From the NCBI GenBank assembly GCA_019912885.1, contig JAIOHV010000125.1, positions 1 to 54,884 on the forward strand: a stretch of 54,884 bases of DNA, read 5' to 3'. The notes under the pieces were generated by a model. It did not search any database, was not told the DNA's origin, and was given only the letters and a program-made list of their open reading frames with translations. The position numbers and the translations under genes are program-made. The stretch comes from a bacterium (GTDB lineage: Bacteria > Lernaellota > Lernaellaia > JACKCT01). Positions 1 through 54,884 of this stretch are shown piece after piece (within the stretch, counting starts at the first letter, position 1; each line of letters begins with the position of its first letter).

Positions 1-326
1 GTGCCCCATTCTTCCGGCAGCGGCGCGGCCGGCGCCGCGGGCGCCTCGATCGGTTTGCTCTGCTCAAGCTCGCGCAAAACGCCGGAACTGGTGTTGCCCT
101 GAATGTACGCGAGCGACAGGCAGGTAAACATGAAGACGACGGCGCCGACGGTCGTCATCTTCGTCAGGAATCCGCCCGCGCCGGACGAGCCGAACACGGT
201 CTGCGAGCTGCCGCCGAACACGGCGCCCATGTCCGCGCCTTTGCCCGTCTGCAACAGGATGACGAGAATCAGGAAGACGGAAACCGAAAAATGGATGATC
301 GTCAGGATGACGTAACCGATACTCAA
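1..326 (-). CDS. secG: SecG, preprotein translocase subunit (3' end outside window)
   Basis: SecG is the small inner-membrane subunit that assists SecYEG protein export. The visible 108 codons encode a first membrane helix at about residues 3-24, the family loop LLQTGKGADMGAVFGG, a second helix at about residues 53-73, and the start of a Pro/Ala-rich tail that runs off the left edge. The start is a TTG at 326, chosen because a GGAGG at 335-339 sits 8 bases upstream. The gene follows tpiA by 61 bases, and the order gap-pgk-tpiA-secG is a familiar glycolysis/secretion linkage. The call rests on the loop motif and topology; only the C-terminus is unseen. Confidence 0.93.
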   Translation of the reverse strand, partial: MSIGYVILTIIHFSVSVFLILVILLQTGKGADMGAVFGGSSQTVFGSSGAGGFLTKMTTVGAVVFMFTCLSLAYIQGNTSSGVLRELEQSKPIEAPAAPAAPLPEEWG

Positions 327-387
327 GCGAACTCCCTCCGCACGGGACTCAAGAGGCCCGATAACCTAGCGATTCGCCCCGCGGATT

Positions 388-1167
388 TCAAGACCCGCGG
401 GACTCAAAACGGACGATGCGCAGAAAGTCCGCGGCCAAAAGCGATGCCCCGCCGACAAGCGCGCCGTCCACGTCTTCGCACGCCATCAGTTCATCGACGT
501 TTTCCGCCTTGACCGATCCGCCGTACTGGATGCGAATCCGGCCCGAGATGTCGGCGCCGGCGATCCGTGCAACGACCGTACGGATGAACGCGTGCGCCTC
601 CTGGGCCTGTTCCGGGGTCGCGACGCGCCCCGTGCCGATCGCCCAAACGGGCTCGTACGCGACGACCAGCCGGCCGACCTCCGCCGGCGATAAACGCGCG
701 AGTCCTTCTACCAGTTGCGTCTCGAGCACGTCGAACGTGCGAATCGCGTCGCGTTCGGCGAGCGTCTCGCCGACGCAGTAAATCGGCAGGATGCCGTGCG
801 AGAGCAACGAAAGGATCTTGCGGTTGCAGCCCTCGTTCGTCTCCGCGTGATACTGCCGCCTTTCCGAATGCCCCACGAGGCACAGCGTCGCGCCGACGCT
901 TGCGATCATCGGCGCGGAAACGTCGCCGGTGAACGCGCCGGAATCCTCCGCGCGGCATTCCTGCGCGCCGATTTCGACCGGCGTGCCGTTAACCGCGTGC
1001 GCGACAGCCTCGATAAACGGGTAGGGGGGAAAGATCGCCACCTCGCGTCCGCTGATGTCCCTGACGCCTTCGGCGATCGCCCTGGCGAGCTGCACGGCGG
1101 ACGCGCGGTCCTTGTGCATCTTCCAGTTGCCGGCCAGAAACGGAATGCGCGACGCGGCCGCGGTCAT
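388..1167 (-). CDS. tpiA: Triosephosphate isomerase
   Basis: This cytoplasmic enzyme interconverts dihydroxyacetone phosphate and glyceraldehyde 3-phosphate. All catalytic parts of the TIM barrel are visible: Lys16 in GNWKMH, His100 in VGHSERR, Glu172 in AYEPVWAIGTG, and the phosphate-binding GGS segment near the C-terminus. At 259 residues it has the usual family length. Its ATG overlaps the stop of pgk by four bases (ATGA), so it is probably translationally coupled to pgk within the gap-pgk-tpiA-secG operon. Nothing unusual is seen. Confidence 0.98.
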   Translation of the reverse strand: MTAAASRIPFLAGNWKMHKDRASAVQLARAIAEGVRDISGREVAIFPPYPFIEAVAHAVNGTPVEIGAQECRAEDSGAFTGDVSAPMIASVGATLCLVGHSERRQYHAETNEGCNRKILSLLSHGILPIYCVGETLAERDAIRTFDVLETQLVEGLARLSPAEVGRLVVAYEPVWAIGTGRVATPEQAQEAHAFIRTVVARIAGADISGRIRIQYGGSVKAENVDELMACEDVDGALVGGASLLAADFLRIVRFESRGS

Positions 1168-2351
1168 GCGGTCTCCAGGGCGGCGATGCCGGGCAACGTC
1201 TTTCCTTCGAGCAGCTCGAGAGACGCGCCGCCGCCCGTGGAAATGTGCGAAATTTTCTCCGTGACGCCCGCCATGTGCACGGCTGATACCGAATCGCCGC
1301 CGCCGACCACCGACAAGGCGTCCACCGCGGCGACGGCGCGGGCGATCGAGAACGTACCCTCGGCGAAGGCCGGAACCTCGAACACGCCCATCGGTCCGTT
1401 CCAGATGATCGTCTTCGCGCGGGCAATGACGCGCGCGAACTCCTCGCGCGTTTCCGGGCCGATATCAAGGCCCATCTCGTCGTCGGCGAACCCGCCCGCG
1501 CCGACCACGCGCACTGCCGCGCCGGCTTGCATTTCCGTTGCGGCGATGTGGTCGCGCGGCACGTGGATCGCCACGTGCTTCTCGCGCGCGGCTTTCAGAA
1601 TTTCCCCGGCCATGGCGAGCTTTCCGTCTTCCACAAGGCTTTTGCCGACGTTTTCGCCGAGGAACTTGAGGAAGGTGTAGGCCATCGCGCCGCCGATGAC
1701 GAGCGCGTCCACGCGCGCCAGCAGATTCTTGATGACGCCGATCTTGTCGGAGACCTTCACGCCGCCGAGGATCGCGACGACCGGCCGAGCGGGATCTTCC
1801 ATGGCCATGCGGAAATATTCGAGTTCCTTGCGCATGAGAAAACCCGCGCAGCGAGCGGGAACCAGTTTCGGCAGCGCGTGAACGCTCGCGTGGGCGCGAT
1901 GCGACGAACCGAACGCGTCGTTGACATACACGTCCGTCAGGTCGGCGAGCTGGCGCGCGAGTTCCGGATCGTCCGCGGTTTCACCCGGGTGAAAACGAAG
2001 ATTCTCGAGTACCATCACGTCGCCGTCCTTGAGCTGATTCGCCCAGACCTTCACGCCGTCGGACATGACCTCCGGCGCCTGCACGATCTCGCGGTCAAGC
2101 TCCTCGCGCAGCCGTTCGGCGACCGGCAACATCGAGTAGCGTTCGTCGCGCGTCCCCTTGGGCCGGCCCAGGTGGCTCGCCACGATCAGCCGTCCACCCT
2201 TGCGAAGGATGTAACGCAAGGTCGGCGCGACGGCCTGGATGCGCGTCGCGTCGGTAATTTTGCCCGTTTCGTCGATCGGTACGTTAAGATCCGCGCGCAC
2301 GAACACGCGTTTCCCGCCGACATCGACCTCGTCCACGTATTTGATCGTCAT
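1164..2351 (-). CDS. pgk: Phosphoglycerate kinase
   Basis: Phosphoglycerate kinase transfers phosphate between 1,3-bisphosphoglycerate and ADP in glycolysis and gluconeogenesis. The 395-residue protein shows the N-terminal substrate signature FVRADLNVPID, the SHLGRPKG basic patch, and C-terminal nucleotide-binding glycine loops (GGGDSVSAV and STGGGASLELL). Length and order match the bacterial two-domain enzyme. It starts 15 bases after the gap stop codon and overlaps tpiA by four bases, so the three glycolytic genes form one transcription unit on the minus strand. Confidence 0.98.
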   Translation of the reverse strand: MTIKYVDEVDVGGKRVFVRADLNVPIDETGKITDATRIQAVAPTLRYILRKGGRLIVASHLGRPKGTRDERYSMLPVAERLREELDREIVQAPEVMSDGVKVWANQLKDGDVMVLENLRFHPGETADDPELARQLADLTDVYVNDAFGSSHRAHASVHALPKLVPARCAGFLMRKELEYFRMAMEDPARPVVAILGGVKVSDKIGVIKNLLARVDALVIGGAMAYTFLKFLGENVGKSLVEDGKLAMAGEILKAAREKHVAIHVPRDHIAATEMQAGAAVRVVGAGGFADDEMGLDIGPETREEFARVIARAKTIIWNGPMGVFEVPAFAEGTFSIARAVAAVDALSVVGGGDSVSAVHMAGVTEKISHISTGGGASLELLEGKTLPGIAALETA

Positions 2352-2366
2352 ACGCCGGGCAATCCC

Positions 2367-3416
2367 CTAGAGCCGGGACGCGACGATGCGCGCCAGATCG
2401 ACGAGACGGCAGGAGTAACCCCACTCGTTGTCGTACCAGGAAAGAATCTTCACGAAGTTGTCGCCGGAGGTCTTCGTGACGAGCGAATCGAAGCTTGAGC
2501 TGTGCGGGTCGCCCTGAAAGTCGATGCTGACTAGCGGCTCGTCAACGTAGCGCAGTACGCCCGAAAGCGGCCCCTCCGCGGCGGCTTTCATCGCCGCGTT
2601 GACCGACTCGACCGTCACGCGCTTTTCGGTCTGCACCGAAAGATCGACAAGGCTGACGTTCGGCGTCGGCACGCGCACGGCCATGCCGTCGAGGCGCCCC
2701 GCGAGCGCCGGCAGCACGAGGCCCACGGCCTTCGCCGCGCCCGTGGAGGTTGGGATCATCGACACCGCCGCCGCGCGCGCGCGGCGCAAATCCTTGTGCG
2801 GCAGGTCGAGCAGGCGCTGATCGTTCGTGTAGGAGTGAATCGTCGTCATGAGGCCCGCGATAATGCCGAAGCTCTCGTGCAACACCTTGGCGACGGGCGC
2901 CAGGCAGTTGGTCGTGCAGCTCGCGTTGCTGATGATGTGATGCAGCGCGGGGTCGTACGTCTCGTCGTTGACGCCGACGCAGATCGTCGCATCGACGGAC
3001 GCCTTGGTGTACCGCGCCTTTTCGAGTTCCTCGGGCGTGCTGTTTTTCGCGGGCGCGGTCAGGACCACCTTCTTTGCGCCGGCGTGCATGTGCGCCACCG
3101 CCTTGTGCGGCGCCAGAAACAGGCCCGTCGATTCGATCACGACGTCCACGCCGAGATCGGCCCAGGGAAGCGCCGCGGGGTCTTTTTCGGAAAGGACGCG
3201 CACGGTGCGATCGCCGACGACGAGACTGTCGCCGCTGACGCGAACGGAGCCGGGATAGCGGCCCATCACCGAGTCGTATTTCAGCAGATGCGCGAGCGTT
3301 TCGGGACTCGTCAGATCGTTGACCGCGACGATGTCCAGATCGCCAAGATCGAATGCGCGGCGCAATACCGAACGCCCGATGCGTCCGAAACCGTTAATCG
3401 CAACTTTCACGCCCAC
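2367..3416 (-). CDS. gap: Glyceraldehyde-3-phosphate dehydrogenase
   Basis: This enzyme oxidises glyceraldehyde 3-phosphate to 1,3-bisphosphoglycerate using NAD(P). The Rossmann start [11 protein letters not shown] is at residues 4-14, and the catalytic cysteine is Cys167 in the signature [12 protein letters not shown]. The 349-residue length is slightly above the usual ~335. The annotated start is GTG at 3416, preceded five bases upstream by a perfect AAGGAGG; a second GTG at 3410 would give the more usual MKVAING start and is equally possible. It is the first gene of the gap-pgk-tpiA-secG operon, with a candidate promoter about 150 bases upstream. Confidence 0.97.
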
Positions 3417-3569
3417 GGAAACCTCCTTGACCGGTGAGCTCCGCCCACCGGCGTAACGGTGCTAGATGGCGTCTCGCAACGTTCGCGAAACGGGGTAATC
3501 GCGCGATTCCGGCAGGGGCCGGATGAAAAAAGCGGGTTTTACAGGAAATACGCGGCCCGTCAGGGCTTC

Positions 3570-3597
3570 ATTATCGCGATTGCGCCCGCGCGATCAA
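3570..3597 (-). promoter_or_regulatory. Candidate sigma70-type promoter for the gap operon
   Basis: Read on the minus strand, TTGATC (3597-3592) and GATAAT (3575-3570) are separated by 16 bases. They lie just beyond the end of the upstream lipoprotein gene and about 155 bases before gap. The match is by eye only; no transcription start is known. Confidence 0.35.
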
Positions 3598-3606
3598 GGA
3601 GGCGGT

Positions 3607-4524
3607 TTACGGCGCGCCGCCCGGCGTCATGAGCGCGGGCACCCAGTCCGGCCGGGAAAGGGCCGGCGGCGCCGCAAGACCCATCGGCGCGAACGGTCTT
3701 GATCCATCAATCGCGGATCCGTCCGTGGACAAGACAAATGCGCGCGCCGCGCTTTCGTCGCCCGCGATGACGGCCGCGTAACGGTCGTCCGGCGCGAATG
3801 CGACCGCCCCCGGCCGCGCCGATAGGCCCGCCATTTCGAGCATAGGCCCCAGATCGACGACGGCATCCGGCACACGCGATCCGAAGCGGTAGAACGCAAG
3901 CTCCGACTCGCGCAGCACCGCGAAACGCCCGAACGTGTCGTCCACGTCCAGGTCGATCACCTCGCCGCCGCGCGCGTCGATGATCGGCGGAAGGCGCGCG
4001 GGATAGGCCAACGTGTCGAGCGTCTCGGGCATTGTCACCAATGCGGCGGATCGCCCGTCGCTGACGACAACGCGCCCCTTGCCGGGTCCGAAACGCGCCG
4101 CCGTCACGCCGTCGGCCACGGCGATGCACGGCCCCGCGCCGCCGAAGGCGGTCACCTTTCGTTGCCCGAGGATGTCCTGGCCGACAAACGCCGCCGCGCT
4201 GCCGTCCGGCGCGTACGAGGGCGATCCGATGCGCCAGGCGGCGGACGTATCTGGCCCGGCGCACACGACGGAATGCCGTCCGCTCGAAAGGAACAGGCGC
4301 ACGATCTCGTCGCGTTCCGCCGGCCGCCGCACGAAGAGCATCTCCGTGCGTCGGGGATCGACCGCGACATCGCCTGGATTCCTCGCCGCGACGATCACGC
4401 TCATGCGCCCGTTCGATAAATCGTGCGCGACGATCCCATGCTCCGGGGAGGCGTACACAAAAACGCCGGTCAGCTTCGGCCCGCCGCACCCCATCGTAAA
4501 AAAAGCAATCAGAGCCGCGACCAT
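3607..4524 (-). CDS. Putative lipoprotein with TolB/PD40-like propeller repeats
   Basis: The 305-residue product begins with a short hydrophobic stretch ending in a lipobox-like TMGC (Cys13), so it is probably an outer-envelope lipoprotein. The rest is rich in PD40/TolB-like blade motifs, such as VAVDPRRTEMLFV and PSYAPDGSAAAFVG, suggesting a beta-propeller without visible catalytic residues. The ATG at 4524 lies inside a dispersed repeat unit, and the n-region has no Lys or Arg. A TTG about nine codons upstream (LWRGVATRSR) would give a basic n-region, but that also comes from repeat sequence. Function is unknown. It follows the FmdB-like gene across a repeat-filled gap of roughly 190 bases. 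Confidence 0.7.
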   Translation of the reverse strand: MVAALIAFFTMGCGGPKLTGVFVYASPEHGIVAHDLSNGRMSVIVAARNPGDVAVDPRRTEMLFVRRPAERDEIVRLFLSSGRHSVVCAGPDTSAAWRIGSPSYAPDGSAAAFVGQDILGQRKVTAFGGAGPCIAVADGVTAARFGPGKGRVVVSDGRSAALVTMPETLDTLAYPARLPPIIDARGGEVIDLDVDDTFGRFAVLRESELAFYRFGSRVPDAVVDLGPMLEMAGLSARPGAVAFAPDDRYAAVIAGDESAARAFVLSTDGSAIDGSRPFAPMGLAAPPALSRPDWVPALMTPGGAP

Positions 4525-4610
4525 CCGGGAGCGGGTGGCGACGCCTCGCCACAAACGGAGCCGCGATTTCAGAGCCGCGACCGTCAGGGAGCGGGTGGCG
4601 ACGCCTCCGG
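4511..4610. repeat. Two copies of a ~40-bp dispersed-type repeat at 60-bp period
   Basis: Positions 4511-4550 and 4571-4610 share AGAGCCGCGACC, then GGGAGCGGGTGGCGACGCCT, with two differing bases between these blocks; the period is exactly 60. In translation it reads PLPDGRGSE or TRSLTVAAL, a pattern I recognise as intergenic filler in many environmental bacterial genomes. The first copy contains the start codon of the neighbouring lipoprotein gene. Confidence 0.75.
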
Positions 4611-4670
4611 AGAAAATTCTCTTTGGCGCTCCAAACGCAAAAATCGCGCGGTGCGCGCAACGCCCCGCGC

Positions 4671-4710
4671 GATTCTCCTCCATCCTCAATCCTCGATCCT
4701 CGATGCTGGA
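4671..4710. repeat. Short CCTCAATCCTCGATC simple-repeat tract
   Basis: This tract is a degenerate array of the heptamer-like unit (A/G)ATCCTC, placed directly downstream of the FmdB-like stop codon. It is non-coding and resembles the simple intergenic arrays near 16472 and 16604. Confidence 0.55.
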
Positions 4711-4718
4711 ATGCGCGT

Positions 4719-5078
4719 TCAGCTCACGTCGATCGGCGCGCGCACTTTCTTTTCGTGCTCGGCCTTGGCGGACGCTTCGTTCTTTTCGCGGGCCAGTTCC
4801 GCGGCGTGATGCGGGCACACACCACCCGGCGGCTCGGGGCGCCGCATCATCCACTCGGGGATGAAATTGACGTTTCCCATCGACTTCAACTCGTTCATCA
4901 TCTCGGTTTCCGTGCGTTGCACGGCCGAGGCGACGCGAGAGACGATCTTCGCAAGCTTGCGTGAACGGCATTGGCCGCAACGGCGCCGCCCGAAGAAAAG
5001 CGGCTGCGGCTCGTACATCTTTTCGACAAACGACGTAACGTGACCGCATTTGGCGCAACGGTATTCGTAAACCGGCAT
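4719..5078 (-). CDS. FmdB-family zinc-ribbon protein
   Basis: The 119-residue protein begins MPVYEYRCAKCGH, the hallmark of FmdB/CxxC_CXXC_SSSS regulatory zinc ribbons. A second pair, RRCGQC, follows about 30 residues later, giving four cysteines to hold one zinc. The C-terminal half is charged and probably helical. The ATG at 5078 was chosen because the family always begins at MPxYEY and an AAGGGAAG lies just upstream; longer readings extend into dapF. It starts 10 bases after the dapF stop and is likely co-transcribed. Family members have been called regulators of formamidase/amide genes, but their actual role is unclear. Confidence 0.88.
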   Translation of the reverse strand: MPVYEYRCAKCGHVTSFVEKMYEPQPLFFGRRRCGQCRSRKLAKIVSRVASAVQRTETEMMNELKSMGNVNFIPEWMMRRPEPPGGVCPHHAAELAREKNEASAKAEHEKKVRAPIDVS

Positions 5079-5088
5079 CGGCTTCCCT

Positions 5089-5916
5089 TTAGCGCCCCTC
5101 GTACGATTCCGGATGAAGGACGCCGTCATAAATCCAGCGCGTCGGTCCCTCGAGCGCCACGTCGCCGGAAATCGGGTCGTTCGCGTCGAGGTGGACCGTC
5201 AAAAGTTCGCCCGATCGCACGCGCAGGCGCACGGGAACCGGCGACTTTTTATTGTGCACCAGCGTGATCGCCGCCGCAACGTTGCCGGTGCCACAGGCCA
5301 GCGTTTCGTCCTCCACGCCGCGCTCGTAGGTGCGGATCAGGAATTCCCCGCCCGGGCCCGGCGCGACGAAATTCGCGTTCGTTCCCGCGGGCGCGAACTC
5401 GGCGTGATAACGGATCAGGCGGCCGACGCGGCGCATGTCCACCGCCTCGATATCCTGGACCGGCACCACCACGTGCGGAACGCCCGTGTTGACGAACGTG
5501 CCGTCGATGCGTTCGCCGCCCTCGATCGTGATGCCGACCGGGCGAAGCGCGCTCGGCGGCGTCAGCTTCACCTTCACGCCAAGGGGGGTGATTTCGGATT
5601 CGATCGTGCCGGCCACGGTGGCAAAACGCATCGATTTGCCAGCGATACCGCGCTCGAACGCAAAACGCGAAACGCACCGCGCGCCGTTGCCGCACATCTC
5701 GGCCTCGCCGCCGTCGGCGTTGAAGTAGTGCCAGGCGAAATCGAGGGTGGGGTGGTTCTCCACGAAAATCACGCCGTCCGCGCCCACGCTGATCGCGCGC
5801 CGGCACACGGCCGCGACGAAATCGCGCATCCGGTCCGGCGCGACGAGTCCCTCGCGGTTGTCGATGACGATGAAATCGTTGCCGGTGCCCGACAATTTGG
5901 AAAAAGGAATGCTCAT
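5089..5916 (-). CDS. dapF: Diaminopimelate epimerase
   Basis: DapF converts LL- to meso-diaminopimelate for lysine and peptidoglycan synthesis, using a two-cysteine proton-transfer mechanism. Both cysteines are present: Cys75 in EMCGNGARC and Cys208 in LACGTGN. The N-terminal FSKLSGTGNDFIVIDN is typical, and the 275-residue length is normal. The open frame extends far upstream, but that part is out-of-register sequence of the next gene; the ATG at 5916 gives the family start. The gene is followed 10 bases later by the FmdB-like gene. Confidence 0.97.
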   Translation of the reverse strand: MSIPFSKLSGTGNDFIVIDNREGLVAPDRMRDFVAAVCRRAISVGADGVIFVENHPTLDFAWHYFNADGGEAEMCGNGARCVSRFAFERGIAGKSMRFATVAGTIESEITPLGVKVKLTPPSALRPVGITIEGGERIDGTFVNTGVPHVVVPVQDIEAVDMRRVGRLIRYHAEFAPAGTNANFVAPGPGGEFLIRTYERGVEDETLACGTGNVAAAITLVHNKKSPVPVRLRVRSGELLTVHLDANDPISGDVALEGPTRWIYDGVLHPESYEGR

Positions 5917-5964
5917 GCGTTCAACCTTGTCTTGATGGAACCTGTCATCATGCCGGTTGGCGGT

Positions 5965-6000
5965 TGTCATCCTGAGAGAAGCGAAGGATCTCGCCGCGCC
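5965..6000. repeat. FASLRMT-type intergenic repeat
   Basis: The block TGTCATCCTGAGAGAAGCGA continues into AGGATCT, in the gap between the regulator and dapF. Read on the minus strand it translates to RSFASLRMT, a dispersed intergenic sequence I recognise from many unrelated bacterial genomes. It has no coding role here. Confidence 0.7.
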
Positions 6001-6002
6001 AA

Positions 6003-6707
6003 TCAAACCGGCCCCTTCGGTGACCGTTTCACGGCGGGCGACGGCGCCTCGGATTTCTTTGGCCGGCCGCGTTTGCGTTTGGGCGCCGGGAGCCCGCCGT
6101 TGCCATCGGATGCCGCGAGGCGATCGCGCAGGCCGCGTTCGAGTTCCGCCACTTCGATCTCGAGGGCCGCGACCTTCTCGACGAGCTTCGTTACGACGCG
6201 GGTGCGTTCGAAAAAGCTCTTCACGTTGTCCTCGATGCGTTCGCTGAATTCCTCGAGGTTCCTTTGCGTATTCGCGGTGATTGCGCGCAACAGGTGCTCG
6301 CGCTCCTTTGGCGGAATATCCTTTTTTTGAGCCAGTCGCTCGATGGCCTTTTCGACCTCGGCGCGCGTGTGCTGAATCATCGAAAGGCGCGGCGCGACGA
6401 CCTTGTCCATCAGGTCGTGGATGCTGTCCTGCCCCGACTGGATGATTCGCTTGAGCGCGCCGAGCGGCAGGAACGCCCTGTTCTTCTTTTCGCTCTCGAA
6501 AATGATCTGCGCGAGCGTCAGGCTCGTCAGGTCTTCCTTGCTTTTGTTGTCGATGACCTTGATCTCGACGCCGTCCTGGATCATCTGCTCGATGTCGTCG
6601 AGCGTGACGTAGGCGCTGCGATTCGTGTCGTAGAGCTTGCGATTCTGATAGCGCCGGATGACGCGCGGCTCGGGCGAGGCGGACAAGGAAAAATCCCCGT
6701 TTCTCAA
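6003..6707 (-). CDS. PHB/PHA accumulation-type transcriptional regulator (PhaR-like)
   Basis: Residues ~15-75 match the polyhydroxyalkanoate accumulation regulator DNA-binding domain: RVIRRYQNRKLYDTNRSAYV, then VTLDDIEQMI and LTSLTLAQIIFESE. A long helical, charged middle follows, and the C-terminus has a basic AT-hook-like KRKRGRPKK. Such proteins repress phasin and PHA genes by sensing polymer granules, but no PHA synthase is visible here, so the target is unknown. The start is a TTG at 6707; a second TTG at 6686 has a better-spaced GGGGA and may be the true start. It is divergent from glgP and lies 86 bases upstream of dapF. Confidence 0.82.
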   Translation of the reverse strand: MRNGDFSLSASPEPRVIRRYQNRKLYDTNRSAYVTLDDIEQMIQDGVEIKVIDNKSKEDLTSLTLAQIIFESEKKNRAFLPLGALKRIIQSGQDSIHDLMDKVVAPRLSMIQHTRAEVEKAIERLAQKKDIPPKEREHLLRAITANTQRNLEEFSERIEDNVKSFFERTRVVTKLVEKVAALEIEVAELERGLRDRLAASDGNGGLPAPKRKRGRPKKSEAPSPAVKRSPKGPV

Positions 6708-6727
6708 GGGGTTTCAGCGCATTTTGG

Positions 6728-6756
6728 GCTTTAACACGCCGCGTCGAAGGCGTCAA
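6728..6756 (-). promoter_or_regulatory. Candidate promoter for the PhaR-like gene
   Basis: On the minus strand, TTGACG (6756-6751), a 17-base spacer, and TAAAGC (6733-6728) lie about 20 bases before the TTG start. The -35 match is good and the -10 weak. The 17-base spacer recurs at other candidate promoters in this window. Confidence 0.35.
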
Positions 6757-6878
6757 TTCGGTCGCGGGTTTTTGGGCAAGCGCGCGACGAACAAGCGCGC
6801 GCGGTCAATGCCGCGATGTCACCGGTCGCTTGCAATCCGCTTCGACGCCATCCGCCGTGCGAATTTGTCTCCGCGCCA

Positions 6879-6907
6879 TTGCCAAAGCGCCGGAATCCGC
6901 CTAAACG
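6879..6907 (+). promoter_or_regulatory. Candidate promoter for glgP
   Basis: TTGCCA (6879-6884), a 17-base spacer and TAAACG (6902-6907) lie about 50 bases before the glgP ATG, which has a GAGGAAG ribosome-binding site. The -10 element is weak. The remainder of the 248-base divergent gap shows nothing else I can name. Confidence 0.3.
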
Positions 6908-6955
6908 AAACGGACACACGTCGCCGTTCGACCCCTTGCGAGGAAGACGAAACGC

Positions 6956-9523
6956 ATGCGCCCGGCCATCGATTTTCGCGTCGCCCCGAACGTTCCCGAA
7001 GCGCTGCTGCCGCTTAAGGATCTCGCCGAAAATATGTGGTGGACATGGAACGTCGCCGCGCGCGAGCTGTTCCGCCGCATCGATGAGACGTTGTGGGACG
7101 AGGTGAAGCATAACCCCGTCGCGCTTCTCGGCCGCGTCTCGCAGCGGCGCCTCGAGGCGCTCGCGAGCGACGAGGGATTTTTGCACCACCTCTCGCTTGT
7201 CGCCGAGGAATTTCAGGCCTACCTCGGCGGCGAGACCTGGTTTGACCGCGCCTACAAGGGCTTCCGCAAGCCGCGATTCGCGTATTTCTCGATGGAATTC
7301 GGCATCGCGGAATACCTGCGCATTTACTCCGGCGGCCTTGGCGTGCTGGCCGGAGATCACCTGAAATCCTCGAGCGACCTGGGTGTGCCTCTTGTCGCCG
7401 TCGGCCTGCTGTTTCGCCGCGGGTATCTTTCGCAATACCTCAACGCGGACGGCTGGCAGCAGGAAACCTATCACATCAACGATCCGTACAACCTGCCGCT
7501 CGAGCTCGTGCGAACGGAATCCGGCGCGGCGCTTGAGATCCCCGTGCGCGTCGGCGACGCCGACGTGCGCCTTTACGTGTGGCGATGCCGCGTCGGCCGC
7601 GTCGATCTCTATTTGCTCGACGCGAACGTCGAGGCGAACGCGGAGGACGATCGCGCCATTACGGGCAATCTCTACGGCGGCAATTCGGAAATGCGCATCC
7701 GCCAGGAGATCGTTCTCGGTATCGGCGGGCTGCGCGCGCTGCACGAGGTCGGCGTCAAACCGATGGTCTGCCACATGAACGAAGGTCATTCGGCGTTCCT
7801 CGCGCTTGAACGCATCCGCCTTCTGATGGCCGAGACGATGCTCGATTTCGAAAGCGCCCGCGTCATCTGCGCCGGGGGCAACGTCTTCACGACGCACACC
7901 GCCGTGCCCGCGGGATTCGATCTGTTTTCCGCGGACCTGATCGCGCGCTACTTCGGCCACTACGTCGGCGAGCTCGGCATCAGCGTGCCGCGCCTTCTGG
8001 AGCTGGGCCGGCGCCACGGCGAGCCCGACAGCGCGCCTTTCAACATGGCCGTCTTCGCCATCAACAACACCTCGTATGTCAACGGCGTCTCCGAATTGCA
8101 CGCGCAGGTGACGCGCAAGATGATGCACGCGGGCTATCCCGGCATCCCCACGAACGAGGTGCCGATTCGCCATGTCACCAACGGCGTCCATTTCGAAACG
8201 TGGGCAAACCCGGACGTGCGGGCGCTGATTGAGCGGTATCTCGGCGCGGACTGGTCGGAGTCGAAAACCTCCCCCGAGGTCTGGAAGAAGGTGGAGCGCA
8301 TCCCCAACGTGGAACTGTGGCGCATGCACGAGCGCCAGCGCGAGCGCCTCGTCGAGTCGGTTCGCCGGCGCGCCCGGGCGCAGTGCGTCGCGCGGAACGC
8401 GCCCGTCGAGGACATCACGAGCGCCGCCGAGGTGTTGGATGCCCGGGCGCTGACGATCGGCTTCGCGCGCCGGTTCGCGACCTACAAGCGGGCGACGCTT
8501 TTGTTTCGGGACATCGATCGCCTGACGCGCCTCCTGGCCGACGCCTCGCGTCCGGTCCAGTTCATCTTCGCGGGCAAAGCGCATCCGGCCGACGAGCAGG
8601 CCAAGGCGTTCATCAAGGCGATCGTGCACGCCGCGCGCGAGTCGAACATCCGCAGTCAGGTTATCTTCCTCGAGGACTACGACATCGAACTCGCGCGAGA
8701 ACTCGTCGCGGGCGTCGATGTATGGCTGAACACGCCGCGCCGTCCGCTCGAGGCCAGCGGAACAAGCGGCATGAAGGCGCTCATCAACGGCGCGCTCAAC
8801 TGTTCGGTTCTCGACGGCTGGTGGGCCGAGGCCTTCGTCACGCACGCCGGCTGGGCGATCGGTGCCGGCGAGGAATACGACGACCCGGATTATCAGGACC
8901 GCGTCGAATCAAGCGCGATCTACGACCTGCTCGAAAAGGAGATCGTGCCGACCTTCTACGATCGCGCGCGCGACGGGCTGCCCCGCCGCTGGATCGAGAT
9001 GATGAAGCGATCCATGACGGCCTACGGCCCGCTCTTCAACACCGACCGAATGTTGCAGCAATACGTTCGCCGGTATTATCTGCCGGCGGAGGCGTATTAC
9101 GCATCCCTGTGCGCGCACGAATACCGCGACGGCGTGCAATACGCCGCGTGGCGCCGCAATGTGCGCGAGCGTTGGGATCCGATCGCCGTCAACGATGTTA
9201 CGGCCGAGACAAACGAGGGGCGCCGCGCCGGCGAGGAGTTGCTTGTCACCGCCAACGTAAGCCTGGGCGAACTGCAACCCCAGGATGTGCACGTCGAAAT
9301 CTACGGCGGTGTGCTCGACGAAAACCTGCGCCTGGTCGACGGCGTCGTGACCAAGATGACGATGAAAAAATCCCTCGGTTCCGGCCGCTACGCCTACGAG
9401 GGCATCTACCGCTGCATCGACGTCGGACACCACGGCGTTCTCGTTCGCGTCATCCCCGCGCACGCCATGATGGTCGCCCCGCACGCGCTGCCGCTTGTGC
9501 GTTGGTCACAGACGAAGGAGTAG
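6956..9523 (+). CDS. glgP: Alpha-glucan phosphorylase
   Basis: The enzyme releases glucose 1-phosphate from glycogen or maltodextrins with pyridoxal phosphate. The 855-residue protein belongs to the class with an N-terminal DUF3417 segment (LKDLAENMWWTWN), followed by phosphorylase signatures: YFSMEFGIAEYL, the GGLGVLAGDHLKSSSDLG loop, CHMNEGHSAFL, and the PLP-lysine motif GTSGMK with Lys607. The ATG at 6956 follows GAGGAAG by six bases. It is monocistronic and convergent with the trp operon. Its stop codon TAG lies inside the purine-rich repeat that fills the downstream gap. Confidence 0.95.
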   Translation: MRPAIDFRVAPNVPEALLPLKDLAENMWWTWNVAARELFRRIDETLWDEVKHNPVALLGRVSQRRLEALASDEGFLHHLSLVAEEFQAYLGGETWFDRAYKGFRKPRFAYFSMEFGIAEYLRIYSGGLGVLAGDHLKSSSDLGVPLVAVGLLFRRGYLSQYLNADGWQQETYHINDPYNLPLELVRTESGAALEIPVRVGDADVRLYVWRCRVGRVDLYLLDANVEANAEDDRAITGNLYGGNSEMRIRQEIVLGIGGLRALHEVGVKPMVCHMNEGHSAFLALERIRLLMAETMLDFESARVICAGGNVFTTHTAVPAGFDLFSADLIARYFGHYVGELGISVPRLLELGRRHGEPDSAPFNMAVFAINNTSYVNGVSELHAQVTRKMMHAGYPGIPTNEVPIRHVTNGVHFETWANPDVRALIERYLGADWSESKTSPEVWKKVERIPNVELWRMHERQRERLVESVRRRARAQCVARNAPVEDITSAAEVLDARALTIGFARRFATYKRATLLFRDIDRLTRLLADASRPVQFIFAGKAHPADEQAKAFIKAIVHAARESNIRSQVIFLEDYDIELARELVAGVDVWLNTPRRPLEASGTSGMKALINGALNCSVLDGWWAEAFVTHAGWAIGAGEEYDDPDYQDRVESSAIYDLLEKEIVPTFYDRARDGLPRRWIEMMKRSMTAYGPLFNTDRMLQQYVRRYYLPAEAYYASLCAHEYRDGVQYAAWRRNVRERWDPIAVNDVTAETNEGRRAGEELLVTANVSLGELQPQDVHVEIYGGVLDENLRLVDGVVTKMTMKKSLGSGRYAYEGIYRCIDVGHHGVLVRVIPAHAMMVAPHALPLVRWSQTKE

Positions 9524-9583
9524 GAAGTAGGAGATAGGAAATAGGAGATAGGAAATAGAAAAGAGGAAAGAGGAAAGAGAGCG
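9517..9583. repeat. Purine-rich tract with 14-bp tandem repeat
   Basis: An almost pure A/G strand with scattered T runs from the last glgP codon. The 14-mer TAGGAGATAGGAAA occurs twice without mismatch (9528-9541 and 9542-9555), flanked by degraded copies and a GAGGAAA array. On the other strand it translates as SYFLFPISYFL, a filler pattern I recognise from other genomes. Confidence 0.75.
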
Positions 9584-9811
9584 GCTCGCGGTTCGATCGG
9601 AGGCAACCTATCGACGATCGAGGATGGAATGACGCCGCGTCCGTTTCGCCGCCATCCCCCGTGTTCGTTATCCCCTGTTCTTTGTGCCCCTTCGGCTTCG
9701 CTCAGGGCATGCCTTGTGTTGAACATGCGATTCCGCGGTTCATTCCGAATTCCGCGTTCACACCGTGTCCTCAGTGTCTCCTTCGTGCCCTCCGTGTGCC
9801 GCCGAATGCGA
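9584..9811. other. Gene-free gap between convergent glgP and trpA
   Basis: No gene is supported here. The stretch contains the phrase CTTCGGCTTCGCTCAGGGCA (9690-9709) and a CCTCAGTGTCTCCTTCGTGC-like array just before trpA. Both look like members of the same class of translatable intergenic filler seen elsewhere in the window. No convincing terminator hairpin was found for either gene. Confidence 0.5.
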
Positions 9812-10606
9812 TCATCCCGCGCACGCGTCCGTCATCGCGCGGCAAAACGCCTCGACGCGCTCGGCGAGATCGGGCGCGTCCTTGTGCTCGGTCACCAGCC
9901 GCACGAGCGCGCTGCCGACGATCGCCGCGTCGGCCGTCTCGCAGACGCGCGCGGCTTGTTCGGGCGTCGCGATGCCGAAGCCCGCCGCGATCGGCAAATC
10001 GGTATGGCGGCGCAGGCGCGCAACCATCGCGCCGATGTCCTCCGGTGCGGCGTCCGCGCCGGTGACGCCAAGCCTTGTAACGAAATAGACGTAACCCGTG
10101 CTGGCTCTTGTCACGGCGCGCACCCGCGCATCCGAGCTGGTCGTCGCGGCCAGGAAGATCGTGGCGAAGTCCCGAGCGCGCGCCGCGGCGATCAGTTCAT
10201 CGGCCTCCTCGGGCGGCAGATCCGGCACGATGACGCCATCCGCGCCGCACCGCAAAGCTTCCTCGACGAATCGCGCGTAGCCCATCGACTCGATCGGGTT
10301 TGCGTAGCCCATCAGCACCATCGGCGTTTCGATCAACGCGCGTAGCCGGGCGATGTCGTCGAGCAACGTTACCAGCGTCGCGCCGCCGGCGAGCGCGGCC
10401 TCGGACGAGGCCTGGATCACGGGTCCGTCCGCGACGGGATCGGAAAACGGTATGCCGATCTCCAGCACGGCCGCGCCGCCGCGAGCCGCCGCCGCCGCGA
10501 CCGCGAGAAAGCTTTCGCGATCCGGGTAACCGCCCGTCAAAAACGGAATGAACGCGCGTCCGCCGCGCGCGCGAAGTTCCGCGAAAGCCCGATCGATGCG
10601 ATTCAT
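9812..10606 (-). CDS. trpA: Tryptophan synthase alpha chain
   Basis: TrpA cleaves indole-3-glycerol phosphate to indole and glyceraldehyde 3-phosphate, passing indole to TrpB. The catalytic acids fall exactly at the canonical positions, Glu49 and Asp60, in [15 protein letters not shown]. The phosphate-binding region near the C-terminus ([12 protein letters not shown]) is also present. The length of 264 residues is normal. The ATG overlaps the trpB stop codon (ATGA). It is the last gene of the trp operon. Confidence 0.97.
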
Positions 10607-11790
10607 GCGGCGCCGCCCGGCGTATCCACGATGGTCGTGTCCTTGTCCCCGCGTCCGGAGATATTGATGACGACGATCGCATCCCGGGGCATCGACGCCG
10701 CGAGGTGAACGCCTTCGGCCACCGCATGCGCGCTCTCGAGCGCCGGAATGATGCCCTCGAGCCCCGCGAGCAAGCGAAACGCGATGAGCGCCTCATCGTC
10801 GGTCACCGCCGTGTAGCGCGCACGCCCGGTTTCCGCGAGGTACGCGTGTTCCGGCCCGACGCCCGGGTAGTCGAGCCCCGCGGCGATGGAGTGCGTCGGC
10901 GCGATCTGCCCGGATTCGGTTTGCAAAAGGAAACTGCGCGCGCCGTGCAGCACCCCCACGCGTCCGCCGGTGATGCTCGCGGAGTGCTCGCTTGTCGAGA
11001 GCCCGCGGCCCGCGGCTTCCACGCCGACAAGCTGTACGTCGGCGTCCGCGAGGAACGGGTGAAAAATCCCAATGGCGTTGCTTCCGCCGCCGACGCACGC
11101 GACGATCGCTTCAGGCAGACGATTTTCAGCATGCAGGATTTGCTCGCGCGCTTCGCGCCCGATCACGCTCTGGAAGTCGCGCACCATCATGGGATACGGA
11201 TGCGGCCCGACGACCGAACCGATGATGTAGTGCGTGTCGCGAAGATTCGTCACCCAATCGCGGATGGCCTCGTTTGTCGCGTCCTTCAACGTTCGCGAGC
11301 CGGAGGTGACGGGCACGACCGTCGCGCCAAGCAGCTTCATGCGAAAGACGTTCAGCGCCTGGCGTTCCACGTCCTCCTCGCCCATGTACACAACGCACGG
11401 CAACCCGAAAAGCGCGCAGGCCGTCGCGGTCGCGACGCCGTGCTGTCCCGCGCCGGTCTCGGCGATGATACGTGTCTTGCCCATGCGTCGCGCGAGGATC
11501 GCCTGTCCGATCGTGTTGTTCATCTTGTGCGAGCCGGTGTGATTCAGGTCCTCGCGCTTGAGGTAGATCTTCGCGCCGCCCGCGTGTTCGGTGAGGCGCG
11601 CCGCGAACGAAAGCGGCGTCGGTCTGCCGCAATAATCGCGAAGATACGATTCGAACTCGCGCCGAAACTCCGGGTCGCCGCGCGCGTCGTCGTAGGCACG
11701 CGTCAGCTCCTCAATGGCCACCATCAGCGTCTCGGGCATGAAGCGCCCGCCGAATCGGCCAAACTTTCCCCTGGCGTCGGGTAACGTCAC
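10603..11790 (-). CDS. trpB: Tryptophan synthase beta chain
   Basis: TrpB condenses indole with serine using pyridoxal phosphate. The PLP lysine is Lys89 in HTGSHKMNN, and the phosphate-binding glycine loop [10 protein letters not shown] is visible. The N-terminus [14 protein letters not shown] is that of the TrpB1 type that pairs with TrpA. The 395-residue length is usual. The start is GTG at 11790, overlapping the trpF stop by GTGA. The trpA gene follows with an ATGA overlap, matching the need for equimolar subunits. Confidence 0.98.
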
Positions 11791-12422
11791 GATTCCACCT
11801 TGCGCACCGCGTCGATGAACGCGCGCACGCGCGAAAGATCCTTCACGCCGGGCGAGGTCTCAAGGCGCGAGGACGCGTCGAGGGCAAACGGCGAAAGCGC
11901 GAGAATCGCCGCCCTGGCATTTTCCGGCGCCAGGCCTCCGGCGGCGAAAAGACGATCGCGCACAGGCTCGACCGCATCGGAAAAGCGCACCCAATCGAAC
12001 GCTTGCCCCGATCCGCCGGCGCGACCGCCGGCGCTCGAATCGAGCATCAGGTAATCCCATGCGCCGCCCGCGACGCGCGCGATCGCTTCGGCCAGCACGC
12101 TGCCGTTTTCGGTAACGGCGACGGCCTTGATGGCGGGAACGGGCAGGGCGGCGAAGTCGTCCGGCGATTCGCCACCGTGAAGCTGAACGAGATCAAGCGC
12201 CACGCGCTCCACAAGTTCGGCGACGCGCCCGGGCGTCTCGTCGACAAACACGCCGACGAGTTTGACGCCCGGCGCGGCGTCGCGGATTTGGCGCGCCGTT
12301 CGTTCGTCGACCCGGCGCGGCGACTCGGCAAAAACGACGCCGAGATAATCGGCGCCCGCCGCGGCGATTTCGCGCGCCTGGTCCGCCCGCGTCACGCCGC
12401 AGATCTTCACCCGGACGCTCAT
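11787..12422 (-). CDS. trpF: Phosphoribosylanthranilate isomerase
   Basis: TrpF performs the Amadori rearrangement of phosphoribosylanthranilate. The N-terminal [11 protein letters not shown] carries the catalytic Cys8, and the second catalytic acid lies in LMLDSSAGG. The product has 211 residues and a TIM-barrel length. The frame stays open for seven codons upstream, but the ATG at 12422 forms an ATGA overlap with the trpC stop and gives the family start, so it was preferred. trpC and trpF are separate genes here, not fused as in enterobacteria. Confidence 0.96.
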
Positions 12423-13201
12423 GCAAGCAACTCCCGGATGCACAAGGCGGGGTCATCGCTCGTGACCAGCGATTCGCCGACAAGCGCCGCGCGAACGCCG
12501 GCGTCGCGAAGCCGCGCCAGGTCCGCCGCCGAGCCGATGCCGCTTTCGCTTATGACCGTGCGGTGCGCATCGACGTTTTTTGCAAGCTCGATCGTGCGTT
12601 CCAGGGCGACCTCGAACGTCGCCAGATCGCGGTTGTTGATGCCGATCAGGCGCGCGTCGGCGCGTTGGGCACGCTCGATTTCTCCGGCGGAGTGCGTCTC
12701 CACGAGAGCCGCGATGGATAGCTCATGCGCCAGCATCACGAAATCGCGAAGCTCGGCCTCGTCCATCAAACGCACGATCAGCAGGCACGCGTCGGCTCCC
12801 ATCGCGCACGTTTCGTAGAGTTGGTATTCGTCGATGAGAAAGTCCTTGCGCAGAACCGGTAGCCGGCACGCGCCGCGCGCCTCGGTCAGGTCCGACGGTC
12901 GCGCCTTGAAGAAGTTCGGTTCGGTAAGCACCGACAGCGCCGCCGCGCCGCCGGCTTCGTAGGCCCGCGCCAGCGCGGCGGGGTCCAGATCGGCGCGCAG
13001 AACGCCCCTGGACGGCGAGGCGCGCTTGATCTCCGCGACGATCGCCGTTTTCGCCTTCGGCGTTTCGACCGCGGCCTGGAAGTCGCGCGGCGCGGCGATG
13101 GCGTAACATTGCGCCTCGAGTTCGGACAACGGCACGCGCGCCTTGGCGGCCGCGATGTCCTCGCGGCGCGCCGAGACGATGTTGTCGAGAATCGAATCCA
13201 T
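12419..13201 (-). CDS. trpC: Indole-3-glycerol phosphate synthase
   Basis: TrpC closes the indole ring from carboxyphenylaminodeoxyribulose phosphate. Signatures include VAEIKRASPSRG with the catalytic lysine, LRKDFLIDEYQ, and LIGINNRDLATFEV near the C-terminal half. The 260 residues match the monofunctional enzyme. The ATG lies nine bases after the trpGD stop. The downstream trpF overlaps it by four bases. Confidence 0.97.
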   Translation of the reverse strand: MDSILDNIVSARREDIAAAKARVPLSELEAQCYAIAAPRDFQAAVETPKAKTAIVAEIKRASPSRGVLRADLDPAALARAYEAGGAAALSVLTEPNFFKARPSDLTEARGACRLPVLRKDFLIDEYQLYETCAMGADACLLIVRLMDEAELRDFVMLAHELSIAALVETHSAGEIERAQRADARLIGINNRDLATFEVALERTIELAKNVDAHRTVISESGIGSAADLARLRDAGVRAALVGESLVTSDDPALCIRELLA

Positions 13202-13210
13202 GCCGTCTCC

Positions 13211-14806
13211 CTACGCGCCGTCGTCGTGCGAAATTCGCGCGAGGCCGACAAGCGCCGCCCGGGCACGTCCGGATCGCAGCGACTCGCGCGCGATTTCGAT
13301 GCCCTCGCGCACGTCGGCGGCCTTGCCCGACACAACCAGCGCGGCGCCCGCGTTGAGCGCGACGATATCGGCTTGCGGGCCGTCGCCGCCCGCGAGAATC
13401 CGCTCGGCGATGCGCCGGTTGATTCCCGCGTGTCCGCCGGCAAATTCGCCGGCCTCACAAAGCGTCAGGCCAACATCGCGCGGATCGAATTCGTATTCCG
13501 TAATCTCGCCCCCGCGCAACTCGGCAACGTGCGTCGGCCCGGTCAGGGTGATTTCGTCGAGCCCGTCGTGCCCGTGCACAACCATCGCGTGCTCCGTGCC
13601 CAGAAGGCGCAGCACCTCGGCGACGTGTCGCGTCAGCGCGCGATCGTACACGCCGATTACCTGCCGCTTCGCGCCGGCGGGATTGGTCATCGGTCCCAGG
13701 ATGTTGAACAGCGTCCGCATGCCGATTTCGCGGCGTGGCTCCGCCGCGTGTTTCATCGACTGATGATAGATCGGCGCGAACGCGAACGCGATGCCGGCCT
13801 CGGCCAGCGCGCGCTCCATGCGCTCGGGCGGACAGGCTATCTGAACGCCAAGCTCGGCGAACAAATCCGCGCTGCCGCAGCGGCTCGATACCGCCCGGTT
13901 GCCATGTTTGACGACCGGCACGCCCGCGCCCGCGACCGCAAGCGCCGCGACGGTCGAGATGTTGAACGTGCCCGCGTCGTCGCCGCCCGTGCCGCACGTG
14001 TCGACGACGCCCGCGCGATCCGTTCGGATCGGCCGCGCGAAGCGGCGCATCACGCGAACGCACGCCGCGATTTCTTCGGGCGTCTCGCCCTTGATGCGCA
14101 TCGCGACAAGCCACGCCGCGATCTGCGCGGGGGTCGCGACGCCGCTCATGACGTCTTCCATCACGTCTTCCGCGCCGGAAACGGAGAGGTTATCGCCGGC
14201 CAGAACGCGCGCGATCGCGTCGCGGATGAGCATCCTCGGGCGCCCGCCGGAAAGGAAGTTGCGAACGATGCGGCGTCCGTGCGAGGTCAGCACCGACTCC
14301 GGATGAAACTGCACGCCTTCGATCGGATACGTCCGGTGCCGCACGCCCATGATTTCGCCGTCCGGCGCTTCGGCGGTGATTTCAAGCTCATCGGGAAGCG
14401 TCTCGCGTTCGATCACAAGCGAATGATAGCGCCCGACCGTCAACGGCTTTTCCACGCCCGCGAACACGCCAACGCCAATGTGGTCGATGTCGCTCGTCTT
14501 GCCGTGAACGGGCGCCTTCGCCCGCACGATATGTCCGCCGAACGCCGCGCCGATCGCTTGATGCCCGAGGCAAACGCCAAGCGTCGGGATGCGCGGACCG
14601 AAACGCCGGATGACCTCGATGGAAATCCCCGCCTCGGCCGGCGAACAAGGCCCCGGGGAGATGACGATGCGGCCCGGGGCCAGGCGCTCGATTTCATCGA
14701 GCGTGATCGCGTCGTTGCGCACAACGCGCACCGTTTCGCCTTCCCGCTCGAAATCGTGCGCGAGGTTGTAAACGAACGAGTCGTAGTTATCGATGAGAAG
14801 AAGCAT
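13211..14806 (-). CDS. trpGD: Fused anthranilate synthase amidotransferase / anthranilate phosphoribosyltransferase (TrpGD)
   Basis: The 531-residue protein joins two pathway enzymes. Residues 1 to ~188 are the class I glutamine amidotransferase TrpG: MLLLIDNYDSF, Cys79 in GVCLGHQ, and the HPES triad segment. They supply ammonia to TrpE. Residues ~192-531 are TrpD, with the phosphoribosyl-pyrophosphate loop DTCGTGGDDAGTFN and NILGPMTNPA. TrpD transfers phosphoribose to anthranilate. The linker is only a few residues. The ATG shares one base with the trpE stop (TGATG), giving tight coupling to the partner subunit. The upstream open frame is shadow sequence of trpE. Confidence 0.96.
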   Translation of the reverse strand: MLLLIDNYDSFVYNLAHDFEREGETVRVVRNDAITLDEIERLAPGRIVISPGPCSPAEAGISIEVIRRFGPRIPTLGVCLGHQAIGAAFGGHIVRAKAPVHGKTSDIDHIGVGVFAGVEKPLTVGRYHSLVIERETLPDELEITAEAPDGEIMGVRHRTYPIEGVQFHPESVLTSHGRRIVRNFLSGGRPRMLIRDAIARVLAGDNLSVSGAEDVMEDVMSGVATPAQIAAWLVAMRIKGETPEEIAACVRVMRRFARPIRTDRAGVVDTCGTGGDDAGTFNISTVAALAVAGAGVPVVKHGNRAVSSRCGSADLFAELGVQIACPPERMERALAEAGIAFAFAPIYHQSMKHAAEPRREIGMRTLFNILGPMTNPAGAKRQVIGVYDRALTRHVAEVLRLLGTEHAMVVHGHDGLDEITLTGPTHVAELRGGEITEYEFDPRDVGLTLCEAGEFAGGHAGINRRIAERILAGGDGPQADIVALNAGAALVVSGKAADVREGIEIARESLRSGRARAALVGLARISHDDGA

Positions 14807-16275
14807 CAGCCCGAAAGCCCCGCTGCGCGCAACATCACCATCGCCTTGTGGCGCGTCTCTTCGTATTCCTTCTCCGGTATCGAGTCCGCCACGATGCCCG
14901 CGCCCGCCTGAATGAACAGATCGCGTCCCTTGCGCACCATCGTGCGGATTGTGATGCACGAGTCCAGGTGACCGGAGAGGCTGACGTAGCCGACCACGCC
15001 CGCGTAGGGACCGCGCCGCACCGGCTCGAGCTCCTCGATGATCTCCATCGCACGCACTTTCGGCGCGCCGGACACGGTGCCGGCGGGGAAGGTGGCGCGC
15101 AGCACGTCGAACGCGTCCTGCCCCTTTGTCAGGCGTCCCTCGATCTGCGAGACGATGTGCATTACGTGCGAATAGCGCTCCACGCGCTGATAATCCGTCA
15201 CGTTCACCGTTCCCGCGCGACACACGCGCGACAGGTCGTTGCGCCCAAGATCGACCAGCATCACGTGTTCGGCGCACTCCTTTTCGTCGCGTAGCAGATC
15301 GGCGGCAAGGAGCCGGTCTTCCTCCGGCGTAGCGCCGCGCGGGCGCGTGCCCGCGATGGGGCGGATCATCGCGAGATCGCCGGTCACTTTCACGTGCACC
15401 TCCGGCGATGCGCCGATCAGCGTCACGTCGTCAAAATCCAGGTAGAACATGTAGGGCGACGGATTCGTGGCGCGCAGGCGGCGATAAAGATCGAAATCGT
15501 CGCCGGTAAACGGCGCTCGATAGCGCTGCGAAAGCACAACCTGAAGGATGTCGCCCGCGTTGATGTATTCGCGTGCGCGCAAAACGGCGCGGGTGTACTG
15601 ATCGCGCGTCATTGTGCTTTCGATCGACGATTCGGCGAACGGCTCCACGTCGCGCACCAGGCGCTTGACGGTGCTCGTCTGCAACTCGCGCACGGTATCG
15701 CGAACGCGGCGCACGGCGCTTTCGTACGCGGTGGCCGGATCGGGCCCGGTCGTCGCGTAAGTCCCCACGGTAAGCTGCTGGCTGACTCGATCGAACGCCA
15801 CCACGACATCCGGAAACACCCACTGAAATTCCGGGATATCGAGATCGTCCGCGGCCGTTTCGGGCAGGCGTTCGAAGTGCCGCACGACATCGTACGACAT
15901 GTATCCCACCGCGCCGCCGAGAAACGGCGGGAGATGCGGCTCGGGCACGGGCTTCATCGCCGCGAGTAGCGCCGCGAGCGGCTCGAAGGGATCGTCGTAC
16001 GCCACCTCGCGGCGTTCGGCGCCCTCGATGATTTCCGCGTGCCCGCGTCTGCCGCGCACGACGATGCGCGGCGACAGCCCGAGGAAGGAGTAGCGTCCGA
16101 TGCGGTCGCCCCCCTCGACGGATTCCAGCAGGAACGCGCCGCCCCGCTGCGCCAGCGACAAAAACGCCGACACCGGCGTGTTCAGATCGTCGATGAGCTG
16201 CGCGTACACGGGCACAAGGTTGCCGTGCCGGCTCTTTTCCAGGAATTCCTCACGCGTGGGCTTGATGTCGGTCAT
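14806..16275 (-). CDS. trpE: Anthranilate synthase component I
   Basis: TrpE converts chorismate to anthranilate with ammonia from TrpG. The C-terminal chorismate-binding domain shows PIAGTRPRG, EHVMLVDLGRNDLSRV and FPAGTVSGAPKVRAM. The N-terminal domain carries LLES at residues 49-52, the motif that forms the tryptophan feedback pocket, so allosteric inhibition is expected. The length is 489 residues. The ATG at 16275 gives the normal family start; upstream of it lies a U7 run and a candidate attenuator rather than coding sequence. It is the first structural gene of the trp operon. Confidence 0.96.
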   Translation of the reverse strand: MTDIKPTREEFLEKSRHGNLVPVYAQLIDDLNTPVSAFLSLAQRGGAFLLESVEGGDRIGRYSFLGLSPRIVVRGRRGHAEIIEGAERREVAYDDPFEPLAALLAAMKPVPEPHLPPFLGGAVGYMSYDVVRHFERLPETAADDLDIPEFQWVFPDVVVAFDRVSQQLTVGTYATTGPDPATAYESAVRRVRDTVRELQTSTVKRLVRDVEPFAESSIESTMTRDQYTRAVLRAREYINAGDILQVVLSQRYRAPFTGDDFDLYRRLRATNPSPYMFYLDFDDVTLIGASPEVHVKVTGDLAMIRPIAGTRPRGATPEEDRLLAADLLRDEKECAEHVMLVDLGRNDLSRVCRAGTVNVTDYQRVERYSHVMHIVSQIEGRLTKGQDAFDVLRATFPAGTVSGAPKVRAMEIIEELEPVRRGPYAGVVGYVSLSGHLDSCITIRTMVRKGRDLFIQAGAGIVADSIPEKEYEETRHKAMVMLRAAGLSG

Positions 16276-16278
16276 TTT

Positions 16279-16346
16279 AAAAAAACGCAAATCCTCATTC
16301 GCCGCGACGGTCGCCGCGGCGCCTGTTGAATCGATTTCCTTGCAAA
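16279..16346 (-). terminator. Candidate trp attenuator/terminator hairpin
   Basis: Read as RNA on the minus strand, an eight-pair GC stem with tetraloop (16320-16301) is enclosed by an outer stem. The outer stem pairs the GCAA...AUC segment within 16346-16333 with GAUUUGC (16293-16287) and is followed directly by U7 (16285-16279), then AAAAUG of trpE. A GGCGCC next to the leader Trp codons could pair with the GGCGCC just before the inner stem, giving an alternative fold. This was worked out by eye without folding energies, and the outer stem has a four-base bulge. Confidence 0.42.
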
Positions 16347-16352
16347 CGGGGG

Positions 16353-16430
16353 TCAGGCGTCGGGCGTAATTCGCCGGCGCCACCAAATCGGAAGCGAGCA
16401 AGCAAGCGGTCTGGCCGAATGAGCGTCCAT
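16353..16430 (-). CDS. trpL: Candidate trp operon leader peptide with tandem Trp codons (TrpL)
   Basis: A 25-codon open frame lies 77 bases before trpE. It starts ATG-GAC-GCT, contains adjacent Trp16-Trp17 (TGG TGG at 16385-16380) followed by Arg-Arg-Arg, and ends in TGA at 16355-16353. Its layout parallels known trpL peptides: short, Trp-Trp near the end, followed by a hairpin and U-run before trpE. There is no clear Shine-Dalgarno. However, a promoter candidate ends seven bases upstream of this ATG, so the transcript could start at or next to the AUG (leaderless). An in-frame ATG at 16439 lies within the -10 element and is less likely. Chance occurrence of TGGTGG is not negligible. Confidence 0.5.
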   Translation of the reverse strand: MDAHSARPLACSLPIWWRRRITPDA

Positions 16431-16437
16431 TCGGTCC

Positions 16438-16466
16438 ATTTGAGGCAAAAGCGCGAGCGAGGTCAA
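16438..16466 (-). promoter_or_regulatory. Candidate trp operon promoter
   Basis: On the minus strand, TTGACC (16466-16461), a 17-base spacer and TCAAAT (16443-16438) precede the leader ATG by seven bases. This would place transcription start at about 16431-16430, at the first base of the leader peptide. Confidence 0.45.
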
Positions 16467-16471
16467 TACGT

Positions 16472-16506
16472 GATTGAAGATTGAAGATTGCGGATTGAGG
16501 ATTGCG
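16472..16506. repeat. GATTGAA-type simple repeat, arm 1
   Basis: This is a degenerate array of GATTGAA/GATTGAG units. An array of the same units lies in inverted orientation at 16604-16638, so the two could pair as a long imperfect hairpin with a ~97-base loop. The sequence between them shows no gene I can support. Confidence 0.6.
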
Positions 16507-16603
16507 AACAGGCGTGGCGGTTGGATCGCGCGCCCGTAAGAATCGAGTCGGCGGTTCGCGAATTATCGATTTGCAGCTCAACCATCAAGGTACCGCGCCC
16601 GGA

Positions 16604-16638
16604 TAATCTTCAATCCTCAATCTTCAATCTTCAATCCG
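16604..16638. repeat. GATTGAA-type simple repeat, arm 2 (inverted)
   Basis: This is the inverted partner of the array at 16472-16506. The TGA stop of the adjacent minus-strand gene (16633-16631) is part of a GATTGA unit, so the repeat supplies the gene's end. Confidence 0.6.
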
Positions 16639-18664
16639 GCAGGAAATACGCACGCCGCGCCTCGGTGTTGGGCGCCGCGTCCATTTCACGCACAAGCGCG
16701 CCCGCCAGCCGGCGGAAGACGTCACGCGAGTCGAGCATCTCGTCGCGCTCCTCCTCGGGGTCGTAAAGCAGGTCGTACAGCTCCCAGCGGATCCCGTCCG
16801 GCGTGGGCATGTAAACGAGTTTGTAGCGGCCGTCGAACACCATGCGGTGCTTGGCGATGTTCGTGATTGGAAGGTACTGGTCCTTGATGACGATCGCGCG
16901 GTCGTCGTCCTTGGCGATCTCGCCGATGGTCGTGATGTCGGGGTACACGATGCGCCGCCCGTTCAGGTATCCGGCGGATGAATTCACGAACCAGATGCCG
17001 GTTTCGAAAAACAGCAATCGCTCGTCGGCGCCGGTTTCCGCAATTCGCCAGGCGATATTCAGGCCGTCGATGTCATCGGGCAAATCGACCTTCGCGGCGG
17101 CGGCGAGCGTCGGGGCGATATCGACGTTGTTCGTCAGGCGCTGTGACACGAGTCCCTGCGGAAATTGGTGCGGCGCGTCGATGATAATCGGCACGTGCAC
17201 CGTCGCCATTCCGCGAAAATGATCGCCGTGCCCCATGTCCTCCAGGTTCTCGTACAGGCTCTCGCCGTGGTCGGATGTGATGAGAACGACGGTGCGCTCG
17301 CCTCCCGGCGCGCGCCGCACCGACTCGACGATGCGCCCCACGGCGCGATCGACCGAATACACCGCCGCGTTGTAAAGCGCCGCGATTTGCCGCGCGTCGT
17401 CGGGGGATACGCGCTCCTCGCCGATCACCGGCATCTTTTTGAACTTGAACGGCCCCATGTAATCCGAATCCGAAAAACGCCCGAGGTCGGGATAATTCGT
17501 CGCGAACGGGAAATGCGTCGTCGAGAAAAACACGGCGACAAATCGCGGCGCGCGAGCGGGCTTGGCCAGATGCCTCAACACGCGGCCCGCGAGATTCCCG
17601 GCGTCCGAGGCGTCCGCGCTTGCGTCGATGATCGGCACGAGGCGCCGGCCGATCGCGGTATCGATAAACGGCAGCAGCAGGCGCTGCGTCATCAGCGTTT
17701 CGACCGCGACGAGCGAGCGGAAATTGAACGGCGGCGCGTCCACGATTTCGAAACCCACGTCCATGCGCGGAAAGATATCGCCCGCGTAATCCGAAAACAC
17801 GGCCGTATCGTACCCCGCGGCGGAAAGGCGCGCGGGAAGGGCATCGGGGAAGACGACGGTCTTCGGATCGGGAAACATGTTGCGTACGCCGTGATTCCAT
17901 GGTTCGCGGCCGGTCAGCATCGATACCCACGAGGGAAACGTGCGCGGGCACGAGACATACGCGGCCTCCATGACCGTCGCGCCGCGGCAGATGCGATTGA
18001 TGTTCGGCGTGAAAACGTCTGGCCCGCCATGGCACGCGATGCGATCCGGGCGCAGCGAATCGGCCACAAGCAGCAGAATGTCGGGGCGCTCGTCCGAATG
18101 CGGCGGCGCGGCATCCGGCGGCGTCGGGGTGCGCAGGACGAAAAACCACGTCATCAGAATCGCCACGCCAAGCGCGATCTGCGCCCGGACGCGACGGCGC
18201 CGGATCGCGCGGTAAACAAATACCGTCAACGCCGGGAGTAGCAGCAGGAATCCTCGTACCGGCTCTTCGGCAAGCCAGGCGTGCGTCGCCGCGAGGGCGG
18301 GACCGCGTTCATAGAGCCAGGGCGTGTACATCGCCGGGCGATAGCCCGCGCCGAACGCGAAAAACGCCGCGAACGACGAAAGCGCCAGAACCGCGCCAAG
18401 CGGCGCCGCGCCGCGCGGGCCGTTGAACGCGGCGGGGACCGAGAACCAGACGCCCAGGGCGATATGCGCCGCGAGCGACGCGACGAGCACGCGCGCGATG
18501 TCACCGAGATACTGGTCGCGTACGATCTGCTCAACGGTGGGATCCTTGACGCCCCACACCGTGAAGTCGGACGCGAGCCATAGTGTGAAGGCGAACGCAC
18601 CCGCGCCGGTGAGCGCGCCGCCCGCGAGCGCGGGCCATTCGCGTTCCCGCCAGGTCGCGCTCAT
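16631..18664 (-). CDS. Membrane-anchored alkaline-phosphatase-superfamily (sulfatase-like) protein
   Basis: The 677-residue protein has about five N-terminal membrane helices (residues ~10-190), then a sulfatase-fold domain beginning DILLLVADSLRPD and including ITSDHGESLYENLE, both metal-binding signatures. At the nucleophile position, where sulfatases need Cys or Ser for formylglycine (CxPSR), it has Thr242 in RTFPSW. This resembles Thr-nucleophile phosphotransferases such as LtaS or EptA families more than true sulfatases. Topology places the catalytic domain outside the membrane. The ATG at 18664 overlaps the upstream stop (ATGA). It is the last gene of a five-gene coupled set; the substrate is unknown. 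Confidence 0.85.
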   Translation of the reverse strand: MSATWREREWPALAGGALTGAGAFAFTLWLASDFTVWGVKDPTVEQIVRDQYLGDIARVLVASLAAHIALGVWFSVPAAFNGPRGAAPLGAVLALSSFAAFFAFGAGYRPAMYTPWLYERGPALAATHAWLAEEPVRGFLLLLPALTVFVYRAIRRRRVRAQIALGVAILMTWFFVLRTPTPPDAAPPHSDERPDILLLVADSLRPDRIACHGGPDVFTPNINRICRGATVMEAAYVSCPRTFPSWVSMLTGREPWNHGVRNMFPDPKTVVFPDALPARLSAAGYDTAVFSDYAGDIFPRMDVGFEIVDAPPFNFRSLVAVETLMTQRLLLPFIDTAIGRRLVPIIDASADASDAGNLAGRVLRHLAKPARAPRFVAVFFSTTHFPFATNYPDLGRFSDSDYMGPFKFKKMPVIGEERVSPDDARQIAALYNAAVYSVDRAVGRIVESVRRAPGGERTVVLITSDHGESLYENLEDMGHGDHFRGMATVHVPIIIDAPHQFPQGLVSQRLTNNVDIAPTLAAAAKVDLPDDIDGLNIAWRIAETGADERLLFFETGIWFVNSSAGYLNGRRIVYPDITTIGEIAKDDDRAIVIKDQYLPITNIAKHRMVFDGRYKLVYMPTPDGIRWELYDLLYDPEEERDEMLDSRDVFRRLAGALVREMDAAPNTEARRAYFLPD

Positions 18665-21063
18665 CGCACGTATCCCCAATCGCGCAGGGCGTCGCGCACC
18701 GTGCCGGTCATGAGCGTGTCGGCCTTGGTTCGTCTTGGGCTGTACCAGATGCCGATGGCCGTCTCGGACGAAGGATCGATCGGCGGCGGCGCGTCGCTTG
18801 CGGTCAGGCGGTAGTCGCGCGCGCCGCCGAAGACGCCGGGATTGCCGACGTACGCCAGCCGATACGGGCCGGCAAGAACGCGGTTGGCGTTAAGCGTCCG
18901 CCCGTCGTTGTAAACCGCCAGATTGAAGGGCGCATCCGGCGGCCACGGCGTGAACGACACGATCTTCGTCGAACCCGCCGGCACCGATACGGCAAAAGAA
19001 AATCCCACGCCGCTCGACCACATTTCGACCGAATCCTGCGCGTCGATCGACGGGGAGCCAAGCGATAAAAGGCCGTCGTCGCAGCGGACGGTGCCGTAGA
19101 AGCGCTTATCGGCCGGTCCGGCGGAAAAGGCGATGTTGACGGCCTCTTCCGCGCGCTCCGGATAAAGCGCGCCCGCGCCGGTCAGGTGCGGCAACAGGGC
19201 GGAAATTTGCGAGGCGCGTTCGGCGCCAAGCCGGGCTCGTTGCTCGGCAAGCTCCGTTTTCAATTCATCAACAAGCTGCGGCTCGGCGCCGACGATGTTT
19301 GCCGTCTCGCGCGGGTCGGCGTCCAGGTTATAGAGCTCGATGAACCGGCCCCCGTCCGCGGGATCGTTGCCGCGAACGCGATCGTACGGGCCGTCCTTCA
19401 CGACGAATTTCCACTCGCGCAACGCAAAACCGGTCACGCCGGGACCTTCGACGTACGCGCGCTCGCGCTCGAACGCACGGTCGAGCAGATTCTGGCCGGC
19501 GGCCGCGGGGGGCCGGTCGATCCCCAGCATCGCGTTGATCGTCGGATACACGTCAAGAAGCGTCGCCGGTCCTTCGACGCGCGTACCCGCACGCGCGTGG
19601 CCCGGAAGACGCAGGATGAGCGGAACGCGCGTCTCGCCGTCGTACAGGCTGTGCGCGTGGCCGGGCGGATGCCCCGCCTCGAATCCCTCACCATGATCGC
19701 CCGCGATAACGACAAGCGTGCTCTTGTCGATCCCAAGCCTGGCGAGATCGCGTATCAGCTCGCCGATTTTTTCATCCGCGTAGGCGATCTCGCCGTCGTA
19801 TGTCTCGGGCCATACGCGCGGATCGGGGTCGATCGGCTTGGAAAACTGACCGCGGAACCTCTCCGGCGGGCGCAGCGGGCCGTGGCCGTTGTTGTAGTGC
19901 ATGAAAAGGAAAAACGGCCGCCCGGCGTTTTCGCGAAGGAACGCGCGCGCGTCGCGGGTGATCGATTCGGTGTCCGTCTGCCGGCGGTTGTAACTCATCG
20001 TCCGCGCAAAACCCGGCGCGGCGCCGATTGGCGTGCCCGCCTGGATGAAAGGATCGGAGCCGATATGCGCCGCGACGTATCCGCGCCGGCGAAAAAGCGC
20101 CGGAAGCCCGTCGAAAGCCGCGTCCGACCAGCCTCCGGTCGTCAAGCGCCGAAACGCGGCCTTTTCCGTCGCGGTCAGGTCCCATCGCCCCAGCGGCAAT
20201 CCGAGCGTCGACGGCCGCCGCCCGGAGAGCATTGCGGTGACCGACGGCCTTGTCGCATTCGACGGCGCATAGACGTGCGTGACGAGAACGCCGTCCTCGG
20301 CGAGCGCATCGATGTTCGGTGTCGTCGGGCGCCTGTATCCGTACGCGCCGACGGCATCCGCGCGCAGCGCGTCCACGATGATCCAGAGCACGTTGAAATT
20401 GTCGGCGCCCGCGCCGTCGAGCGCGGAGGTGATGACGGGTCGGCCGATCGCGAAAGGCGCCGGCATCGGATAGCCCGCCCACTTCTCGTATTTTTTTCTC
20501 GCGTCCGCGTCGGGCTCGGGCGCGGTAACGGTGAATCGCAACGCCGTCGCGGTCGTCGCGACGGGGGTGAGATCGACCTCGATTTCGTCGAAGAACCTGA
20601 TTTGCTCGTAATAGACGCGCCAGCGCTCCCGCAAAAACCATTGCACGCGCGAGAGCCGCCGCTTGCCGAACGCGACATCGCGCGACAAAACGGCGGCGCC
20701 GCCGGCGTCAAGCGCCTCCACGCGTATCGACGCACCGCCCGCGCGAAGCACCGGCGGTGCGACAAAGTGCGTAAACGAAAGGCGCGCGTCCGCGGGCAGT
20801 GGATCGAGCGCCACCGTCGCCGAATAACTTTGCGGATCGCCGGTCGCGGCCAGCGGCAGCGCGTCGTGCTCCTCGGTGAAGTGCATGAGGCGTCCCGCGA
20901 TAAGCGGCACCGGCCAGATGCCCGCGTCGATCGCGGTGAGAATGAGATCCTGGCTCACGCGGCGTTCGCCGTCAGCCGCGCATCCGGCCGCGACAATCGA
21001 CACCGCCGCGATCAAGGCAAGGAGCGCGCCGGTTCGCGGCGATGCCGTTTGCGCTCGCGTCAT
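18661..21063 (-). CDS. Sulfatase-like lipoprotein of the alkaline phosphatase superfamily
   Basis: The 800-residue protein starts with a signal ending in a lipobox (VAAGC), so it is probably lipid-anchored. Residues ~50-190 form an unrecognised beta-rich N-terminal domain. The sulfatase-fold core includes VLWIIVDALRADAVGAYGY and VVIAGDHGEGFEAGH. The nucleophile position is Thr271 in ATRPSV, not Cys or Ser, so formylglycine activation is not expected. A C-terminal region of about 200 residues looks like an additional beta domain. The ATG overlaps the GT-C stop (ATGA), and its own stop overlaps the next sulfatase-like gene. The paired genes suggest sequential modification of one glycan or lipid. 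Confidence 0.85.
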   Translation of the reverse strand: MTRAQTASPRTGALLALIAAVSIVAAGCAADGERRVSQDLILTAIDAGIWPVPLIAGRLMHFTEEHDALPLAATGDPQSYSATVALDPLPADARLSFTHFVAPPVLRAGGASIRVEALDAGGAAVLSRDVAFGKRRLSRVQWFLRERWRVYYEQIRFFDEIEVDLTPVATTATALRFTVTAPEPDADARKKYEKWAGYPMPAPFAIGRPVITSALDGAGADNFNVLWIIVDALRADAVGAYGYRRPTTPNIDALAEDGVLVTHVYAPSNATRPSVTAMLSGRRPSTLGLPLGRWDLTATEKAAFRRLTTGGWSDAAFDGLPALFRRRGYVAAHIGSDPFIQAGTPIGAAPGFARTMSYNRRQTDTESITRDARAFLRENAGRPFFLFMHYNNGHGPLRPPERFRGQFSKPIDPDPRVWPETYDGEIAYADEKIGELIRDLARLGIDKSTLVVIAGDHGEGFEAGHPPGHAHSLYDGETRVPLILRLPGHARAGTRVEGPATLLDVYPTINAMLGIDRPPAAAGQNLLDRAFERERAYVEGPGVTGFALREWKFVVKDGPYDRVRGNDPADGGRFIELYNLDADPRETANIVGAEPQLVDELKTELAEQRARLGAERASQISALLPHLTGAGALYPERAEEAVNIAFSAGPADKRFYGTVRCDDGLLSLGSPSIDAQDSVEMWSSGVGFSFAVSVPAGSTKIVSFTPWPPDAPFNLAVYNDGRTLNANRVLAGPYRLAYVGNPGVFGGARDYRLTASDAPPPIDPSSETAIGIWYSPRRTKADTLMTGTVRDALRDWGYVR

Positions 21064-22580
21064 TTTTCGTCCCGCAACGAATAGACGGCGATGGTATGCG
21101 GGCGGTCGTCGCCGAAGGCCGATGTTACCGCGAGCCGCGTGTATTTCATGTCGAGCGCCGCGAGGCCCTCGCGCGAGGCCTCGATTTGATCCGGGGAGAC
21201 GCACACCACCGCGGCCGTAGCGCCCCAGGCGCGGTATTGCTCGAGCGTTTCGGCGGTCAGGCGGCGCACATGCCAGCCGCGCCGGTGCGCTTGGTAGATC
21301 GCCTGGTTCTTGCGCGTCGAACCCGGATCGAGCACGAGCAACAGGTCGCCGGGCTCCGTCGCGTTGCGCGCCGTTTCGCCGGCGACGACGCTCGAAAGAT
21401 CGCGTCGATATTCGGCGCGAACGTACACCGCGGACAGGGCGACAAACGCCACCGCGACCGCCGTGGCGAGGCGCGCGGGCTCGATGCGGTTTGCGAGCTT
21501 CCGCGCGAAGGCGACAAGGCCCGCGCCCGCCAGAAGCGCCCACGGCGCGGCGAACGGAAGCTGGTAATAGTTATGCTCCGCGTTGCCGGAACGAATGATG
21601 AGCACGTACGCCCCAAGTGCCGCGAGCCACAACCAGACGTAGCCGGACCGGCGGCGCGTGTCCGCGAAAATCAGCGACGCCAACGCGAAGATGGTGACGA
21701 CGGGTGTCATCATGCGGTCGAAAAGGCGCGACTGGATCGTCGCCCAGAACTTGCCGCTTGTCAGAAGCGCGGGATCGCCGAACAGGTGCTGCGCGGTGAC
21801 AAACGGATCACCCGCCTGCTCGAGGACGTTGCCAAGGCTCCCGACGCGCGACGCGTAAACGATCCACGCAAGCGGCGGCAGCGCGGCGACGATCGCCGCG
21901 GCCCAGAAGCGGCGGTCGCGCGCGATGGCGAACCCCCGAAACGCCAGCCCGCCGGCCGCGAACAGCAGGCCGAGGCAAAGCGCGTACGCCTTGAACAGGC
22001 CCGCGAGGGAAAGCCAGATCGCCGCCGCCGCAAGGTCGCGCGCGCGATCGGTGCCGAGCCATGCCTGGAATCGCTCGGCCGCCGCGACGGTCGCGGCGAG
22101 CATCCACGGATCGGACATGACGGTGCGTCCGAAAAACCACGGGTAGGGACCCAGGTGAAAAAACAGCGTCGCGAAGGCGGCTTCGGCGGGTCCGAAAACG
22201 CGGCCCGCCAGGCGAAAGAGATAAAGTCCTCCGACCGCCATCGCGAGGATCGACAACAGGCGTGGCCACGCGTGGCTTTCGCCGAACCATCGGTAAAGCG
22301 CGGCCGATGCGCCGGAATAGATCGGGGCCTCTTCCGCCTCGATGTTCGGTGTCGCGGGGCCGGGGTCGAGCACGTCCCACTCCGGCCGTCCGGGCCATCC
22401 GCCCTTGTCCGCGAAATTGCGGATGACCGTCGCGGTCGAGGCCTGATTCCAGGAGTGCCGATCGGCGATCGGGCTCGTGAGGTAGGGAAGGCGGATCAGC
22501 ACGCCCACGAGCGTCACGGCGAAAAGCGCCGCGCGGGCCGCGCGTACGTCGCCGTCGAACAAGCGCGCAAGGAATCTCAC
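21060..22580 (-). CDS. GT-C fold membrane glycosyltransferase (ArnT/PMT-like)
   Basis: The 506-residue protein has roughly ten membrane helices and an N-terminal loop RLPYLTSPIADRHSW that matches the first external loop of ArnT/PMT-type GT-C enzymes. A soluble C-terminal domain follows (EPGDLLLVLDPGS, QAHRRGWHVRRL). Such enzymes take a sugar from a polyprenyl-phosphate carrier and add it to lipid A, proteins or glycans on the outer face. The start is GTG at 22580, sharing GTGA with the upstream stop. Its neighbours, a GtrB/ArnC-like GT2 and a possible flippase, fit supply of the lipid-linked donor. The acceptor is unknown. Confidence 0.82.
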   Translation of the reverse strand: MRFLARLFDGDVRAARAALFAVTLVGVLIRLPYLTSPIADRHSWNQASTATVIRNFADKGGWPGRPEWDVLDPGPATPNIEAEEAPIYSGASAALYRWFGESHAWPRLLSILAMAVGGLYLFRLAGRVFGPAEAAFATLFFHLGPYPWFFGRTVMSDPWMLAATVAAAERFQAWLGTDRARDLAAAAIWLSLAGLFKAYALCLGLLFAAGGLAFRGFAIARDRRFWAAAIVAALPPLAWIVYASRVGSLGNVLEQAGDPFVTAQHLFGDPALLTSGKFWATIQSRLFDRMMTPVVTIFALASLIFADTRRRSGYVWLWLAALGAYVLIIRSGNAEHNYYQLPFAAPWALLAGAGLVAFARKLANRIEPARLATAVAVAFVALSAVYVRAEYRRDLSSVVAGETARNATEPGDLLLVLDPGSTRKNQAIYQAHRRGWHVRRLTAETLEQYRAWGATAAVVCVSPDQIEASREGLAALDMKYTRLAVTSAFGDDRPHTIAVYSLRDEK

Positions 22581-23500
22581 GCCGACTCCAGGGCCAGCGG
22601 GCGCGCGCGCCAGCCGTATAGCGCGAGAATGGCTTCGGCCAGCATCCACGCAAGCCGCGCGATGAGCGCGACCGCGATCGCGACGTCCATGGAATGTACA
22701 GTCGATAGGAGCAGGGCGAGCGCGCCTTCGCGCACGCCGAGCCCGCCGGGTGTCAAGAAGGAAAGGAATCCGACAAGCCAGCCGCCCGCGAAGATCGCCG
22801 TCACCGTCACGATGCCGATTCCCGGCGCGATGTCGATGGCGCGAAAGCAGGCGAGCCCCGCGAGGCCGTGCAAGAGCCAACCGCCGCCAAGCGCGAGCGC
22901 GGCGAACGCCATCGTCGAAAAACGAACTTCGATTGGTGCGGGCGCCTCGCCGCGCCGCCGGCGCATCAGATTCACCGCGCCGCCGATCGCCCGCGGATGC
23001 AAAAGGAGCGGCGCGGCGATGACGATCGTGGCCAAAAACCACCCGCTCGCGACAAACGGAGCGTCGGCGGCCGAAAGCGCGGGCACCGCGAACGCAAACC
23101 ACACGGCGGAGGTTACAAGCATGACGATAAGCTCGATGTAGATCGAAAGCAGCGTGCGTCCCCGGGGCACGCCCGCGCGCTCCATCATTGCGACGCGAAC
23201 GATAAAGAGCATCACCTTGCCCGGCACGTATTTGCTGATCTGCGAAAGCGACCACGCCGACACGGCGGTTCGCGGCGACACGGCGCCTCCGACGCGCGAG
23301 GCCAACTCGCGCCAGACAGCGGCCTGCACCAGAAAAAAAACCAGGTTGAGCGCCGTCGCCACCGCCAGCCATAACGGGCGGGGCCTCGCGCCGCGCGCGG
23401 CGAGTTCGCCGGCCTGCGCGATAAGCGCCGCGACGAGAAAGCCGAGTACCGCGAGCGCGAGGATGACCCGCGCGGCGGCGCGGACGGACTCGCGGTTCAT
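22577..23500 (-). CDS. YbhN/AglD-type integral membrane protein (lysylphosphatidylglycerol synthase TM-like)
   Basis: The 307-residue polytopic protein has family signatures SQISKYVPGKVMLF and SFLTPGGLGVREG, as in the UPF0104/YbhN and MprF flippase-domain superfamily. Related proteins sit in glycan and hopanoid loci and are often proposed to move lipid-linked substrates. Here it lies between the GT2 and GT-C genes with ATGA and GTGA overlaps, which suits transfer of a polyprenyl-phosphate sugar across the membrane. That role is an inference. Confidence 0.82.
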   Translation of the reverse strand: MNRESVRAAARVILALAVLGFLVAALIAQAGELAARGARPRPLWLAVATALNLVFFLVQAAVWRELASRVGGAVSPRTAVSAWSLSQISKYVPGKVMLFIVRVAMMERAGVPRGRTLLSIYIELIVMLVTSAVWFAFAVPALSAADAPFVASGWFLATIVIAAPLLLHPRAIGGAVNLMRRRRGEAPAPIEVRFSTMAFAALALGGGWLLHGLAGLACFRAIDIAPGIGIVTVTAIFAGGWLVGFLSFLTPGGLGVREGALALLLSTVHSMDVAIAVALIARLAWMLAEAILALYGWRARPLALESA

Positions 23501-24438
23501 TCGACGCGTTCGGCGACGGAGTAGGTCGCGCCTTTTCGGTGGGAACGCTTGGCGAGCATCTCGCCGATCAGCCCGATCGACACGAACTGGACGCCGGTGA
23601 TGATGAGCAGAATTCCGAGAAGGAGCAGGGGGCGATTGCCGATCGGGCGCTCGCCCGCGAACCAGAGCGCGCTCATATAAGCGCAGATCGCAAGCCCGAG
23701 CCCGCCAAGCAAGAATCCGCCGCCTCCGAAAAGATGGCCGGGGCGCTGGAAATAGCGGGTGAGAAAAACGATCGTCAGAAGGTCCGCGGCGCCGCGCAAA
23801 TAGCGCGCCGCGCCGAATTTGGAGCGGCCATGCCGGCGCGGGTGGTGGCGAACGTCGATTTCGCCGATGCGATAACCGCGCTGCCCCGCGAGCACGGGGA
23901 TGAAACGATGTTGCTCGCCGTAGAGATCGATGTCCTCGAGCACCTCGCGGCGATAGGCCTTGAAGCCGCAGTTGAAATCGTGCAGCGGGATGCCCGTGAT
24001 TTTGGCTGTCACCGCGTTGAACAGGCGTGAGGGCAGGGTCTTCTCGACCGGGTCGTGACGCTCGCGTTTCCAGCCGGAGACGAGATCGAGCCCGCCATCG
24101 ATCGCCGCGAGAAATCGCGGGATTTCCAGCGGGTCGTCCTGCAGATCGGCATCGAGCGTGAGAACGACATCGCCCCGCGCCGACTCGAATCCGGCCGAAA
24201 GCGCCGCGCTTTTTCCGAAATTGCGCCGAAAACGCAGCCCGCGCACGCGGGTGTCCGCCGCCGCGCGCTCCCGGACGACGTCGAAGCTCCCGTCGTGGCT
24301 GCCGTCGTCCACGACGACGATCTCGAACGAGCGGCCTGTTCCGTTTAGCGATTCCACGATGCCGTCGATGAGCGCGGGCAGGGATTCGCTTTCGTCAAAA
24401 CAGGGAACGACGACGGAAACATCGATACCAGGCGTCAT
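23497..24438 (-). CDS. Family 2 glycosyltransferase with C-terminal membrane helices (GtrB/ArnC/DPM1-like)
   Basis: The 313-residue protein opens with the GT2 signature VSVVVPCFDESESL, then VVVDDGSHDGS, TLDADLQDDPLEIP with the metal-binding acids, and DFNCGFKAYRREVL. Two hydrophobic segments at about residues 230-290 anchor it. This architecture is that of polyprenyl-phosphate glucose, mannose or aminoarabinose synthases. It is the first gene of the five-gene coupled operon and probably makes the lipid-linked sugar used by the GT-C enzyme. Sugar identity cannot be read from the sequence. Confidence 0.88.
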   Translation of the reverse strand: MTPGIDVSVVVPCFDESESLPALIDGIVESLNGTGRSFEIVVVDDGSHDGSFDVVRERAAADTRVRGLRFRRNFGKSAALSAGFESARGDVVLTLDADLQDDPLEIPRFLAAIDGGLDLVSGWKRERHDPVEKTLPSRLFNAVTAKITGIPLHDFNCGFKAYRREVLEDIDLYGEQHRFIPVLAGQRGYRIGEIDVRHHPRRHGRSKFGAARYLRGAADLLTIVFLTRYFQRPGHLFGGGGFLLGGLGLAICAYMSALWFAGERPIGNRPLLLLGILLIITGVQFVSIGLIGEMLAKRSHRKGATYSVAERVE

Positions 24439-24508
24439 GAAACCTCGACCCGATGGGTTTGGGTCGCGGACAGATAGCACGATGGCCGCCGGCGAAAAAC
24501 CGGCGCCG

Positions 24509-25018
24509 TCAGGTCGCCGGCGTGCCCGCGTTGACGAGGAACTGGAAGAGCAGCGACGCCTCGAAGGTCTCGGTCGAGTCTTCCGGATTTTCGGCGCGGA
24601 AATCGGCCACGAAATCGAGCACGGTCGGCACCGTCTTGACCTGCGGAACGATGAACTCGAATTCGACAAGGCGCGCGTCCACGTCGAACTCAACCGCAAA
24701 TTCCTCGAGCTTCGTGGACGAGGCGTTATCCAGCGTGATCAATCCCGCGATGACGTCGTCCTTGAAGCGGTCGAATTCGTTGGGCTTGAACTCCACCACG
24801 ACGCGGATCGGCGTGCCGACAAGCCCGACCGAATCCGAAAACCACATATCGCCAAGCACCGTGTCCGGCGCGAAGCCGTAAAGATCGTCCTTGTCGACAA
24901 GGATCGGCACGACCCTCGCATCGGTGTCCTCGCTCGTGCCCTCGTCCTCTTCCGGCGAGCAAGCGGCCGCCAGGCCAAGAACGCACACAAGCGCCGCCAT
25001 CAAAAGAAAGATACGCAC
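24509..25018 (-). CDS. Small putative lipoprotein of unknown function
   Basis: The 169-residue product has a clear lipoprotein signal, MRIFLLMAALVCVLGLAAAC, with Cys20 followed by an acidic segment (SPEEDEGTSEDTD). The remainder is rich in Val, Phe, Asp and Glu and looks like a beta-sandwich, but I do not recognise the family. The start is GTG at 25018, preceded by GAGGAG. A strong promoter candidate (TTGACA-N17-TACAAA) lies 30 bases further upstream. It precedes the five-gene glycan operon by 70 bases and may be co-transcribed. Confidence 0.75.
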   Translation of the reverse strand: MRIFLLMAALVCVLGLAAACSPEEDEGTSEDTDARVVPILVDKDDLYGFAPDTVLGDMWFSDSVGLVGTPIRVVVEFKPNEFDRFKDDVIAGLITLDNASSTKLEEFAVEFDVDARLVEFEFIVPQVKTVPTVLDFVADFRAENPEDSTETFEASLLFQFLVNAGTPAT

Positions 25019-25047
25019 GTCAGGCTCCTCGTCGTTTATCGCCCGTG

Positions 25048-25076
25048 TTTGTAGGCAGGTGCGGGCAATCTGTCAA
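25048..25076 (-). promoter_or_regulatory. Candidate promoter for the small lipoprotein gene and perhaps the glycan operon
   Basis: On the minus strand, a perfect TTGACA (25076-25071), a 17-base spacer and TACAAA (25053-25048) are present. It is the best -35 match seen in the window. Confidence 0.5.
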
Positions 25077-25170
25077 CGATGGCGCCGGGCGAATCGCCGA
25101 TGAACCCCATCGACGTGATGGACGGAATGGACATGAGGGACCCGCGAACGGACGCTTACGCCGCGACATT

Positions 25171-25205
25171 CAACTCCTCACTCGAAACTCGTCACTCGTC
25201 ACTTG
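25171..25205. repeat. ACTCGTC simple-repeat tract
   Basis: A degenerate array of ACTCGTC/ACTCCTC units (CAACTCCTCACTCGAAACTC, then GTCACTCGTCACTTG) lies in the divergent gap. In translation it gives the filler pattern RNSSLVT. It is one of several simple intergenic arrays in this window. Confidence 0.6.
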
Positions 25206-25217
25206 CGCCGCCGACGG

Positions 25218-25246
25218 TTGCCACCCCTTGCGGGCTTTCCTAACAT
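25218..25246 (+). promoter_or_regulatory. Candidate promoter for the exopolysaccharide operon
   Basis: TTGCCA (25218-25223), a 17-base spacer and TAACAT (25241-25246) lie about 28 bases before the TTG start of the first glycosyltransferase gene. The GGAAGG ribosome-binding site is at 25261-25266. Confidence 0.4.
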
Positions 25247-25273
25247 CAGCCGCCTTTTGTGGAAGGTCATTTA

Positions 25274-26380
25274 TTGGCACGTCCGATTGGAATCGCACAG
25301 ATCGTTCACAGCCTCGAGGTCGGGGGCATGGAGCGCGTTGCGCTGCACCTGGCCACCGGGCTTGATCCCGATCGCTGGCGCCCGGTGATCGTCTGCCTGT
25401 CCGTGCGCGGCGATTTCGCGGATATCGCGGAGCAAAACGGAGTCGAGGTGCTCGCGCTCGGCAAGATGCCCGGCAAGGACCTTCGCTTGCCGTTTCGTCT
25501 CTCCCGGCTCTTGCGGCGACGAGGCGTCGGCGTCATCCACGCGCACAATTCCGGACCGTGGTTTTCCGGCACGCTTGCCGGGCTCATCGGCGAACTTGGG
25601 CCGGTCGTCGTCACCGATCACTCCCGAAAGTATCCCGAGCGCGCGAGGGTACGTTTCGTGGAGTGGGCCCTGTCGCATTTCGTCACCGTCGTCTCGGTCA
25701 GCGAGGACAACAAACGGCAGATGGTCGACAATCTCGGCATCGCGCCCGATCGAATCCACGTCATCCCCAACGGCGTCGCGCCTTCACCGGCCCCGGCGAA
25801 CGGCGTCGTCGAGCGCCTGCGCGCAGAGTTCGGTATCGAACCGGGACAGTTCGTTTTTGTCTGCGTCGCGCGGATCGAGGCCCAGAAGGCGATGGAGGTG
25901 CTGATCGAGGCCGCGCGCATCGCGAGGTCCGCCGGATACGACGGGCGCGTCCTCATCGTCGGAATCGGTTCGCAGATGGAGCAGGCCAAAACGCTCGCGC
26001 GTGCCGCCGGCGTCGCCGAAACCTGCCTGTTTGCCGGAAAGCGCCTTGATGTCGGGGATTTCTACGCGCTTGCCGACGCCTTCGTGCTTTCAAGTCATTG
26101 GGAAGGCCTGCCGATGTCTGTCCTCGAAGCCATGAGCGCCGGTCTGCCGGTCGTCTCGACGCGCGTCGGCGATATTCCCGAGGTTGTGCACGAGGGAGAA
26201 AACGGATTTCTCGCGCCGGCGGGGGATCCGCGTTCGCTGGCTGAGGCGATGATGCGTCTTTACCGTGCGGGCGCGGCGAGAAACGGCATGTCCGCGGCAT
26301 CCCGCCGGATTTTTTGTGACGGTTACAGCGTCGAAACGATGGTCGCGCGTTACGATCGCCTGTACGGAGAGCTTCTTTGA
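25274..26380 (+). CDS. Family 4 glycosyltransferase
   Basis: The 368-residue GT-B fold enzyme has the acceptor-side glycine motif [16 protein letters not shown] near the N-terminus and the GT4 EX7E motif in [20 protein letters not shown], followed by [11 protein letters not shown]. It should transfer a sugar from a nucleotide donor with retention of configuration during exopolysaccharide unit assembly. The start chosen is TTG at 25274, because GGAAGG lies seven bases upstream; a GTG at 25259 would overlap that site. It is the first gene of the operon, and its stop overlaps the flippase start (TTGA). Confidence 0.9.
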
Positions 26381-27810
26381 GCGGCGCCCGCATCGGAACC
26401 AACTCGATCATCCTTATCACGGCCGAGGCCGTGCGGCGCGGCATTTCGCTCGTCATCATTTTCTTTATCGCGAACAATCTGCCGGTCCACGAATTCGGCG
26501 TTTACCGCCTGGCGACATCGTTTTTCGTCATTTTCCTGACCTTCGCCAATTTCGGCATGTCTCCGCTCATCGTAAAGCTGATCGCGGGCGGCCAACACGA
26601 CGAGAGCCGCCTGATCGGAAACATCCAGTCGGTCAAGATCGGCCTGTTCGTGGTGACCTTCGCCGCCTCGGTCGGCATCGCGCGCCTCTTGAACTACGAC
26701 GCCGACACGTATCACGCCATCGTGCTGATGAGCATCGCGATGCTGCCGGAGGTCCTGCAAAGCACGCACGTCTCCCGCTACGACGGCAACCAGCGCATGG
26801 AACTGTCCGGCCTCATCGACATCGCCCGGACGGCGTTTTTGCTCGCCGGCGTGCTGATCGCGGTGTTTTTCAAGTTCGGTCTGTTCGGCATCCTCTGGGC
26901 TTACGTCCTGCACTACCTTTTCGGGCTTGTGATCTCCGAGATGGTTTCCGCTCGATATCTCGTCCGGACGCGCCCGCGATTCGATTTTTCCGTGTGGCGC
27001 ATGTGCCTGAAGGAGGCGTTGCCGTTTCTGGCGATCGGCATCGTGTGGATCATCGCGTTCCGCGTGGATATGGTGATGCTCTCCAAGCTCAAGGACGAGA
27101 CGAGCGTCGGGTTCTACGGCGCGGCGTACACGATCTTCGAGGTGCTGCTCGTCGTGCCGATCATGTTCACGCGTGCGCTTTATCCGGCTCTCGCCCGCGC
27201 CAACGTCCAGGGCTCGGACGCGGAAATGTTGCGCAAGAGCATGCGGATATTTTTTCTGGCCGCGTTGCCGATCGGCGTCGGGATGGCGATGGTCGCGCCG
27301 CAGGTCATCACGCTCGTGCTCGGCGAAAAGTATCTGCCGGCGAGCTTCACCGTCTCGATTCTCTCGTCGTGCCTGTTCGTGTGGTTTTGCACGATGGGCT
27401 TTTCCTGGTCGCTCACGGCGCGCGGCCGCCTCGGCGTCGTCCTGAAGGCAAACCTCGCGGCGCTTCTCGCCAACGTCGTGGCGAACTTCATCCTGATCCC
27501 GCGCTTTGACTACACCGGCGCCGCCGTCGCCACGATATTCAGCGAGGGCGTCTATTTCGCCATCGTCGTCGGCCCGCTTCATCGCGAGGTGATGACCGTG
27601 GACCGCCGTATCCTTCATCCCGGCGCGATCGCCGCGACCGTGGCGATGGGAATCGCCGTCTGGCTGACGCGGGATTGGGCGCTCTACGTGCGCATCCCCC
27701 TCGGCGCGCTTGTTTACATTGCGGCGGCGATCGCCAGCGGCGCGCTGCGGGAACCGTTCATCATCGCGATGTTGCGGAACATGCGGCCCTCCCGAAAGCA
27801 GGAGGCCTGA
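26377..27810 (+). CDS. Wzx-type polysaccharide flippase (MOP superfamily)
   Basis: The 477-residue protein has about 14 predicted membrane helices in the pattern of Wzx/RfbX exporters, with a characteristic early segment LPVHEFGVYRLATSFFVIF and a middle segment RVDMVMLSKLKDETSVGFYG. It would move undecaprenyl-linked repeat units to the periplasm. The TTG start overlaps the preceding stop by TTGA. Together with the ligase-like protein that follows three bases later, it indicates a Wzx/Wzy-type assembly route. Confidence 0.88.
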   Translation: MSGARIGTNSIILITAEAVRRGISLVIIFFIANNLPVHEFGVYRLATSFFVIFLTFANFGMSPLIVKLIAGGQHDESRLIGNIQSVKIGLFVVTFAASVGIARLLNYDADTYHAIVLMSIAMLPEVLQSTHVSRYDGNQRMELSGLIDIARTAFLLAGVLIAVFFKFGLFGILWAYVLHYLFGLVISEMVSARYLVRTRPRFDFSVWRMCLKEALPFLAIGIVWIIAFRVDMVMLSKLKDETSVGFYGAAYTIFEVLLVVPIMFTRALYPALARANVQGSDAEMLRKSMRIFFLAALPIGVGMAMVAPQVITLVLGEKYLPASFTVSILSSCLFVWFCTMGFSWSLTARGRLGVVLKANLAALLANVVANFILIPRFDYTGAAVATIFSEGVYFAIVVGPLHREVMTVDRRILHPGAIAATVAMGIAVWLTRDWALYVRIPLGALVYIAAAIASGALREPFIIAMLRNMRPSRKQEA

Positions 27811-27813
27811 GCC

Positions 27814-29247
27814 GTGGGCGTTATCGCGCCGCTCACGCGCCGGCCGGCGGTCCTGGCCCTGACGCTCACCGCGCTCTCCGCGGCCCTCGCGGCGGCGGCG
27901 CTGCTGGTGGAACCGATTTTTGTCCTGGCCGGCGCGATCGCGCTTGTCGGCGCGGCGGCTCTTATCAGCTATCCGTTCGCGTGCGTGCCGATCTATTACG
28001 TGCTGATTTACGTGCGTCCGGGCGATACGTGGGAGCAGCTCGAAAAACTTCGCATCGTCCTTTTGCTCGTCGCGCTCATGGGCGGCGCGTTCGTGCTGAG
28101 GGTTCTTGTCTTCCGCAATCTCAAATTGCTTCGCAGCGGCCAACTCGCCGCCGTCATCGCGCTGATGGCCGTCATCGGCATGTCGATTATCGGCTCGTAT
28201 TACCGCAGCGCCTCGCTGGAGCGATTTTTCGACATGGCCCGCGTTCTGGTGATGGTGTTTCTCGTCGCGCACATCGTGGACACGCTCCCGCGCCTGAAAA
28301 TCACGATCTGGAGCATTCTCCTTTCGTTGACGTATCTGGCCGTCACGAACTTCACGCTTTGGGCGACAGGGCAGAAGGTCATCGACAACGGCGGTTCGGG
28401 CGGCGTGTCCGGGGGATTTCTCGGCGACGGCAACGACTTCGCGCTGGCGATGAACGTCATGATGCCGATGGCGATTTTTCAGTTTCTTTACGCGAAAACC
28501 TGGAAGCTGCGCCTGGCGTGCGCGGGCGTCGTGGTCGCGTTCGTGCTCGCCATCGTGGCGACCTACAGCCGCGGCGGATTCCTCGGCCTGATCGCCGTTT
28601 TCGCGATGGCGTTCTTCTTCTACATCATGCGCACGCGCCAGTGGGGCAAGGGCGTCGCGATCATCGTGCTCGTGTTTCTGCTCGGCGGCATCGGGATCGC
28701 GATTTTCGCGCCCGACAGCTTCAAGGAGCGCATGGGCGGCATGGCCGAATACGAAGAGGACGAAAGCGCGCTCGGTCGCCTGGACGCCTGGGGCGCCGGC
28801 GTGCGGATGCTTGTCGATCAACCGCTGTTCGGCGTCGGCGCGGGCGCGTTTTCCGATGCCTACGGACTGAAATACAAGCCGTTTGACGCGATCGCGAACA
28901 CGTGGCGCGAGGCGCACAGTTTTTACGTTCAGACGATGGCCGAACTCGGTATCGCCGGGATTTTCTGCGTCGGCTTTCTGATTTTCCTCGAGTTCCGTGA
29001 CCAGCGGCGCATCCACCAGTACGGCATCGCCGATCCGCGGATTCAGAAGGAAGTGCATTTTCTGGCCGACGCATTGACCTGCGGCCTCGTCGGTTTTCTT
29101 GTGTCCGGCGCGTTCCTGTCGGTTCTTTACTATCCGCACCTCTATATTCTCGCCACGCTGACGATCATTCTGCTCAATATCGCCCGCAAGACCTCGCAGT
29201 TCACCCCGGAGGAGTTCGTCCGTGAGGCTCACGTCTCCCAGATCTGA
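27814..29247 (+). CDS. O-antigen ligase/polymerase-like protein (exosortase-system type)
   Basis: The 477-residue protein has about 12 membrane helices and a long periplasmic loop, as in Wzy/WaaL proteins. The segment GFLGDGNDFALAMNVMMP and the loop EDESALGRLDAWGAGVRM, then REAHSFYVQTMAELG, resemble the O-glycosylation ligase-like family associated with exosortase A loci. It probably polymerises or ligates glycan outside the membrane. It starts at a GTG three bases after the flippase stop. The next gene's GTG lies within its last 26 bases. Confidence 0.82.
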   Translation: MGVIAPLTRRPAVLALTLTALSAALAAAALLVEPIFVLAGAIALVGAAALISYPFACVPIYYVLIYVRPGDTWEQLEKLRIVLLLVALMGGAFVLRVLVFRNLKLLRSGQLAAVIALMAVIGMSIIGSYYRSASLERFFDMARVLVMVFLVAHIVDTLPRLKITIWSILLSLTYLAVTNFTLWATGQKVIDNGGSGGVSGGFLGDGNDFALAMNVMMPMAIFQFLYAKTWKLRLACAGVVVAFVLAIVATYSRGGFLGLIAVFAMAFFFYIMRTRQWGKGVAIIVLVFLLGGIGIAIFAPDSFKERMGGMAEYEEDESALGRLDAWGAGVRMLVDQPLFGVGAGAFSDAYGLKYKPFDAIANTWREAHSFYVQTMAELGIAGIFCVGFLIFLEFRDQRRIHQYGIADPRIQKEVHFLADALTCGLVGFLVSGAFLSVLYYPHLYILATLTIILLNIARKTSQFTPEEFVREAHVSQI

Positions 29248-30250
29248 AGAGGACGCCGCGCGCTGGGATGCGTTCGTGGAATCCTCGCCGAGGGCGACAT
29301 TTTTTCATCGGCACGGCTGGCGCCGAACGATCGAGGACGCCACGGGAGCGGTGCCGGACTATCGGGCCGCGGAGCGCGACGGCCGCGTCGTGGGCGTGCT
29401 GCCCATGTTCCATTTTGCGTCCAGGCTGTTTGGGCGCATGGCGGTGAGCATGCCCTTTCTGAACTACGGCGGCGTCGCGGGAGAAAGCGACGACGTCGAA
29501 AGGTCGCTTGCCGACGACGCGCGCAACCGCGCCGCCGAAGCGGGATGCGCGTACGTGGAGATGCGCCAGCGATTCGCCTCGCCGCTTGGCCTTCCCGTGT
29601 CCGACCGAAAAGTGACGAGCATCCTTCCGCTCGACGGCGGCGCGGACGCGGTCTTCGCTCGCCTGCACCAAAACGTGCGCAACAAGATTCGCAAGGCCGG
29701 CAAGGCGGGCGTCGTTATCGTGCGGGGTATCGAAAATGTCGGCGCGTTTTACGAAATGTATTCGCGAAACCTGCGCGACCTGGGCACGCCGGTCATCGCG
29801 CGGTGCTTTTTCGAAAAGATCGCCGCCGCCTTTCCCGATCACGCGATGATTTACGTCGCGAGACACGAGGGTCGATTGATTGGCGCGAAGCTCGTCTTTT
29901 TCGACCGGGACGTCTGCTACTTCGTCTGGGCGGCTGCGCCGCGGGAAGAGCTGCGCCACGCCCCGGTGCAGGCTCTCAATTGGGCGGCGATCGAAGATGC
30001 CGTGGCGCGCGGCGTGAAAGAGATCGATTTCGGCCGGAGCACCGCCGGCGGAACGCACGCCGATTTCAAAAAATATTGGGGCGTGCGGGTGGAACCGCTG
30101 CCCTGGACCTACGCACTGATTGCCCGAAACGAGTTGCCGGGGCTGAATCCCGACAACCCGAAGTTTCGCCTGGCGATCGGCGCGTGGAAAAAGATGCCCC
30201 TTTGCCTGACGCGTGTTGTCGGTCCGCCGATCGCGCGCCATTTGCCGTAA
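29222..30250 (+). CDS. FemAB-like GNAT-fold transferase (XrtA/PEP-CTERM-associated type)
   Basis: The 342-residue protein has two GNAT-like halves. Segments QNVRNKIRKAGKAGV, YSRNLRDLGTPVIARCFFEK and EIDFGRSTAGGTHADFKKYW match the FemAB-related family found in exosortase-A exopolysaccharide clusters. Relatives transfer amino acids to peptidoglycan bridges; here an aminoacyl or acyl decoration of the polysaccharide is plausible but unproven. The GTG start at 29222 follows GGAGG by ten bases and overlaps the upstream gene by 26 bases. Confidence 0.85.
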   Translation: MRLTSPRSEEDAARWDAFVESSPRATFFHRHGWRRTIEDATGAVPDYRAAERDGRVVGVLPMFHFASRLFGRMAVSMPFLNYGGVAGESDDVERSLADDARNRAAEAGCAYVEMRQRFASPLGLPVSDRKVTSILPLDGGADAVFARLHQNVRNKIRKAGKAGVVIVRGIENVGAFYEMYSRNLRDLGTPVIARCFFEKIAAAFPDHAMIYVARHEGRLIGAKLVFFDRDVCYFVWAAAPREELRHAPVQALNWAAIEDAVARGVKEIDFGRSTAGGTHADFKKYWGVRVEPLPWTYALIARNELPGLNPDNPKFRLAIGAWKKMPLCLTRVVGPPIARHLP

Positions 30251-30255
30251 CCGCC

Positions 30256-31431
30256 GTGAGCGCGCTTCCTCCCGTCGCCACGCACGCCCCGCTCCGCGCG
30301 GTCCTCGCGCCGGCATTCGCCCGCGCGCGCGCGGTCTCCGATCTCGAAGCGCGCATCGCGCGTGAACTATCGGGCTATCGCGCCATCGCGGCAAGTTCGG
30401 GCCGCGCGGCGCTCACGCTGATCCTTTCCGCGTTGCGCGAGAAGACGGGAAACGATCTTGTCGGTGTGCCGGCGTACACCTGCTACACGGTGCTTTCGGC
30501 GATCGCGCGCGCGAAAATGAGAGCCGCGCCGATGGATGTTTCGCCCGAAACATTCGATTTCGCCGGGAGTTGGAACGGCGCGTCCGGCGATCTGGCGGCG
30601 ATCGTGTCGCCCGGACTGTTCGGAATCCCCGCGAATCTTCCGCGCCTCGAACAGATGGCGAAAGACAGCGGCGTCCTTTTGATCGACGACGCCGCGCAGA
30701 CGCTCGGCGCTCGCGTGGGCGGGCGGCTTGCCGGCGCGTTCGGCGGCGCGGCCATCGTCAGCTTCGGCCGCGGCAAACCGCTCGGCGCGCTCGGCGGCGG
30801 AGCTCTGATCCTGCGCGATCCGTCGATCACGATCCCGGCGATGCCGGCCATATCCGCAAGGCGCATGGGCGTCCTTGCCCGCTCGATCGCCGGCGCGTTC
30901 GCGGTGAGGCCGGCGGCGTTCGATCTGGCGCGCCGCCTGCCCGGCGTGCGCCTTGGCGAATCGCGTTTCGATCCCGATTTTGCCGTCGAGGCGCTCGACG
31001 CGGCGCGCGCCGAGCTCGTCGCGGCGCTGTGGCCGGAACTGGCGCGCCTTGTCGAACGGCGCCGGCGCATCGCGGGCACGCTTGCCGAGCGGCTACGTTC
31101 GATCGACGGCCTTGCGTTGCCACGGCCGCCGGCGGACGCAAAATCCGCGTGGCTGCGCTATCCATTGGTTTTCGTGGACCCGCGGGACCGCGACGCGGCC
31201 CTCGCGCGCCTCGCGGCGGCGGGCCTGGGTCCTTCGACAATGTATCCGCGGGCCGCGCACGAGATTCCCGAGGCTCGTGTTATGGTCGATGGGCGATTTG
31301 CGCCGTTTCCCGGCGCCGAGGCGATCGCGCGGGGAATCCTGACGCTGCCGACACACGAGGGCGTCACCGCGCGGGATACCGACAGGATGGCCGCCATCGT
31401 CCGCGACGTGACCGGCGCGGGACGGGAGTGA
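30256..31431 (+). CDS. DegT/DnrJ/EryC1-like PLP aminotransferase
   Basis: The 391-residue protein has a fold-type I PLP pattern: SSGRAALTLILSAL for cofactor phosphate contact, DDAAQTLGARVGG with the ring-binding Asp, and SFGRGKPLGALGGGAL with the candidate Schiff-base lysine. It resembles sugar aminotransferases that make amino-sugar building blocks, but is divergent, so the substrate is open. The start is GTG at 30256, five bases after the FemAB-like stop; no strong ribosome-binding site is seen, so re-initiation is likely. The upstream frame is shadow sequence. Confidence 0.75.
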   Translation: MSALPPVATHAPLRAVLAPAFARARAVSDLEARIARELSGYRAIAASSGRAALTLILSALREKTGNDLVGVPAYTCYTVLSAIARAKMRAAPMDVSPETFDFAGSWNGASGDLAAIVSPGLFGIPANLPRLEQMAKDSGVLLIDDAAQTLGARVGGRLAGAFGGAAIVSFGRGKPLGALGGGALILRDPSITIPAMPAISARRMGVLARSIAGAFAVRPAAFDLARRLPGVRLGESRFDPDFAVEALDAARAELVAALWPELARLVERRRRIAGTLAERLRSIDGLALPRPPADAKSAWLRYPLVFVDPRDRDAALARLAAAGLGPSTMYPRAAHEIPEARVMVDGRFAPFPGAEAIARGILTLPTHEGVTARDTDRMAAIVRDVTGAGRE

Positions 31432-31432
31432 G

Positions 31433-32458
31433 ATGAACTTCAAGTCCGCCATAAAAAAGGCGTTCACCACGCCGATGTCCGCGGCGGGCGCGTTCCGTGC
31501 GTCGCGCCGGTTTCTGGGCGGCCGCGTCGTCGTCCTCTGCTACCATCGCGTGATCGACGGCCCGCTCGACGGCTTTCAGCCGGGCATGGTGGTTTCCCGC
31601 GAGATTTTCCGCCGGCACATGGAGTGGCTGGCGCGCCATTTTGACGTCATCGACCTGGTCGATTTCGTGCGCGCGCACCTGACGGGCGAACGCCCGGATC
31701 GCCCGACCGCCATCGTCACCTTCGATGACGGTTGGCTCGACAACTACGAGGTCGCGTTTCCGATCCTGAAATCGCTTGGCCTTCCGGCAACGATCTACCT
31801 GCCGACCCGATTCGTCGGAACCGGGCAGGCGTACTGGAACGCGCGCGCGGAACAGGCGATCGCACGCATCCACCGGCGACGCGAAATCCTGCTGCGGGCC
31901 TTCCCGGACGAGCACATGCCGCCGGAGGCCGCGTTTCTCATGGAACTGATTCGCCGGGATCCGCCGCTCGCCACGAAGATCGACCAGATCATCGAACGCA
32001 CGAAGATCATGCCGCCGGACCGCATCGACGCGATGACCGCATTTCTTGAAATGCTCGCCGACACGGGCGAGCCGCCCGCGAGAACGATCGTCGATTGGGA
32101 CGAGGTGATGGAGATGGACCGGGGCGGCATCAGCTTCGGATCGCACTCGGTGAATCACCGGATCATGACGCAGTTGTCCGCGGCGGAATGTTTCGACGAG
32201 GCGTCGCAAAGCATGGACGAGATGACGCGCCGAATGGGCAAGACGCCGCTGACCTTCGCGTATCCCAACGGCGACCACAACGAGATCGCGATGCGCGAGG
32301 TTCGGCGCGCGGGATATCTTTGCGCGATGGGCATCGTGGGAGGATTCGCCGACAAGACCGACGAGCTGTTTTCGATCCCGCGATATTCGATCCACGAAGG
32401 CGGCGCGCCGTCCGAGGCGGCGCTCGACTTCCTTCTCTCCGGGTTCGTGTCCGCGTGA
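31433..32458 (+). CDS. Polysaccharide deacetylase (NodB/CE4 family)
   Basis: The 341-residue protein has the CE4 motifs in order: TFDDGWLDNY (catalytic base and metal Asp), GSHSVNH (the His-x3-His metal motif), and FAYPNGDHNE. Such enzymes remove N-acetyl groups from glycan amino sugars. There is no obvious signal peptide, so it may act in the cytoplasm or be exported otherwise. The ATG lies one base after the preceding TGA. A 50-residue insert rich in Arg and Glu separates the first two motifs. Metal and substrate are inferred from family only. Confidence 0.88.
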   Translation: MNFKSAIKKAFTTPMSAAGAFRASRRFLGGRVVVLCYHRVIDGPLDGFQPGMVVSREIFRRHMEWLARHFDVIDLVDFVRAHLTGERPDRPTAIVTFDDGWLDNYEVAFPILKSLGLPATIYLPTRFVGTGQAYWNARAEQAIARIHRRREILLRAFPDEHMPPEAAFLMELIRRDPPLATKIDQIIERTKIMPPDRIDAMTAFLEMLADTGEPPARTIVDWDEVMEMDRGGISFGSHSVNHRIMTQLSAAECFDEASQSMDEMTRRMGKTPLTFAYPNGDHNEIAMREVRRAGYLCAMGIVGGFADKTDELFSIPRYSIHEGGAPSEAALDFLLSGFVSA

Positions 32459-34494
32459 CAACCGAACCCCAACACGACGATGGGGCGAAAGTCGTGGCCG
32501 AGGCCGCGGCGCGCGATCGCATCCTTGTTCTGGACGGCGACACGCGCGCGTCGCTTGTCGTCGTGCGCCGGCTGGCGGCCGCCGGGTACACGGTGGGCGT
32601 CGTTTCGTCGCGCCGCGACGCGCTCTCGAATCAGAGCAAATACGCCAGCGAACTGATCGTCGCGCCGTTGCCGACCGAGGAGCCCGAGACCTACGCGCGT
32701 ATCCTCGAGGAACGGATCGCCCACGGGGACGTCGCCGCGATCTTTCCGTGCGCGGAAGAATCGATCGTCGCCATCGACGCGCACCGGCGCCGCCTGGAAA
32801 AGCAGGTGCGCATCGTTCTTCCGCCGAAAAAGACGCTCGATCTCGTGCGCGACGACACCGCCGTCGCAAGGCTCGCGGAAAAGCTCGATATCCCCGTGCC
32901 GGCGCAAATCGACATGGTCGCCTACCACCCGATTGCGCGAATGCCGTTTCCCTTTCCGGCGCTCGTCAAACCCCGGCAGCGCTATCTGACGGTGGGACAC
33001 GGATACGCGCGCGTCGACTCGCGCCTTGTTTACAACCTGGACGAATTGGTGACGCACGTCCGCCGCCTGCCCGACGCCGTGATGCCTTGCCTCGTGCAGG
33101 CGATCCTTCGCGGCGAATACGAGGAATACGCGGCGCTCTACAAGAACGGCAAGCCGCTTTACGAGATGGGGCAGCGCCCGACACGCGAAATGCCGCCGAC
33201 GGGCGCGGCGTCCGCGCCGCTCGAGGCGATTCGAGCGGATACGCGAATCCTCGAGTGGTCGCGGCGGATCCTCGGCGAGCTGAAATTCAACGGCTGCGTG
33301 CTCGTGAAATACAAGCGGCTTGTCCCCGGCGGTGTGCCGTATCTTGTGAACATTCGCGGCTTTCTGTGGGAATCCGTGCAACTCGCGGTGGACGCCGGCG
33401 TGGATTTTCCGGTTCTGGCCGTCAAACACGCGCTTGGCGAGAACATCGCGCCGCAAGGTTTCGTGCGCTACGGAACGCGCATGCGCTGGGTGCTCGGCGA
33501 TCTTGACCACCTATTCTGGTATCTCACGCGCGGCGGCGTCACGCGCGAACGCGTCATCGAGGGCGCGCCAAGCCGCCTGGAAGCCATCGCGCGATTTTTT
33601 CGGGATTTCGACGATCCCGCGACGCGCCAGGAGGTGCAGTCCGACGACGACCCGTTGCCGTATCGCGTTATCCGCCGCCGCTACATCCGGCGGATCCTGG
33701 GCACGACATTGCGCCGCGTCGCGTTTCGGCACGACGGCGCCACGGAAAAATTTCGGGGCATCATCTTGCGTCTCGCACCGCGCGGGCCGATCGGGGACAC
33801 GCCGATCAAGGAACTGATCGCGGACCTCATCGAACGCAATCACCAATTCGCGGTGCTCGTCGTGCCCGCGCCCGATCACGCCGATGCCGGCGAGGCGGCG
33901 CGGTTTTTTGACCTGTGCTCGCGCGAGAGCACGGAACAATGCCTGCTCATTCCCGCCCTGACGTATACGGCGCACGACGGCGCCCAGATCGCCGCGATCG
34001 GTTCGCGCACCGCCCTCGCGAGGCAATCGTCGGTGCGCCTGGCGGCCGAAATCCGCGCGGCGGGCGGCGTCCCCGTCTGGGCGAATCCGTCCCCCCGCGA
34101 TCTTCGCCGCCGTCCGGAACTCGTCGAGGAGGTCGCGGGCGTGGAGGTATGGAACGTCGGCCGCGACGGCCCCCTCGCGCCGGATCGCGATGTCCTTGAC
34201 GCCTACGTGCGCGCGCTCGATCGAACGCCGTACCTGAGCGCGTTTCAGATATTTTCGCTCGTCGACGGTAAAGTACCGCGCGGATCGATCCGGATTCAGG
34301 CCACCACGCTTTCCGAAAGCGCCGTCCTGGGATCGTTTGAAAGCGGCCTTTTTTATTTGCGCGGGCACCTGTTCCGCGCACGCAGCGATCGTCTGAGCTT
34401 CCTTTTCTATCGCCTCTGGGCTCGCGCCGCGCGCACACTCGCCGATCGCATCGCCGCACCCGCGGGCACCCCTCCCGCCGAGGCACGCGGTTGA
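32455..34494 (+). CDS. ATP-grasp / PHP-like fusion, probably a pseudoenzyme in both halves
   Basis: The 679-residue protein has an ATP-grasp half (residues ~20-380), resembling the carbamoyl-phosphate-synthase-like group, and a C-terminal half (~430-660) resembling CehA/McbA-type PHP phosphoesterases. By comparison with family motifs recalled from memory, the metal-binding acids look replaced: the VEFK position reads V284-K285-Y286-K287, and the ExNPR position reads N299-I-R301-G. In the PHP half the LHxH start reads LRLAP (438-442), the AHP histidine is Asn544 in WANPS, but EVWN (564-567) and DH (474-475) remain. GTG at 32455 overlaps the preceding stop. A binding or regulatory role in exopolysaccharide synthesis is an inference. 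Confidence 0.68.
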   Translation: MTTEPQHDDGAKVVAEAAARDRILVLDGDTRASLVVVRRLAAAGYTVGVVSSRRDALSNQSKYASELIVAPLPTEEPETYARILEERIAHGDVAAIFPCAEESIVAIDAHRRRLEKQVRIVLPPKKTLDLVRDDTAVARLAEKLDIPVPAQIDMVAYHPIARMPFPFPALVKPRQRYLTVGHGYARVDSRLVYNLDELVTHVRRLPDAVMPCLVQAILRGEYEEYAALYKNGKPLYEMGQRPTREMPPTGAASAPLEAIRADTRILEWSRRILGELKFNGCVLVKYKRLVPGGVPYLVNIRGFLWESVQLAVDAGVDFPVLAVKHALGENIAPQGFVRYGTRMRWVLGDLDHLFWYLTRGGVTRERVIEGAPSRLEAIARFFRDFDDPATRQEVQSDDDPLPYRVIRRRYIRRILGTTLRRVAFRHDGATEKFRGIILRLAPRGPIGDTPIKELIADLIERNHQFAVLVVPAPDHADAGEAARFFDLCSRESTEQCLLIPALTYTAHDGAQIAAIGSRTALARQSSVRLAAEIRAAGGVPVWANPSPRDLRRRPELVEEVAGVEVWNVGRDGPLAPDRDVLDAYVRALDRTPYLSAFQIFSLVDGKVPRGSIRIQATTLSESAVLGSFESGLFYLRGHLFRARSDRLSFLFYRLWARAARTLADRIAAPAGTPPAEARG

Positions 34495-35699
34495 CCGCCA
34501 TGCGTCTTTTCGAAATGATTCTCGCGACGTTCGCGGTCGCCGGGCTGGCCGGACTCGCGTTTCCCTATCTGGGCTATCCGCTTCTGCTTCGACTAATTCC
34601 GGCGCGCCGCCCGAACGAGCCGGTCGGCGAGCCGCCGCCCGCGCCCGGCGTTTCGGTCATCGTGGCGGCCTACAACGAAGCCGGACGCATTGCCGGCAAG
34701 ATTGACGACATCCTCGCCCAGGACTACGACGGGCCGCTTGAGATCATCGTCGCCTCCGACGCCTCGGACGACGGCATGGACGATGTCGCGCGGCGCTACG
34801 AGGACCGGGGCGTCCTGCTTGTGCGTCTGCCGGAGCGCGGCGGCAAGAGCGTCGCGCAAAACGCCGCCGTCGAAATCGCCCGCGGGGAGGTGCTGCTTTT
34901 CACCGACGCATCGGTGACGCTCGCCCCCGGCACGATCAAGGCCCTCATCGAGCGCCTGGCCGATCCGACCGTCGGGTGCGTGACCGGCGAGGACGCGAGC
35001 ATTGCCGCGTCCGCCGGCGACGCGTCCGCGGGCGCGGGCCTTTACACGCGGTTCGAGAAGGCGGTGCGGCGTCTGGAAGAGGAAAATACGGGCACCTTGA
35101 TCGGCGTATCCGGTTGCCTGTTCGCGGTGAGGCGCGAATTACGCCCGCCCGTGCCGCCCCAGGCGGTGGACGATCTTTTCGTGCCGATCCACGTGACCTG
35201 CCGGGGATATCGCGTGGTGGCGGAAAAGGGCGCGGTGGCGTACGTGCGCCGCACAAACGGGCTCGCGCAGGAATTTTCGCGCAAGGTCCGCACCTTCACG
35301 GGCGCGTTTTTTACCATGCCGGCGATTCGAAGGACGGAGGATCCCGTCGCGCTTGCACGCATCCGCCCGCACCTGTTCGCGCACAAGTACGCGCGTTGGC
35401 TTGGGCCGGCGTTTGCGCTCATGGCGCTCGCGGGATCGGGCCTGCTGGCGCCGCGCCACCCGCTGTTCGCGCTCGTCTTCGCTCTCCAGGCGGCCGGTTA
35501 CGCGGGGGGTCTTATCGGGCTTTTCGCGCTGGCGCGCTCCGCGCGGGGCGAAGACGCGGGCACGCCCGGTCTTATCGCGAGGATCACGCGGCTGGCGGCA
35601 TTTTTTCTCGTGGTGCAGGCGGCGGCGGCTTTCGCATGGTGGCGCTATTTCGCGGGCAAACCGTTCGTGGTGTGGACACCGACGAAACGCGCGGCATAA
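34491..35699 (+). CDS. Membrane-bound family 2 glycosyltransferase
   Basis: The 402-residue protein has an N-terminal membrane helix, a GT2 domain (VSVIVAAYNEAGRI, IIVASDASDDGMDD, LFTDASVTLAPGT, and a later GVSGCLFAVRRE), and three C-terminal helices. The layout is that of processive or polymerising GT2 enzymes such as hyaluronan or cellulose-synthase relatives, although the usual QxxRW motif is not evident. The start is TTG at 34491, overlapping the preceding stop (TTGA); an ATG at 34500 is possible. Its stop is immediately followed by the start of a small membrane protein gene (TAATG). Confidence 0.85.
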   Translation: MTAMRLFEMILATFAVAGLAGLAFPYLGYPLLLRLIPARRPNEPVGEPPPAPGVSVIVAAYNEAGRIAGKIDDILAQDYDGPLEIIVASDASDDGMDDVARRYEDRGVLLVRLPERGGKSVAQNAAVEIARGEVLLFTDASVTLAPGTIKALIERLADPTVGCVTGEDASIAASAGDASAGAGLYTRFEKAVRRLEEENTGTLIGVSGCLFAVRRELRPPVPPQAVDDLFVPIHVTCRGYRVVAEKGAVAYVRRTNGLAQEFSRKVRTFTGAFFTMPAIRRTEDPVALARIRPHLFAHKYARWLGPAFALMALAGSGLLAPRHPLFALVFALQAAGYAGGLIGLFALARSARGEDAGTPGLIARITRLAAFFLVVQAAAAFAWWRYFAGKPFVVWTPTKRAA

Positions 35700-36031
35700 T
35701 GGTTATTCGCGGCGCCGATGCCGCGCCGGGGGTGAGGATGCTGATTACCGACGCGATCCGCGAGATGCTCGGCGAGACAGGCAAAAAGGCGAGGGACATC
35801 GGAAAGGCGCTGGTACTTTTCGAGCCGGAGCCGCCTTATCGCGGCCGCGGCCTTTTGACCGTTCTCGTCACGAGCGCGTCTCTCATCACCATCGCGATCC
35901 TCGGCGGTGTGAGCCTCGCGGTCCTTCTCGTTCTGCTTGTTTGCCTCTCGCTCATCATGCTTCTTCTGACGCGCGTGATGGGCGTGGATATCACGGCCGC
36001 GCCGGAGGACATCTTCGGCTTCCGGTCCTGA
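35699..36031 (+). CDS. Small membrane protein of unknown function
   Basis: The 110-residue product has a soluble N-terminal ~55 residues (DAIREMLGETGKKARDIGKA) and two adjacent hydrophobic stretches (LLTVLVTSASLITIAILGG and a Leu/Val-rich segment ending LLLTRVMGV). I do not recognise a family. The ATG shares its first base with the preceding TAA (TAATG); a GTG at 35732 is an alternative start. Its position between the GT2 and PilZ-lipase genes suggests a role in the exopolysaccharide operon. Confidence 0.6.
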   Translation: MVIRGADAAPGVRMLITDAIREMLGETGKKARDIGKALVLFEPEPPYRGRGLLTVLVTSASLITIAILGGVSLAVLLVLLVCLSLIMLLLTRVMGVDITAAPEDIFGFRS

Positions 36032-36047
36032 AACCCCCGCGGTTCCG

Positions 36048-37139
36048 GTGGCGCGACGCGACGACGCCATAGCCTGCGCGCGAAAGGCCTTTCCGAATAT
36101 CCCCGTCGAAATGCGGGCGCGCGTCCTGATCACGCGTGGCCCGCAGGCGATGGTCGCCGACCGCGCGTTTCTTTCCTCGACGGGCATCATCGTCCCGGCG
36201 GATGACGGCAACTGGCCGCCCGGCGCGATCGTCGACGTCGATTTCACGCTTCAGGACGAGGCGCACGCCTTCACCGGCGAGGCCAAGGCGATCCGCCGCA
36301 TCCCGGCCGCGAACGGCGGCCCCGCAGGCATCGAGTTCGAATTCCTGAAACTCGATCACGACAAAAAAACACTGTTCGAGCAACTTCAGGATCTCAACCG
36401 GGTGCGCCGTGTGGCGACGCGCAGCGTTTTCGATATCGCGCATTACCTTCGCCATCAGGCGCGCGGCAACCGCGTTCCCGGCCGGGATTTCGGCGAGCCG
36501 GGGTCCGGCCACCGCCCGCCCGTGCTTGTCATTCACGGATTTCTCGGCACGCGCGGCGCCATGTTTCTCCTTGAGCAGCGCCTGAAGAGCATCGGGTTTC
36601 CGGTCTTTTCCATTCCGCTTGGCATGTTGAACGTGGACGATATCGCGGCCTCCGCGCGCGTCATCGCGGAAAGAATCGAAGCCCTTGCCGCGAAATACGG
36701 TTTTGACCGCATCAACATCCTCGGCCATTCGATGGGCGGGCTGATTGCACTTTATTACATCAAGCGGCTCGGAGGCGATCGCCGCGTGCGGCGGCTCGTC
36801 TCGATCGGAACGCCGTACCGGGGCGCGTCGATGGCGCTTGGCGCGCTCGTTGCCGCGCCGTGGCTCGCCCTGTTCATGAAAAGCATCACGCAGATCGTGC
36901 CGGGCAGCTCGTTTCTCGAAGAGTTGCACGCCGGGCCGCTGCCGAAGGACGTGGAGTTCGTCAGCCTCATCGCGCGCAATGATCAGGTCGTCGACCCGCA
37001 TAGCTGCGTGCTCCGCGGCGCGCACAATATCGTGCTGGCGACCAACCACGCGGGGCTCGTCGTCGCGCCCAAGACCTTCGCCGCGATCGACCGCGTGTTG
37101 CGCGGCGAATGGGCGCCGCCGGTTCAGAACGTCGCGTAG
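36048..37139 (+). CDS. PilZ-like domain fused to an alpha/beta-hydrolase (lipase-like)
   Basis: Residues ~15-115 look like a PilZ-type beta barrel, with FLSSTGIIVPAD in place of the (D/N)xSxxG motif, but no clear RxxxR. Residues ~160-363 are an alpha/beta hydrolase: VLVIHGFLGTRGAM at the oxyanion hole, ILGHSMGGLIALYYIKR with the nucleophile elbow serine, and a late His in ATNHAGL. The start is GTG at 36048, 16 bases after the upstream stop. A lipase controlled by cyclic di-GMP would fit the operon, but the missing arginines make binding uncertain. The 3' end overlaps the convergent small gene by 16 bases. Confidence 0.72.
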   Translation: MARRDDAIACARKAFPNIPVEMRARVLITRGPQAMVADRAFLSSTGIIVPADDGNWPPGAIVDVDFTLQDEAHAFTGEAKAIRRIPAANGGPAGIEFEFLKLDHDKKTLFEQLQDLNRVRRVATRSVFDIAHYLRHQARGNRVPGRDFGEPGSGHRPPVLVIHGFLGTRGAMFLLEQRLKSIGFPVFSIPLGMLNVDDIAASARVIAERIEALAAKYGFDRINILGHSMGGLIALYYIKRLGGDRRVRRLVSIGTPYRGASMALGALVAAPWLALFMKSITQIVPGSSFLEELHAGPLPKDVEFVSLIARNDQVVDPHSCVLRGAHNIVLATNHAGLVVAPKTFAAIDRVLRGEWAPPVQNVA

Positions 37140-37258
37140 ATGGTGCCGATATCCTGATCGCCCGAAAACAGCAGCAAGGCGACAAGCACGCCGAACCACA
37201 AGGCGGCGCGGCCGACATCGACAACAAGGGCGCGTGTCTTTGGCGACATGGGCATCAT
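37124..37258 (-). CDS. 44-residue single-helix protein resembling a detached MBOAT C-terminus
   Basis: The small product has one hydrophobic helix (AALWFGVLVALLLFSG) and ends GTIYATF. AlgI/DltB-type MBOAT proteins usually end with a last helix and an aromatic FIYFQF-like tail, and the upstream MBOAT here lacks that part. The ATG at 37258 overlaps the MBOAT stop (ATGA), so it would be translated with it. It may be a natural split of the MBOAT or a small partner protein. Its last 16 bases overlap the convergent PilZ-lipase gene. Confidence 0.6.
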   Translation of the reverse strand: MMPMSPKTRALVVDVGRAALWFGVLVALLLFSGDQDIGTIYATF

Positions 37259-38379
37259 CCCAACCCCAGCATTTTCGTCCACGCGACAAGCGCGTCGTCG
37301 AGCGGGCACGCGAAAAGCACCCATCCCCACGCGACGAAGTGGAACGTGACGATCATCGAAACCGCGCGTCGCGCCAGGGACACGGGCGCGGCGGCGGGCT
37401 TGCGCCGCGTCAACACGCGGTGCGCGATCATCCCCAGCCCATGATAAGCCCCCCACGCGACAAAATGCGCCTCGCCACCGTGCCAGATGCCGATCAATAG
37501 AAAGACGACAAGCACGTTGAAGTACTCGCGCGCGAACGGCACGCGATTGCCGCCGAGAGGAATGTAGACGCACTCGCGCATGACGTGCGTCAGCGAGATG
37601 TGCCACCGGCGCCAGAAGTCGCGGATGTTCGACGCGACGTAGGGGGCTTCGAAATTCTCTTCGATGCGCCAACCCAGCAGGCGCGCGGCGCCGATCGCGA
37701 TGTCGGAGTATCCCGCGAAGTTGAAGTAAAGAAAAAACGCGTAAGCGTAAAGGGCGATCCACAGCTCGAACGCCGTGGCATCGGGCACGCGATCGAAGCC
37801 GGCGGTCATCGGCGCAAGCGTCGCCGCGAGGATGTTCGTCTTCACGAGGCCGATCGCGATGCGTTTCGCACCCTTGGCAAAATCCGACGCGGCCTCGCCG
37901 TCTCGATCGGTCTCGTCCGCGAAGCGGGCAAGGCTTTTGATCGGCCCGGCGATGAGTGTCGGAAAGAAAAACGTGTGCGCGGCGAACAGCGTGGCGGACG
38001 GCGGCGCGGTTTGGCGTCTTGTGACTTCCGCGAGCGCGAGAAGCAGCGTGAACGCCAGATAGCTGATGCCGAGCGGGTGGGCGTCGCCGGCCGATAGCAA
38101 CGACGGCGCGACGTATTTGCCGATGACGAGAACGCCGAGCGTGACGGCGGCGCCCATGACCAGCGGCGCGCGTCGCCGCGATTTGCCCATCGCGCGAACG
38201 CATACGTAGACGGACGCGACGAGCACCGAAGCGATGGCGGCAAAGACCGGATCGCGAACGAAAAACACGGCCAGTGAAATCGCCGCGACCATCGGAACGC
38301 GCGCGGATTTCGGCGCCAGGCGCACAAGGACGGCGGCTCCCGCGACGAGCAGGGCCGCGAACAGCGTATCGGGAATCAT
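37255..38379 (-). CDS. MBOAT family O-acyltransferase (AlgI/DltB-like)
   Basis: The 374-residue protein has about ten membrane helices and the MBOAT signatures: YFNFAGYSDIAIG, NFEAPYVASNIRDFWRRWH, and IGIWHGGEAHFVAWGAYHG with the conserved histidines. It would pass acyl groups across the membrane for O-acylation of an extracellular polymer. It is about 90 residues shorter than AlgI; the missing last helix is encoded by the coupled 44-residue gene just downstream. Its ATG overlaps the upstream SGNH stop (ATGA), which fits a shared acylation machine. Confidence 0.9.
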   Translation of the reverse strand: MIPDTLFAALLVAGAAVLVRLAPKSARVPMVAAISLAVFFVRDPVFAAIASVLVASVYVCVRAMGKSRRRAPLVMGAAVTLGVLVIGKYVAPSLLSAGDAHPLGISYLAFTLLLALAEVTRRQTAPPSATLFAAHTFFFPTLIAGPIKSLARFADETDRDGEAASDFAKGAKRIAIGLVKTNILAATLAPMTAGFDRVPDATAFELWIALYAYAFFLYFNFAGYSDIAIGAARLLGWRIEENFEAPYVASNIRDFWRRWHISLTHVMRECVYIPLGGNRVPFAREYFNVLVVFLLIGIWHGGEAHFVAWGAYHGLGMIAHRVLTRRKPAAAPVSLARRAVSMIVTFHFVAWGWVLFACPLDDALVAWTKMLGLG

Positions 38380-39554
38380 GGGGCGACCGCCTCACCCCGG
38401 CGCGCGAGCGCGCCGGCGATGTCGCGCGCCAGCGCTTGGGCAAGGCGCCGCGACCCGGCGGGGTTCATATGATCGTTGTCGAAAAATTCGTCGCCCGGTA
38501 CGAGGTCGGAGTAATCAAGAAAGATTCCGCCGCCGCCTTCGACGGCGGCCTTCACGCGATGAAGATTCGCGGTGTAGGCGTCGGCATCGACAAGACCGAA
38601 TTGCCCGTTTAACGCGCGGTTCATCGGGTTCGCGAAAAAGATGGGCACCGCTTCGCGCTCGCGAGCCAGACGCGCGGTAGGCCCCAGAAAACGGAAAACG
38701 GGATTCGTGTCGTCAAGCGGCGCGACGTCGTAATACGAACGCAGCACCTCGATCGCCCAGTCGTCCCACCGTGTTTCGGTCCAGTCGCGCCGAGCGGCGC
38801 GCCGGCGCGAAAGGCGTTCGATCGACGCGCGAAAGCCGCTCGCCACCGCCACCTGGTAATAGCTCCTGGCGAGCTTGCGCGGATGAAGCCCGAAGATCCA
38901 CGCATTCACGATGTCGCGATTGCGGTAGAAAAACCAATGATCGCGCGCGAACGCCTCCGCGGCCGTGACGCCGCGCGCCCACGGATCGGCGGTTGCGTCC
39001 GAATCCGACGGGCCGGCGCGAACCGCCTCGCGAGCGCCGGCGCCCACGAAGCGATCGGCATCGGGCGCGTAGAGATCGGGAAAACGCATGGGCACGCCGA
39101 GATCCCACGCCCCGAAATTCTTGTAGTTGATGTTGTAAACGAACACGTCGCCCGGCCGCGTCCCGATGCGGTGCGTGATGTAAAAGGCGTCCGGGAGTTT
39201 GGTTGCCGTCAGGCCGATGTTGGCGACGCGGTAATCGCGCGCCGGCGTATCGTGCAGAAGGGCGGCCACAAGCGCCGGCGGGGTGTTCGCGGCGTCGAGC
39301 CGTTGCCCCTGGATCGTGGAATCACCGATGAAATGGATCGTCGGCTCGTCGTTCGCGGACAGCCAGGCAAGGTAGTCCGTAAGCAGCGCACGCGTGTCGT
39401 TGGCGAAACGGAAAGTGGGCCTGGCGAACGAGGCATGCGACGCGTGACGAAAGGCGATATCGACGAGGACGAACGCGGCGATGACGAAAATGGCGACGCG
39501 CGCGGTGCGGATAACGAGAACGATTCTCTCGCGGTCGCGGTGCGTTATTGCCAC
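38376..39554 (-). CDS. Membrane-anchored SGNH-fold protein, MBOAT partner (AlgX/AlgJ/DltD-like)
   Basis: The 392-residue protein has one N-terminal helix (residues ~12-34) and an SGNH fold outside the membrane: nucleophile Ser79 in FIGDSTIQG, block III NINYKN, and the C-terminal DNDHMNPAGSRRLA with the Asp/His pair. In alginate and teichoic acid systems such proteins complete O-acylation started by the MBOAT. The start is GTG at 39554, overlapping the upstream gene by ten bases, and the stop overlaps the MBOAT start. The polymer acylated is probably the one made by the convergent operon. Confidence 0.85.
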   Translation of the reverse strand: MAITHRDRERIVLVIRTARVAIFVIAAFVLVDIAFRHASHASFARPTFRFANDTRALLTDYLAWLSANDEPTIHFIGDSTIQGQRLDAANTPPALVAALLHDTPARDYRVANIGLTATKLPDAFYITHRIGTRPGDVFVYNINYKNFGAWDLGVPMRFPDLYAPDADRFVGAGAREAVRAGPSDSDATADPWARGVTAAEAFARDHWFFYRNRDIVNAWIFGLHPRKLARSYYQVAVASGFRASIERLSRRRAARRDWTETRWDDWAIEVLRSYYDVAPLDDTNPVFRFLGPTARLAREREAVPIFFANPMNRALNGQFGLVDADAYTANLHRVKAAVEGGGGIFLDYSDLVPGDEFFDNDHMNPAGSRRLAQALARDIAGALARRGEAVAP

Positions 39555-41725
39555 GCGGCGAGGGCGAGCGCGCGGGCTTCGTCGCCGTAGCGCCGCTGCA
39601 CCATGCCTTCCTTGGTCTCGATCGGTGTTACGCGCGCCATGGCCAGGCGGTCGCCCAGAAACGTGAGCGTCAGGAACGCCCCGTTCGATCCCTCGTCGCC
39701 GAGAAAATCGCCGAGAGGAATGTTCGTTGAGCCAAGGCGCCGCAACGCCCGAACGACGTTTCCCGCCAGCACGGCGTCCGCGCCGGCGGCAAGGCCCGCG
39801 TCAATATCCGCGCGCGTGGCGGACGCGGGCAAGGCCAGGACCTCGACACCGGCGCCGCCGAGATCGGCCGCGCCGGTCGCGATGGTGACCGGCATGCCGC
39901 GAACGGTCGATCGCAACGTCGCTTGCGCCTCGCCGAGGGCGGACCCGAACGCGCGAACGGCCCCGCCGTCCGGCACGAGCGAGCGGGCACCCAGCACACG
40001 CAGCAGGAAGGCTTCGCGTTCGTTCGGCTTCGCTGACAGGAAAATCGGAAAATCGGAACGGCGCACGTTCGGGTGCAGGTCGTAAACCGGCCGCATGCGC
40101 CGGGCGAACGCGTCGTCCGCCTCGGACCGGTCGAGGTCGAGGGTAAATGGCTCGTCCGGCGCGGACAGTCCGCCGGCGATCAGGAACGTGCGGAGTTGAT
40201 ACGGATCGAAAACAGGCGCGGGCGCGTCCTCGGGGTACGCGATCGGAATCAATAGCGGATAGGTCGGAAAATAGTTGCGGACCGTGGGGGAACCCTTGGA
40301 GGCGCAAAAACGCACGTTGGAGACGCACGGGTTGTCACCATCGACCGTCAATACCTCGACACGGCCGTCCAGGCGCGCCAGCGGCACGAATCCGAGCAGA
40401 TCACCTTCGTTCACCAGCGCGTCGAGAAGTTCTTCGGGTGTATCGAATTCGACCACGGTGGCCACGAGCGGCGCCTCGAGCCGATCCGCGATGAACTTGG
40501 CGAATCCGCCGAACGAGCCGATCCGAACCGGACCGGGCTCGCCGTTCAACTCTTTCCAGTCGGTCAGCTTGCCGGCGAGCGCATCGCGCAGGCGCTGCGT
40601 GCTGATGGTTTGAACCAGGCGCCCCTTGGGCGCGACGAGCGCGACGACCAGAAGGTTCGCGGAAACCGGATCAAACGACCAGCCGGAAACGACGTCCGAC
40701 TTGAGCAGGTGCAGGTTTCCCGGGCCGGTTTCGGGCAATTTTTGCCCGACGATGCGGCGGAAATTGTGATGGTAGAGTTTCGCGAGCTTGTCGTTTTCAA
40801 GCGCAAGACCGGCGTATTCGACGGGCGTCCACTTGCCGGTTGGGGCGCGGATCCGCGTCTGAACGCTATCGCGTTCGACGAACAGGCGATAGGCGGTGTA
40901 GAGCTGCGCGCCCCACTGGCCGCGGCGATGCAGGCGGTGGTCGAAGTTGAGGCCCGCGGCGAACAGCACGCGGTCCTGCATCAATTCGAAGAACAACGCC
41001 GCGCGTTCGCGGTCGCCCGCGATGGCGTTGAAGATCTCGGGCAGCTCCGGGATGGCATCGAAGCCGATATCGACGAATAGATTCGGTATCATTTCGAGGT
41101 AACGGCTCACCGCGTCGAGGTCCGATGGCAATCCCATCATGCCGCCGGCGATGACGTGCAATTCCGGGTGGTCCGTCAGAAGCGCCACCAGTTCGTCGCG
41201 GGCAACATCGGTCTCGATATGCGCGAAACAGGGGATTCCGTGCAGCTCCAGGTATTGATAGAGCGGCTCGTATCGCGGATCGGTCAGCCGAATTTCGTCG
41301 GGTCCGCCGCGCTGCCACAGAGCCAGCCCCCGGGCGCCTTCGCGCTGGCGTTCGACGAAAAATGCCAGCGGATCCTCGATGTCATAAGGGATGTAAATAA
41401 ACGGCACCGCCTTGCCGGGGGCCGACTTCGATGCTTCGAGCAGGAGATCGTTCTGGTATTCGGGCGGATCGGGCTCCGGGCGGTCCGGTTCCGGCGGCGC
41501 CTCGAGCGCGCCGGCGGCGACTGCCACGGAATGGATTCCGGCACGTTTATACGCCCACAGCAACTCCTCCGCCTTGTCGGCGCACGAATACGTGACGCGC
41601 GCCGAATAGACATCGACCTCGTCGAAGAGCTTCTCGCCGCAGCCGGCAAGGCCGATCGAAAGCGCAAGGATGAGAAGAATGGCAGGGGGCGACGGCCGCC
41701 GCCGCGCGGATTCAAATGGCGTCAC
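39545..41725 (-). CDS. Multidomain lipoprotein: amidohydrolase-like, substrate-binding-like and CapA-like regions
   Basis: The 726-residue protein has a lipobox with Cys29 (IGLAGC). Residues ~35-345 look like an amidohydrolase-2 TIM barrel: PCFAHIETD, HVIAGGMMGLPSD, NLFVDIGFDA and the typical end YHHNFRRIVG. Residues ~350-555 resemble a PstS-type phosphate-binding fold (RLRDALAGKLTDWKELNG, RIGSFGGFAKFI). Residues ~570-726 faintly resemble the end of CapA/PGA-capsule proteins (PLGDFLGDEGSNGAFLTLTF). The N-terminal metal ligands appear incomplete. The start is GTG at 41725. It is the first gene of the MBOAT set, so a periplasmic role in polymer handling is possible. Confidence 0.6.
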   Translation of the reverse strand: MTPFESARRRPSPPAILLILALSIGLAGCGEKLFDEVDVYSARVTYSCADKAEELLWAYKRAGIHSVAVAAGALEAPPEPDRPEPDPPEYQNDLLLEASKSAPGKAVPFIYIPYDIEDPLAFFVERQREGARGLALWQRGGPDEIRLTDPRYEPLYQYLELHGIPCFAHIETDVARDELVALLTDHPELHVIAGGMMGLPSDLDAVSRYLEMIPNLFVDIGFDAIPELPEIFNAIAGDRERAALFFELMQDRVLFAAGLNFDHRLHRRGQWGAQLYTAYRLFVERDSVQTRIRAPTGKWTPVEYAGLALENDKLAKLYHHNFRRIVGQKLPETGPGNLHLLKSDVVSGWSFDPVSANLLVVALVAPKGRLVQTISTQRLRDALAGKLTDWKELNGEPGPVRIGSFGGFAKFIADRLEAPLVATVVEFDTPEELLDALVNEGDLLGFVPLARLDGRVEVLTVDGDNPCVSNVRFCASKGSPTVRNYFPTYPLLIPIAYPEDAPAPVFDPYQLRTFLIAGGLSAPDEPFTLDLDRSEADDAFARRMRPVYDLHPNVRRSDFPIFLSAKPNEREAFLLRVLGARSLVPDGGAVRAFGSALGEAQATLRSTVRGMPVTIATGAADLGGAGVEVLALPASATRADIDAGLAAGADAVLAGNVVRALRRLGSTNIPLGDFLGDEGSNGAFLTLTFLGDRLAMARVTPIETKEGMVQRRYGDEARALALAAWQ

Positions 41726-41783
41726 GGGGCGCGGATTCTTTCATGCGTCCGGCGGGTCGTCAACAAACACGCGCCGCTTTTCA

Positions 41784-41812
41784 TTGACCAATTTCGATCG
41801 CTCGCCTACAAC
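41784..41812 (+). promoter_or_regulatory. Candidate promoter for the SDR gene
   Basis: TTGACC (41784-41789), a 17-base spacer and TACAAC (41807-41812) lie 31 bases before the ATG. It has the same -35 and spacing as the trp candidate and a -10 like that at 25048-25053. Confidence 0.48.
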
Positions 41813-41843
41813 CGGCGGCGAAAGGTGCGGAAAGGACGATCGG

Positions 41844-42938
41844 ATGGCCGGGCGCGTCATTTTTTTTACAGGATTTCCGGGATTTATCGGCAAGCGGCTC
41901 GTCGCGGAGATCCTCTCACGCGATACGGACACGCGATTCATTTTTCTCGTCCAGGAAAAATTTCTTGCCGCCGCGCGGGAAGCGATCGCGTCGATACCGG
42001 GAGCCGCGGAGGCTTCGCGCCTTGCGATCGGCGATATCACCATGCCGAACCTCGGGCTTTCGGAGAGCGACGAGCGCGCCGTTGCCGGCGAAGCGACGGA
42101 GGTTTGGCATCTCGCGGCCGTCTATGACCTTGCCGTCGACGCCGCGACCGCGCAAAAAGTGAACGTGGAGGGCACGCGAAACGTGCTCGATCTATGCGAG
42201 AAGATCGAGAACCTTTCGCGCCACGTGTATTTTTCCACCTGCTACGTCTCGGGCACGCGAACCGACACGGTTTTCGAGCACGAACTTTCGGAAAGCCAGG
42301 CGTTCAAGAATCACTACGAGGCGACGAAATACCACGCGGAGGTGCTGGTACGCCGGCGCGAAACCGTGACCAGCATCATCATTCGCCCGGCGATCGTGAT
42401 TGGCGACTCGAAAACCGGCGAGGCGGACAAATACGACGGGCCGTATCCGATGATCCTTCTGCTCGCGCGGTTGGCCCGCCGCGGATTGCTTATCAAGGGC
42501 CTGCGCCTGCCGGCCATCGGCGCGCGTGACGTTCGCCTGAATCTCGTGCCGGTCGATTTCGTCGTCGGCGCGACGGTGCGCATCGCCACGCGCGACGACG
42601 CTGTCGGAAAGACGTTTCAACTGGCGGATCCGGCGCCGATGACGCTGGGCGAATTCGCCGCCGCGCTCGCGAAGTGCTTTTCGCTCGGCGAACCGTTTGG
42701 CACGCTGCCGATCGGTGTCGTGCGGCTGTTGATGCGCACACCCGGCCTGCGGCGCCTTCTAGACGGGCAGGAAGAGGCGCTCGTCTATATGGAAGTGCAC
42801 GCCGCGTACGATACGCGCAACACGGACGAGGCGCTCGCCGCGACAAATTACGCGCGCCCCGACATCCGCGAATACCTGCCGAACATCGTGGAATACGTGC
42901 GCCGCCGGCTCGATGGCGCGCGCGGCGCGATGTATTAA
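41844..42938 (+). CDS. Extended SDR-family NAD(P)-dependent reductase
   Basis: The 364-residue protein starts with a Rossmann motif, FFTGFPGFIGKRLVAEIL, has the active-site YxxxK in HYEATKYHAEVL, and a preceding STCYVSG serine region. It resembles the NAD-binding-4 / male-sterility group that reduces fatty acyl or 3-keto groups, as in OleD-like or CarB-like reductases, but the substrate is not deducible. The ATG at 41844 has AAAGGA seven bases upstream and a candidate promoter. It is divergent from the lipoprotein of the MBOAT set. Confidence 0.85.
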   Translation: MAGRVIFFTGFPGFIGKRLVAEILSRDTDTRFIFLVQEKFLAAAREAIASIPGAAEASRLAIGDITMPNLGLSESDERAVAGEATEVWHLAAVYDLAVDAATAQKVNVEGTRNVLDLCEKIENLSRHVYFSTCYVSGTRTDTVFEHELSESQAFKNHYEATKYHAEVLVRRRETVTSIIIRPAIVIGDSKTGEADKYDGPYPMILLLARLARRGLLIKGLRLPAIGARDVRLNLVPVDFVVGATVRIATRDDAVGKTFQLADPAPMTLGEFAAALAKCFSLGEPFGTLPIGVVRLLMRTPGLRRLLDGQEEALVYMEVHAAYDTRNTDEALAATNYARPDIREYLPNIVEYVRRRLDGARGAMY

Positions 42939-43009
42939 AACGCGCGGCGGTTTGTGGTAAATCATTCGCCGTTTGCGCGCCCGGCGTGGCGCGCCGGGAG
43001 AAGCATTCG

Positions 43010-43249
43010 ATGGCACGAAAAACGTTGCGTTTGAATCCGCGCGCCTCGCTGCGCAAGAGTGTCGTGACCGGCCCGCGAGCGGTCCTGCAGGTCGGCCGAA
43101 ACGACCCCTGTCCGTGCGGCAGCGGCGAGAAATACAAGAACTGCTGCATCAACAAGGGCGACGCGTTTTTGCGAAAGATGGCGGACAAGGTCGCCAAGGA
43201 ACAGGCCAAGGCACAAAAGGCGGCCCTGAAAGCCGGGAAGGCGACATAG
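43010..43249 (+). CDS. SEC-C motif zinc-binding small protein
   Basis: The 79-residue protein carries a complete SEC-C motif, RNDPCPCGSGEKYKNCC, with Cys34, Cys36, Cys45 and Cys46. The motif is the SecA C-terminal zinc finger, which binds zinc and often contacts SecB or ribosomes, but it also occurs in many small stand-alone proteins. The C-terminus is Lys/Ala-rich. The ATG has GGGAGAAG upstream. Its TAG stop is directly at the possible start of the next gene. Confidence 0.85.
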   Translation: MARKTLRLNPRASLRKSVVTGPRAVLQVGRNDPCPCGSGEKYKNCCINKGDAFLRKMADKVAKEQAKAQKAALKAGKAT

Positions 43250-43833
43250 GTGCCGCCACGCTCAACGCCCTGACATCGCGGCTGTGGTCCATTGGCGCGC
43301 TCGCGCTGGGACTGCCGTTTGTCGTGCACGGGGCGTACGCGTCGAACTTCCACTCGGCCGGGATCATCGCCCAGCTCGCGCTCGTGTTCGGGGCCGCGGC
43401 CGCGCTACGTGCGCGGGCCGTTCGGCGGATTCGCGCCTTTGCGTTTGTCGCGCTTGCATCGGCGCTTGTCGCGTCGGTGGGCGTGATGTCGGACATCGGC
43501 CGCGCGGACGCGCGCCGTCGCGGGAGCGCCGCCATCGTGCAGATGCGCGAAACGCTTGCGGCCGTTCCCCCCGCACTATTCGAATCGACGCAACCGGGCG
43601 ACACCGCATATGCCGATATCCGCGCGCGGCTCGCCAGGGAGACGGGCGACGCGCGTTTGCTGCCGGCGAAAGATCCGTGGTTCGCGCGTTATCGGCTGGA
43701 CCGCGACGGCGACGCCTGGCGTCTTCGTTCGTCCGGCCCGGACCGGCGCTGGGATACGCCAGACGACCTGGCCGTCGGCGTGAGGTCCGAGTCCGGAGGC
43801 GTGGCGATTTCCGGCTCCTTGTCGCCGTCGTGA
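43246..43833 (+). CDS. Membrane protein with GspG-like C-terminal motif; start codon unresolved
   Basis: The frame encodes two or three hydrophobic segments (ALALGLPFVVHGAYAS, IIAQLALVFGAAAAL, AFAFVALASALVASVG) and a C-terminal segment KDPWFARYRL with SSGPDRRWDTPDDL, like the calcium-binding end of type II secretion pseudopilin GspG. No ATG, GTG or TTG occurs in frame before the first helix. Candidates are ATA at 43246, overlapping the SEC-C stop as ATAG with GGAAGG just upstream; CTG at 43270; or GTG at 43324 within the first helix. The coordinates given use the ATA. It lies 25 bases before the first SGNH paralogue; function is unknown. Confidence 0.55.
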   Translation: MGAATLNALTSRLWSIGALALGLPFVVHGAYASNFHSAGIIAQLALVFGAAAALRARAVRRIRAFAFVALASALVASVGVMSDIGRADARRRGSAAIVQMRETLAAVPPALFESTQPGDTAYADIRARLARETGDARLLPAKDPWFARYRLDRDGDAWRLRSSGPDRRWDTPDDLAVGVRSESGGVAISGSLSPS

Positions 43834-43858
43834 TTTCGGCGGACAGTTCCGCCCGGTC

Positions 43859-45448
43859 ATGACCGCTTCTCGCGCCTTCCGATCGATTATCGGCTTCGCG
43901 TTGCTGTTCGCGCCGGCGGGCGTCGCCTTGCTCGCGGATTCGCCGCGCGTCGTCACCGCGATCGCATGGATTTGGAGCGTCGTCGCGCTCTGCGCGGCAT
44001 GGCTGACGCGAGGACCGCGAACGCAGCGCGCCGACCGCCTCCGCGCTCTTTCGCCTCGCACGGCCATCGTCGTCGCCGCCGTCGCGGGCATGTTGATTCT
44101 TGGGAGCGTCGGCCTCATCGCCGCGAACGCGGACAACCGCGCCGCAAGCCTGCCGCTTGCCGCCGTATTTTTTGGCGTGTCGCTTCTCGCGTTCGGATTT
44201 CCGGGACTGCGCCTTCGTGTCGTCACGGCCGGCCTTGCGGGTTCTGCTCTCGCCGCGATGTTATCGATCGGCTTCATCGAACCGGAACCCGCCATCGACA
44301 TCGGACGATCGCGTGCCGGCGCGCTTGCCGCGGTTGTATTTCCTTTGGCGTTGTTTTTCGTCGTGCGTCTCCGGTATGCGTTTCGTGCATACACTCCGGT
44401 CATCTTTCTTGGGCTCGTGGGTTGCGTCGTCTTTCTCGAGGCGGGCTTGCGTCTTGACGGCGCCCTGACCGAGCCGCGCCACATGCAGCGCGACGATGGC
44501 TGGGACCGCTATCGCCGAGCGCGTCTCGGCAACGCGATTCCACCGAACGTGCTGAAGTCGCGGCCGGAGGGCTGGTCCGTCGCGCTGGGATTCACGGGTT
44601 GGCGCGATTACGGGCCGGTCGAAAAGGCGGTCGGCGTATTTCGCATCGTGGCGATCGGCGGATCGTCAACCGAGGGGCTTGGCGTCGATCGCGAGGAAGA
44701 CACGTGGCCGTATCGACTCGAACAGCAGCTCCGGGCGGAAAGCGGATCGGGCTACGAAGTCTTCAACGCGGGGCGCAGCGGCGATACGTCGTTTCAACTG
44801 CTGATGAATTTGAAGCACGAGATCGTGCGCTACGAACCCGACCTCGTCATCGTGTACGCGGGATACAACGATGCGACCCTCGGCAACGAAATCCCCGTTC
44901 GCCGCATGTTCGAGATCACGAAAAATCTGCCGTCGGACACGGACGCCGAAACCTTTCGCCGCGTCATCGCGCAGGAAGCGCGGCGGGCGCGGGCGGGCGA
45001 GTCGCCGGTCAATCGCGCCCGCGCGTGGATGTCTCGATTCGCCACGTACCGCGCGATGGCCGGGCCGATCGTGAAAGCGCGGCACGCCGCGTTGCCCGAA
45101 GCGGAAGAGGCGATGTTCGAATATCTCGAGCCGGCGGTCTCGGAAGCGGAATACGCGGAAAATCTGCGGGAGATGATCGCGATCGCCCGAGAGCGTGATT
45201 TTAAGATCGCGCTCGTCGCGGAGGCCTCGACATCCGCGGTCGAACGATATCATGCCGTCATGCGACGCACGGCAAAAGCCGAAGCCGTGCCTTTTCTTGA
45301 CGCCGTGGCCGCGCTTGGGGCGTGCGAGCGGCCGATTGGCGAGTTGCTGATCGACGACGTGCATTTCAACCCGGGCGGGGCCGCGTGTTTTGCGCGCGTG
45401 CTCGAAGCGTTTCTTGACGCCGAAAGGCTGCTGACGCCGCTTGATTGA
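43859..45448 (+). CDS. Membrane SGNH-hydrolase-like protein, paralogue 1
   Basis: The 529-residue protein has about seven N-terminal membrane helices (to residue ~200) and a C-terminal SGNH/GDSL domain: AIGGSSTEG with Ser269, FNAGRSGDTS, VIVYAGYND, and IDDVHFNPGG with the Asp/His pair. All four blocks are present, so esterase or acyl-transfer activity outside the membrane is likely. It is the first of three related genes here, close to the MBOAT set, suggesting removal or transfer of acyl groups on surface glycans. Confidence 0.85.
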   Translation: MTASRAFRSIIGFALLFAPAGVALLADSPRVVTAIAWIWSVVALCAAWLTRGPRTQRADRLRALSPRTAIVVAAVAGMLILGSVGLIAANADNRAASLPLAAVFFGVSLLAFGFPGLRLRVVTAGLAGSALAAMLSIGFIEPEPAIDIGRSRAGALAAVVFPLALFFVVRLRYAFRAYTPVIFLGLVGCVVFLEAGLRLDGALTEPRHMQRDDGWDRYRRARLGNAIPPNVLKSRPEGWSVALGFTGWRDYGPVEKAVGVFRIVAIGGSSTEGLGVDREEDTWPYRLEQQLRAESGSGYEVFNAGRSGDTSFQLLMNLKHEIVRYEPDLVIVYAGYNDATLGNEIPVRRMFEITKNLPSDTDAETFRRVIAQEARRARAGESPVNRARAWMSRFATYRAMAGPIVKARHAALPEAEEAMFEYLEPAVSEAEYAENLREMIAIARERDFKIALVAEASTSAVERYHAVMRRTAKAEAVPFLDAVAALGACERPIGELLIDDVHFNPGGAACFARVLEAFLDAERLLTPLD

Positions 45449-45501
45449 CCCCCCTGATTGCGAAATGATGCCCGTAACGTTTGATGGAAGGAGAACGATT
45501 G

Positions 45502-45843
45502 ATGTCAAAGGGTGTTGTTTGTATCGCGGCGTATCGGCCGCGCGAGGGCAAGGAAAACGAGTTGAAAATGCTGCTCGGGCAGCATCTTCCGCTTTTGCGC
45601 AAGGAAGGCTTTGCCACGCTGCGTCCGCCTTTGTACCTGCGCTCGAACGCCGACGGCGCGTGGATGGAGATCTTCGAGTGGGTGGAGGAAACTTCCGGCG
45701 ACAAGGCCAACGAAAATCCCGCGGTGAAAGCGCTGTGGAATCGCATGGCGGAAGCCGCCGAGTTCATTCCGATGAACGCGCTTGCGGAGGCCGGAATGCC
45801 GTTCCCGCGTTTCGAGCCGATGCACGGAGTGGTTTGCAAGTAG
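45502..45843 (+). CDS. Small ABM-like dimeric alpha/beta-barrel protein
   Basis: The 113-residue protein reads VCIAAYRPREGKENELKMLL, the usual opening of antibiotic-biosynthesis-monooxygenase/dimeric alpha-beta barrel proteins, with EIFEWVEETSGDK in the middle. The ATG at 45502 was chosen because GGAAGGAG lies eight bases upstream; a longer TTG frame would begin before that site. It sits between two SGNH paralogues with no obvious functional tie. A monooxygenase or stress role cannot be fixed from sequence. Confidence 0.8.
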   Translation: MSKGVVCIAAYRPREGKENELKMLLGQHLPLLRKEGFATLRPPLYLRSNADGAWMEIFEWVEETSGDKANENPAVKALWNRMAEAAEFIPMNALAEAGMPFPRFEPMHGVVCK

Positions 45844-45901
45844 TCTCGCCGACACCCACGCCGCCGCCGGCCCGTTCCGGTTCGCGCCGTTTGCCACGCG
45901 C

Positions 45902-47539
45902 ATGAACGGCGGCGCGCGCCGGCTGGCGGCGCCTTTGGGGAGCAGTGCGGCGGTTCTGCTATTCGCTTTCGCCGCGGGTTTGGCGCGGCGCTTTCTTTTT
46001 GCGCCGGCGGATGATGAAAGCGCGTTTGTTTTTATCGATCGTATCGCCGGCGCGCTACTGGTCTGCCTCGCCGCGGGCATCTTTGAGCGTTTCGTCATCA
46101 CGAAGGACGCGCCCATTCCCGGCGGACCAACGGCGCTTTTCGTACCGCTATTTCTCGTTGCGGCGCAGGATCCGCCGCCCATCGTCGCGGCCATCTTCGG
46201 CGCCTGGACGGCCACGGCCCTTGTCGTGCGCTGGTTTGATATTCGGCGCGACCCCGAGGGCGGTCGGCGCGCAGGCATCGCCGTTTGGGCATCGATCCTC
46301 GTTGCGTTCGCCGTGTTGTCGTTCGCATTCGTTGACAACGACGATCCGGTGCGGGCCTGGCGATCGCGCGCGGGCATTTTTGTTGCCGTCATGCCCGCGG
46401 TCGCGGCATATGCCTTGTTCCGGCGGCGGCATTCGATCGCTTGGCCGCAGGCCGTGCTGCTCCTGGCCGTTATCGCGTCGATCGTGTCCTTCGAAGCCGG
46501 CCTGCGCATCGACGGGTACTTTTCGGAGTTGCGCCACGTGATGCCGGCGAACGACGGCGAAGGGGGGGCCATCATTTTCGGTAACCCGATCCCGGCGGGT
46601 GTCCTGAAATTGCAGCCGGGAGGATGGCATGTTCGCCTGGGCTTGAGCCATCGTTGGCGCGAACAGGTGCCGTCGATAGTGAAGGGGCGCAACGTCTTTC
46701 GCATCGTCGCGCTTGGCAGTTCCTCGACGAAGGGTGACGGGATCGATCGCGAGCAGGATACCTGGCCGTGGATCCTTCAGGAGCGATTGCGCGGGCGCGG
46801 AAGCGGACGCACCATCGAGGTGTTGAACGCCGGGCAAAGCGCGGCGACGTCGTTTCACATGCTCATGAATCTGGAGCACGAGATTGTTCGTTACAAGCCC
46901 GACCTTGTGATCGTTTACGCCGGCTACAACGACACGGCTTACGGCAGTGAGCTTTCCGCGCGACGTCTGTTTGAAATCGCGGCGAAACTGGGCCCGGATA
47001 TCTCCGCCGAAGATTATCGCCGCGTCATCGCGGACGAAATGGCGCGATCGAGCGAACGGGGAAAGGCCATCCGTCGAATGGGGATATGGTTGAACGAATT
47101 TTCCACGTATCGCCTGATGGCCCGATTCGTCACCGGCATGCGAAACACGATGATGCCGGCGCCAAGCGTGGCGGTGTTGGACCATCTGCCGCAATCGGTT
47201 TCCGAAACGGAGTTTGGTGAAAATCTCGGCGAGATGGCCGCCATCGCGCGCGCGCACGGGTTCGCCATCGTTTTCGCGGCCGAGGCATCCGTTCCCGGAC
47301 TTCCGCGTTATCAATCGGTCATGCGGCGCGTGGCAAACGAAACCGGGACACCTTTTCTGGATGCGCGATCCGGGGTGGGGAGATGCGGCAAGCTGTTTGA
47401 CGAGCTGTTTCTGGATGACGTCCATTTGACGGCCGCCGGGCACGCGTGCCTGGCGGAGATCCTCGATTGCTTTCTCGTCGAGCACGGCCTTGTCGCGGAC
47501 GCGGGTGTCATTGCGCGACGGGAGGCGGTTTTGCCGTGA
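45902..47539 (+). CDS. Membrane SGNH-hydrolase-like protein, paralogue 2
   Basis: The 545-residue protein shares the architecture of paralogue 1: about seven N-terminal helices, then ALGSSSTKG with the probable nucleophile Ser274, LNAGQSAATS, VIVYAGYND and LDDVHLTAAGH. In block II the conserved SGDTS of paralogue 1 reads SAATS, so the oxyanion-hole glycine may be lost. The ATG at 45902 follows the ABM-like stop by 58 bases. The stop overlaps paralogue 3 (GTGA). Confidence 0.85.
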   Translation: MNGGARRLAAPLGSSAAVLLFAFAAGLARRFLFAPADDESAFVFIDRIAGALLVCLAAGIFERFVITKDAPIPGGPTALFVPLFLVAAQDPPPIVAAIFGAWTATALVVRWFDIRRDPEGGRRAGIAVWASILVAFAVLSFAFVDNDDPVRAWRSRAGIFVAVMPAVAAYALFRRRHSIAWPQAVLLLAVIASIVSFEAGLRIDGYFSELRHVMPANDGEGGAIIFGNPIPAGVLKLQPGGWHVRLGLSHRWREQVPSIVKGRNVFRIVALGSSSTKGDGIDREQDTWPWILQERLRGRGSGRTIEVLNAGQSAATSFHMLMNLEHEIVRYKPDLVIVYAGYNDTAYGSELSARRLFEIAAKLGPDISAEDYRRVIADEMARSSERGKAIRRMGIWLNEFSTYRLMARFVTGMRNTMMPAPSVAVLDHLPQSVSETEFGENLGEMAAIARAHGFAIVFAAEASVPGLPRYQSVMRRVANETGTPFLDARSGVGRCGKLFDELFLDDVHLTAAGHACLAEILDCFLVEHGLVADAGVIARREAVLP

Positions 47540-49704
47540 AACGCGTGGTCCCGACACTTGCGGTCCTCGTTGCCGGCGCGCTCGCGGGCATCGCCCTGGC
47601 ACTTCTACTGCGTAATCCGATCACAGCGACGCATGGCGCGGGCTATGCCCTCCACGGGGAGATCGGCGGGCGGGCCGGCGAGATCGTCCTTCACGCGGGC
47701 GCGCGGATCGAGGTGCCCTTTCCCGACGATGTTCGCCGGGGAAAGTCGGCGATCCTCGCGTTTCGCCCGCATAACGAGGCGCCGGCCGCGTGGTCGCTCG
47801 TGGCGAAAACCGGCGACGGCGAAATCCTCGTTCTGGTCGATGAGGAGCACGAGGGAAACGTGTTCGACGCCGTGCTTGCGGGCCTTGTCGAAATCGGCTT
47901 CGAGCATGGGATCATCACCGTTTCGATGGACGGAGATCCGCGCATCGAACGTCATCGGGATTTGGCGGATATCGCGTCCGTGTCGCTTCAGGCCGACGCC
48001 GGCGAGTTGCGCCTGCGCGCGGTGTCGCTTGTCGCCGCGGATTGGGGCGCGGGCGGGATTCCGGATTTCCGGGTTGTCGCGCACGACGAGTTCGAGGCGG
48101 TCTGGCCGTCCGGCGGGAGGCTCGCGATTTTCGCGCTGGCCGGTCTTGCGTTTGCCGCGCTGACGATGCTGGTCGAAGGCCGGTTGACGCAATCGTTCGC
48201 ATCCGTCGCGTCCGCGAGACTCAGCCAGATCTTTTCTTTTGGCGTTCTGGCGTTGGGCCTGCACCTTTGCCGCACGGCGCTCGCGCTCGAAGGGGGGGAG
48301 CTTTTTGTAGGGGCGATATTCGGCTACTTGCGATTGCGTTTTGTGCTCGCGCGCTCGGGGCTCGCGGCGCCGGAAAACGCGCCGGCCATCGGGCGCTTTC
48401 TTCTGCCGTTGTTTGCGCTCGCCGGAGCCTTTGGCGCGTTTCGCGCGGCCTCGAGCGGAGACACGGATGTCGAGGATTCTTTTTTTCTCGTCTTCGTCGC
48501 CGCCGCGATTCCGTTCGCGCTTGCGCGTCTGTACGCGCGGCTCACGGATACGTCGTTCGAGCGTGGGCGCCGCGCGATGGGGTTGGCGACCGTCCCGCTC
48601 GCGTTCACGGCTCTGACGTCGCTCGCGTGGGTGTTCGCGTTGCCGGCGCTCGGGTGGCCGGCGCTCGCGTCGCGCGATCGAATGCGCCACGCGGGTCCGC
48701 TCATCCTCGGATTTTCCCTGCTTCTCATCCCTGGCCTCGAGATTGTCACGCGGACAACCATTCCGCCGACGCAGTGGGCGCCCGGCGCCGTCTCCGACGA
48801 ATTCGTCGCCGACGAAGGCCCGCTGTTTTTCATGCCGAAAAACCTTCTTCAGTTCGTACCCCGGCACGCGCACTCCTGGAACTATCGCGTCGAGGCGACG
48901 GATTTTCGCGGCAATACGGTCGCCGTCGAGAAACCGAAGGACGTTTATCGCATCATGGTCATCGGCGGCTCGAACGTGTGGGGCGACGGGCTCGATCGCG
49001 CCGACCAGGCTTTTCCCGCGCGCCTGGAAATCCGACTTAACGAAAGATTCGGCGGCGGATTCGAGGTGCTGAACGGCGGCGTTCGCGGATACAACAGCTT
49101 TCAGGTGATGGTACTTTTCACGCGGTACGCCTACCGCTTTGAGCCGGACCTCGTCGTCATGTACATGAACCGCAACGACGTCGATTCGCGCGAGGGCGTG
49201 TATCGGCTGCGCGAATTGCTCGAAGACGGGGCGTCCGCCGCGGCGACCCGCGAAGCGGGGCAATACCTTCGGAAACTGGCCTTTTACAACGTCGCGGTGC
49301 GCCGATTCGAGCGAGCCCGCCATGAGTTTCCGCTCCTTGCGAAAACGCAGTCCCTGGCGCTCGTGAACACGAATCCTCCGGAGGACACGAAGGAAAACTA
49401 CCGCGACATCATCCGCAAGGCGCGCCGGATCGGCGCGAAGGTCGCTTTCGTCAGCGAATATTGGGGCGAGGTCCGGAGGCTTACGGCGGACGAGGGTCCC
49501 TTTCATGACGTTCGGCGGGCGACTCGCGAGTTGGTCAAGGAGGAGGATGTGCCGTATTTCGACGCTTTCAAGGCGTTTTACGGCAACTACCCCTTCCACG
49601 AGGTCATTTTGCCGCACGATCACGTCCACATGACGCCGCAAGGGCACGACATCCTGGCCGGAATGCTCGTGGATTTTCTGTCGAACGAGAGGCTTCTCGA
49701 ATGA
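47536..49704 (+). CDS. Membrane SGNH-hydrolase-like protein, paralogue 3 with extra N-terminal domain
   Basis: The 722-residue protein begins with a single helix (residues ~5-25), an extra soluble domain (~30-200), then about seven helices and a C-terminal SGNH domain: VIGGSNVWGDG with Ser479, LNGGVRGYNS, VVMYMNRND, and HDHVHMTPQGH. It is longer and more divergent than its two neighbours. The start is GTG at 47536, overlapping the preceding stop. The extra domain has no family I recognise and may bind the substrate glycan. Confidence 0.82.
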   Translation: MKRVVPTLAVLVAGALAGIALALLLRNPITATHGAGYALHGEIGGRAGEIVLHAGARIEVPFPDDVRRGKSAILAFRPHNEAPAAWSLVAKTGDGEILVLVDEEHEGNVFDAVLAGLVEIGFEHGIITVSMDGDPRIERHRDLADIASVSLQADAGELRLRAVSLVAADWGAGGIPDFRVVAHDEFEAVWPSGGRLAIFALAGLAFAALTMLVEGRLTQSFASVASARLSQIFSFGVLALGLHLCRTALALEGGELFVGAIFGYLRLRFVLARSGLAAPENAPAIGRFLLPLFALAGAFGAFRAASSGDTDVEDSFFLVFVAAAIPFALARLYARLTDTSFERGRRAMGLATVPLAFTALTSLAWVFALPALGWPALASRDRMRHAGPLILGFSLLLIPGLEIVTRTTIPPTQWAPGAVSDEFVADEGPLFFMPKNLLQFVPRHAHSWNYRVEATDFRGNTVAVEKPKDVYRIMVIGGSNVWGDGLDRADQAFPARLEIRLNERFGGGFEVLNGGVRGYNSFQVMVLFTRYAYRFEPDLVVMYMNRNDVDSREGVYRLRELLEDGASAAATREAGQYLRKLAFYNVAVRRFERARHEFPLLAKTQSLALVNTNPPEDTKENYRDIIRKARRIGAKVAFVSEYWGEVRRLTADEGPFHDVRRATRELVKEEDVPYFDAFKAFYGNYPFHEVILPHDHVHMTPQGHDILAGMLVDFLSNERLLE

Positions 49705-49818
49705 GGGAGCCGGCAACGCGGGCGATTCCGTTTGATCCGCACGTGCCGGCGACCGGATCGGCTCACGAATCGATTCTCATCCCGTTCGCGCGGCGTACCG
49801 ATACGTAAGAACGAGAGG

Positions 49819-49832
49819 GGCCTGTCGAGGCC
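49819..49832 (+). other. Small perfect hairpin just before the flagellar-rod-like gene
   Basis: GGCCT, loop GTCG, AGGCC, then AAGAAAAAA and the ATG at 49842. No Shine-Dalgarno lies between hairpin and start, so the hairpin may affect translation, or the match may be accidental. Confidence 0.25.
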
Positions 49833-49841
49833 AAGAAAAAA

Positions 49842-50063
49842 ATGCACGTATCCATCATGGATAACGCCCTCCGCGGCATGCAGCGGTCCTGGAACCTGCT
49901 TGATCGAGCCGCCCGCTCGATCGCGAAATCGAACGGCCAGGACGAGAACCTGGTCAGCAATGTCGTCGATCTGAAGGTCGCCAAAGTGATGCACAAGGCG
50001 AATGTCGAGGTGCTGAAAACCGGCGACGAGATGACGGGCACGATCGTCGATATCGTGGCGTAA
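49842..50063 (+). CDS. Miniature flagellar rod/hook-like protein
   Basis: The 73-residue protein looks like the two terminal helices of axial flagellar proteins (FlgB/FlgC/FlgE) with the centre deleted. The N-terminus NALRGMQRSWNLLDRAARSI resembles the rod N-terminal motif. The C-terminus DLKVAKVMHKANVEVLKTGD followed by EMTGTIVDIVA resembles the ANxKVIxTxDEMLGTLLDI motif. No other flagellar gene is present in the window. Whether it joins a basal body or is an unrelated coiled coil is open. ATG 49857 is an alternative start. Confidence 0.6.
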   Translation: MHVSIMDNALRGMQRSWNLLDRAARSIAKSNGQDENLVSNVVDLKVAKVMHKANVEVLKTGDEMTGTIVDIVA

Positions 50064-50196
50064 CGAAGGCGGCCCCGCGGCGCGAAGCGCCGTACCCTTT
50101 TCATCGCGCCCGATCCTCCCGCACAATGAACGCATGCCGGGCAACGACGAAAAGCCCTGGGTGGGCGTATGTCATCGGACGCGGGGGACAATGGGA

Positions 50197-50829
50197 ATGG
50201 CGCGCGCGCGGCGCATTCACGACGCCATGTCCGCGCACTTCGGGCCGCTTTCCTGGTGGCCAGGGGAGACGCCGTTCGAGGTGTGCGTCGGAGCGATTCT
50301 GACGCAAAACACCGCGTGGTCGAACGTCGAGCGTGCGATCGCGAATCTGAAGGACGCCGAGATGCTGACGATCGACGGCATCGCGGACGCGCGACTACCG
50401 ACGCTCGCGAAACTCATCCGGCCTTCGGGCTATTTCAATCAGAAGGCTGTGCGTCTGCGCCATTTCGCGCGATGGGTGCGTGACAAATACGGAAACGTGG
50501 AGGCGATGCGCGGCGAGGATCCGGCGCGGTTGCGCGCGGAGCTGCTCGCGCTTTCCGGCATCGGCCCGGAGACGGCGGATTCGATGCTGCTCTACGCCAT
50601 GGACATGCCGATCTTCGTCGTCGACGCGTACACAAAACGCATCTTCCACCGAAAGGGCGCGTTTGATGAGGGCGTCCGTTACGGCGAGGTGCAGGACGCG
50701 TTTCATGGGTGGTTTTCGCCCGATCGCGCCCTCTACAACGAATATCACGCGCAGATCGTGAACCTGGGCAAGGACTACTGCAAAAAGACGCGTCCGCGCT
50801 GCGAGGATTGTCCCATCCGGGGGCTCTAG
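50197..50829 (+). CDS. Endonuclease III-like DNA glycosylase lacking the fourth cluster cysteine
   Basis: The 210-residue protein is an HhH-GPD glycosylase: GAILTQNTAWSNVERAI, the hairpin LSGIGPETADSMLLYA, and catalytic Asp in VVDAYTKRIF. The helix-hairpin-helix lysine of bifunctional Nth is Glu here, as expected for this subgroup. The iron-sulfur motif CX6CX2CX5C shows Cys195, Cys202 and Cys205, but the fourth position, residue 211, is the TAG stop. The ATG at 50197 was preferred because GGGGGA lies eight bases upstream and the family N-terminus matches; ATG 50134 and 50191 are also in frame. The TAG overlaps the stop of the convergent gene through a shared CTAG. Confidence 0.85.
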   Translation: MARARRIHDAMSAHFGPLSWWPGETPFEVCVGAILTQNTAWSNVERAIANLKDAEMLTIDGIADARLPTLAKLIRPSGYFNQKAVRLRHFARWVRDKYGNVEAMRGEDPARLRAELLALSGIGPETADSMLLYAMDMPIFVVDAYTKRIFHRKGAFDEGVRYGEVQDAFHGWFSPDRALYNEYHAQIVNLGKDYCKKTRPRCEDCPIRGL

Positions 50830-51290
50830 GGCTTCTGGGGCGGGAAGTCCTCGGCGGTCGCGCGCTCCCACGATCCGGAGCCGGTTCGATCGATCTCCGT
50901 ATAGAGCGGCCGATCCGCCTCCACGTCGCGAACGATGCGGCGCTCATACCTTCCGTCGACGTCCATGTCACGGTACACGACCGCGAGCCGTCCCTGCTCA
51001 TCGTATTCGCCGCGAATGTTCCACGCGCCGTCGTTGTCGGTGTCCGTCAGGGTCTCGCGCAGCACGCCGGCCACGTAATATTCCTCGTAGTCGATGTTGC
51101 CGTCGTAATTTCGATCCTTCTTGAAATGGACAAGCTCGCCGGACAGCCTGTACTGGAACCACTCGTCGGGATTGCCGTCGTTGTTCTTGTCGAACTTCGG
51201 CGCCAGGCGGTCACGGACGATCAGACCAATGAAAACGACGAGCGCCGCGACCACGAGGATACTGACAAGGAGCGAAGCTTTTTTATTCAT
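50826..51290 (-). CDS. Membrane-anchored protein with EF-hand-like Asp-rich loops
   Basis: The 154-residue protein has an N-terminal signal anchor (LLVSILVVAALVVFIGLIV) and four Asp-rich loops at regular spacing: DKNNDGNPDE, DRNYDGNIDY, DTDNDGAWN and DMDVDGRYE. They match the DxDxDG calcium-binding signature of EF-hands, dockerins and thrombospondin-3 repeats. It is probably an extracytoplasmic calcium-binding protein; no enzyme motif is present. The ATG at 51290 begins the signal anchor; ATG 51299 would add MPA. It is convergent with the endonuclease-like gene. Confidence 0.72.
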   Translation of the reverse strand: MNKKASLLVSILVVAALVVFIGLIVRDRLAPKFDKNNDGNPDEWFQYRLSGELVHFKKDRNYDGNIDYEEYYVAGVLRETLTDTDNDGAWNIRGEYDEQGRLAVVYRDMDVDGRYERRIVRDVEADRPLYTEIDRTGSGSWERATAEDFPPQKP

Positions 51291-51425
51291 GGCCGGCATT
51301 CTGGGTAAACCGCTCGTGTCAGGCAAGCCGCGCGCGAGGCGGCGGACCATTGGATAAAATCGACACGATGGACCGGATGTCCATCGTTGACCCGTTGATG
51401 TGAGCGCGCAGCGACGCGATCGCCA

Positions 51426-51478
51426 AGCAGCCATCAGCGTTCAGCGTTCTGCCTTCAGCTTTCAGCCTTCGGTGTTCG
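51426..51478. repeat. TCAGC(C/G)TT simple-repeat tract
   Basis: A degenerate array of TTCAGCGTTC/TTCAGCTTTC units lies in the 315-base gap before the MBL gene. In translation it reads AFSFQPS, another recurrent filler pattern. No gene is supported in the gap. Confidence 0.6.
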
Positions 51479-51487
51479 AACCGTTTC

Positions 51488-51516
51488 TTGAAGCGCTCCG
51501 TGGCATCGCCTAGGAT
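51488..51516 (+). promoter_or_regulatory. Candidate promoter for the MBL-mce-thiolase genes
   Basis: TTGAAG (51488-51493), a 17-base spacer and TAGGAT (51511-51516) are present. About 90 bases of leader would follow, including a T8 run and a CCCCG/CGGGG inverted repeat that may cover the ribosome-binding site. Confidence 0.35.
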
Positions 51517-51605
51517 CGGGGCGAAGGGGCTTTCGGCCGAACGGGGGCGGCCGGCGCCGTCGTCTCTTTTTTTTCTTATCCCCGGGGCGCGCGGGGGGAT
51601 ATCCC

Positions 51606-52256
51606 ATGAAGATTCGTTACAACGGTCATTCCTGTTTTTCGATTTTTTCCGACGAAGGCACATGTATCGTGTGCGATCCGTACGAATCGGGCGCGTACGG
51701 CGGGGCGGTCGGCTATCACCCGGTCGATTCGAAGCCGGATATCGTGGTCGTTTCGCATGACCACCCGGACCACAATTACGTGAAGCAGTTCGAAGGCGAT
51801 TTTTCGGTGATGCGCGGCTCCGGCATGGCCAGGAACATCGCGTTCGAAGCGGTGGATGCGTTCCACGACAAATCCGAGGGCGCCGACCGCGGCAAGATCA
51901 AGATTTTCAAATTCACGGTCAACGGCGTGAAGGTTTGCCACATGGGAGATCTGGGCCATCTGCTCTCGGACGATCAGGTGAAAAAAATCGGCGAGGTCGA
52001 CGTGATGCTCATTCCCGTCGGCGGCTTTTTCACGATCGACGCAAACGAAGCGCGCGACGTGGTGGAGCGCGTCCGCCCGAAGATCGTCATCCCCATGCAT
52101 TACAAGACCGACAAATGCGGCTTCGATATCGCCCCCGTCGATCCCTTTTTGGCGGGGCGCGACAACGTGAAACGCGTCGACACGGACGAGATCGAGGTGA
52201 AGGCGGACTCGCTGCCCGGCTCCACCGAGATCATCGTTCTGAAACACCGGCTCTAA
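51606..52256 (+). CDS. MBL-fold metal-dependent hydrolase (UlaG/UPF0173-like)
   Basis: The 216-residue protein has YNGHSCFSI near the start, the metal motif VSHDHPDHNYV, HMGDLGHLLS and IPMHYKTDK, as in stand-alone UPF0173/UlaG-like beta-lactamase-fold hydrolases. The zinc ligands appear complete. Substrates of this subgroup are largely unknown. The ATG follows GGGGGGAT by five bases. It is 18 bases upstream of the methylmalonyl-CoA epimerase gene, so the two are probably co-transcribed, although no functional link is evident. Confidence 0.88.
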   Translation: MKIRYNGHSCFSIFSDEGTCIVCDPYESGAYGGAVGYHPVDSKPDIVVVSHDHPDHNYVKQFEGDFSVMRGSGMARNIAFEAVDAFHDKSEGADRGKIKIFKFTVNGVKVCHMGDLGHLLSDDQVKKIGEVDVMLIPVGGFFTIDANEARDVVERVRPKIVIPMHYKTDKCGFDIAPVDPFLAGRDNVKRVDTDEIEVKADSLPGSTEIIVLKHRL

Positions 52257-52274
52257 CGAACCGAGGGAGACACC

Positions 52275-52685
52275 ATGCTCAAGAAAATCGATCACATCGG
52301 CATCGCCACGAAGAGTCTCGAGGAAGCGCTGCCGTTCTGGACCGTCGGACTGCGTCTTGACGACGCGCACCAGGAGATCGTCGCGGATCAGAAGGTCGTG
52401 GCCGCGTTCCTTCCGGTTGGCGAGACCAACGTCGAACTGCTCGAAGGCACGGACCCGGACAGCGCGATCAGCAAGTTCGTCGAAAAGCGCGGCGCCGGCA
52501 TCCACCATATCTGTTTCGAGGTGGAGAACATCGACGAGGCGCTCGCGCACATGAAAGAGCAGGGATTCAAGCTCATCGACGAGACCCCGCGCATCGGCGC
52601 GCACGGAAAAAAGGTCGCGTTCGTCCACCCTAAAACCGCCGGCGGCGTGCTCATCGAGCTGTCGCAGGACGTGCATCCGGAGTAA
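52275..52685 (+). CDS. mce: Methylmalonyl-CoA epimerase
   Basis: The 136-residue protein is a glyoxalase-fold enzyme. It starts MLKKIDHIGIATKSLEEAL with metal ligand His7, contains the central GAGIHHICFEVENI with a second histidine, and ends GGVLIELSQ with the glutamate ligand. It interconverts R- and S-methylmalonyl-CoA between propionyl-CoA carboxylase and mutase. Neither of those is in the window. The ATG has GAGGGAGAC upstream. The thiolase gene begins two bases after its stop. Confidence 0.94.
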   Translation: MLKKIDHIGIATKSLEEALPFWTVGLRLDDAHQEIVADQKVVAAFLPVGETNVELLEGTDPDSAISKFVEKRGAGIHHICFEVENIDEALAHMKEQGFKLIDETPRIGAHGKKVAFVHPKTAGGVLIELSQDVHPE

Positions 52686-52687
52686 TC

Positions 52688-53866
52688 ATGCGCGAGGTCT
52701 TCATCATTTCCGGCGCCCGGACTCCGATCGGCGGATTCGGAAAATCGCTCAAGGACGTTTCGGCGCTCGAGCTCGGCACGATCGCCGCGAAGGAAGCGAT
52801 CAAGCGCGCAAATGCGCCGGTGGACAAATTCGACGACGTACTCGTCGGCCACTGCATGATGCGCACGGATGAGATCAACATCGGCCGCTGCATCGGGCTC
52901 AACGCCGGCCTGCCGTTCACCGTGCCGGGCGCGACGATCCAGCGGCAGTGCTCCAGCTCGATGCAGGCGCTCGTCTTTGCGGCGCAGCAGATCAAATGCG
53001 GCGACGCCGAGATGGTACTCGTCGGCGGCGCGGAGAACATGAGCCGCGTGCCCTACGCGCTCTACGACATGCGCTGGGGCGCCAGGATGGGCGCGCGCCC
53101 GGCGACCGACATGCTCAGCGAGGGCCTGCAAGACCCGTTCGGCCGCTACCACATGGGCGAGACGGCCGAAAACCTCGCCGCGAAATACGACATCACGCGG
53201 CAGGATCAGGACGAACTGGCGGCGACAAGCCACGCGCGCGCGATCGCCGCGATCGAGTCGGGGCGATTCAACGACGAGATCGTTCCCGTGCCGATTCCGC
53301 AACGCAAGGGCGATCCGATTCCGTTCGACACGGACGAGCATCCGCGCGCGGACGCGTCGCTCGAAAGCCTCTCCAGGCTCAAGCCCGCGTTCCGCAAGGA
53401 CGGCACGGTCACGGCGGGCAACGCATCGGGCCTCAACGACGGCGCCTGCGCGGCGGTGGTCGCAAGCGGCGACGCGGCGAAATCGTACGACCTGCGCCCG
53501 ATGGCGCGCGTCCTTGCCTACGGCATCGGCGGTGTGGAGCCGGAATTGATGGGCTACGGCCCCGTGCCCGCGATGAAGCAGGCCCTCAAGCGCGCAAAGA
53601 TGGAGCTTTCCGACGTGCAGCTTTTCGAGGTCAACGAGGCGTTCGCGGCGCAATACATCGCCGTCGAGCGGCTGCTCGGCCTTGATCGCGACAAGACGAA
53701 CGTCAACGGCTCCGGCATCGCGCTTGGCCACCCGGTCGGCATGACGGGCCTGCGCATCGTCCTTTCGCTGCTTTTTGAGATGCAAAAGCGCGATCTGGCG
53801 GTCGGAGCGGCGACGTTGTGCGTCGGCGGCGGAATGGGCATGGCGGTCATCGTCGAAAGGGTCTGA
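52688..53866 (+). CDS. Acetyl-CoA acetyltransferase (thiolase II type)
   Basis: The 392-residue protein has the thiolase active sites: Cys88 in [11 protein letters not shown], His in the GHPVGMTG region, and the second cysteine in [11 protein letters not shown], plus NEAFAAQY. The length and motifs suit biosynthetic or degradative acetoacetyl-CoA thiolase. Together with mce it suggests acyl-CoA metabolism, perhaps feeding PHB precursors, in line with the PhaR-like regulator at the other end. It is followed by an 11-bp perfect inverted repeat. Confidence 0.94.
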
Positions 53867-53883
53867 TCGGCGAAAACTCAGAA

Positions 53884-53914
53884 CGCCCGCCGCCAAATTT
53901 TTCGGCGGCGGGCG
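53884..53914 (+). terminator. Candidate terminator hairpin after the thiolase gene
   Basis: CGCCCGCCGCC (53884-53894) and GGCGGCGGGCG (53904-53914) form a perfect 11-bp stem with a nine-base loop, 17 bases after the stop. There is no T-run after it, so termination efficiency is uncertain. Confidence 0.6.
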
Positions 53915-53960
53915 GTCTCGTCCGCGTCAGGCATTCTGTCGTGCGGTCCAGGCGACGTGC

Positions 53961-54000
53961 GATTCATTCCCAATTCGTAATTCGCCATTCCCCATTGGCG
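53961..54000. repeat. CAATTCGTAATTCGCCATTC simple-repeat tract
   Basis: A degenerate array of ATTC-containing units in the 496-base gene-poor gap. In translation it gives RNSPFPI, again a recurrent filler pattern. Confidence 0.55.
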
Positions 54001-54042
54001 ATCACTCCGTGCACCAGTCCCGGTCGGATTTGTCTCCCACTC

Positions 54043-54236
54043 GGAGTAGTGGGAGAAGATGGATTGGGACCGTCCCGTTGTTCTTGTAGTCCGACGTCAC
54101 GCCGCGGACCCGCGAGAGGTCGTCGAAGTCGTCCGATGTAGAAATCGCGCCCGCTGTGGTCCACGGACACGTTGAACGCAAAAGTGTCCGGGTAATCGGT
54201 CAGCGAGGTTTTCTTCGTCCAAACCACGATAGCCAC
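54043..54236 (-). pseudogene. Possible frameshifted gene remnant
   Basis: On the minus strand, a segment encoding FNVSVDHSGRDFY appears to continue, after a one-base shift near 54098, as TSDDFDDLSRVRGVTSDYKN. Both parts have protein-like composition, and neither has its own ribosome-binding site. I do not recognise the family. It may be a decayed gene or chance. Confidence 0.3.
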
Positions 54237-54346
54237 ACCCCGGGATCGCAGGAGTCCTCACCTGCTTCGGAGGTAGCGGAAAACAAGGCCTACGCTCGCC
54301 GTCGGCGCCCGGCTCAACCGCACTCGCGGCAACGCAAGATAACTAT

Positions 54347-54370
54347 AATAGGTGACTGTCCCCTATTTTT
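54347..54370. repeat. AATAGGTGACTGTCCCCTAT dispersed-type motif
   Basis: The motif, read inversely as ATAGGGGACAGTCACCTATT, is one I recognise as a widespread dispersed sequence often near small transposase genes. It has ATAGG/CCTAT ends in inverted orientation. The TAG stop of the adjacent minus-strand gene (54365-54363) lies in it. No transposase is seen here. Confidence 0.5.
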
Positions 54371-54788
54371 CGTGCAGAAAAACGAAGGCGGGGCGTCTGG
54401 GCGAAATCTCACTCGCGACAAGATTATCGCATTCGAGAGGATCGGCATTCAGATCGTCCAAGGTCGTGTTTTCGGCCCGCGTGGCGAAGAAAGCAAAGGC
54501 CTCCCCTTCCGATTCGTCAAGATGTGTATCGTATTTCATGATACCGATGCACATCGGCAATTGGCCGATATTCCCGCCAAGCAGGGTTACCGTTTTGGGG
54601 TCAGGCAGCAATTGAAACCCGCTATCGAGTTGCCCGGTCCAAACGATCTCATATTGCGGGTCGGTTTCGTCCACGTCATGGCTGCCATAGTCCCAATCCG
54701 CTGGTGGGGTGGAATCGACGGTCGCATATGCCGCAGTCACGATAAATGTAAAAATTGCCAAAGTCAACGCAAGCGTCAATCGAGACAT
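54363..54788 (-). CDS. Secreted protein of unknown function
   Basis: The 141-residue product has a clear signal peptide (RLTLALTLAIFTFIVTAAYA) with an AYA-like cleavage site and no lipobox. The mature part is acidic, with two cysteines (PMCIGIMKYD and LECDNLV) that could form a disulfide. No family is recognised. The ATG at 54788 has a perfect AAGGAGG seven bases upstream; a TTG two codons earlier lies between them. Its base composition is visibly less GC-rich than the rest of the window, and its stop codon is in a dispersed repeat, hinting at recent acquisition. Confidence 0.75.
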   Translation of the reverse strand: MSRLTLALTLAIFTFIVTAAYATVDSTPPADWDYGSHDVDETDPQYEIVWTGQLDSGFQLLPDPKTVTLLGGNIGQLPMCIGIMKYDTHLDESEGEAFAFFATRAENTTLDDLNADPLECDNLVASEISPRRPAFVFLHEK

Positions 54789-54824
54789 CGCCAAGCCTCC
54801 TTATGGTTGTATCTGCCTATATAT

Positions 54825-54850
54825 CCCGCCGCCAAGAAAGTGTTGGCGGG
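54825..54850. repeat. Inverted repeat upstream of the secreted-protein gene
   Basis: CCCGCCGCCAA (54825-54835) and TTGGCGGG (54843-54850) pair with one bulge around a seven-base loop. It could be a terminator of a gene outside the window or an operator for the gene at 54363-54788. Confidence 0.4.
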
Positions 54851-54884
54851 TATTATCATTGGCAATGTCGAACTGAGAGGTCCC

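Follow-up and report, generated by a model that had tools for sequence, protein, structure and literature searches.

What controls the complete trp operon carried by this bacterium, and does translation of its leader begin at the 5'-terminal base of the mRNA? These questions arise from the minus-strand region ahead of trpE in the window, by which we mean the whole stretch of 54,884 nucleotides that was analysed. The explanation we consider best is a ribosome-mediated transcription attenuator of the E. coli type, probably read from a leaderless leader mRNA, and we assign this reading a probability of roughly 0.87. It would extend peptide-sensing attenuation to a deep lineage known here from genome assemblies alone. 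A first-pass annotation had proposed a peptide-based trp attenuator with a leaderless TrpL; the conserved WW-R codons, the hairpin and the promoter-to-start distance described below support that proposal.

Leader, operon and their conservation in the phylum

The trpE-GD-C-F-B-A operon is complete, lies on one strand and is tightly packed, with trpC to trpA spanning 9812..13201 (Table 1). Upstream of it, the first-pass annotation had described TTGACC and TCAAAT boxes 17 nt apart, seven further bases, and a 25-codon ORF with adjacent Trp16-Trp17 codons and a TGA stop, and every one of these elements is found where it was placed. The -10 box of the window promoter is poor, -10 boxes being weak across the trp leaders, and it is overlapped by a second in-frame trpL ATG at 16439 (28 codons). 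Directly upstream of the promoter, short repeats of the GATTGAAGATTGAGGATTG type form an inverted pair at 16472-16504 and 16604-16636, about 100 nt apart. Repeats of this type have seven matches in the window against 0.01 expected, a similar pair lies upstream of hisG in the same genome (L145), and they possibly represent a small mobile or spreading element.

Table 1. Coordinates of the trp leader elements and trp genes in the window
Feature	Position	Strand	Basis or remark
-35-like box TTGACC	16461..16466	-	Read directly
Spacer between the boxes, 17 nt	16460-16444	-	Read directly
-10-like box TCAAAT	16438..16443	-	Read directly; 4/6 consensus bases
-10 box to trpL ATG, 7 nt	16437-16431	-	
trpL leader ORF, MDAHSARPLACSLPIWWRRRITPDA, 25 codons + TGA	16353..16430	-	Read directly; WWR kept in relatives; ATG 16430, predicted +1; TGA 16355-16353
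Tandem Trp codons UGG UGG (Trp16-Trp17)	16380..16385	-	Putative ribosome stall site
Strand 2, CGCCCGACGCCUG	16354..16366	-	Partner of strand 1 or strand 3
Strand 3, CAGGCGCCGCGGCG	16312..16325	-	Antiterminator partner and 5' arm of terminator
Outer stem, AAAUCGAUUC / GAAUGAGGAUUU	16289..16337	-	Folding; arms 16337-16328 / 16300-16289; extends terminator towards T-run
Core terminator hairpin, 9 pairs, GACC loop	16300..16321	-	Folding
T7 tract of terminator	16279..16285	-	Read directly
trpE, anthranilate synthase component I	14806..16275	-	TIGR00564 above cut-off
trpGD fusion	13211..14806	-	NF011201 above cut-off, matching from residue 158 of the program-made ORF onwards
trpC	12419-13201	-	Profile scan
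trpF	11787-12443	-	Profile scan
trpB	10603-11790	-	Profile scan
trpA	9812-10606	-	Read from its ORF, no profile scan

Conservation was assessed in a phylum sample of seven genomes (G000-G006), four of which carry trpE (G000-G003); the window belongs to G000. All four trpE-bearing genomes have TTGAC, a start codon 33-37 nt on, TGGTGGCGC (TGG-TGG-CGC), and a hairpin with a T-run. The first-pass annotation had named, as an observation that would speak against it, close relatives without the Trp-Trp ORF or hairpin. None was encountered: Trp-Trp-Arg codons and a hairpin resembling a terminator are present in every other trpE-bearing genome, the codons being out of frame in G002. Intact WW-R leader peptides occur in three of the four genomes and are otherwise little alike (MDAHSARPLACSLPIWWRRRITPDA, MNNGVRVNTRSSGVNPLCLGWWRVR and MVDKAVVQVLQAVQIKGWWRSMQ). 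The start codon stands 35 nt from the initial T of TTGAC in G001 and 37 nt in G003, where ORFs of 25 or 23 codons with Trp-Trp-Arg are followed by the hairpin and T-run, and outside these leader elements the region shows little likeness to the window. The promoter-to-start distance is also kept among the trp leaders of the phylum. G002 has a GTG at 33 nt from TTGAC, and TGGTGGCGC is out of frame with this GTG as assembled. Because the G002 assembly also splits trpE into two frames and trpS into four, an assembly error likely explains the out-of-frame Trp codons. Neither the trpE/pabB N-terminal domain nor prephenate dehydratase was found in G004, G005 and G006 (family f3), and these may be aromatic amino-acid auxotrophs.

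This pattern bears on two readings without an attenuator. A trpE that starts farther upstream would make the region coding, and its frame is indeed open for 103 codons upstream in the window and open also in G002; however, G001 and G003 have short, unrelated upstream frames of 33 and 36 codons, the M-I-K/E-P starts align, and it is instead the WW codons, hairpin and T-run that are conserved. We regard this reading as highly improbable. Hardly any weight falls either on a chance association of a WW ORF with the ordinary terminator of an upstream gene. WW ORFs of 8-60 codons do occur upstream of 12 of the 110 trpE genes scanned, some clearly at random, but WWR, promoter distance and hairpin are kept in all trpE-bearing genomes of the phylum despite dissimilar surroundings, and ilvB and hisG share the layout with matching amino acids.

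Competing structures and the proposed attenuation mechanism

As with the leader elements and their conservation, the competing pairings are a direct outcome of computation. Strand 1, GGUGGCGCCGGCG, begins at the tandem Trp codons of trpL. The first-pass annotation had based the competition on GGCGCC at the Trp codons and again before the terminator stem; both copies exist (the second at 16323-16318), but the working competition is that of strand 2 (16366-16354) versus strand 3 (16325-16312). Its hairpin nested in an outer stem and followed by U7 is likewise present, with nine pairs on folding rather than the eight it had counted. The window antiterminator consists of CGCCCGACGCCUG paired with CAGGCGCCGCGGCG (2:3 duplex, -21.9 kcal/mol), and that of G001 of CCCGUG-aac-GCC paired with GGCCACGGG. 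The terminator of the window reaches -27.7 kcal/mol with the outer stem and -20.9 kcal/mol for the core.

Terminator and antiterminator energies, a comparison that the first-pass annotation had suggested, were computed for G000-G003, and competing pairings are predicted in all four. Antiterminators were folded with the Trp codons masked, as for a ribosome stalled on Trp, and with strand 4 not yet made; they gave -20.4, -15.9, -26.3 and -13.5 kcal/mol in G000, G001, G002 and G003, the G002 figure including other helices. The corresponding terminators alone gave -20.9, -17.8, -20.1 and -18.9 kcal/mol. The antiterminator is mutually exclusive with the terminator, strongly in G000, G001 and G002 and weakly in G003, where it is non-significant by duplex energy alone (P 0.40). 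Among dinucleotide shuffles of the window, P was 0.003 for the terminator and 0/2000 for terminator and antiterminator together, a lenient test, since the allowed gap between stem and T-run was set to fit the observed one. For the relatives, P for both structures over 2000 dinucleotide shuffles was 0.002, 0.0025 and 0.010. The whole window leader by itself is modestly stable (z -1.5), and conservation is therefore the real evidence.

The terminator is the least canonical part of the window leader. An intrinsic terminator between the leader ORF and the first gene is canonical in the three relatives, and the T-run spacing in the window is not: a gap of 14 nt (16299-16286) lies between core stem and T7, whereas canonical stems adjoin the T-run. 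Termination in the window would therefore depend on the weaker outer stem as a bridge. CCACG/CGUGG is common to the terminator arms in G001, G002 and G003, and its place in the window is taken by a different sequence. With such a gap, the hairpin might instead act mainly on translation, the extended stem hiding GAGGA (16297-16293) as the ribosome site of trpE with little termination. GAGGA does lie within the outer stem, and the window trpE (ATG 16275) otherwise has no well-placed Shine-Dalgarno (SD) site, anti-SD pairing at its start being weak (-3.6). Nevertheless, the 17 nt between the end of GAGGA and the ATG are too many for a normal SD, and in the three other genomes the stems directly adjoin the T-run and the SD sites are clear of the hairpin. 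A mainly translational role thus appears improbable.

Under transcription attenuation, which we favour, transcription would start at, or a few bases from, the trpL AUG, and the ribosome would therefore initiate directly at the 5' end without an SD site. When charged tRNA-Trp is scarce, the ribosome would stall on UGG UGG and cover strand 1; 2:3 pairing would then take the place of the terminator and trpE-GD-C-F-B-A would be transcribed. When tryptophan is sufficient, the ribosome would reach UGA and cover strand 2, so that the 3:4 terminator could form and transcription would stop before trpE. If the leader is not translated, the 1:2 and 3:4 hairpins would form and transcription would stop too. 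We infer the start at +1, ribosome stalling, termination and regulation of the trp operon from the arrangement of these elements.

Control of the operon by TrpR, TRAP or a T-box was also considered, and none of the three was found: TrpR (PF01371) and the TRAP protein (PF02081) were each detected in 0 of the 7 phylum genomes, and Rfam searches of the trp loci at gathering and permissive thresholds returned nothing relevant, with no Trp_leader match and no T-box. The leader resembles the Escherichia coli trp attenuator in its competing 1:2, 2:3 and 3:4 pairings and its tandem Trp codons, and differs from it in having no match to the Rfam Trp_leader model. In E. coli, the leader mRNA carries an SD within a 5' UTR, and attenuation operates alongside TrpR.

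Leaders at the ilv and his operons and the start of translation

The trp leader is no isolated case: at three operons, and across three families within the phylum, a start codon is kept where transcription should begin. Leader peptides of the branched-chain type lie upstream of ilvB in G000 (MRRFEGLFILVLLGVPG, L131; ILVLL), G001 (MRNVKAFGRFILVLVLIGSV, L132; ILVLVLI) and G002 (MRRAIDNLFVIVLLLGILA, L133; VIVLLLGIL), each ATG being preceded at 36-38 nt by TTGACA, and each ORF followed by a strong hairpin/terminator and T-run ahead of ilvB. In family f3, hisG is preceded by leader peptides with the His motifs HHHHSH and RHH (RHHRF) (MKSFGNLILHHHHSHGAAGAG in G005, L149; MRESLMIRGRHHRFPATPGGRVMV in G004, L151), with terminator-like hairpins and the promoter distance seen in the trp leaders. 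In G006 (L150), hisG still has the promoter and the hairpin ahead of it, with a GTG equally far from the promoter, and the short ORF lacks His. No leader was found upstream of trpS and pheS in the phylum or of hisG in G000-G003, where starts mostly have SD sites, and none was seen upstream of leuA and PDT in G003.

The nine leaders, made up of four at trp, three at ilv and two at his operons, have their start codon at an offset of 33-38 nt, counted from the initial T of TTGAC. The mean offset, near 36 nt, is that expected for a start codon at +1 with a sigma-70-type polymerase, and TTGAC falls within six given positions by chance at about 0.4-0.9% of places in these sequences. This promoter-start geometry played no part in finding the trp and ilv leaders; the two his leaders give it no independent support, because their scan used it. 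Anti-SD duplexes at the leader starts range from -3.4 to +1.8 kcal/mol around a background median of -2.6, so that none of the nine has an SD site above background, and those at 17 ordinary gene starts in the same genomes range from -3.6 to -10.7 kcal/mol. The promoter spacing fits a transcription start at the start codon in all nine leaders. A real attenuator with a short 5' UTR, its promoter elsewhere or its start a few bases off, would not be strictly leaderless; such an arrangement would suit the weak -10 boxes of the trp leaders, and the range of offsets allows a 5' UTR of 1-3 nt at some leaders. We consider it unlikely, as the mean over nine leaders and three operons matches a start codon at +1 and no leader has an SD site above background.

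More tentatively, and with the odds somewhat against it, the trp, ilv and his operons of the phylum may generally be controlled by attenuators that have leaderless leader ORFs throughout, with ordinary genes started from SD sites. Dedicated 5'-terminal initiation would then couple the first ribosome firmly to the polymerase and replace TrpR, TRAP and T-boxes.

Parallels and candidate leaders in other lineages

The first-pass annotation had called a leaderless instance in this kind of organism unusual. A partial literature search found no earlier report of such attenuation for this lineage, but the case is less surprising than supposed, since Sinorhizobium meliloti and Streptomyces lividans both have a documented leaderless TrpL. 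A 2010 survey noted that leader-peptide systems had until then been shown in Proteobacteria and Actinobacteria only, and added Firmicutes. The S. meliloti trpL (rnTrpL) is documented as leaderless, its AUG being the 5' end of the mRNA (PMC7298713, PMC10117765). It shares with our leader an attenuator before trpE and an AUG at the mRNA 5' end, the latter predicted here; its peptide has 14 codons, its first gene is trpE(G) as against trpE followed by a trpGD fusion here, and trans activity of both peptide and RNA is known there. Actinobacterial trp attenuators have been predicted (PMC1262725), and TrpL1 ahead of trpE in S. lividans is documented as leaderless, along with several further leaders in that genome (PMC8079986). 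Our case is similar in its short ORF, predicted to be leaderless, its tandem Trp codons, hairpins and T-run, and its several additional candidate leaderless leaders in one genome; in S. lividans, unlike here, trpE is monocistronic and the WWW peptide has 18 residues, and the phylum is another one. The same tendency in Streptomyces raises the question of whether starting translation at the first base aids attenuation by fixing the distance between ribosome and polymerase.

Several WW ORFs were also present at distant trpE loci, with a mixed layout; three of them (L024, L036 and L030) look real. In other lineages, the leader ORFs ahead of trpE at L024 (G031) and L036 are rich in Trp (WRWWRWR; WRWWWRQ) and are accompanied by a hairpin and T-run. 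At L030 (G025), in an unrelated lineage, a leader reading MRSLPAFWWPG lies 122 nt before trpE, six bases separating its ATG from an upstream TATCCT, and this is likely another leaderless trp leader.
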